A stretch of DNA of 27,396 bases from positions 1-27,396 of the IMG/VR virus record IMGVR_UViG_3300040856_001210; one strand, given 5' to 3'. This stretch comes from a virus. The position numbers and the translations under genes were made by a program. This document shows, one piece after another, positions 1 to 27,396 of the stretch. The notes below the pieces were generated by a model. That model did not search any database and was not told the origin of the DNA. It worked only from the letters and a program-made list of their open reading frames with translations. Numbering within the stretch: the first letter of the stretch is position 1; each line of letters opens with the position of its first letter.

Positions 1-500
1 CTGGATATAGTCCCGCACAGCTATCTAAGGCTCTGCGAGATCCCGCCAGCCCTGTACTGAAGACATTGTCTATCGTCTTTAAGAATGATGCGGATCGTGC
101 CGCAGAAGTGGTACGCTTGATGGAGATTCAAGACCTGATCGTAAATGGACGTGCGCTTCGTGGAGATACATTCGGATCTACTACGAGCTACGACAAAGAC
201 GTTAAGAAGGTTGTGGATCGAGTAGTCGTACTCAGCTTGGGTGTCCTGAATCCTAAGGCGACAATCGCTCGTAACTTAGGCGAGGCGATGACCAAAGGCT
301 ATAGAGAACAGCTAAAGGTCTCGGCGGATGCTACCTTCGATCTTATGGTAGCCAGCCCAGAGAAGTTCAACGAAATCATGCAGCTACTCGCCAAGAATAA
401 CGAAGAGGGCGCAGTGTCGATTCTATCTCGTCATCTAGCTCGTGCAGGTTATGGTTCGTTCATGGATGAGCAAACACGGGAAGCACTACCCATAGAATAA
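1..500 (+). CDS. C-terminal part of a larger gene, probably virion-associated (5' truncated)
   Basis: The frame is open from base 3 at the window edge to a TAA ending at 500, giving about 165 residues with no convincing internal start, so I read it as the end of a gene that begins outside the window. The protein is soluble, mixed-charge and mostly helical in appearance, with no signal peptide, membrane segment or motif I recognise. It runs rightward and converges on the leftward replication arm. In a circular phage genome whose portal gene leaves the right edge of this window, the last gene of the structural module would lie here, so an internal virion or tail-associated protein is the likeliest role. 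That role is inferred from position only. Confidence 0.7.
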   Translation, partial: GYSPAQLSKALRDPASPVLKTLSIVFKNDADRAAEVVRLMEIQDLIVNGRALRGDTFGSTTSYDKDVKKVVDRVVVLSLGVLNPKATIARNLGEAMTKGYREQLKVSADATFDLMVASPEKFNEIMQLLAKNNEEGAVSILSRHLARAGYGSFMDEQTREALPIE

Positions 501-532
501 AAACAACCCCTTCAGGCTTTCGCTCGAAGGGG
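501..532 (-). terminator. Intrinsic terminator ending the leftward operon
   Basis: CCCCTTC (507-513) pairs with GAAGGGG (526-532). Read on the minus strand the hairpin is followed by TTGTTTTTATT, a good U-tract, so it should stop the leftward transcript beyond 606. On the plus strand the bases after the hairpin are not T-rich, so termination of the rightward gene here would be weaker. Confidence 0.7.
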
Positions 533-535
533 CTG

Positions 536-563
536 CATTCTAACTTGAAGTGCAGTGACCAAA
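536..563 (+). repeat. Orphan copy of the island leader motif
   Basis: ATTCTAACTTGAAG at 536-550 followed by TGACCAAA closely matches the leader in front of island genes 14-18 kb away, where ATTCTAACTTGGAG precedes ATGACCA. Here no rightward gene follows: the expected start is GTG, and the frame behind it overlaps the leftward gene antisense. Part of the copy also folds as CTGCATT (533-539) with AGTGCAG (549-555). It may be a remnant of a lost gene or a dispersed regulatory element. Confidence 0.5.
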
Positions 564-605
564 CCACACTATCATGTATTGTTATATAGATCCAAGGCTC
601 TGAGG

Positions 606-830
606 TCAATCGGCTTCAGGGCTTTTTTCGTCTTTTTCAGGCTCTTCTGGTCGATTTTTTTCGAACAGAGACACCTCGAAGATGGATCGATTCAAGAGCC
701 AGTGCATGTATGGGATGCTATTGACTGAACTGTTCATATAAACCTGTCCATTTTCATCGAAACCACAGACTAAGACGGCTTGTAGACCCTTCTCGGTTGC
801 TTCTTTAAGGGTTGCTTCTACTTGTTCCAC
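606..830 (-). CDS. Small hypothetical phage protein (74 aa)
   Basis: It starts with GTG preceded by GGAG at a normal distance. I do not recognise the family. The first half looks like a compact beta-alpha fold (ATEKGLQAVLVCGFDENGQV), with a hydrophobic strand followed by a turn, and the C-terminal 20 residues are very acidic and Glu/Lys/Pro-rich, probably unstructured. It is the last gene of the leftward operon, with a terminator about 75 bases downstream and a nine-base gap to the nuclease-like gene upstream. Nothing in the sequence gives a biochemical function. Confidence 0.65.
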   Translation of the reverse strand: MEQVEATLKEATEKGLQAVLVCGFDENGQVYMNSSVNSIPYMHWLLNRSIFEVSLFEKNRPEEPEKDEKSPEAD

Positions 831-839
831 AATATTCTC

Positions 840-1268
840 CTATGTGGCTGCGCCGAGGGTGTAGAATGCTACTTTCTCGGCTGGGATGTCGTAAAAACGC
901 TCTCCGAATGGGGATTTGTAGTTAGGTACTTCCACACACGGTGCGTCCGCTACTGTTTTGCGGCCCACACGGGCCACGGCGTGTAGTCCTCGATTAAAAA
1001 CGAGAAACTGGGTGGGTTTGGTGAGGAATTTGGCCTTACGGACAGGGATATGGAGAGTATCGTAGGAGAACTTGACCCCATGCCAACTCTTCTTGACCTC
1101 TACCTCGCAGTAGAACGTCTTATTCTTGCCTCGCACGACTAGATCCACACCAAACTCGTCTTCGTGGTCATAACAGGAGTATCCTGCGTGACTCCAAAAG
1201 GTTTTGGCCCGTTCACGGGCTGGTGCGTCGTATAGATTAAACTCAGACCGCTCGAATTCCTTGTACAT
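840..1268 (-). CDS. PD-(D/E)XK nuclease-like protein (142 aa)
   Basis: The sequence shows a restriction-endonuclease-like core: Asp42 in EFGVDLVV, then Glu57-x-Lys59 in FYCEVEVKK, which fits the D-(E/D)xK catalytic signature in a strand-turn-strand setting. I chose the ATG at 1268, which begins MYKEFERSEF, because AAAGGGG lies just upstream and the extra residues of the longer frame overlap the preceding gene. The start overlaps the RMF-like gene by 26 bases. The family includes Holliday-junction resolvases and restriction-type enzymes; the substrate cannot be told from sequence. It could act in recombination, host DNA breakdown or packaging clean-up. The nuclease call is by motif only. Confidence 0.6.
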   Translation of the reverse strand: MYKEFERSEFNLYDAPARERAKTFWSHAGYSCYDHEDEFGVDLVVRGKNKTFYCEVEVKKSWHGVKFSYDTLHIPVRKAKFLTKPTQFLVFNRGLHAVARVGRKTVADAPCVEVPNYKSPFGERFYDIPAEKVAFYTLGAAT

Positions 1269-1428
1269 TCGACATGTACCCCTTTTGGTTTTCAACGTAG
1301 GCCGAATTAAAGCCTCGTTGCCATTCCTTGTGGTTTAGAGACCCGCTAGAGAATGGAGAGTTAAAGTTACCTTTGCGGAATGCTTCGATTCCTTTACGAA
1401 AGGCGTGTTCAAGTGTTTGGTTGCTCAT
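1243..1428 (-). CDS. Small RMF-like protein (61 aa)
   Basis: The pattern AFRKGIEAFRKGNFNSPF, followed by KEWQRGFNSAYVENQ, resembles ribosome modulation factor and its phage relatives, which share a Gly-rich first helix, an NP-type turn and a W-x2-G motif in the second helix. RMF dimerises 70S ribosomes in starved bacteria; what phage versions do is not established. The ATG is three bases after the DUF1289 stop codon, with AGAGG inside the end of that gene acting as the ribosome-binding site, so the two are probably translated in sequence. The assignment is a resemblance judged by eye and could be coincidental in so short a protein. Confidence 0.6.
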   Translation of the reverse strand: MSNQTLEHAFRKGIEAFRKGNFNSPFSSGSLNHKEWQRGFNSAYVENQKGYMSNVQGIRAV

Positions 1429-1431
1429 AAC

Positions 1432-1611
1432 CTACCTCTTGGCTAGTAGCTCCTTGTATGTCCCACGTTTTAACTCCGTCATTAGTTCTAGACGCTTCTC
1501 TTCGCTGTAGGCTAACCACATTCGAATGTCGTCTGTGTGTCTGCCGCACCCAGTGCAATAATCACCTTCGATGCGACAGACCTTGATGCATGGTGTGCTT
1601 ATATCCCGCAC
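1432..1611 (-). CDS. DUF1289 protein (59 aa)
   Basis: Translation from the GTG at 1611 gives MRDISTPCIKVCRI followed by CTGCGRHTDDIRMW. This is the DUF1289 pattern: Cys-x3-Cys, then Cys-x2-Cys-x-R-x(2)-E/D-I-x-x-W, then a short amphipathic helix. Four cysteines (8, 12, 19, 22) suggest metal or Fe-S binding. The family is common and uncharacterised in Alphaproteobacteria. The start codon lies inside the 3' end of the ribonucleotide reductase gene (13-base overlap), so translation is probably coupled to it. Adjacency to a redox-dependent enzyme may matter, but that is only suggestive. Confidence 0.8.
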   Translation of the reverse strand: MRDISTPCIKVCRIEGDYCTGCGRHTDDIRMWLAYSEEKRLELMTELKRGTYKELLAKR

Positions 1612-3284
1612 GTTCCGCCTGACCCTGAGATGTCACAGATGTCGTGCGTCTCGATGTGTTCCTCGAACTCTTCACCGAGCTTATCGACGGCCTCTTGGTA
1701 TGGCACTGAGGTCAGAGGCTGACCGCCACGAGACCCATCAGGATAACAAGTGAAGCCACGTAGTCGGGGTGCATACTTAGCCAACGTATTAGCAAAGTCT
1801 TCAACCGTATCATCATTGTTCAGCTTACTTCCGTATGAAGGTAGATTGATCGTAGACGAGATGGACATATCGACGTAGTCCTGCACATCCGCTTGGAATG
1901 CCATCCGACGCTCATAGTCCTGCGCTAGATCCAAGGCGGACTCCACGTTCTCTGGATCTGCTCCATAACGATCAATAAGTTCTTGGGCTGCGCTATCTAC
2001 CACGTACTGGTACATCCAACGGTTCTGGCCTTTTAGATACCGACGCTTGTAGGCTACGGCAAAAATAGGCTCCACACCTGTAGAAGTGCCAGCAAGAATA
2101 CCAATGGACCCAGTAGGTGCAATAGCCCTGTTTGCAACAGGAACTGATACAGACAAACGATCAGCAGTCTCACGGCTAGTGCGATCCGAGACCCCACGGT
2201 AGACAGACAACCAAGCATGTAGCTCGGGCGTAACTTCATAACGATAACCTCGTTTGATCAGCCATTCATGCATACCCATGAGACCAAGTCCGAGGCGGCG
2301 GTTCTTCTCTCTAGTCTTGTAGACTTTTTCGTAGGGCAGCTTGGCTTTCAATGTGCCGCAGATTAAGAACTTGGTTACAGCTTCTACGATCTGAGACATC
2401 TCTTGGATGCTTTCGATGCGGCCCATGTTAATGCTCGATAGGTTACACACATCACTGTCGTCGGCTGACGTGACCTCTGTACAGGCGTTCCGTAGTGTCT
2501 CCTTCTCCTTGTCGAAGAAGTTGAATGAGAAACCCGGCTCGGCTGTCTTCAATGCCTGACGCACGTTCTCAGTGAACACGGCTCCCGGCTTTCCTGTCTC
2601 GTAGTACTGTAGCAGCCAGTCTGTATCGTAGTTGACCGAGATGTTGGTCATGTCTAACGGCGCAGGGAAGTTGAAGTCGTCTTGCTTAACATCCCAGTAA
2701 GTTGCACCAGTCTTGCCAACTGACATGTTTTGCCAATCTTTTGCCACTAGGAACTCGTTGATGTCTCCATGCTGCCAGTTCAATGACGCATAGATAGCTG
2801 ATCGACGGCTGCCGCCTTGCATTACACGGCGTCCAATTTCGTTGATCATATTCATCTTAGGGATCGGGCCAGACGCTTGTCCGCCTGTCTTCTCAATAGG
2901 AGATCCCGCTGCACGATAGACTGAGTAGTCTACACCGATGCCGCCGCCTGTCATCAAGGCACTCTCCGCCTTCCACGACAAATCGGCCCAATCTTCTCGG
3001 GTATCTTCCTCTGCCTTCAGCAAGTAGCAGTTGTTAAAGAACTTGTTTGGTCGCCCTGCATAATACAGATACCGTCCGCCAGCTACCCACTTCATGTCAC
3101 GGTGTGTCTCGTACAGGAAGTCCTGTTCTTCCTTTGTTAAATATTCACCACACACGTCTTTGATAAGGGTCTTAGACAGTTGGTCCCATGTCTCTGCGCC
3201 TTCGTGCTTATACTTATGATTGAAGATGTCTTCGCTAAACTTAGACCGAAACATTGGGTTCAAGTTAGATTTGAAATTGCTCAT
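1599..3284 (-). CDS. nrdJ: Class II (B12-dependent) ribonucleotide reductase
   Basis: The enzyme reduces ribonucleotides to deoxyribonucleotides using adenosylcobalamin to make the active-site thiyl radical. The 561-residue chain carries the NxCxE catalytic triad (Asn266, Cys268, Glu270), the redox cysteine pair Cys86 (NNCYLL) and Cys280 (DVCNLSS), the loop NRAIAPTGSIG (385-395), and a C-terminal tail with Cys550 and Cys559 for re-reduction by thioredoxin or glutaredoxin. It is short and monomer-like. No nrdA/nrdB pair or activase accompanies it, so class II is favoured over classes I and III. GAGGTAAT precedes the ATG. It implies a host that makes or imports cobalamin, and it works with ThyX and the MazG domain on the dNTP pool. 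Confidence 0.93.
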   Translation of the reverse strand: MSNFKSNLNPMFRSKFSEDIFNHKYKHEGAETWDQLSKTLIKDVCGEYLTKEEQDFLYETHRDMKWVAGGRYLYYAGRPNKFFNNCYLLKAEEDTREDWADLSWKAESALMTGGGIGVDYSVYRAAGSPIEKTGGQASGPIPKMNMINEIGRRVMQGGSRRSAIYASLNWQHGDINEFLVAKDWQNMSVGKTGATYWDVKQDDFNFPAPLDMTNISVNYDTDWLLQYYETGKPGAVFTENVRQALKTAEPGFSFNFFDKEKETLRNACTEVTSADDSDVCNLSSINMGRIESIQEMSQIVEAVTKFLICGTLKAKLPYEKVYKTREKNRRLGLGLMGMHEWLIKRGYRYEVTPELHAWLSVYRGVSDRTSRETADRLSVSVPVANRAIAPTGSIGILAGTSTGVEPIFAVAYKRRYLKGQNRWMYQYVVDSAAQELIDRYGADPENVESALDLAQDYERRMAFQADVQDYVDMSISSTINLPSYGSKLNNDDTVEDFANTLAKYAPRLRGFTCYPDGSRGGQPLTSVPYQEAVDKLGEEFEEHIETHDICDISGSGGTCGI

Positions 3285-3291
3285 TATTACC

Positions 3292-4233
3292 TCACCGATT
3301 ATCGCCAGAGCCTTGGATTACGCCCCGTGCCATTCTGCTATTCAATTTGTCTAGATTTCGTTGGGCGATTGTTTCCATACCGATGCCCAAGTCGGTACAC
3401 AGGGCGGCGATGTACCAAAGTACGTCACCCACTTCGTCTGCGATCTTCTCTCGTTCCGTTGGATCGAAGTGTCCATTCTTGTCACGTAAGACCTTCTTGA
3501 CCTTACCTGCTACTTCACCCGCTTCACTGACTAATCCGAAGGTCGGGTATGTAATTACGTCTGCGTCTGGGTAAACTGCCGTCTTAGACGCTTGAGTTTG
3601 ATAGTCTTCAAAATTCACTGCTACTTCCTTAATTGTGGGTTTCCATTTTTGCTCCACCCACTGACAGGACAGACTCTTGTCGTATGTGAGTAGAAAGCGA
3701 TGCTTGCGGGTTCTGGGACGCCACTCGCCGTCGAGGCCTTTAACCTTGCCTCTAGAGTGCTTCTTGAACGTCCCATCGGGCTGCTTAATCCAGAAGTCAT
3801 TCTTGGCGTCGGACAGTCCGTAATATCTAAAATTCGAGGCGGCATAGACGGTGCCTTGATGGAAGTCGTTATCTGCGTAGGATAAGATCGAGCGTACATA
3901 CTGAGACGCTTTGAGCTTGCGTACTGATCGGCTAACAAACCAACTGGCTAGGTTATGCTCAGACGATTGATGCTCGGGATGCAGTACCAATCGAGATAGC
4001 TCCCAGAACCCATCCTGTTCTGTGCGTGGTAGGCCAAAGCAACCCTTGAGTAACTCAGGCACAGGCCAGCCAGTAAAGATACACACACCCACCAGATTGT
4101 CTCTGTGATGCAGCCCAACATTAAAGCCAGACTTGAATCCCTTCGATATGTTGGAAAGATAGTGGTATCTTTGTAGGAGAGGTACGCAAGCAGTCTTGCT
4201 GACCAAGCGAACCGAGTAGTCCGCCTTACTCAT
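3292..4233 (-). CDS. Fusion of a Mom-like DNA-modification domain and a MazG pyrophosphohydrolase
   Basis: Residues 1 to about 185 resemble phage Mu Mom and its GNAT-fold relatives: FWELSRLVLHPE (77-87), SSEHNLASWFVSRS (90-103), SILSYADNDFHQGTVYAASN (115-134) and NFRYYGL. Mom converts adenine in DNA to a methylcarbamoyl derivative that blocks restriction. Residues about 205-300 are a MazG domain with EAGE (Glu237, Glu240) and EVGD (Glu267, Asp270), the metal-binding ExxE...ExxD motif of NTP pyrophosphohydrolases. I place the start at the ATG at 4233, which overlaps the stop of the DUF3310 gene as ATGAGTAA; the longer upstream frame would cover that gene. The domain pairing is unusual. Whether Mom is active cannot be seen from sequence. 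Confidence 0.8.
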   Translation of the reverse strand: MSKADYSVRLVSKTACVPLLQRYHYLSNISKGFKSGFNVGLHHRDNLVGVCIFTGWPVPELLKGCFGLPRTEQDGFWELSRLVLHPEHQSSEHNLASWFVSRSVRKLKASQYVRSILSYADNDFHQGTVYAASNFRYYGLSDAKNDFWIKQPDGTFKKHSRGKVKGLDGEWRPRTRKHRFLLTYDKSLSCQWVEQKWKPTIKEVAVNFEDYQTQASKTAVYPDADVITYPTFGLVSEAGEVAGKVKKVLRDKNGHFDPTEREKIADEVGDVLWYIAALCTDLGIGMETIAQRNLDKLNSRMARGVIQGSGDNR

Positions 4234-4492
4234 CTTCGCCCAGTACCTCGACAATCTTACTGATATACCACTTCGATTTCTTGAGATCCTCAACGGCCTT
4301 GCCTTTGTACTTGAATCTCCAGAGGTACTTCATTGCATTGCCTTGGCAGTACGAGATGAACCCGTCTTCACCTAAGGCGTGATAGATCGCTTCGATGCAT
4401 TCAATACCACTCGTATTGTAGTGTGGTGGGTGGTTCACCATGTCATTGGCTTCATCGAGAGTCAGCGTGTATTCTGTGGCGTCAAAGTCCAT
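4226..4492 (-). CDS. DUF3310 family protein (88 aa)
   Basis: The core VNHPPHYNTSGIECIEAI, followed by CQGNAMKYLWRFKYKGK and EDLKKSKWYISKI, matches DUF3310, a small phage family sometimes annotated as a nucleotide-kinase accessory without biochemical proof. I chose the ATG at 4492 because GAGGAA sits five bases before it. The alternative ATG at 4510 overlaps the upstream stop as TGATG but has no visible ribosome-binding site. The family usually lies in phage replication or nucleotide clusters, as here between a nuclease gene and the Mom/MazG fusion. Function is unknown. Confidence 0.85.
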   Translation of the reverse strand: MDFDATEYTLTLDEANDMVNHPPHYNTSGIECIEAIYHALGEDGFISYCQGNAMKYLWRFKYKGKAVEDLKKSKWYISKIVEVLGEDE

Positions 4493-4509
4493 TCTGTTCC
4501 TCGTATGCA

Positions 4510-4830
4510 TCAGTTGAGTTTGTTCTTGCTGAAGGGGATAACCTTCTTGTCTTTGAGAGCTTCGAGTAGCTCTTCGTCTGGCTCAAACTCGATCTCAGTG
4601 GATTGCTGCAAATTGTTTATTGTCCGCAGAAAAGTGCCTATCATCACGACATGCTCTGTCGCCGACTCCATCATTGTCTGTAGGCCGTTGAGCATATCGA
4701 TGTAGAAGTGTGCCTGTTCTTCTGAGACATCGTCGGTAATGTTGTGACCAGAAAATACCTCGACTTCACCATCGTCTAAGATGCGTAGTCGTAGTAGTAG
4801 CGTGTCGGGTTCAAGATCCTTGGGGTCCAT
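4510..4830 (-). CDS. Hypothetical acidic protein (106 aa)
   Basis: A soluble, strongly acidic protein that I cannot place in a family. The N-terminal 45 residues look like alternating strands (LLLRLRILDDGEVEVFSGH), followed by a long helix (EEQAHFYIDMLNGLQTMMES) and a charged C-terminus. GAAGGA precedes the ATG, and the start overlaps the 3' end of the PD-(D/E)XK gene by 20 bases, so it is part of the same leftward translational chain. There is no signal peptide, membrane segment or metal-binding motif. Its place between recombination nucleases and DUF3310 suggests a replication-module accessory, from context only. Confidence 0.7.
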   Translation of the reverse strand: MDPKDLEPDTLLLRLRILDDGEVEVFSGHNITDDVSEEQAHFYIDMLNGLQTMMESATEHVVMIGTFLRTINNLQQSTEIEFEPDEELLEALKDKKVIPFSKNKLN

Positions 4831-5176
4831 GCCTGTCCTTCATCAGTTTTAAAAAGAATTCTGCGTCGATCACCGCCAAGGGCCGCTTTCGATCACCCTT
4901 GATGATGGCTATTGGCTCGGCCCCCTTGGGGGCATTAGCCTCGGCTTGTTCCACTACCTTGTAGATGGCGAAGGACTTGAAGGCCTTGCATTCGATGGAC
5001 AGTGGTAGGAGCTTTCGGGCGGCCGGTGATAACTGTAGATCTTCACCACCAGCCCCCATACTCGTGGAGCGCACATCACCTTCCTCTAGTTGAGGAAATA
5101 TCTCGTAGATCTTGTCTCTGACCCACTGTTGGTGCTTGCGTCCCTTGGCTTTGGCGGAACTAGGTTTGATCGCCAT
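4811..5176 (-). CDS. PD-(D/E)XK nuclease, possible Holliday-junction resolvase (121 aa)
   Basis: After a basic N-terminus (KAKGRKHQQWVRDKI), the protein has GGEDLQLSPAARKLLPLSIECK: Asp46 followed by Glu62-x-Lys64, the PD-(D/E)XK catalytic arrangement. Size and layout resemble small phage resolvase-like nucleases that cut branched DNA. The ATG at 5176 is preceded by GGGAGAAGAG and lies 17 bases inside the end of the exonuclease gene, so the two are translationally coupled. Next to a Cas4/RecB-like exonuclease and an SSB-like protein, a recombination or branch-resolution role is sensible. An alternative is a nicking endonuclease that degrades host DNA. Confidence 0.7.
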   Translation of the reverse strand: MAIKPSSAKAKGRKHQQWVRDKIYEIFPQLEEGDVRSTSMGAGGEDLQLSPAARKLLPLSIECKAFKSFAIYKVVEQAEANAPKGAEPIAIIKGDRKRPLAVIDAEFFLKLMKDRHGPQGS

Positions 5177-6056
5177 TAAGCTCTTCTCCCTCATACTGGG
5201 TGTACCAGTAATACCGAGGGTTCTTAGCCTTAGACATTGTCTGCGGTAGATGCTTCGCCTTAGGCCAACACGAGCCTAAGTAAGAACAGAAACTACATTG
5301 TTCAGGCAGTCGCTTTGAACCTGTAGGCTTACGATTGAACGTCTCGTCCTCAGGCTCAAAGCAACGCTTGAACTCGCCATCAATGTTGTCAATCTTATTG
5401 ATGATTTCCTTCAGCGTAGATTTCTTACGCTTCGGGTCATCGGGGCACTCGACAAACTTCACATGGCCTGTCGATTTGTCCACAACGATCCAGCCACCTG
5501 CTTTTTTCTTTTGCGCCATAGAATAGACCATCAACTGATCTACATAGCCAAAATCATCGTTGTCGGCTAAACCCTCAAATCCATCACTCCACTTGTGAGA
5601 GAAGGCCCAAGGGCTGGCGGACTTTGTGTCCCATACCGCATCATCGATGTCGATGTCGGACTCTCCTTTGATCTCGGTATCCTTAACCTTCAGAGAGACC
5701 TTGTCCTTGCCACCAGTGATGTTGAAGTCTGCTACCCGTAGCAACACCTCAATAATACACTCGATAGCATCACCGTGCATCATGCGTACAATATGATTGT
5801 AAGGCATACGACTGCGAGGCTTCCCCATCTTCTCCATCTGGAGTTGGCAGAGGGGTCGCCCTGCATTAGAACCCCGAATGCGGAAGTTGTCTTCTGGCTC
5901 TCGCAATAACTGCTTTGCCATAGCCTCTTTCCACATCTCCCCTGCGTCGTCGATTATCTGATAGACGTTCTTCTTATCAGCAAGAAGATCATCATTCTCA
6001 TTATTCGACAGACGCTCTAGGAGTCGGTGTAGTCGTATTTCGTATGGATGTTCCAT
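5160..6056 (-). CDS. Cas4/RecB-like exonuclease with predicted Fe-S cluster
   Basis: This 298-residue protein has the RecB-type nuclease core: His94 and Glu99 (MHGDAIE), Asp134 (GESDIDI), Asp143-x-Lys145 (WDTKSAS) and the following YVDQLMVY. Cys70 together with Cys254, Cys257 and Cys263 (CSFCSYLGSC) gives the one-plus-three cysteine set that holds a 4Fe-4S cluster in Cas4 and AddB. No CRISPR array or other cas gene is present, so a DNA-end-processing role in phage replication and recombination is likelier than adaptation. Its stop region overlaps the next nuclease gene and its start touches the end of the SSB-like gene, so the three form a tight block. Confidence 0.85.
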   Translation of the reverse strand: MEHPYEIRLHRLLERLSNNENDDLLADKKNVYQIIDDAGEMWKEAMAKQLLREPEDNFRIRGSNAGRPLCQLQMEKMGKPRSRMPYNHIVRMMHGDAIECIIEVLLRVADFNITGGKDKVSLKVKDTEIKGESDIDIDDAVWDTKSASPWAFSHKWSDGFEGLADNDDFGYVDQLMVYSMAQKKKAGGWIVVDKSTGHVKFVECPDDPKRKKSTLKEIINKIDNIDGEFKRCFEPEDETFNRKPTGSKRLPEQCSFCSYLGSCWPKAKHLPQTMSKAKNPRYYWYTQYEGEELNGDQT

Positions 6057-6904
6057 TACTCGTGATCGTCTTCCAGATCAGAGTCCAGAGCTTCCATAGC
6101 CGCCACATCAATGGCGTCCAGACCACCCAACGATGCGTTGTACTTCGTCTTAATCTTCTCATTCTCAGAGGAGATCATATCGGCAAAGTGTAACATGGTC
6201 TGGTATGTGTCGTCGTCTAGAGCCACAGGATTTAGTAGGTCAGGCTCATAGTCGAAGGTATAGTATACCACAGATCCCATCTCCTGTTCAATGGCACGAA
6301 CTGTCACCCAGAAGTCTTTAAAGTCTCGTCCTTTGATATTTCGGATAACCTGATCCTCGAAGGTCATATAGTTACCACGCTTGTTCATCAGGATCATCGG
6401 CTGGTTCTCGATCTCAACCTCTTCACCGTCCGCCGTCACGCCTTTGTAGGACACAAGCCCACGTAGCTGGCGAAACAGATCGATGCTTTTGAATCGAGCT
6501 TTTTCTTCCTTTGTCCAGTCCGCCATCTCCTTAGAGGTAGGCTTACCGCAGCGAATAGTGCCTAGTTCATCGATAGGCTCCATTGAGAACCGTGGGATCA
6601 TCACGGTCTTGTTTCGAGGTCTCATTTCCTCTTCGTCGAAGTCGATCCACTGGAACACCTGAGACAGTACACGGATCTTCACTTCTTCTGCGTAGACCTC
6701 TTTGTCGAGGCCTTTCACATAGAACCAACCAATCTTGTCCTTGATTGATCGCCCCGACTTATCTTTGCGTTGATAGTTAATCTTCAACTCTGGTAGACGG
6801 TTCGATGGTCCTGTGTTGCTTCCACCTTCTGGTGCATCGTTGATACCCAAGATGGCATTGAGTTCAGCCATTTTTGCTGGATTTGCTACTGCTAAATCAC
6901 CCAT
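6056..6904 (-). CDS. Probable single-stranded DNA-binding protein (282 aa)
   Basis: The N-terminal 45 residues look flexible. A beta-rich middle with many basic and aromatic residues follows (LPELKINYQRKDK, IGWFYVKGLDKEVY, VFQWIDFDEEEMRPR), and the C-terminus is very acidic (LDSDLEDDHE). An acidic tail is typical of phage and bacterial single-stranded DNA-binding proteins, which use it to recruit replication partners. Position between the DNA polymerase and a recombination exonuclease supports the call. AGGAG precedes the ATG. I see no clear OB-fold signature by eye, so this rests on tail chemistry, size and gene order. Confidence 0.55.
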   Translation of the reverse strand: MGDLAVANPAKMAELNAILGINDAPEGGSNTGPSNRLPELKINYQRKDKSGRSIKDKIGWFYVKGLDKEVYAEEVKIRVLSQVFQWIDFDEEEMRPRNKTVMIPRFSMEPIDELGTIRCGKPTSKEMADWTKEEKARFKSIDLFRQLRGLVSYKGVTADGEEVEIENQPMILMNKRGNYMTFEDQVIRNIKGRDFKDFWVTVRAIEQEMGSVVYYTFDYEPDLLNPVALDDDTYQTMLHFADMISSENEKIKTKYNASLGGLDAIDVAAMEALDSDLEDDHE

Positions 6905-6952
6905 TGTGATCTCCTCTTTGTTAGGAATTTCAGATTAGAATAACTAAGTGCG

Positions 6953-9064
6953 TCAGTCAACACTTAGTTCCGTCTGTTCCATCCAATTTGGGCCATAAGA
7001 TCCCTCGATGTCTAAAGGCAAAACGCAGCGGTACCCGAAGCGTCCCTCTAGCTCGTCTGTGACGCCAGTCATGGCCCACTTGAGCGCACCATTGACCTTT
7101 TCCAGTTCGTCTGGATGGATGTCTACGACGATGGAGTCATGCACCGTCAGGATGATCTTTGACTTCAGGTTAAGTGACTTGAAGATGGTCAGCGCACGGA
7201 TACACGCCAGAGGGACTTGATCCGCTGTAGCAAAGCTCTGAACTGGGAAGTTAACCACTTGCGTGTGGTTGGTAATTCTTCCTGACCGAAGCCGTTTAGC
7301 TCCGGGGAACGCAAACTGTCTGCCACTCGGTGTTTGTATAAATCCTCGTTTGAGAACTTGGTCTGCGAGTTCGCCGTGCCATTTCTTGAGGCCTTTGTAG
7401 ACATTGAAATACTCCTTAAAATACGTTTGCACATGCTCCGGCTCACCTGCGCCCATGCCGCCGTAGAGGGGGCTGAACGTCACAGATTTTGCTGCGGAGC
7501 GTTGGTCCTTGGTTACCTGTTCTGGTGGTATTTGGTGGATGATTGACGCAGTCTGGCTGTGTACATCCTTGCCGTTCAGAATGTCTTCGATGATCTGTTC
7601 GTCTCTGGATAGTTCCCCAGCGACTCTAAATTCCAAACCACTGAAGTCCCATTCTCCGATGAGACCGTTCTCGAACCGACTGACAATCGCCTTACGAACC
7701 TCGAACTTTGATCCCTTGGGTAAGTTCTGGAAGTTGGGGTTAGTAGAACTCAGGCGGCCCGTCGCAGTCACAGTCTGATTAAAGGACGAGTGCAATAGAC
7801 CAGACGGTCTAGTCCATGTCTGGATGCCTTTAACGAAACTGTCGAGGTAGGTACTGATAGCATTCAGGCGGCTGATCTTCTCTAGAAACTCTACCGCAAT
7901 CAGGTTGTCCTTGAACTTGGCCTGACTGATCAGCTTCTTGATTGTGATCTTGTCAGTCTTGAACCCATTGATCGACGCATCATCCGCCGACGTAGGATTC
8001 AGCTTCAGTCCCGCTACCTTACCGTGTGGTATGTATAACGCACCTTCGCCATGACATACTGGGCATTTGTTTAGCTGCTTAAACGGCGTACCGTCTTTGC
8101 GCATCTTTCGAATCTTGCCTACGCCTTCACACTCGATGCAAGACTGAGCCACCGTCCGATATATCTTCTGGGTCGTCTCACGTACTGCACGAGAGAAGGC
8201 CGCTGCATTCATCCGAGGCGGACGTAGCTTCTTCCCTCTGTGATCGACGCCGATGTTCCATGTTGTACGATGTACTTCTTTGTCCATCACCTGACGGCTG
8301 TAGATTACCTTCGATAGATCCGCACCAGAGTTTAGGTTGATGGGTGTATCGCCCATGACTTCGGTCACGATCTCGTCGAGACGTTTCTCTAGTGCGTCCT
8401 TCTCACGCTGATAGTTGCTGCCGACTTCGTTCAATACGCCGAGGTCAATCTTGATGCCGTTGCCTTCGATCTCTAACAAGAAATCCATCATGTCCATCAT
8501 CAGATCCATGACCTTGACCAACGGCTTTAGCTCGTCTGTCGCAAAGTCGTCTTGTTGTTGATAATAGATCTCGGCGCATGAGATTACGTCGGCCTCTGCG
8601 TACTCGTGTACAATGTTCAGAGGCATAGCCTCGAAACCAGTGCCAGACTTGAACATCTCATCGACTAGGTCTGACTTCTTACGAGTGACGTTCCTACGCT
8701 CGGCTGTAGCTTTAAGCGACAACTCGGTGCGCTGGCCTCGTGCCAGTATATATTCTGCCACCATCGTGCAGTATATACGTTCTGGTATACGGAAGCCCAT
8801 CTCTAGTAGCCAGAAGGCGTCGAACTTAGCATTGTGGCATACCATTACGTCGGCCCAGTCTAGGGCTTCTTGTAATGCATCACGACTATCAGGCACTGGC
8901 TGTTCGTTGTGGTAGAAGACAGAGAACTCTACGTCTAAGAACACAGGATCGCTCTTAGCCCAGTAGAAGGCTACCGCTTTGTTGTTTGGGTTCTTAGGCG
9001 AGTTGTCTGTTTTATCTCCGAGCTTGCATACGGTTGTTTCACCGTCCAAAAACAAAACATTCAT
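6953..9064 (-). CDS. polA: Family A DNA polymerase with 3'-5' exonuclease
   Basis: The 703-residue replicative polymerase has an exonuclease domain with Asp7 and Glu9 (FLDGET), Asp82 (HNAKFDAFW) and Asp159 (YAEAD). The polymerase domain has motif A at Asp473 (WDFSGLEFR), motif B with Arg522, Lys526, Phe530 and Tyr534 (QRSAAKSVTFSPLYGG), and motif C His642-Asp643 (TVHDS). Phe530 occupies the position of Phe762 of E. coli Pol I. Between the two domains is a zinc-finger-like insert with Cys309/Cys312 and Cys334/Cys337, each followed by a GxG-type turn as in DnaJ. There is no 5' nuclease domain. GGGAATG precedes the ATG, which overlaps the stop of the 52-residue gene upstream as ATGA. Confidence 0.95.
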   Translation of the reverse strand: MNVLFLDGETTVCKLGDKTDNSPKNPNNKAVAFYWAKSDPVFLDVEFSVFYHNEQPVPDSRDALQEALDWADVMVCHNAKFDAFWLLEMGFRIPERIYCTMVAEYILARGQRTELSLKATAERRNVTRKKSDLVDEMFKSGTGFEAMPLNIVHEYAEADVISCAEIYYQQQDDFATDELKPLVKVMDLMMDMMDFLLEIEGNGIKIDLGVLNEVGSNYQREKDALEKRLDEIVTEVMGDTPINLNSGADLSKVIYSRQVMDKEVHRTTWNIGVDHRGKKLRPPRMNAAAFSRAVRETTQKIYRTVAQSCIECEGVGKIRKMRKDGTPFKQLNKCPVCHGEGALYIPHGKVAGLKLNPTSADDASINGFKTDKITIKKLISQAKFKDNLIAVEFLEKISRLNAISTYLDSFVKGIQTWTRPSGLLHSSFNQTVTATGRLSSTNPNFQNLPKGSKFEVRKAIVSRFENGLIGEWDFSGLEFRVAGELSRDEQIIEDILNGKDVHSQTASIIHQIPPEQVTKDQRSAAKSVTFSPLYGGMGAGEPEHVQTYFKEYFNVYKGLKKWHGELADQVLKRGFIQTPSGRQFAFPGAKRLRSGRITNHTQVVNFPVQSFATADQVPLACIRALTIFKSLNLKSKIILTVHDSIVVDIHPDELEKVNGALKWAMTGVTDELEGRFGYRCVLPLDIEGSYGPNWMEQTELSVD

Positions 9065-9219
9065 TTGTAGTACATTCCCTTCAGCATCTTTTCGAGCATC
9101 AGGAAGTGGTCAAGGATCTGTAGCTGCTTTGCCACAAGATGATTTGGTTCTTTTTTCTGCTCGGCTTTTTTCTTATCGATTAGTTCATAAAATTCTTGGA
9201 GATCAGTCTCATTCAACAT
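9061..9219 (-). CDS. Small helical protein between helicase and polymerase (52 aa)
   Basis: Reading from the ATG at 9219 gives MLNETDLQEFYELIDKKKAE and continues in frame for 52 residues to a TGA that overlaps the polymerase start. AGAGGT lies upstream, and the first 11 bases overlap the end of the helicase gene. The protein is almost all charged helix (EQKKEPNHLVAKQLQILDHF), suggesting a short coiled coil or adaptor. Tight overlap on both sides in a replication block argues that it is real and perhaps a replisome accessory. I do not recognise a family. Confidence 0.75.
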   Translation of the reverse strand: MLNETDLQEFYELIDKKKAEQKKEPNHLVAKQLQILDHFLMLEKMLKGMYYK

Positions 9220-10429
9220 AACGGCTTACCTCTGGTTGAATGTTGCAGATGATCGTTCCATGCCATCCGCTGAGTTTGTTCTTAGAGATCGTGACAAAAC
9301 GTGTGTGGTCTGGCTCATTGCTCTCCACTTCAGCGTTATGTCGGCCTACACCAAGGATCAGGTCAGACTCTGCCGCCTTACCAATCTTGGAGCCTTCCAT
9401 CATCGTGAAGGATAGTCGGGTCTTTTTCTCTGCATCCGCAGAAGCCTGAGACACGGCTAAGACTGCACATTGCTGCCTCTTGGCTACCTCACGAAGGCGG
9501 CGATAGAGTTCCCGCAGCCGCTCGTGTGATGCGTTGTAGTTGCCTTCAATTTGCACCTTGTCCGCCTGATCGATGATCAGTACGTCTACCGCCTCGGATT
9601 CACACTTGGCCTCGATCTGGGCCAGCGTCCAATCCTGTATGTCGAACATCTCGATGTTGTCTTCGATGTCTTCGAACTTCTTACGGCATAGGGTAGGGGC
9701 ATCAGCAATCTGGTACTTGTCCATGCCAGACCATGCTTGCATTGCACGGTACATAGTACGGCTAGTCTGTTCCTCGTTGCCTAGGTATAGGACTTTGGCT
9801 CCTTGCTCACAGAAACCACCCGGGGCGCAGCATAGACTAATGACAAATGCCGTCTTGCCTGTGTTGGGTGTGGCGAAGATAATCCCGAATTCTGCGGGAC
9901 CAATACCATAGCAGACTTCTTTGATCGTTGAGATGTTAAACGCCCAACGGGAATCATCTCCGGTTTGAGCCATAAGCTCAAAGATGTCTTTCGTAGTCGG
10001 AGTACCAAAATCATCGGGTTTGAAGCCATCGGAACTCTCCTCGATTAGCTTGCGTAGCTGTTGTAGTGCGTCGTAATTCCCTTGGTTAATCGCCACGCCT
10101 AAGTTGGCAATGTCTAGTCCACGGGCCTGACGCCACATATTAGTAATCACATCAGCCGCAATGTCGTCAGACATTGGGTCGGTCTTCGAGATGACGTTAA
10201 CCAGATCCTGAATGATTGCTTTGTCTGATGCGGTAGCTACTGGGTTTTGCATCTCATACAAGGCCATCAGTTCCTTGGCTGTGATGTCATGGTCATACTT
10301 ATCATGTGCCGCAATCAATACTTTGTAGAGATCTTGGGCATCGTCTCCGAAAAAATCGGCCTTCAGTCGGCTCTTATTCTCTCGGTAAAATTGGCTCGAT
10401 AGTAGGTTCCTTAATACTGCGTGGTCCAA
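9209..10429 (-). CDS. DnaB-type replicative helicase
   Basis: The 406-residue protein has an N-terminal helical region (about 1-135) and a RecA-like motor domain. Walker A is ATPNTGKT (186-193) and Walker B is VDVLIIDQAD (281-290) with Asp287; SQASAD and the LGVGRH region downstream match later SF4 motifs. It should unwind DNA at the phage fork as a hexamer, fed by the primase gene upstream on the same strand. The start is TTG at 10429, chosen because GAGGAGAG lies upstream and no in-frame ATG gives the N-terminal helix MDHAVLRNLLSSQFY. It follows a terminator and probably has its own promoter, then overlaps the 52-residue gene. Confidence 0.9.
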   Translation of the reverse strand: MDHAVLRNLLSSQFYRENKSRLKADFFGDDAQDLYKVLIAAHDKYDHDITAKELMALYEMQNPVATASDKAIIQDLVNVISKTDPMSDDIAADVITNMWRQARGLDIANLGVAINQGNYDALQQLRKLIEESSDGFKPDDFGTPTTKDIFELMAQTGDDSRWAFNISTIKEVCYGIGPAEFGIIFATPNTGKTAFVISLCCAPGGFCEQGAKVLYLGNEEQTSRTMYRAMQAWSGMDKYQIADAPTLCRKKFEDIEDNIEMFDIQDWTLAQIEAKCESEAVDVLIIDQADKVQIEGNYNASHERLRELYRRLREVAKRQQCAVLAVSQASADAEKKTRLSFTMMEGSKIGKAAESDLILGVGRHNAEVESNEPDHTRFVTISKNKLSGWHGTIICNIQPEVSRYVE

Positions 10430-10488
10430 TCGGCACTCTCCTCTTCAAGTTAGTTAGGATTTATTAAGTGGCACGACACGCACCGATC

Positions 10489-10494
10489 TGTCAA
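10489..10494 (-). promoter_or_regulatory. Candidate -35 element for the helicase-polymerase operon
   Basis: A perfect TTGACA reads leftward between the terminator and the helicase start. The nearest -10-like hexamers (CTTAAT or TTAATA) are 20-21 bases away, longer than the usual 17, so this may be an activated promoter or one read by a non-standard polymerase. A promoter is needed here because the terminator just upstream isolates this operon. Confidence 0.35.
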
Positions 10495-10504
10495 TAGTCG
10501 GCAT

Positions 10505-10532
10505 AAAAAAAGCCCCGCCGAAATGGCGAGGC
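10505..10532 (-). terminator. Intrinsic terminator between the primase block and the helicase operon
   Basis: Read leftward, GCCTCGCC (10532-10525) pairs with GGCGGGGC (10519-10512), with one G-U pair and a five-base loop, followed by seven T residues. It ends the transcript carrying primase and two small genes. Confidence 0.88.
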
Positions 10533-10560
10533 CTCTAAGTACCCCTAGTATGGGGAAGGT

Positions 10561-10761
10561 CTAGTTGTTGCGGAACTTCATCCGTTTGATGTCTAGTGGA
10601 GCATCACCCCGACGCTCTTTTAGATCCATCTGATAATGGACAACTCTACGATTGCCCGTCACGATATTCTTCAAGGCTGCTTCGAGCTTCTCTTGCTCTT
10701 CGGCTGCTTCCTTAAACCCTTCGAACTCAAAATCGATGACCAAGATCCCTCTGGCTTTCAT
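10561..10761 (-). CDS. Small hypothetical protein (66 aa)
   Basis: A 66-residue protein starting MKARGILVIDFEFEGFKEAA: a short hydrophobic strand, a long charged helix (EEQEKLEAALKNIV), a second strand (RRVVHYQMDLKERRG) and a basic tail. The strand-helix-strand layout recalls small nucleic-acid-binding or dimerisation folds, but I cannot name a family. AAAGGAAAGGG precedes the ATG by nine bases. It sits directly before the terminator, so it is the last gene of the primase transcript. Confidence 0.72.
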   Translation of the reverse strand: MKARGILVIDFEFEGFKEAAEEQEKLEAALKNIVTGNRRVVHYQMDLKERRGDAPLDIKRMKFRNN

Positions 10762-10855
10762 GGTTATACACCCTTTCCTTTAGTTTTACGTCGGTACTAG
10801 GTTAGCTTCGACGGATATTTGTTAATGCAGAAGATCGACTGCGTATGATTGGCGG

Positions 10856-11056
10856 CTATAAGGAAAAGGCGGGGGGACCGCTAGGGGGATTCTGTAATGA
10901 GGCCGTATAAACCATCATATTTATAGGAAGCTCTGCGGCTTTAGTACGTGACCGCATACGGTTAACTCTAGCATTGCTACTGCCGCCCGAGATGAACTCC
11001 CAAGTGAAGATGCTGTTTACCGTAGTATACTTTGTATCTGTTCGCCAGTAAGGCAT
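10856..11056 (-). CDS. Possible small basic protein overlapping the primase end (66 aa)
   Basis: The frame starts at an ATG 40 bases inside the primase 3' end, with GGAG eleven bases upstream, and encodes MPYWRTDTKYTTVNSIFTWE followed by a basic Arg-rich stretch and a Pro/Ser-rich end. It fills an otherwise empty stretch of about 250 bases between primase and the next gene, which supports it. The amino-acid make-up is odd, however, and I recognise no family, so it could be a chance frame. Read as a tentative call. Confidence 0.45.
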   Translation of the reverse strand: MPYWRTDTKYTTVNSIFTWEFISGGSSNARVNRMRSRTKAAELPINMMVYTASLQNPPSGPPAFSL

Positions 11057-11787
11057 TTAAGATCGGTCTCCGTAAATCTTACAGTAGCATTACACACTGA
11101 CTGCACACTCTTAACGAGAGACAGTGCCTTGGAACTCGCATCTTTGTCAAGGACTATCAACACATGAGTAAAATGGCGTAACCTAGCCTTAATACGGGGC
11201 GTCATTCGTGTGCCTAGTAATGCGAATCCAGAATAGCCGTCTATCCGAGACACAGAACATGCACTAGGAGTGTCCTCTACTAATACGGGGATACCTTTAC
11301 CTACTAATATACCTTCAGCCGTATTGCCGTAGGTAAACCATTTAGGTGTGCGGTTGTCTAAGGCTCGGCCTACAGCCCCCTGACCGTCTTCGGTATAGAA
11401 TAGGACTCTATTATCTCTTGGGGCGTACTTAATCTTGATAAGACCTCGATTGTAAGCCTCTAGGCTATTCACTGATTCGAGATAGGCCATAGCCTCTGGA
11501 TGATGATCTACTGAACTGACAATCGATGGTAATGAGTTGTAGTATACAGCCTTAGTCTCACGCCTATGGATGTAGTCTTTAACTCCAGTGATACTTCTAC
11601 CGACTCTGTATGAGCCTTTGACTCCGCATGAGGCTCTAAAGCAATTCCACAAGAGCTTACCGTCTTGCTTTAAGATCCCAAACTTCTTTCGTCCGCCACA
11701 GAATGGACAGTCTAATGATCTCTTCTCTCCATCTTTGATCTTAATCGAGGATAAGATGTCGATTTGATCCCTGTACGAATAATGCAT
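11017..11787 (-). CDS. DNA primase with zinc-binding and TOPRIM domains (256 aa)
   Basis: The N-terminus carries a zinc-binding motif with Cys27-x2-Cys30 (CPFC) and Cys49-x4-Cys54 (CFRASC), used by primases to read template sites. A TOPRIM catalytic domain follows, with Glu171 (LVEDTPSA) and Asp214-x-Asp216 (VLDKDAS) for metal binding. It should lay down RNA primers for the polymerase and work with the separately encoded helicase. At 256 residues it is short, like the primase half of T7-type proteins without the helicase half. It is the first gene after the attP region on this strand; a GGGGCC/GGCCCC hairpin (11812-11827) lies in its leader. Confidence 0.88.
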   Translation of the reverse strand: MHYSYRDQIDILSSIKIKDGEKRSLDCPFCGGRKKFGILKQDGKLLWNCFRASCGVKGSYRVGRSITGVKDYIHRRETKAVYYNSLPSIVSSVDHHPEAMAYLESVNSLEAYNRGLIKIKYAPRDNRVLFYTEDGQGAVGRALDNRTPKWFTYGNTAEGILVGKGIPVLVEDTPSACSVSRIDGYSGFALLGTRMTPRIKARLRHFTHVLIVLDKDASSKALSLVKSVQSVCNATVRFTETDLKCLTGEQIQSILR

Positions 11788-11859
11788 ACTAAACCTCTAT
11801 AGGGGATAGTTCGGGGCCAAACGGCCCCTCACTTATATCGCTAAAAAAACATTTGTCTA

Positions 11860-11875
11860 GTGCTTAAATTAGCAC
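11860..11875. promoter_or_regulatory. Palindrome GTGCT-N6-AGCAC next to attP
   Basis: The arms AGTGCT and AGCACT are separated by TAAATT. The same GTGCT-N6-AGCAC pattern with an AT-only spacer occurs once more that I can find, at 20129-20144 in front of the right-arm promoter. This suggests a shared dimeric DNA-binding protein, for example a repressor or recombination directionality factor. It lies 60 bases from the attP core and upstream of primase. Confidence 0.5.
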
Positions 11876-11934
11876 TTTGGTAACGGCCCAGCCACTCCCG
11901 TTTCCTGTAAGCCATTGGTTTTGTTATTGGATCG

Positions 11935-11977
11935 CATAACCTGAAGGTCGTAGGTTCAAATCCTACTCCCGCAACCA
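11935..11977 (+). other. attP: Putative attP core: 3' half of an initiator tRNA-fMet gene
   Basis: The 43 bases run from the anticodon CAT through the 3' half of the anticodon stem (AACCTG), the variable loop, a complete T arm (GTAGG, loop, CCTAC) and the acceptor strand TCCCGCA to ACCA. The A before the discriminator base and the CAT anticodon are those of initiator tRNA. There is no matching 5' half: the bases before CAT do not form the D arm or the GCGGG acceptor strand. This is what a tyrosine-recombinase phage carries so that integration rebuilds the host tRNA gene. The integrase gene lies 1.3 kb away. Confidence 0.85.
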
Positions 11978-12036
11978 AGTGTCTGAACTCATTAGGCTTT
12001 ATGCCTACCAATGGGGTGGAGTGGGTTTTAGTGGTG

Positions 12037-12324
12037 TCATTCCGCATTTTTTTGGCTTCTTTCTTTAGCACGTCCACGTTCTTCCGAATCCATAGGTCTG
12101 ATTTCTGTTGAAGGCTCATCCTTCTCATAGTTTATGTGGTCTTCGATGAAGTCATACACCACCTGCATGTCGAGCTTGGCTGCGGCACAGTAGAGTACTA
12201 GCCTAAGGCCTTCCTCTGCGAGTAGACCACGGGCGTGTGCGTCCATGTGAAAGGAGTAGGTAGCTGAACCGTCTTCGTGTTCCTCTACGGTCTCTACTCC
12301 GATTATTCCTGCGTCAGTATTCAT
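12037..12324 (-). CDS. Hypothetical phage protein following thyX (95 aa)
   Basis: The start overlaps the thyX stop as ATGA and has GAGGATG upstream inside thyX, so translation is coupled. The protein begins with a strand-rich half (GVETVEEHEDGSATYSFHMD) followed by a helix (LAEEGLRLVLYCAAAKLDMQVVYDFIEDHI) and a charged, Glu/Arg-rich tail. I cannot assign a function. Its place next to thymidylate synthase would suit a nucleotide-metabolism accessory, but nothing in the sequence proves that. It is the last gene before the attP region. Confidence 0.75.
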   Translation of the reverse strand: MNTDAGIIGVETVEEHEDGSATYSFHMDAHARGLLAEEGLRLVLYCAAAKLDMQVVYDFIEDHINYEKDEPSTEIRPMDSEERGRAKERSQKNAE

Positions 12325-12977
12325 TCTTCATACATCCTCAGTGCTTCCCACGAGACAGGGTACAGCCTCATCATCTCGTCATTGATCTGATCGGCTACTA
12401 GACGGCTTTCATATTGTGTGTCGGGCTTACAGCGTAGGCTACACATACGAGCAAAGGCATCTAGGCTACCTGACCAGTACCATTCAGTCATCATGGACTG
12501 TGGCAGATGCATCCTAGCCTGTTCTGGGCACACGCCTTCGTCCAGTTGCTGCTTGTAGAGGTCAGCCATTAGCTGGTTATGATACTCTACATTGGCATTG
12601 GTCTTAACTTCACCTTCACTGCCTTGTTTCTTATCCGCACTACGGCCTCGCCAAACCTCTGGCACGTAAAACTCTGGTGCATCATCGACGTATCGCCTCG
12701 ATACCTCGTTCCACCGCAGAAAGGAGTGCTTCACGAGTTGTCGAGCCACAAAGACTGGGGCTTTAACATGAAACGACACGAAGCAGTGACCAAATGGGCT
12801 GATGTGTTTCTCTTTGGCTAAGAAGACAATCAGCTTCCTGTCTTCATGCCGCAGGACTTTAGGCTCACCCATATGTACACGGGGCATGTAGCTGCTTTTC
12901 TTTCGGAAACTAACTCGTGCCGCATTGGCTACGGTCAGGTCATCACCCATACATTCATTCAGTGTTACTTCAATCAA
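12321..12977 (-). CDS. thyX: Flavin-dependent thymidylate synthase
   Basis: ThyX makes dTMP from dUMP using FAD, NADPH and methylene-tetrahydrofolate. The signature region is LVKHSFLRWNEVSRRY (81-96), which matches RHRxxSxNExSxRY except that RHR reads Lys83-His84-Ser85. FGHCFVSFHVKAPVFVARQ and the C-terminal half (QARMHLPQSMMTEWYWSGS, SLRCKPDTQYE) are typical of ThyX, and 218 residues is a normal length. The start is TTG at 12977, overlapping the stop of the 52-residue gene upstream; an ATG at residue 10 is possible but would cut the first strand. With the class II reductase it gives the phage its own route to dTTP. Confidence 0.93.
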   Translation of the reverse strand: MIEVTLNECMGDDLTVANAARVSFRKKSSYMPRVHMGEPKVLRHEDRKLIVFLAKEKHISPFGHCFVSFHVKAPVFVARQLVKHSFLRWNEVSRRYVDDAPEFYVPEVWRGRSADKKQGSEGEVKTNANVEYHNQLMADLYKQQLDEGVCPEQARMHLPQSMMTEWYWSGSLDAFARMCSLRCKPDTQYESRLVADQINDEMMRLYPVSWEALRMYEE

Positions 12978-13132
12978 AAGTCTGGCTCCCCGTTCTCGTC
13001 GAAGGTAGGCATACGGTACTTGTACTCACGTTCCGCATGGGTTTCGGTTACATCATCGTGTGGTAGCTCTGGTGATAGGACACCTATTAGCTCTAGTTCT
13101 CGTGCCATAGACACTGGGATCTCATGTTCCAT
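12974..13132 (-). CDS. Small hypothetical protein (52 aa)
   Basis: AAGGAG precedes the ATG at an ideal distance, and the frame encodes MEHEIPVSMARELELIGVLS followed by an acidic stretch and TFDENGEPDF, ending in a TGA that overlaps the TTG start of thyX. The first 11 bases overlap the end of the preceding 48-residue gene. The strong ribosome-binding site and double overlap argue for a true gene. No family is recognised; the sequence looks like a short helix followed by a flexible acidic tail. Confidence 0.72.
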   Translation of the reverse strand: MEHEIPVSMARELELIGVLSPELPHDDVTETHAEREYKYRMPTFDENGEPDF

Positions 13133-13268
13133 TAGTTCTCCTTAATTCATCACGAACTGCTACAATCAGATCGATTAGACGCTCGGTTAACACTTGGGGT
13201 GGCTTGCCTGTTAGCCGTCTAAACTCTTGCTCGAAGGCTCTTCTGGCCTCATTGACTTTTTCACTCAT
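13122..13268 (-). CDS. Small helical protein after the integrase (48 aa)
   Basis: The ATG at 13268 overlaps the integrase TGA as ATGA and has AGAGG upstream, so I prefer it to a longer upstream frame lying inside the integrase gene. The protein MSEKVNEARRAFEQEFRRLT continues with a Lys-Pro-Pro turn and a second helix (ERLIDLIVAVRDELRR). A two-helix basic protein this size coupled to an integrase could be a recombination directionality factor or a small DNA-binding protein, but no helix-turn-helix is evident. Function is unproven. Confidence 0.7.
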   Translation of the reverse strand: MSEKVNEARRAFEQEFRRLTGKPPQVLTERLIDLIVAVRDELRRTNGT

Positions 13269-14344
13269 CCAAACCTCTTGTTCATGGCACTCTCCGCCAG
13301 TTTCTTTGTGGGGCGTACATACACATTCAGTACGTTGCGGCTCATGTGGCCTGTGACTGATCGTAGTTCGTCCTCGGTACATCCCGCCTCTGCCATCTCT
13401 GTGGCTCCTGTACGGCGGAGATCTCGTAGTTGCAGGTGTTCTGGTAAACCTGCGGCTTGTCGGACTTTGGCGGCATACTTACTGTACAGACGGTTGTCGT
13501 ATGCCTTGCCTGTCGTCTCACACAACACGATAGGATCATCGTCAGAGCCTCTGGTAAGGCCTGATAGACGTTGTTTGAGGCGTGGTGAGACTTGTATCTG
13601 TATCTCGGCCTTGGTCTTCTCTTGGATAAAGGTGAAGACACCGCCAGTGTATTGGCTCCAAGTGACTTTGCGCATGTCTCCCGGCCGCTGGCATAGGTCA
13701 TAGCATAGTAGTGCGAGTGTACCGATGCTGTGTAGGCCGTGTTCGTCCGCCTGAGATATAAACTCGGATACTTGCTTGGGTTCCCATAGCACTACACGAG
13801 GCGGGGTCTCGGTCAGGCCCATCTGAGCGAATGGATTGACTGCATTCGGTGCTAGAAAGCCTCGACGGCCTGTGAACCATATGCGGCGGAGTATCTTACA
13901 TACGCCATTGGCACGGTGAACACTGTAATTCTCTCGAACTGCGTCGTAGACCTTGTCTGCCATTGCGGCATCGACGCTACGAGCCAGTACCTGACCGAAT
14001 GGTGCATTAGAACTGCCAATACGAAGGTGGGCTACGGTCTTGTACAAGAACCTGTACGTCCGTTTGGTGTTCTCTGCCTTATGCTTGAAGGCTTTGTGTT
14101 GGGTGTAGAAGTGAAACAAGGCATCTACAGTTTCTCTGTCGAGCTTTTGCTGCTTCTCACGGGTTCTCTCGAACTCTTCTACCGCCCTAGATATCATGCG
14201 GCAATGTTCTACGGCCTCTACACGGCTTTTGAACTGTTCGTAGGTAGCTCCTACATGTTCTCGGGCATAGTCAGACGGGTTACAGACCCATATTGGGCCG
14301 TCCTTCCTATCCCTTCTCTCAAGGTATTTGATCTTCTCCTGCAT
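13265..14344 (-). CDS. int: Tyrosine-recombinase integrase (359 aa)
   Basis: The protein should join phage attP to a host tRNA gene and reverse this with a directionality factor. The C-terminal catalytic domain shows Arg220 (LCQRPGDMRKVTW), a likely Lys245, Arg310 in LQLRDLRRTGATEM, His333 in VTGHMS and the nucleophile Tyr342 (NVYVRPT). The usual HxxR reads Arg307-x-x-Arg310, so the first histidine is replaced. The N-terminal 90 residues are basic and probably bind arm sites, followed by a core-binding domain at about 95-180. AAGGAG lies before the ATG. The tRNA-derived attP is downstream beyond thyX rather than adjacent. Confidence 0.92.
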   Translation of the reverse strand: MQEKIKYLERRDRKDGPIWVCNPSDYAREHVGATYEQFKSRVEAVEHCRMISRAVEEFERTREKQQKLDRETVDALFHFYTQHKAFKHKAENTKRTYRFLYKTVAHLRIGSSNAPFGQVLARSVDAAMADKVYDAVRENYSVHRANGVCKILRRIWFTGRRGFLAPNAVNPFAQMGLTETPPRVVLWEPKQVSEFISQADEHGLHSIGTLALLCYDLCQRPGDMRKVTWSQYTGGVFTFIQEKTKAEIQIQVSPRLKQRLSGLTRGSDDDPIVLCETTGKAYDNRLYSKYAAKVRQAAGLPEHLQLRDLRRTGATEMAEAGCTEDELRSVTGHMSRNVLNVYVRPTKKLAESAMNKRFG

Positions 14345-14419
14345 TCTGTTAACTCCTTAGGTTATAACGCCCTTAATCGCTACACCACGCACCTAGTTAA
14401 CGTCAAGCAAATCTTTTTA

Positions 14420-14447
14420 TTGACACCTAGCTATACTTTGCTACCAT
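14420..14447 (+). promoter_or_regulatory. Candidate promoter for a short plus-strand RNA
   Basis: A perfect TTGACA (14420-14425) is followed after 16 bases by TACCAT (14442-14447, four of six consensus bases). It points rightward into a stretch with no gene that ends at a strong terminator 61 bases from the end of the -10 box. Confidence 0.45.
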
Positions 14448-14453
14448 ACACAG

Positions 14454-14533
14454 GCGATTTAATCAGTCGCACCTCCCTGTAATGAACATCATGTTCAACT
14501 CCGTACTCCCCGAGCTTCGGCTCGGGGTTTTTT
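14454..14533 (+). ncRNA. Candidate small RNA antipodal to the integrase
   Basis: A promoter-like pair upstream and a perfect intrinsic terminator define a transcript of roughly 80 bases starting near 14454. It contains a TGAAC/GTTCA hairpin (near 14483-14497) and then the terminator hairpin. The only reading frame in it runs through both terminators and looks spurious. It could be a trans-acting RNA or simply a decoy transcript from the integrase control region. Confidence 0.35.
14508..14533 (+). terminator. Rho-independent terminator
   Basis: CCCCGAGC (14508-14515), a TTCG tetraloop and GCTCGGGG (14520-14527) are followed by six T residues. It ends rightward transcription; the only candidate transcript is the short RNA from the promoter near 14420. 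Confidence 0.92.
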
Positions 14534-14537
14534 CATT

Positions 14538-14560
14538 AAAAAAGGCTCCCGAAGGAGCCT
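14538..14560 (-). terminator. Rho-independent terminator
   Basis: Read leftward, AGGCTCC and GGAGCCT enclose TTCG and are followed by a T run. It ends the transcript of the 63-residue gene and lies back to back with the rightward terminator, isolating the integrase region from the island. Confidence 0.9.
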
Positions 14561-14571
14561 CTCAGTCTGCC

Positions 14572-14598
14572 ACTGGCACGTCAAATATTAACTGCTAC
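14572..14598. repeat. Direct repeat, copy A
   Basis: These 27 bases (ACTGGCACGTCAA, two variable bases, ATTAACTGCTAC) recur at 14836-14862 with 25 of 27 identical. Copy A covers the stop codon and last codons of the 63-residue gene. Confidence 0.85.
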
Positions 14599-14779
14599 CC
14601 ACTACCCTAGCCAAGGTAGTGTAACCTTCGTCGTAACCATCATCCAGAGCAGTAGTACTGATTATAGTGTCGGAATCGAATTGAATCACAACCTGATCTT
14701 TGTCGGTATCATCTACTGATTCCACTGCATTAAGGAGAGCGTTGGCTAGTTCGTATGCTTCGTGTTTATCAATGATCAT
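14588..14779 (-). CDS. Small acidic hypothetical protein (63 aa)
   Basis: MIIDKHEAYELANALLNAVE forms a helix, followed by acidic strands (DKDQVVIQFDSDTIIS) and a Gly/Tyr-rich turn. AGGAGAAAGC gives a strong ribosome-binding site before the ATG. The gene stands alone between two opposed terminators and a candidate promoter whose -35 box is inside direct-repeat copy B. Its last codons lie in copy A. I do not recognise the family. An isolated small acidic protein at the junction of lysogeny arm and island could be a regulator or an antidefence protein, but there is no direct evidence. Confidence 0.72.
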   Translation of the reverse strand: MIIDKHEAYELANALLNAVESVDDTDKDQVVIQFDSDTIISTTALDDGYDEGYTTLARVVGSS

Positions 14780-14819
14780 GCTTTCTCCTGCTTTTTTTGA
14801 GTATCACGCTGGGGCTTGG

Positions 14820-14848
14820 ACTAAATACGAAAACTACTGGCACGTCAA
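14820..14848 (-). promoter_or_regulatory. Candidate promoter of the 63-residue gene
   Basis: Read leftward, TTGACG (14848-14843) and TTTAGT (14825-14820) are separated by 17 bases. The -35 box is part of direct-repeat copy B. Confidence 0.45.
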
Positions 14849-14862
14849 GAATTAACTGCTAC
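14836..14862. repeat. Direct repeat, copy B
   Basis: Matches copy A at 14572-14598 in 25 of 27 positions, same orientation, 264 bases apart. It lies immediately before the change in base composition, so it could mark a duplication or an old insertion edge. Confidence 0.85.
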
Positions 14863-15084
14863 TCCAATATCCACCCCACCTTACCCACAAATACCCACCT
14901 AGCTATCCACTCATCTGCCCCCTGCAACCACCGTTTTTTTGGCGGCGGCGGATCGGTGCAGGGCAGGGGCAAAGTGCGGTTTCGTCATCTGATAAACAAA
15001 GAACTGGACACCGATTGCGCACCGAATTAATCGTGGGTTTGGGGCGGTTCCCGTCCCGCAATTCTAACTGGAGAAAATGACCAA

Positions 15085-15288
15085 ATGACAAATGAAACAG
15101 ACAACGTGATCCAATACAAAAAGCCAGACCAAAAAGATCGGTTCGAGGTGATGTTTATGATCAGCCTCGAAGTTGAGGCAAATGATAAAGAACACGCCCG
15201 ACAGGTGGCAAAAGACGAATTCGAATTTTCAGATTTGAACTACGCCGACATCATTGTGAAACCATTAGATAATGAGGCCGCCGAATGA
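15085..15288 (+). CDS. Small hypothetical island protein (67 aa)
   Basis: A small acidic protein, MTNETDNVIQYKKPDQKDRF, with a central strand-helix-strand (EVMFMISLEVEANDKEHARQ and ADIIVKPLDN). This layout recalls short regulator or inhibitor folds, but no family is recognised. The conserved island leader with GGAG precedes the ATG, and an overlapping four-codon frame (ATG ACC AAA TGA, 15077-15088) ends on the real start codon. It is the first of five rightward genes that overlap one another by a few bases, ending at a terminator, so they form one translationally coupled operon. Confidence 0.75.
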   Translation: MTNETDNVIQYKKPDQKDRFEVMFMISLEVEANDKEHARQVAKDEFEFSDLNYADIIVKPLDNEAAE

Positions 15289-15482
15289 TGACCTGTGGAA
15301 TGTATATGGTGGCCCATAAACCAGAGGGCAAACCAAACAACGATGAATTGGTTTTTCTAAAACTGTGTGAAACCGAGATCGAGGCCAACCAATGGGTCGA
15401 GCATCATTGCCAACACCTGATAACTGATGTGCGATTTGTTCAGGTGGATATCTCAGAACCGTGGGAGCATAACGATGACTAA
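15285..15482 (+). CDS. Small hypothetical island protein (65 aa)
   Basis: It starts at one of two adjacent ATGs overlapping the previous stop (ATGATGA), giving MMTCGMYMVAHKPEGKPNND and then ELVFLKLCETEIEANQWVEH. The pattern of strand, helix with an ANQWVEHH segment and a second strand (DVRFVQVDI) is a compact alpha/beta fold of unknown family. Three cysteines and several histidines are scattered without an obvious metal site. No separate ribosome-binding site is needed if translation continues from the gene before it. Confidence 0.72.
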   Translation: MMTCGMYMVAHKPEGKPNNDELVFLKLCETEIEANQWVEHHCQHLITDVRFVQVDISEPWEHNDD

Positions 15483-15708
15483 TATGCTAACCATAAAAAT
15501 ATCGCCGAGGGCTGCCAAATTCTTGCAGGAAAGGCTGACCGATTTTGTGCATAACAAAATGAAAGAACGCACCCCGCTCGAATTTGATGATGGGCTTGCC
15601 GATTTGATCGCCGAGGTTCGAACCATCCAGAAATTAAAAACGGCCTATGAAATCCACTATGCCGAATGCACATGCTGTGACGCAGCCGACACCGAGAGGG
15701 CTTGCTAA
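15475..15708 (+). CDS. Small hypothetical island protein (77 aa)
   Basis: The ATG at 15475 overlaps the previous gene by eight bases. The protein MTNMLTIKISPRAAKFLQER has an initial strand, a long helix with a basic patch (VHNKMKERTP), a second helix (LADLIAEVRTIQKLKTAYEI) and a cysteine-rich end, ECTCCDAADTERAC. The four clustered cysteines could bind a metal or be disulfide-bonded, but they match no motif I can name. A longer upstream frame exists inside the previous gene without a ribosome-binding site, so I reject it. Confidence 0.7.
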   Translation: MTNMLTIKISPRAAKFLQERLTDFVHNKMKERTPLEFDDGLADLIAEVRTIQKLKTAYEIHYAECTCCDAADTERAC

Positions 15709-15998
15709 TGACTGATCATGCATTGCCTGACCTGATGATCCTAATTCTGATTGCAGGGGCAGGACGGCCTGACGAACGGGCCTTTCCCTTCCCGACAGTT
15801 CGAAGCCCGCAAAGGGGCGGCCCCGATGCGTTCCGCAGCCGAGACGATTTGGACAAGGCCGCCGAGGGTCTACTCCGCCGAGGGTATTTGCGCCGAGCGA
15901 AAACCACGGTTCGGGATCATGTTTGGCGCACGGTTCGAGGTGTCGGGGATGTGACCCTATTTGTGACCCCATCGGGCCGAAGGGCGATCAACTGGTGA
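15708..15998 (+). CDS. Hypothetical basic protein (96 aa)
   Basis: The ATG overlaps the previous TAA by one base (TAATG). The protein starts MTDHALPDLMILILIAGAGR, a hydrophobic stretch too short and early to be a confident signal peptide, then a basic region (DDLDKAAEGLLRRGYLRRAK, TVRDHVWRTVRG) and a strand-rich end (GDVTLFVTPSGRRAINW). The helix-then-strand hairpin resembles a small winged-helix DNA-binding fold, with LDKAAEGLLRRGYLRRA as a plausible recognition region. That is a fold guess only. Confidence 0.65.
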   Translation: MTDHALPDLMILILIAGAGRPDERAFPFPTVRSPQRGGPDAFRSRDDLDKAAEGLLRRGYLRRAKTTVRDHVWRTVRGVGDVTLFVTPSGRRAINW

Positions 15999-16069
15999 TG
16001 GATGGGCTATACAGGCTGATTGGCTTCATCACATTCTGGGGTCTGGTTCTGTACTGGATCGCCTCATAA
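15998..16069 (+). CDS. Tiny membrane peptide (23 aa)
   Basis: MDGLYRLIGFITFWGLVLYW, ending IAS, begins at an ATG overlapping the previous TGA (TGATG) and stops eight bases before a terminator. It is one hydrophobic helix of about 17 residues with an Arg at its start, so it would insert in the membrane as a single span. Gene position, translational coupling and composition argue for a real mini-gene. It could be a holin-like or toxin-type peptide or a regulator of a membrane protein. Confidence 0.55.
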   Translation: MDGLYRLIGFITFWGLVLYWIAS

Positions 16070-16076
16070 AAAAGAG

Positions 16077-16100
16077 AGCCGCCCTTCGGGGCGGTTTTTT
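16077..16100 (+). terminator. Rho-independent terminator of the first island operon
   Basis: CCGCCC, a TTCG loop and GGGCGG are followed by six T residues, directly after the mini-gene. Confidence 0.92.
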
Positions 16101-16383
16101 CTTGACAGGCCGTAGAGCCGCTCAGAGGCCCGCTGAGTGGGGGGAACGGGGCCGATAACCTAGACATCAAAAAAATGCCTTCCCCCTACTCAGTGGCAAA
16201 AACAGGTTTTTTTGAGTGTATAAAGCCTGTATTTTATATGTGTTTTTATCCGCCTATATATATGTATCAAACAAGGTGCATGTTTCGTGATTTAACAAAG
16301 TGCTTGTGCAGCCAATGAAAACCGTGTTAAGGGAAGGCACGGGCGGTGTGCCCGAATGAAACTTTTAACTTGGAGATGACCAG
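16101..16383. other. Control region of the ribozyme operon
   Basis: Together with the preceding terminator this makes a gene-free gap of 314 bases. It contains an imperfect inverted repeat of 17-base arms (16130-16146 and 16180-16196, 15 of 17 paired), an AT-rich tract with a candidate promoter, and two mutually exclusive hairpins: CCGTG (16322-16326) with CACGG (16338-16342), or GGCAC (16336-16340) with GTGCC (16348-16352). The conserved leader with GGAG follows. I see no coding frame that I can support. Confidence 0.6.
16212..16240 (+). promoter_or_regulatory. Candidate promoter of the ribozyme operon
   Basis: TTGAGT (16212-16217) and TATATG (16235-16240) are spaced by 17 bases inside the most AT-rich part of the island, after a terminator and before the first gene of the operon. 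Confidence 0.5.
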
Positions 16384-16770
16384 ATGACCCTAGCAACCGA
16401 AGCAGACGCCGTAAGAGAATGGGCTTGGAATGTAGGATATGAAGACCACTACATTAACCAACAATGGATATGCTCGAACTACGACACTTGGGAACGCAAC
16501 CCCCATTATACTGGGCCAGAACAGGCGCACCCAGAGAGTGAAGACTACTATTACGAACAAGAGGCCGAGGCCGAGCGGATCGCCCTACAAAATAAAAAGG
16601 GCATGGACATGGTTTGGCTGAAATATTCGAAACCAGAAAATTTGCCGTTTGAATTTCGCAACCAACCAGAATGGGAACCCTGCCGCAAAAATTGCGTTAG
16701 CCCTTGGGGAATGTTTGGCCCAGTGCGGGATGGTTTCTGGGATGAGATGGGTGAAGAAATCCCTTTTTAA
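16384..16770 (+). CDS. Hypothetical protein (128 aa), first gene of the ribozyme operon
   Basis: The protein is acidic and rich in aromatic residues: many Trp and Tyr (VREWAWNVGYEDHYINQQWI, SEDYYYEQEAEAER), with a C-terminal Trp/Pro/Gly-rich part (NCVSPWGMFGPVRDGFWDEM). I recognise no family; it has no signal peptide or membrane span. The conserved leader puts GGAG eight bases before the ATG, and a four-codon frame (ATG ACC AGA TGA) overlaps the start. A hammerhead ribozyme follows at once and even uses the last base of the TAA stop in its stem II, so cleavage of the message probably competes with translation termination. Confidence 0.72.
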   Translation: MTLATEADAVREWAWNVGYEDHYINQQWICSNYDTWERNPHYTGPEQAHPESEDYYYEQEAEAERIALQNKKGMDMVWLKYSKPENLPFEFRNQPEWEPCRKNCVSPWGMFGPVRDGFWDEMGEEIPF

Positions 16771-16829
16771 TTCGAAACGCCTTCGGGCGTCTGACCACCT
16801 TGGGCAAGGGTCACTGATGAGAATGCCCC
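16770..16829 (+). ncRNA. Hammerhead ribozyme 1 (type II order)
   Basis: Core read in order: stem II 3' strand ATTC (16770-16773); GAA (16774-16776); stem III ACGCC, TTCG loop, GGCGT (16777-16790); cleavage-site C16791; stem I TGACC (16792-16796) with GGTCA (16809-16813); CTGATGA (16814-16820); stem II 5' strand GAAT (16821-16824). All conserved core bases are present. Loop I GGGC (16802-16805) can pair with GCCC (16825-16828). Predicted cut is after 16791. Confidence 0.85.
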
Positions 16830-16850
16830 ACAACTTGAAGGAATGACCAA

Positions 16851-17822
16851 ATGAACACTTTTGCAAATCTACAGCACCTATCACCTGAGATCATCAGCTT
16901 GGCGCAGGAACTACATAAACGCCAACAGGCCGAGGCCAAACCATCCGCCGAGATGCTGCGCCTTTTCCCTGCGTTGGATAAAACAGGGTTCGAGGCCGAG
17001 GCCGTGCCAACCGCCCACGAATTGCCTGATGGATCGTTTGAGGAAATCCCCACGCACATTGGCCGCCTGATCCGCCGCACCGATACGCTGCAAGCCTTGG
17101 GTGTTGTCGGGGCACGTTATGCCATCGCACAAAACACAGACCTTGCCGACAAATTGGCCGAGGGCTGCGAGGCTGCGCTGCCTGCCCACGCATTGCAGGG
17201 GATCGAACTAAAAGAGGTCACATCCAAAAATGGTGCGTTCTCTCGGTTCGAATATCGCTTTCCTAATCTCGGCGCAGACATCCGCCAACTGACAGGCCGC
17301 AGCACTCAACTACAATTTCGGGTTTCAGTATCCAATGGGTTCGGCGGTCAGGCGATCCGCACAGTGGCAGGAGCTATAGATTTTTTCTGCGATAATGGGA
17401 TGGTGCTAGGCGATTTCGAAACCTCGATTTTCCGCCACACCTCTGGGTTTAATCCAAACAAGGTGCGTGATTTCGTGCGCCTCGAAGCAGACCGTTTTAA
17501 CGAGCGGGTGCGCATCTGGCAGCGTTGGGCATTAAACGAGATCACACCCGCCGATGCCGAGCTTGCATTGGAACATGCGGGGATGTCGGGCCGAGTGATC
17601 AAAAACATCATGGAACAGTTCGATTTAGAGGCGCAGGAACGTGGTTGCACAACGTGGGCTTTATATTCTGCCCTGACCTATCGTGCGTCCCACAATTCGG
17701 ATCGCTTCAAGGTGCGTAACACTGGCATCGATAATGTTGCCGAAACACTAGACCGCCGAGAGCGTGAGGTTTCCCAGATCATCGCACACCCTGCAATGGA
17801 ATATGTCGGGATGGTTGCATAG
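16851..17822 (+). CDS. DUF932 family protein (323 aa)
   Basis: The middle and C-terminal parts match the DUF932 (phage/plasmid-like) family: LGVVGARYAIAQNTDLADKL, RVSVSNGFGGQAIRTVAGAI, IDFFCDNGMVLG and CTTWALYSALTYRASH. The family is common on plasmids, phages and genomic islands; its biochemical activity is not established. The length is normal. The start follows AAGGA by eight bases, with the overlapping ATG ACC AAA TGA mini-frame. It is the second gene of the operon and lies between two hammerhead ribozymes, so after cleavage it would be on its own RNA, with a stem I hairpin at the 5' end and a stem III hairpin at the 3' end. Confidence 0.85.
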   Translation: MNTFANLQHLSPEIISLAQELHKRQQAEAKPSAEMLRLFPALDKTGFEAEAVPTAHELPDGSFEEIPTHIGRLIRRTDTLQALGVVGARYAIAQNTDLADKLAEGCEAALPAHALQGIELKEVTSKNGAFSRFEYRFPNLGADIRQLTGRSTQLQFRVSVSNGFGGQAIRTVAGAIDFFCDNGMVLGDFETSIFRHTSGFNPNKVRDFVRLEADRFNERVRIWQRWALNEITPADAELALEHAGMSGRVIKNIMEQFDLEAQERGCTTWALYSALTYRASHNSDRFKVRNTGIDNVAETLDRREREVSQIIAHPAMEYVGMVA

Positions 17823-17884
17823 TCGAAACGGGGCGCAAGCCCCGTCCGCAGGACAAGGCCACCCTGCGCTGATGAGACAGGCCT
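17822..17884 (+). ncRNA. Hammerhead ribozyme 2 (type II order)
   Basis: Stem II GTC (17822-17824) with GAC (17876-17878); GAA (17825-17827); stem III of seven pairs (17828-17834 with 17839-17845) capped by a GCAA tetraloop; cleavage-site C17846; stem I CGCAGG (17847-17852) with CCTGCG (17863-17868); CTGATGA (17869-17875). Loop I AGGCC (17856-17860) pairs with GGCCT (17880-17884). The last base of the DUF932 stop codon is in stem II. Confidence 0.9.
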
Positions 17885-17909
17885 AAATTCTAACTTGGAG
17901 AACATGACC

Positions 17910-18503
17910 ATGAACAAGATTTCACTAGACGGTTTCGCCGCAGATAACGCCCCAAAATGGGTTCGCACTAAATCCAAAAACGCATGGGGTCAGGCGTCGA
18001 TCATCGCCGAGCGCAAAGCCCTTGGGGCCACCCTTCAGGAACTGGCGGATGATTACGGGGTTTCGATGCCCACGATTTCCCGCATCATTAGCACACAGAA
18101 CGTAGGCAAAGCCCTGCGCCGTGATCTGAAGAACACCCGCCTTGCCTTGGAGCAGTCCCAGAAAGATTTGGCATGGGCCAGAAAAGATTTGATCGAGGCC
18201 GAGGAACGGGCGGATTCATACAAGGCCGATTTGAAGGCCGCATGTTTTCGTGCAAACGAGGCCGACAAATTCGCCACCGAAACTATCGAGGCCTTACATG
18301 CGGATCTGGCAGCATCGAAGGCCAACGAACAGGCCGCAGTGGATCGCCTGACCGATGGCGACAGTTGGGCCAATCGTTGGCAAAATGAATACCTGCAAGC
18401 CAAGGCCGATTTAGAGGCCGCCGAGGCGCAGATCGATCAGATGGCAGAACGCCTTGCAGAGTGTCGGAACCGTGGTTTCTGGGCACGGGTATTTAATCGC
18501 TGA
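17910..18503 (+). CDS. HTH protein with a long coiled coil (197 aa)
   Basis: The N-terminal 60 residues contain a helix-turn-helix: LGATLQELADDYGVSMPTIS followed by RII, as in resolvase and small regulator families. From about residue 70 the chain is a long Ala/Glu/Lys-rich coiled coil (LKNTRLALEQSQKDLAWARK, ADLEAAEAQIDQMAERLAEC) ending in a basic FWARVFNR. It may be a DNA-binding dimer that bridges or segregates DNA, or a regulator of the island. I chose the ATG at 17910, nine bases after GGAG; the in-frame ATG at 17904 would leave only three bases. It lies between ribozymes 2 and 3. Confidence 0.75.
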   Translation: MNKISLDGFAADNAPKWVRTKSKNAWGQASIIAERKALGATLQELADDYGVSMPTISRIISTQNVGKALRRDLKNTRLALEQSQKDLAWARKDLIEAEERADSYKADLKAACFRANEADKFATETIEALHADLAASKANEQAAVDRLTDGDSWANRWQNEYLQAKADLEAAEAQIDQMAERLAECRNRGFWARVFNR

Positions 18504-18506
18504 TTA

Positions 18507-18578
18507 GTCGAAACAGGGGCGGCTGCTGTCGCCTCTGTCTGTGGGATCGAAGGCCTACCCGCACTGATGAGACAGGCC
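18507..18578 (+). ncRNA. Hammerhead ribozyme 3 (type II order)
   Basis: Stem II GTC (18507-18509) with GAC (18571-18573); GAA (18510-18512); stem III of nine pairs with one G-U (18513-18521 with 18530-18538) and an eight-base loop; cleavage-site C18539; stem I TGTGGG (18540-18545) with CCCGCA (18558-18563), one G-U; CTGATGA (18564-18570). Loop I GGCCT (18552-18556) pairs with AGGCC (18574-18578). It begins three bases after the previous stop codon. Confidence 0.9.
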
Positions 18579-18601
18579 ACAATTTTAACTTGGAGTTGCA
18601 C

Positions 18602-18925
18602 ATGCAATTATTGACCAAAACCATCCGCCTTCAACTAGAGGCAAACGCCAAAAACCCTGATGCTGATCACAAGCCCGTGGTGAAGCTATTCAATCCCGTA
18701 GGGGCCGCCACATGGCTGTTGACCGAGATCGAGGGCGACACCGCTTTCGGCCTATGTGACCTCGGCATGGGATCGCCTGAACTAGGCAGCGTATCCATTA
18801 GCGAGTTGGAGGGCATCACATTGCCCCTAGGTCTCAGCATCGAGCGTGATCTGCATTTCACCGCCGATAAAACGATTTCACAATATGCCGAGGCCGCACG
18901 GGCCAAAGGCTATTTGGAGGCGTGA
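18602..18925 (+). CDS. DUF2958 family protein (107 aa)
   Basis: MQLLTKTIRLQLEANAKNPD, then VVKLFNPVGAATWLLTEIEG and FGLCDLGMGSPELGSVSISE, and an ERDLHF motif, match DUF2958, a small family found on plasmids, integrative elements and phages; the function is unknown. The ATG at 18602 follows GGAG by six bases. The gene is the fourth of the ribozyme operon, separated from the HTH gene by ribozyme 3 and from the next gene by two bases, so these last two genes stay on the same RNA after cleavage. Confidence 0.87.
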   Translation: MQLLTKTIRLQLEANAKNPDADHKPVVKLFNPVGAATWLLTEIEGDTAFGLCDLGMGSPELGSVSISELEGITLPLGLSIERDLHFTADKTISQYAEAARAKGYLEA

Positions 18926-18927
18926 TC

Positions 18928-19395
18928 ATGGGCTTGGATATGTACATGACAGGTGAAAAGTATTTCGTGCGGGACTACGGGAAAAAAGTACCTCATGCAT
19001 CGCTGATCGATGAGAACGAAGGCCGCCCCCTCGATACTGAGGGGGAGCATATCGAGAGCGCAAATTACCGCCTCGGATACTGGCGCAAGTTCGCACCCCT
19101 GCATCATTTCATCGTGAATGAATTTGCAAATGGTGAAGACGATTGCCAGCGCATCGGTTTGGGCCGTGATGATCTGATCAAAATTGCCGAGGCCATCGAG
19201 GGCAACAAATTGCCAGCTAATGAAGACTGCGGCGGGTGTTTCTTTGGATCGCCCGAATGGTGGGATGCAGCCAGAGTGGACAAAGCCCATGCAGCGACAT
19301 TTCGAGCGGCTGCGGTGTGGTGCGAGGCTGCGCCGAAGTACGAGAGCGGATTGCTGAAGCAATGGCGCAGCGTCCATTATCAGGCCAGTTGGTAA
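18928..19395 (+). CDS. Hypothetical MGLDMY-type protein (155 aa)
   Basis: The start MGLDMYMTGEKY, followed by LGYWRKFAPLHHFIVNEFAN and a central GCFFGSPEWWDAA, belongs to a recognisable group of phage and bacterial proteins that begin MGLDMYL and carry a YWRKxxxxHxW/F-F-V motif. I know of no demonstrated activity. GGAGG precedes the ATG, which lies two bases after the DUF2958 stop. Several Trp and His residues in conserved places hint at an enzyme or binding protein. An intrinsic terminator follows, closing the ribozyme operon. Confidence 0.78.
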   Translation: MGLDMYMTGEKYFVRDYGKKVPHASLIDENEGRPLDTEGEHIESANYRLGYWRKFAPLHHFIVNEFANGEDDCQRIGLGRDDLIKIAEAIEGNKLPANEDCGGCFFGSPEWWDAARVDKAHAATFRAAAVWCEAAPKYESGLLKQWRSVHYQASW

Positions 19396-19418
19396 CAGCC
19401 CCACAAATAAGACAATCG

Positions 19419-19449
19419 AAAGCCCTGCCAATCGGTGGGGCTTTTCTTT
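19419..19449 (+). terminator. Rho-independent terminator of the ribozyme operon
   Basis: AAAGCCC and GGGCTTTT flank a 12-base loop and a T-rich tail follows. An alternative longer stem uses AGCCCCAC (19397-19404) with GTGGGGCT (19435-19442). Confidence 0.8.
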
Positions 19450-20065
19450 ATCCTGAGAGACGCTGAGAGGCCGCAGGAGAGCGGTAATTGATCGGGGCCG
19501 CTATGTCGGGTCATCTGGGGGCGTTTATGCGCACTCAGCGGGGCGCACAGAGGCTCTGAGCATCCGCCGCCTGATGTTGGGCGTCCGAGGCGGCAGATCG
19601 AGCGGGTGGCAGGGCCGAGAGATCGAGCGACAGGCCGAGGCGGTGGGCCGAGGTATTGCAGCGGGTCAGGGGATCGATCACAGGCCGAGGCGATGGTCTG
19701 GTGGATATCGTGCATCCGCAGCCCCCGCCCTCTGGCGATATAATCCCGCCAACGAAAGCAAACCGCCCGAATTCATCAGCCCACGACGAAATCACGAACC
19801 GCCGCCCACCCCACGGGGGATGGGGTCTGCGATATATCGGGCCGAGAACTGCTAGGTATACGAACAAGCCCCCGAAAACACGCACGATAGGCCTCAAAGC
19901 CCATGAAATAAGGGGTTTCGGCGCACAGATCGCACCCAAATCACCCCCGCCGCACCCCCATGCGAGTGCCACCCCGGGGGGTACCCGTTAGCGTATACCA
20001 CTTCTCCCAGAGATTGGGATTTCAGCACCGTAAATGGCCCCGAGCCAGCGTTTTGTCAAAATACT

Positions 20066-20098
20066 CGGTGTAATTTTCGGGAGTTTAGGCGGTGTAAT
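20066..20098. repeat. Two direct repeats CGGTGTAAT
   Basis: Copies at 20066-20074 and 20090-20098 are 24 bases apart, slightly over two helical turns, just upstream of the right-arm promoter. They could be sites for one regulator. A related CGGTGCTAAAT is part of the palindrome 30 bases further on. Confidence 0.55.
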
Positions 20099-20127
20099 GT
20101 AAACCAACGAGCGTCTAAGCCTTAATT

Positions 20128-20145
20128 CGGTGCTAAATATAGCAC
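20128..20145. promoter_or_regulatory. Perfect palindrome upstream of the right-arm promoter
   Basis: GGTGCTA and TAGCACC are separated by AATA. The GTGCT-N6-AGCAC core is the same as at 11860-11875 beside attP. It ends six bases before the -35 box, a usual place for a repressor or activator site. Confidence 0.6.
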
Positions 20146-20151
20146 CTAAGT

Positions 20152-20183
20152 ATTGACCTAAGGCCCAGATTTAGCTACCTTAG
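20152..20183 (+). promoter_or_regulatory. Right-arm promoter with overlapping operator
   Basis: TTGACC (20152-20157), a 17-base spacer and TACCTT (20175-20180). CCTAAGG (20156-20162) and CCTTAGG (20177-20183) form an inverted repeat covering parts of both boxes, so a bound dimer would block polymerase. Confidence 0.6.
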
Positions 20184-20232
20184 GCCTATTCGAGACTCGT
20201 TCTCGGGTATGCGCCAGCTAGAAGGACCACGT

Positions 20233-20568
20233 ATGTCGGATTTTGGCGTTAGTTTAGACCTTGAGGTGCCTCTGTACCTAGAGCATGACCTCGAAACGGA
20301 CGATGATGGGACGTTATACCTGAATACGTTCCTGTATATTGGCGAGAATGACGACTCGACTGAGGTTCGGATAGAATTCCAGCCTATTATTGAGACGGTC
20401 ATCGACATTGCTCGTGATTTTAACGACGGCTACAAGCAGTTGTATGGAATTGCGCATGAATTCGAGCGTCATGCATCCCGAATGAGGGATCTGGCGGAGA
20501 AGATGGAAGAATCTATCGTGAATGTGGGCGATCTCTTCGAAGTAGGGGATCTGGATGATGTGGAGTGA
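20233..20568 (+). CDS. Hypothetical acidic protein (111 aa)
   Basis: I chose the ATG at 20233 because AGAAGGA lies upstream; an in-frame ATG at 20209 has no such site. The protein MSDFGVSLDLEVPLYLEHDL is acidic and strand-rich at first, then helical (IIETVIDIARDFNDGYKQLY, EFERHASRMRDLAEKMEESI). No family is recognised. It is the first gene after the right-arm promoter and overlaps the HNH-like gene by 14 bases, so the pair is probably co-translated. An early-expressed acidic protein in this place could be a DNA mimic or regulator, but that is a guess. Confidence 0.75.
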   Translation: MSDFGVSLDLEVPLYLEHDLETDDDGTLYLNTFLYIGENDDSTEVRIEFQPIIETVIDIARDFNDGYKQLYGIAHEFERHASRMRDLAEKMEESIVNVGDLFEVGDLDDVE

Positions 20569-20995
20569 AGAAGAACTCGCTGATTTCTCCAAAGCAGAGA
20601 TGCTGGAAGCCCATGTACGGAAGAAACTAGCTCAGAATCTGGCGGTAGCCGCTAATAGGTGCAAGGAAGCAGGGATTCCGTTTGATATTACGGTAGAAGA
20701 CCTGATGCCGGCTCCATTACATTGTCCCGTCTTCGGTTATAGACTCGATTGGTACAAGGATGGACGTGGAGCGGCGGATGATAGCCCCAGCATTGACCGT
20801 CTGATACCTGAAGACGGATATACGGCAGGGAATGTGCAGATCATCTCCAACAAAGCCAACCGCATCAAGAATGACAGTAATCTGGAAGAGCTACGAAAGG
20901 TAGCTGAGTGGGTAGAGAAGCGCATAACAGAAAAGGCCCGAGCCAATAAGCCCGAGCCTCCCCAGATAACATCACTCTCCTATGGTAGGGTATAG
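20555..20995 (+). CDS. HNH-like endonuclease family protein (146 aa)
   Basis: A helical N-terminus (EEELADFSKAEMLEAHVRKK) precedes the core LHCPVFGYRLDWYKDG, SPSIDRLIPEDGYTAGNVQI and ISNKANRIKND. This series, CPxxGxxL, SPSxDRxxPxxGYxxGNV, SxxANxxK, is the signature of a phage protein group related to HNH/His-Me-finger nucleases. The first catalytic His is not obvious (SIDR instead of a His motif) and only one of the usual cysteines is present, so it could be a degenerate binding protein or a nicking enzyme. HNH enzymes often assist terminase, whose genes lie 2.6 kb downstream. The start overlaps the previous gene. Confidence 0.72.
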   Translation: MMWSEEELADFSKAEMLEAHVRKKLAQNLAVAANRCKEAGIPFDITVEDLMPAPLHCPVFGYRLDWYKDGRGAADDSPSIDRLIPEDGYTAGNVQIISNKANRIKNDSNLEELRKVAEWVEKRITEKARANKPEPPQITSLSYGRV

Positions 20996-21006
20996 ATTTA
21001 GCCCCC

Positions 21007-21027
21007 CCTAACCACAGTTAGGATTTT
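21007..21027 (+). terminator. Weak intrinsic terminator
   Basis: CCTAAC, a CACA loop and GTTAGG are followed by ATTTT, between the HNH-like gene and the next promoter. Confidence 0.55.
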
Positions 21028-21078
21028 ACCATGAAATTAGCTAGTGGGCAAGTTGTAATTTAGCAACAACTCTTACCG

Positions 21079-21108
21079 TTGACCTATCTATGCCGTCTGA
21101 GGTATAAT
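21079..21108 (+). promoter_or_regulatory. Strong sigma-70-type promoter
   Basis: TTGACC (21079-21084), an 18-base spacer and a perfect TATAAT (21103-21108), 37 bases before the next gene. It probably drives the late-region genes leading to terminase. Confidence 0.82.
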
Positions 21109-21145
21109 AATAGGGTGGCGGCTACACCATTTAGTGGTTAGGCCA

Positions 21146-21403
21146 ATGACAATCAATCTCATATACATCCGTGCAGCCATAGAGGCGAATACTGGCGTGA
21201 GGCTCAGTCTAGAGCGCACCCGAGAGTATCTCGTAGAAGAAGGCCTCATTACCCAGCGACAGGCGGATGAAGAAGCAGGGATCTTCCGAGGCTACGGCGA
21301 GTTCTATAACGAGGACTTTGCATCCAGCCTCATTAAGGAAGATCCGCAGGACGTTAAAGAGGATCTCGAATGGGAGGTCCGTAATCTGGAGAATTCTCGA
21401 TGA
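21146..21403 (+). CDS. Hypothetical protein (85 aa)
   Basis: The ATG at 21146 follows a TTAGG site; an upstream in-frame GTG is less likely. MTINLIYIRAAIEANTGVRL and SLERTREYLVEEGLITQRQA form two or three helices in an arrangement like a small helix-turn-helix or adaptor, followed by an acidic C-terminus (EDPQDVKEDLEWEVRNLE). No family is recognised. It is the first gene behind the strong promoter and overlaps the next start by ATGA, so it leads a tightly coupled operon running to the packaging genes. Confidence 0.75.
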   Translation: MTINLIYIRAAIEANTGVRLSLERTREYLVEEGLITQRQADEEAGIFRGYGEFYNEDFASSLIKEDPQDVKEDLEWEVRNLENSR

Positions 21404-21606
21404 AAGTGCAAAAGGCAAATTGTGGTGCGTCTGTGAAAGCAGCAATGGGCGGCTACATGGAAGTCGGTAAAGGCAAGGGCTTTAGCTCTGGCGGTATGGC
21501 TGAGAAGAAGCGTACTGACAAAGCCAAGAAAGACGGCTCCTACAAGAAAGGCGAAGTCGTTGAGGCCAGCTACGGCGGCATGGCGAAAAAGAAGAAAAAG
21601 AAATGA
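21400..21606 (+). CDS. Small Lys/Gly-rich protein (68 aa)
   Basis: MKVQKANCGASVKAAMGGYM is followed by two similar GGMA-type segments (SSGGMAEKKRTDKAKK and YGGMAKKKKKK). The protein is very basic and probably disordered. Short GGMxKKK proteins are common near packaging and structural genes in marine phages; they may bind nucleic acid or act in head assembly, but this is unproven. Its start overlaps the previous stop and its stop overlaps the next start, both as ATGA. Confidence 0.75.
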   Translation: MKVQKANCGASVKAAMGGYMEVGKGKGFSSGGMAEKKRTDKAKKDGSYKKGEVVEASYGGMAKKKKKK

Positions 21607-21797
21607 CGGCTTGGGTAGCACTTATCTATTTATGCTCACCGTTGGCGGATAAGTGTACATTGATAGGTTCTACCCAGCTATTCTACAAGAATGAGGCCTG
21701 TCTCCAAGAGATGGTTAAAGTCGGACAAGCCTACGAGTTCCAAGGATTCACAGTCGATGGTTATTGCCATCGTATAATCATTGACCCGATAACATAG
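21603..21797 (+). CDS. Small protein with hydrophobic N-terminus (64 aa)
   Basis: MTAWVALIYLCSPLADKC starts with a short apolar segment, too brief for a sure membrane span but compatible with a weak signal or anchor. The rest has four more-or-less evenly placed cysteines and a GYCHRIIID end, which could form disulfides outside the cytoplasm. No family is recognised. Translation is coupled to the preceding gene by an ATGA overlap. Confidence 0.65.
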   Translation: MTAWVALIYLCSPLADKCTLIGSTQLFYKNEACLQEMVKVGQAYEFQGFTVDGYCHRIIIDPIT

Positions 21798-21823
21798 CGG
21801 GTATTCCAATTCAGTCAGTACTA

Positions 21824-21848
21824 CGCACCCAACTAGGTGCGGTATAAT
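21824..21848 (+). promoter_or_regulatory. Palindrome and TATAAT box before the DUF1127 gene
   Basis: CGCACC (21824-21829) and GGTGCG (21836-21841) form an inverted repeat directly before TATAAT (21843-21848). No good -35 box is visible at normal spacing, so the palindrome may be an activator site taking its place. Confidence 0.5.
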
Positions 21849-21875
21849 TACCATAACCAGACAATGGAGGTAATT

Positions 21876-22031
21876 ATGAACTGGCTAAAGAACATCTTTC
21901 ACAAAATAGCAGAAGCACAAGAGAAACGGGCACAGTACTGGATGCTCCAGAACTTATCCGACAAAGAGCTTCGAGACATCGGCATAGGCCGAGGACAAAT
22001 CAGGGAAGCGATATACGGAGATGCTGGCTGA
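21876..22031 (+). CDS. DUF1127 family protein (51 aa)
   Basis: The C-terminal half, WMLQNLSDKELRDIGIGRGQ followed by IREAIYGDAG, is a full DUF1127 motif (LSDxELxDIGxxRxxI). In Alphaproteobacteria such small proteins are abundant, and at least some bind RNA and affect RNA turnover, phosphate and carbon responses. TGGAGG lies before the ATG at 21876, which I prefer to an upstream in-frame ATG at 21837. The gene has its own TATAAT-palindrome region. A phage copy could retune host RNA metabolism, but could equally be recently captured host DNA. Confidence 0.87.
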   Translation: MNWLKNIFHKIAEAQEKRAQYWMLQNLSDKELRDIGIGRGQIREAIYGDAG

Positions 22032-22470
22032 ACTTGCCGCTGCCAATGCCGCATTCGGGGTCATAAAAACTGCGATCTCCAATTCCAAGGAATTAGCTGA
22101 TTGCGCTAAATCTATCGCTGCATTCGTCGGCGCAGAAGAAGACCTCAAGGCCAAGGCAGAGAAACGAAAGAAGAACCCTTTCAATAAGGCTCTAGGTAAG
22201 GACGCCAATGATTTCGAAGAGTTCTTGGCCCTTGAGAAGATTGCCCAGCAAAAGGCTGCCCTCCAGTCGCATATGCGGCTATTTGGAAGGCCCGGAATGT
22301 ATGATGCGTGGGTCGAGTACCAAGCTAAAGCCCGTACCGCCCGTAAGGAAGCTCAGAGACAACGTGAGAAAGAACGGCAAGAACTCTTAGAGGTTCTGAC
22401 GTGGGTCTTCATAGTTCTCGTGGTCTGGGGCGGGGCGGGTTACGGCCTATACTACTACTTCACACGGTAA
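22021..22470 (+). CDS. Hypothetical protein with C-terminal membrane anchor (149 aa)
   Basis: An Ala-rich helical start (MLAELAAANAAFGVIKTAIS) is followed by a basic stretch (KAKAEKRKKNPFNKALGK), a long charged helix (KARTARKEAQRQREKERQEL) and one apolar span near the end (VLTWVFIVLVVWGGAGYGLY). This looks like a cytoplasmic coiled coil fixed to the inner membrane by its C-terminus. The gene overlaps the end of the DUF1127 gene by 11 bases. In this pre-terminase region a role in lysis or DNA ejection is possible; no family is known to me. Confidence 0.75.
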   Translation: MLAELAAANAAFGVIKTAISNSKELADCAKSIAAFVGAEEDLKAKAEKRKKNPFNKALGKDANDFEEFLALEKIAQQKAALQSHMRLFGRPGMYDAWVEYQAKARTARKEAQRQREKERQELLEVLTWVFIVLVVWGGAGYGLYYYFTR

Positions 22471-22474
22471 GAAT

Positions 22475-22714
22475 ATGGCTATCGATAAATCCAAGATGAA
22501 ATGCAACAAGCCACGTCGGACGCCAGATGGTCCGAAGAAGTTTGTGGTCAAGGCTTGTAAGGACGGCAAAGAGAAGATCGTCCGATTTGGTGACCCTGAC
22601 ATGAAGATCAAGAAGAGCAACCCGAAACGTCGAAAGGCATTTCGGTCCCGTCATAATTGTAAGACGGCGAATGACAAGTTCACCGCTCGTTATTGGTCAT
22701 GCAAGAATTGGTAG
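22475..22714 (+). CDS. Small basic Cys/Trp protein common in marine phages (79 aa)
   Basis: MAIDKSKMKCNKPRRTPDGP, then KKFVVKACKDGKEKIVRFGD and RRKAFRSRHNCKTANDKFTA with YWSCKNW at the end. I recognise this pattern (MKCNKPxRTPxxxKKxVVKAC, KIVRFGD, FxxRH, YWxCKxW) as recurring in marine phage genomes near packaging genes. Four cysteines suggest metal binding. Its biochemical role has not been shown to my knowledge. The start is five bases after the previous stop. Confidence 0.78.
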   Translation: MAIDKSKMKCNKPRRTPDGPKKFVVKACKDGKEKIVRFGDPDMKIKKSNPKRRKAFRSRHNCKTANDKFTARYWSCKNW

Positions 22715-22720
22715 GTCAGT

Positions 22721-22855
22721 ATGTCCCTAGTTAAGAACATCAACAAACGAAAAAAGGCGGGTACTAGCCGCTCTAAGAAGAACAGCACCATAAGTGATAA
22801 GGCATATAAAGATATGCAAAAGGGCTGGCCTAAGAAAAAGAAGGCCAAGAAGTAA
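22721..22855 (+). CDS. Small Lys-rich protein (44 aa)
   Basis: MSLVKNINKRKKAGTSRSKK continues NSTISDKAYKDMQKGWPKKK and KAKK. The ISDKAYxxMQKGW segment recurs in small basic proteins of marine phages. The frame begins six bases after the previous stop and its TAA overlaps the next ATG (TAATG), which supports reality. It is probably a nucleic-acid-binding or disordered accessory to the packaging module. Confidence 0.72.
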   Translation: MSLVKNINKRKKAGTSRSKKNSTISDKAYKDMQKGWPKKKKAKK

Positions 22856-23331
22856 TGAAGGCCTATGGACTCCACGGCACCTTAGAGAAGGTTAAGAATG
22901 CTAATGGCCCAGCCCAGCATCTTGCCTGTGCTATGTGCGGCCTAATTATGGCGGGAATGTTTGCCACCCATGTAGATACCATTTTGATCTGCGCATGGGG
23001 CACAATGAGCATTCTAGTGGTTGCAGCTACGGTATGGCTCCCACGTATCCTTTTGAAGTACACGCTACTAGCTGATTTCATTCTGAGTATGGTCGTACTG
23101 TTTCAGTACATGATGTACGAAGAACCAAAGCCGATGGAGAATATATACTACACGGCGACTGCTAATGGGATGGTAGAGGCTGTACGGCCTATGACCCACA
23201 TGCCCATGACAACAGTAGATGAGGTAGCACACGCAGCGGCATTGATCTGGTTGGCGGGGTGGAGCCTGTATCTAGCAAACCTAGTCCACAGACAGATTCT
23301 AGAACACAAGAGATTCGTAGATGTCCACTGA
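22855..23331 (+). CDS. Polytopic membrane protein (158 aa)
   Basis: Four apolar segments are visible at about residues 23-38, 42-61, 66-86 and 126-143 (for example MSILVVAATVWLPRILLKYT and LLADFILSMVVLFQYMMYEE). Between the third and fourth lies a soluble loop of about 40 residues. The C-terminus is basic and likely cytoplasmic. Lying just before a small membrane-anchored coiled-coil gene and the terminase genes, it may belong to the lysis system, perhaps as a holin, though it is larger than most holins. I recognise no specific family. Confidence 0.75.
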   Translation: MKAYGLHGTLEKVKNANGPAQHLACAMCGLIMAGMFATHVDTILICAWGTMSILVVAATVWLPRILLKYTLLADFILSMVVLFQYMMYEEPKPMENIYYTATANGMVEAVRPMTHMPMTTVDEVAHAAALIWLAGWSLYLANLVHRQILEHKRFVDVH

Positions 23332-23614
23332 CCAACTAATTCCCATCATCGTTGCTTTAGTATCGGCAGGGGGTCTTTGGACCTATTTGTCTAAACGTGC
23401 AGAACACAAGTTTAAGGCAAGTCAGGAAGACAAAAGCCAACGGGCAGAATTTCAGGAAACCCTGAAAGAGCAAGTAGAACGGTTATCCGAAAAACTGGAT
23501 AAAGTGCTTGCCGATAAAGAACAGTTGCTGCGTGAAGTCTCAGAGCTAAAGGCCTCATTGGCCCGAGCCGAGGCTACAATCCAGCATCTTGAGCAAAGGT
23601 TAATGAGCAAATGA
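23321..23614 (+). CDS. Membrane-anchored coiled-coil protein, possible holin or i-spanin type (97 aa)
   Basis: MSTDQLIPIIVALVSAGGLW forms a single N-terminal span, followed by a continuous coiled coil (FQETLKEQVERLSEKLDKVL, REVSELKASLARAEATIQHL). One short N-terminal anchor and a heptad-rich outer part is the build of inner-membrane spanins and of some holin-like proteins. No endolysin or outer-membrane spanin is seen beside it, so the lysis role is an inference from shape and position. It overlaps its neighbours on both sides. Confidence 0.68.
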   Translation: MSTDQLIPIIVALVSAGGLWTYLSKRAEHKFKASQEDKSQRAEFQETLKEQVERLSEKLDKVLADKEQLLREVSELKASLARAEATIQHLEQRLMSK

Positions 23615-24000
23615 GCGACGGTCCAAAGAAACTCACTGACAGGCAGGAAGCCTTCCTAGACGCTCTTTTAGGAGAAGCACAAGGCAATGTACGTCAGGCA
23701 ATGCGTATAGCAGGATATTCAGACGCTACTCGCATCAACGAAGCTATCGCCCCAATCAAAGACGAGATCGTAGACCGAGCGTCTATGATGCTGGCGTCCA
23801 ACGCACCGAAGGCCGTCTTAGGTATTATCGGCGTATTAGATGATCCTAGTGCTATGGGTGCTAGGAATGCTGTGGCGGCTGCCCGTGAAGTCTTAGACCG
23901 TTCAGGTCTGGTGAAGAAAGAACAGGTAGAAGTCAAAGGGGTAGAGGGTGGCGTATTCATCCTTCCGCCGAAGAAGTCTGAAGAAGATGGCTTGGGATAA
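23611..24000 (+). CDS. terS: Terminase small subunit (129 aa)
   Basis: KLTDRQEAFLDALLGEAQGN, then VRQAMRIAGYSDATRINEAI, is the helix-turn-helix DNA-recognition region typical of small terminase subunits. A helical oligomerisation region (RNAVAAAREVLDRSGL) and a C-terminal strand (EVKGVEGGVFILPPKK) follow, the last of which usually contacts the large subunit or portal. Its position directly before the large terminase gene with a 14-base overlap confirms the call. It should select phage DNA for packaging. Confidence 0.88.
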   Translation: MSDGPKKLTDRQEAFLDALLGEAQGNVRQAMRIAGYSDATRINEAIAPIKDEIVDRASMMLASNAPKAVLGIIGVLDDPSAMGARNAVAAAREVLDRSGLVKKEQVEVKGVEGGVFILPPKKSEEDGLG

Positions 24001-25852
24001 CAAAACCCGACGTAATAAAACACAAAGCATCCCGTATGCTTACAAGGCGGACGAAGAAGATCCGCTACTACTCATACCCGACGAGGAGATTGTGGCCCTT
24101 ACCGAAGAGGCTATGGACTACCTCGACAAAGGACACTCACTCAGAGAGACTGCACATTGGTTATCAGAAAAATCTGGTAGAACGATATCCCACCAAGGCT
24201 TGAGCAATATTTGGCGGCGACATCGTAAAAGTGAAAGACAAAAGACACTCGATAAGTCTAACCGCAAACGCAAGCCTAAGACATCCAAGGAAAAGGCAGA
24301 AGCTCGGTTGAAGCGTAAGATAGCAGACACGAAGCGTGTCCGCACTATGACCGAGAAGAAGCTGGCTCAGTTGGAAGAAAAGGAACTCCCCGAGAGGCTC
24401 GGGATGCCTTCTCAGGGCATAAGCGAGGAGCTAGACTTTGAGGCAGTACCCGAAGAACGGGAAGTCATATTCAAACCAAACCCCGGTCCGCAGACAGAAT
24501 TCTTGGCGGCACCAGAAAGAGAAGTCCTATATGGCGGGGCCGCAGGTGGCGGCAAGAGCTTTGGACTACTCGCAGATCCCCTCAGATATTTTGCTGTACC
24601 TGACTTCAACGGACTCATCCTTCGACGCACAAACGACGAGCTTCGAGAGCTTGTGTGGAAAAGTCAGGAACTTTATCCGAAAGCGTACCCGGGAGCGAAA
24701 TGGCAGGAGAAGAAGAGCCAGTGGGTCTTCCCGTCTGGAGCAAGACTATGGATGACATATCTGGAACGTGACGAAGACGTTCTGCGTTACCAAGGTCAGG
24801 CCTTCTCCTATATTGCCTTCGACGAATTAACTCAGCATCCGACGCCCTTTGCGTGGACTTATATGCGGTCTCGTCTTCGTACTACGAACCCTGACCTGCC
24901 AGTCTTTATGAGGGCGACTACCAACCCCGGCGGTCCCGGACATGCTTGGGTTAAGGCGATGTTTATCGATCCCGCACCTGCGGGTCGTCCATTCGTCGCC
25001 ACTGACTTAGAGTCTGGTGAGCCACTTCTCTACCCAGAGAACCATGAACGGGCAGGTGAGCCGTTGTTCTATCGACGGTTTATCCCTGCTACATTGAGAG
25101 ACAACCCTTATCTCTTCGACGAGGGCACCTACGAAACTAACCTGCTATCTCTACCCGAGATGCAGCGTAGGCAGCTACTCGAAGGGGATTGGGCTATTGC
25201 AGACGGGGCTGCATTCCCTGAGTTTAAGCAGTCGGTGCATGTTACAGAGCCATTTGAGATCCCAAGTGATTGGCGTCGATTCCGTTCTTGTGACTACGGC
25301 TATAGCTCTTATAGTGCGGTACACTGGTTTGCTATTGACCCATCTTACGAAACACTTTATTGTTACCGTGAGTTGTACGTTAGTAAGCACACAGGCAGGG
25401 ACTTAGCTAAAGCAATCCTTGACCTAGAACAGGGCGAAAGTGTACAATATGGTATACTCGATAGTTCTTGCTGGCATAATCGAGGACAGATCGGACCAAG
25501 CATTGCAGAGGAAATGATAGCGACAGGATGTCGTTGGAGACCCTCAGATCGTAGTGCAGGTGCCCGAGTAGCTGGTAAGAACAGACTCCACGAACTGCTA
25601 AAGGTAGACGAAGAGACCGAATTGCCCGGTATCGTATTCTTCAATACCTGCCGACAAATCATAGCAGACTTTCCCGTTATCCCGTCAGACCCGAAGGGAT
25701 CGGATGACATAGACCCTCGATATAAAAGTGACCACGCATATGACTCGGTACGGTACGCCGCAATGTCCCGTCCCAAAGCCTTCTCTCCATTCGAGATGAG
25801 CGGCAAACCCATAACGCAGTGGCAACCTTCAGACTCAGTATTTGGATACTAA
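23987..25852 (+). CDS. terL: Terminase large subunit with N-terminal HTH extension (621 aa)
   Basis: This is the packaging motor and nuclease. The ATPase has Walker A GGAAGGGKS (183-191) and Walker B YIAFDEL (Asp280-Glu281), with TTNPGG (312-317) as coupling motif. The nuclease has Asp437 (SCDYGYSS), Asp493 (ILDSSC) and a late Asp in DHAYDSVRYA. The first 165 residues are an extension not needed by the motor: residues 49-80 (HSLRETAHWLSEKSGRTISH, ending IWRRHR) read as a helix-turn-helix followed by a basic linker. I use the ATG at 23987, inside the end of terS. It may add a second DNA-recognition module to packaging. Confidence 0.95.
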   Translation: MAWDNKTRRNKTQSIPYAYKADEEDPLLLIPDEEIVALTEEAMDYLDKGHSLRETAHWLSEKSGRTISHQGLSNIWRRHRKSERQKTLDKSNRKRKPKTSKEKAEARLKRKIADTKRVRTMTEKKLAQLEEKELPERLGMPSQGISEELDFEAVPEEREVIFKPNPGPQTEFLAAPEREVLYGGAAGGGKSFGLLADPLRYFAVPDFNGLILRRTNDELRELVWKSQELYPKAYPGAKWQEKKSQWVFPSGARLWMTYLERDEDVLRYQGQAFSYIAFDELTQHPTPFAWTYMRSRLRTTNPDLPVFMRATTNPGGPGHAWVKAMFIDPAPAGRPFVATDLESGEPLLYPENHERAGEPLFYRRFIPATLRDNPYLFDEGTYETNLLSLPEMQRRQLLEGDWAIADGAAFPEFKQSVHVTEPFEIPSDWRRFRSCDYGYSSYSAVHWFAIDPSYETLYCYRELYVSKHTGRDLAKAILDLEQGESVQYGILDSSCWHNRGQIGPSIAEEMIATGCRWRPSDRSAGARVAGKNRLHELLKVDEETELPGIVFFNTCRQIIADFPVIPSDPKGSDDIDPRYKSDHAYDSVRYAAMSRPKAFSPFEMSGKPITQWQPSDSVFGY

Positions 25853-25855
25853 CAC

Positions 25856-27396
25856 ATGGCTTTAATGGACCGTCCCGAAGATCTCTCTACCGACGCAAAG
25901 GCAGATGATACAAATGTCATTGCACTGGAAGAGGATGGAGATGTAGCTCAAGAGAACCTAGAGTTCTCGGGATTAGTTGCGTACATCAACTCACAATATC
26001 AGCGATCCAAGACTCGCCGTGAGATGGACGAGGAACGATGGCTTTTAGCCTATCGTAACTATCGTGGTATCTACGGGCCTGAGGTACAGTTCACCGAGAC
26101 AGAGAAGTCTCAGGCGTTCATTAAGATTACCAAAACCAAAGTACTCGCCAGCTACGCACAGATCGTAGACGTTCTGTTTGCGGGGTCAAAGTTCCCGATT
26201 GGTATCGAGCCACGGAACTATCCTAACAACGTCGCCGATTCAGTCTCCTACGATCCTAAAAAGATTACTCCAGAGAAGATCGAAGAGAAGCTAGGCAAGC
26301 AGGTAGGTACAAAGAACAACGTAGCCCGTCCCGACTTAGAGCGTGACGCTGGCTTGTACAATAAGAAGCTACAAGATGTCGAAAATGATCTCGAACTTGG
26401 GCCGGGTGCTACGCCGTCTGCGGTCACTTGGGAGCCAGCTAAGAAAGCGGCTAACAACATGGAGACCAAGATCCATGATCAACTCGATGAGACAAATGCG
26501 GACAAACATCTCCGCTCTGTGGCTTTTGAATGCGCTCTATTCGGAACTGGCATCCTTAAAGGTCCGTTTGCTTTTGATAAAGAGTACCCTCGCTGGAATG
26601 AAGATGGTGAATACGATCCGCTCATTCAAACCATTCCGAAAGTAGAAAGCGTAAGCATCTGGGACTTCTATCCAGACCCCGACGCCCGTTCTATGGCGGA
26701 TGCGGAGTTCACAGTAGAACGCCACCGCATGAACCGCACACAACTACGTGCGCTAAAGAACCGTCCGTTCTTCCGTGAAGAAAGCATCGAACTCGCACTG
26801 GAGTTTGGTACGAACTACACACAGCACTATTGGGAAGACATCCTAGAAGACAACAACGTCGATTCAGACATCGAGCGTTTCGAAGTTCTAGAATACTGGG
26901 GTGTGATGGATACAGAGACTGCCGTAATGGCAGACTTGGATATTCCTGAAGAGCTACAGGATCGTGACGAGATCCAGATCAATGCATGGGTTTGCAATGG
27001 TCAGATCCTACGCTTGGTTATGAACCCGTTTACTCCTACTCGTATTCCTTACTCATCCGTACCATACGAACTAAACCCATACAGCTTCTTTGGCATCGGC
27101 GTAGCCGAGAATATGGAAGACACGCAGTTGCTGATGAATGGCTTCATGCGCATGGCGGTAGACAACGCCGCACTGTCTGGAAACCTACTAATCGAGGTCG
27201 ATGAGACTAACCTAGTTCCCGGCCAAGACATGAAGGTATTCCCCGGCAAGATCTTCCGCCGGCAAGCCGGGGCACCCGGACAGGCCATCTTCGGCACTCG
27301 TTTCCCGAATGTCAGTGGTGAGCTAATTATGATGTTCGACAAGGCTCGTCAGTTGGCTGATGAATCGACTGGTATGCCTTCGTTTGCACACGGCTC
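25856..27396 (+). CDS. Portal protein (3' end outside the window)
   Basis: The frame starts MALMDRPEDLSTDAKADDTN, three bases after the terL stop, and runs open for 513 codons to the window edge. EERWLLAYRNYRGIYGPEVQ, then KITKTKVLASYAQIVDVLFA, and later GFMRMAVDNAALSGNLLIEV with FDKARQLADESTGMPSFAHG, fit a tailed-phage portal, the dodecameric ring through which DNA enters the head. The early domain is acidic and the later part helical. Gene order terS-terL-portal supports it. Its length so far is in the range of podovirus-like portals. Confidence 0.87.
   Translation, partial: MALMDRPEDLSTDAKADDTNVIALEEDGDVAQENLEFSGLVAYINSQYQRSKTRREMDEERWLLAYRNYRGIYGPEVQFTETEKSQAFIKITKTKVLASYAQIVDVLFAGSKFPIGIEPRNYPNNVADSVSYDPKKITPEKIEEKLGKQVGTKNNVARPDLERDAGLYNKKLQDVENDLELGPGATPSAVTWEPAKKAANNMETKIHDQLDETNADKHLRSVAFECALFGTGILKGPFAFDKEYPRWNEDGEYDPLIQTIPKVESVSIWDFYPDPDARSMADAEFTVERHRMNRTQLRALKNRPFFREESIELALEFGTNYTQHYWEDILEDNNVDSDIERFEVLEYWGVMDTETAVMADLDIPEELQDRDEIQINAWVCNGQILRLVMNPFTPTRIPYSSVPYELNPYSFFGIGVAENMEDTQLLMNGFMRMAVDNAALSGNLLIEVDETNLVPGQDMKVFPGKIFRRQAGAPGQAIFGTRFPNVSGELIMMFDKARQLADESTGMPSFAHG

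What the first reader, a model, noticed from the sequence alone, without database searches (positions are those of the whole stretch)
16770..18578. Three tandem type II hammerhead ribozymes, one in each of three consecutive intergenic spacers
Each spacer carries GAAA, a closed stem III, the cleavage-site C after GT, a closed stem I and CTGATGA, in the order expected when stem II is the open helix. All invariant core bases are present three times, although the helices differ in sequence and length. Stem III is 5, 7 and 9 pairs with TTCG, GCAA and an eight-base loop. Stem II is ATTC/GAAT, GTC/GAC and GTC/GAC. The differences preserve pairing, as expected for a conserved RNA. Hammerheads are known in phages and metagenomes, but three in series between the genes of one operon is something I do not know as described.
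Basis: partly seen in the sequence, partly recalled or inferred. Interest (0 to 1): 0.93.

Follow-up and report, generated by a model that had tools for sequence, protein, structure and literature searches.

The report
Self-cutting RNAs between phage genes
Three self-cutting RNA elements (type II hammerhead ribozymes) sit in three consecutive gaps between genes of a marine Roseobacter phage, where they probably cut one long message into single-gene messages; ribozyme clusters of this kind have been known since 2011, but here close relatives in cultured phages make their unknown purpose testable.

Summary
A descriptor search of the whole window finds exactly three type II hammerheads, at the stated cleavage sites (16791, 17846, 18539), against 0.025 expected. 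Rfam Hammerhead_II matches all three: 39.7 bits (above the 37-bit cut-off), 30.2 and 26.3 bits. In orthologous spacers of related phages, including cultured CRP-3 and CRP-212, the helices change on both sides and keep pairing while the core is fixed.

The novelty claim is wrong. Perreault et al. 2011 (PMC3088659) reported ribozyme clusters flanking single genes in prophages and cleavage by a triple in Agrobacterium.

What this work adds: in IMG/VR such junctions are common, with up to 8 per contig. Most abut the upstream stop codon, the next start lies about 27 nt past the core, and one gene often exactly fills the gap between ribozymes. Gene order differs between relatives, yet a ribozyme stays at each junction.

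Most likely function: co-transcriptional cutting of a polycistronic mRNA into single-gene mRNAs with hairpins at the cut ends. Cleavage was not tested.

The parts
16770..16831 (+). HH1, type II hammerhead between gene X and the DUF932 gene: stem II 16770-16773/16821-16824, GAAA 16774-16777, stem III 16777-16781/16786-16790, cleavage after C16791, stem I 16792-16796/16809-16813, CTGATGA 16814-16820, pseudoknot GGGC 16802-16805 x GCCC 16825-16828
   Evidence: descriptor, Rfam RF02276 26.3 bits, below the 37-bit cut-off
17821..17886 (+). HH2, type II hammerhead between the DUF932 and HTH genes: stem II 17822-17824/17876-17878 (G17822 is the last base of the stop codon TAG), GAAA 17825-17828, stem III 17828-17834/17839-17845, cleavage after C17846, stem I 17847-17852/17863-17868, CTGATGA 17869-17875, pseudoknot AGGCC 17856-17860 x GGCCT 17880-17884
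   Evidence: Rfam RF02276 39.7 bits, above cut-off; descriptor; orthologs in CRP-212, CRP-3, L003, L133, L162
18506..18581 (+). HH3, type II hammerhead between the HTH and DUF2958 genes: stem II 18507-18509/18571-18573, GAAA 18510-18513, stem III 18513-18521/18530-18538, cleavage after C18539, stem I 18540-18545/18558-18563, CTGATGA 18564-18570, pseudoknot GGCCT 18552-18556 x AGGCC 18574-18578
   Evidence: Rfam RF02276 30.2 bits, E 0.0047; descriptor; orthologs
16384..16770 (+). gene X, 128 aa, phrog_36991 (unknown function); its stop codon TAA overlaps HH1 stem II by one base
16851..17822 (+). DUF932 protein, 323 aa; 95% identical to a hypothetical protein (gp56) of Roseobacter phage CRP-212
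17904..18503 (+). helix-turn-helix plus coiled-coil protein, 199 aa (weak HTH_23 match, below cut-off)
18602..18925 (+). DUF2958 protein, 107 aa
   Evidence: E 6e-40
18928..19395 (+). 155-aa protein of unknown function, last gene of the operon; no ribozyme before it
19418..19445 (+). probable intrinsic terminator closing the operon
   Evidence: consensus scan; number found no higher than in shuffles

Best explanation
The three elements are active, pseudoknot-stabilised type II hammerhead ribozymes in an accessory operon (about 16.3-19.45 kb) of a CRP-3-like (HMO-2011-type) Roseobacter phage. Each folds as the polycistronic RNA is made and cuts after its C17, giving separate mRNAs for gene X, for DUF932 (16792-17846), for the HTH gene (17847-18539), and for DUF2958 plus the 155-aa gene (18540 to the terminator). 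Because stem II is the open helix, both products end in a closed hairpin: the upstream mRNA ends stop codon-GAAA-stem III with a 2',3'-cyclic phosphate, and the downstream mRNA begins with a 5'-OH and stem I, followed by the Shine-Dalgarno sequence. The likely benefit is independent translation and decay of each gene, with the hairpins and unusual ends shielding the pieces from exonucleases and 5'-dependent decay. Shown here: the motif, pseudoknot potential, conservation of pairing, and placement. Inferred: transcription as one RNA, cleavage in the cell, and the benefit.
For: Three exact cores at the predicted sites, 0.025 expected by chance. Rfam matches. In orthologous spacers of 5-6 phages (window, L003, CRP-212, CRP-3, L162, and L133 for HH2) seven of 13 helix positions of HH2 and four of 13 of HH3 show two-sided changes with no mispair; the relatives were found with the same descriptor, but CRP-212 and CRP-3 were fetched by their DUF932 protein alone. 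In 173 distinct viral relatives, 90% form a loop I x tail pseudoknot of 4 or more Watson-Crick pairs, against 22% when tails are swapped. Of 164 strict-pattern matches in IMG/VR not selected for helices, 93% form both stems I and III, 0% after shuffling. Placement: 159 of 202 viral ribozymes lie within 10 nt of a same-strand stop codon (14 in the opposite-strand control); start codon a median 27 nt after the core. 54 of 90 consecutive pairs have exactly one gene filling the gap. Similar tandem arrays were shown to cleave by Perreault 2011.
Against: No cleavage data for these three. HH1 and HH3 score below the Rfam cut-off. Pseudoknot-free folding does not give the full three-way fold for the window's three, and their folding z-scores are weak (-0.14, -1.13, -1.20). 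In Perreault 2011, 4 of 18 consensus hammerheads showed no activity. No transcript data show that the genes are co-transcribed. Most HMO-2011-type isolates checked lack matches, so the ribozymes are dispensable for this type of phage.
Confidence: 0.72

Rival explanations
1. The ribozymes cleave, but their main role is in gene exchange: stop-ribozyme-leader junctions act as standard joints, so that a gene with its ribozyme can be gained, lost or reordered by recombination between the repeated joints without spoiling expression of its neighbours.
For: Gene X plus HH1 is absent from CRP-212, CRP-3, L003 and L162. In IMGVR_UViG_3300046167_000321 the order is HTH-HHR-DUF932-HHR-DUF2958, against DUF932-HHR-HTH-HHR-DUF2958 elsewhere, with a ribozyme still at each junction. 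Nearly the same stem I loop (ACCTTGGGCAAG) occurs at different junctions in different phages. 3 of 21 clean indels have both ends in the ribozyme/leader zone, 0.06 expected. The module is mosaic: DUF932 is closest to CRP-212 but DNA polymerase is closest to CRP-3.
Against: Few independent cases: two of the three indels share one phage. Most indels lie elsewhere. No enzyme specific to the joints was found. Exchange alone would not require a conserved catalytic core and pseudoknot.
Confidence: 0.3
2. Translation-gated processing: because stem II overlaps or abuts the upstream stop codon, a terminating ribosome would cover stem II and GAAA and block the fold, so cleavage happens only on messages that are not being translated at that moment, or after the ribosome leaves.
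For: The stop codon lies 2-6 nt before GAAA in 140 of 202 viral ribozymes, and 2 nt before it in 65, where its last base is the third base of stem II; HH2 shows this directly and HH1 shares one base through its fourth pair.
Against: Phage spacers are compact, so tight packing alone explains the distance. No data on timing.
Confidence: 0.15
3. The motifs are inactive remnants or simple mRNA-end hairpins, not working ribozymes.
For: HH1 and HH3 are below the Rfam cut-off; weak folding z-scores; some consensus hammerheads are inactive in vitro.
Against: Fixed core with two-sided helix changes and a conserved pseudoknot across orthologs; no sign of decay. Spacer identity to CRP-212 (93% and 96%) exceeds that of the adjoining genes (88% and 75%).
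Confidence: 0.06

Closest known systems
Type II hammerhead ribozyme (Rfam RF02276; Perreault et al. 2011, PMC3088659)
   Same: Permuted order with open stem II, full conserved core, loop I x 3' tail pseudoknot, short stem II, phage setting
   Different: Nothing basic; HH1 and HH3 score below the curated cut-off
Clustered hammerheads flanking single genes in prophages (Agrobacterium tumefaciens ardA triple, Azorhizobium caulinodans, Clostridium scindens; Perreault 2011)
   Same: Several ribozymes in series on one transcript, separating single genes of varied identity; association with integrase-bearing prophages
   Different: Here in a marine HMO-2011-type Roseobacter phage with cultured relatives; all three are type II; ribozymes abut stop codons, and arrays in viral contigs reach 6-8
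HHphage of haloviruses HF1/HF2 (Perreault 2011)
   Same: Phage hammerhead just upstream of a start codon in an early transcript
   Different: Single, variant core with insertions, archaeal virus
Roseobacter phages CRP-3 (MK613345) and CRP-212 (MZ892988)
   Same: Same DUF932-HTH-DUF2958 module with two orthologous ribozymes
   Different: Lack gene X and HH1; neither annotated record shows a ribozyme in the stretches read, and the HMO-2011-type papers found by the search contain no 'hammerhead'

Membership tests
Type II hammerhead ribozyme | Covariance-model match to RF02276 at the curated cut-off | tested here: inconclusive
   HH2 above the gathering score: met. HH3 and HH1 below it, with E 0.0047 and 0.00088 in small searches
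Type II hammerhead ribozyme | Invariant core GAAA, UH at the cleavage site, CUGANGA | tested here: met
   all three
Type II hammerhead ribozyme | Stems I and III closed, stem II open | tested here: met
Type II hammerhead ribozyme | Pseudoknot between loop I and the 3' tail of stem II (4 or more pairs in a majority of members) | tested here: met
   4, 5 and 5 Watson-Crick pairs in HH1-3; 90% of viral relatives against 22% in swaps
Type II hammerhead ribozyme | Helix covariation at orthologous sites | tested here: met
   HH2 and HH3; HH1 has no ortholog at hand
Type II hammerhead ribozyme | Self-cleavage after C17 in Mg2+ | not testable with these tools
   needs in vitro transcription
Clustered prophage hammerheads | Two or more ribozymes in series flanking genes of one transcription unit | tested here: met
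   three on one strand between four same-strand genes, no + strand terminator between them in the consensus scan; co-transcription itself not shown

The most novel reading that the evidence does not exclude
Stop codon-ribozyme-leader junctions are a general punctuation system of phage accessory operons: one ribozyme per gene, with gene and ribozyme gained, lost and reordered as a unit, and cleavage tied to translation termination of the upstream gene.
Probability: 0.2. Interest if true: 0.75.

Novelty: new member of a known kind. Interest (0 to 1): 0.42.

Why it matters
The purpose of hammerheads in bacteria and phages has been called an open question (PMC6155905, 2017). The window shows the same module as two cultured Roseobacter phages, of which CRP-3 is reported able to integrate, so cleavage can be mapped and mutated during real infections. 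The wider survey shows that one-gene, one-ribozyme arrays are frequent in viral contigs and tightly placed against stop codons, which narrows the possible functions to those acting at gene ends.

Tried and rejected
Chance motif: rejected. Intrinsic terminators: no T-run follows the stems, and the scan places no + strand terminator between 16384 and 19395. First relatives labelled as HH2/HH3 orthologs included L049, which proved to lie before DUF932, and L133, which follows DUF932; recounted without that error. Search for clean gene-unit indels gave only three cases with both ends at ribozymes, too few to establish cassette movement. Pfam on 139 downstream genes found no shared function (DUF932 4, AAA_5 4, ArdA 1), which matches the published remark that gene identities are not constant. 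Structure prediction was not used: the question is about RNA. One search failed on pattern limits and on a frame error. The context numbers use a simple descriptor and ORF rules, and relatives were gathered with a GTC/GAC stem II pattern, so they describe that subset.

Full report
What was checked. Rfam's Hammerhead_II model scores HH2 at 39.7 bits (cut-off 37), HH3 at 30.2 and HH1 at 26.3. HH1 appears only when a short stretch is searched.

Perreault et al. 2011 (PMC3088659) report that most type II hammerheads can form a pseudoknot between loop I and the strand just after stem II. All three can: GGGC x GCCC, AGGCC x GGCCU and GGCCU x AGGCC, with different sequences. Among 173 distinct viral relatives 90% have four or more Watson-Crick pairs there, 22% when tails are swapped between ribozymes.

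Where it is. The window is an IMG/VR virus record of 27,396 bases. Its DNA polymerase is 82% identical to Roseobacter phage CRP-3 and 69% to CRP-212, its DUF932 protein 95% to CRP-212 and 73% to CRP-3: an HMO-2011-type phage of Rhodobacteraceae with a mosaic accessory module. The operon runs gene X, DUF932, HTH/coiled-coil, DUF2958, a 155-aa gene, then a probable terminator at 19418-19445. Ribozymes fill the first three junctions; the fourth has no space.

Orthologs. CRP-212 and CRP-3, both cultured and with no RNA feature annotated in the stretches read, carry ribozymes in both orthologous spacers; whole-record searches find two in each. Two further IMG/VR contigs (L003, L162) have the same pair. 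Across these (with L133 for HH2), seven of 13 helix positions of HH2 and four of 13 of HH3 have changes on both sides, with no mispair. The ribozyme spacers are more alike than the neighbouring genes between the window and CRP-212 (93% and 96% against 88% and 75%). Five other HMO-2011-type isolates gave no match, though nothing rang in that call's controls either; CRP-1, CRP-345 and HMO-2011 also had none in a call where others did.

How common. A strict pattern (fixed GTC/GAC stem II and core) matched 120 stretches in IMG/VR before the scan stopped at its limit, and 85 in one genome per species of bacteria and archaea. Of viral matches, not selected for helices, 93% form stems I and III; of genome matches 62%, so more of those are chance. 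The viral loci hold 202 ribozymes: 159 lie within 10 nt of a same-strand stop codon, most often with GAAA two bases after it, and starts follow a median 27 nt after the core. Of 90 consecutive pairs, 54 have one gene exactly filling the gap. Rfam-supported arrays of 6-8 occur in single contigs.

Shuffling. Gene X with HH1 is missing from the relatives. In IMGVR_UViG_3300046167_000321 (read across its ends, which split DUF932) the order is HTH-HHR-DUF932-HHR-DUF2958, so two genes are swapped, yet each junction keeps a ribozyme. This supports a role tied to the junction, not to a given gene, but the number of cases is small.

Mechanism. The simplest account is co-transcriptional cutting of a polycistronic mRNA into single-gene mRNAs, as Perreault et al. 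proposed for prophage clusters. The type II order has a feature of its own: the upstream piece ends in the stem III hairpin right after the stop codon, and the downstream piece starts with the stem I hairpin before the Shine-Dalgarno sequence, so both cut ends are structured. That the ends protect the RNA is inference from general knowledge of RNA decay. Whether the stop codon's overlap with stem II gates cleavage by translation is open.

Novelty. Type II hammerheads and their clusters between phage genes were described in 2011, including a tested triple, and reviewed in 2017. The window is a new member of that kind. New, as far as the library searched shows, are the occurrence in CRP-type Roseobacter phages and the measured stop-codon placement; Perreault's main text has no 'stop codon', and the papers on HMO-2011-type phages found have no 'hammerhead'. 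The library holds only open-licence papers, so this is a weak negative.

Noticed in passing
L022, L057, L111, L081, L098, L006 (IMG/VR contigs): Arrays of 7-8 type II hammerheads in single contigs, mostly one small gene between neighbours.
   Followed up: partly
L049 (reverse) and L133, IMGVR_UViG_3300046167_000321: DUF932 and HTH genes in swapped order relative to CRP-3, with a hammerhead kept at each junction.
   Followed up: partly
window 16797-16808; L126 near 2277; L133 near 181; L147 near 1839; L148 near 1772: The same stem I loop (ACCTTGGGCAAG) at different gene junctions in different phages; stem III seems to go with the upstream gene.
   Followed up: no
window 15050-15090, 16360-16384, 16832-16851, 17885-17910, 18585-18602: A shared leader (roughly TAACTTGGAG...ATGACCAAATG) precedes most + strand genes of this region, with or without a ribozyme.
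   Followed up: no
L234 7244-7299 and 7376-7431 (Desulfovibrionaceae MAG): Two strict pattern matches only about 130 nt apart, too close for an ordinary gene between them.
   Followed up: no
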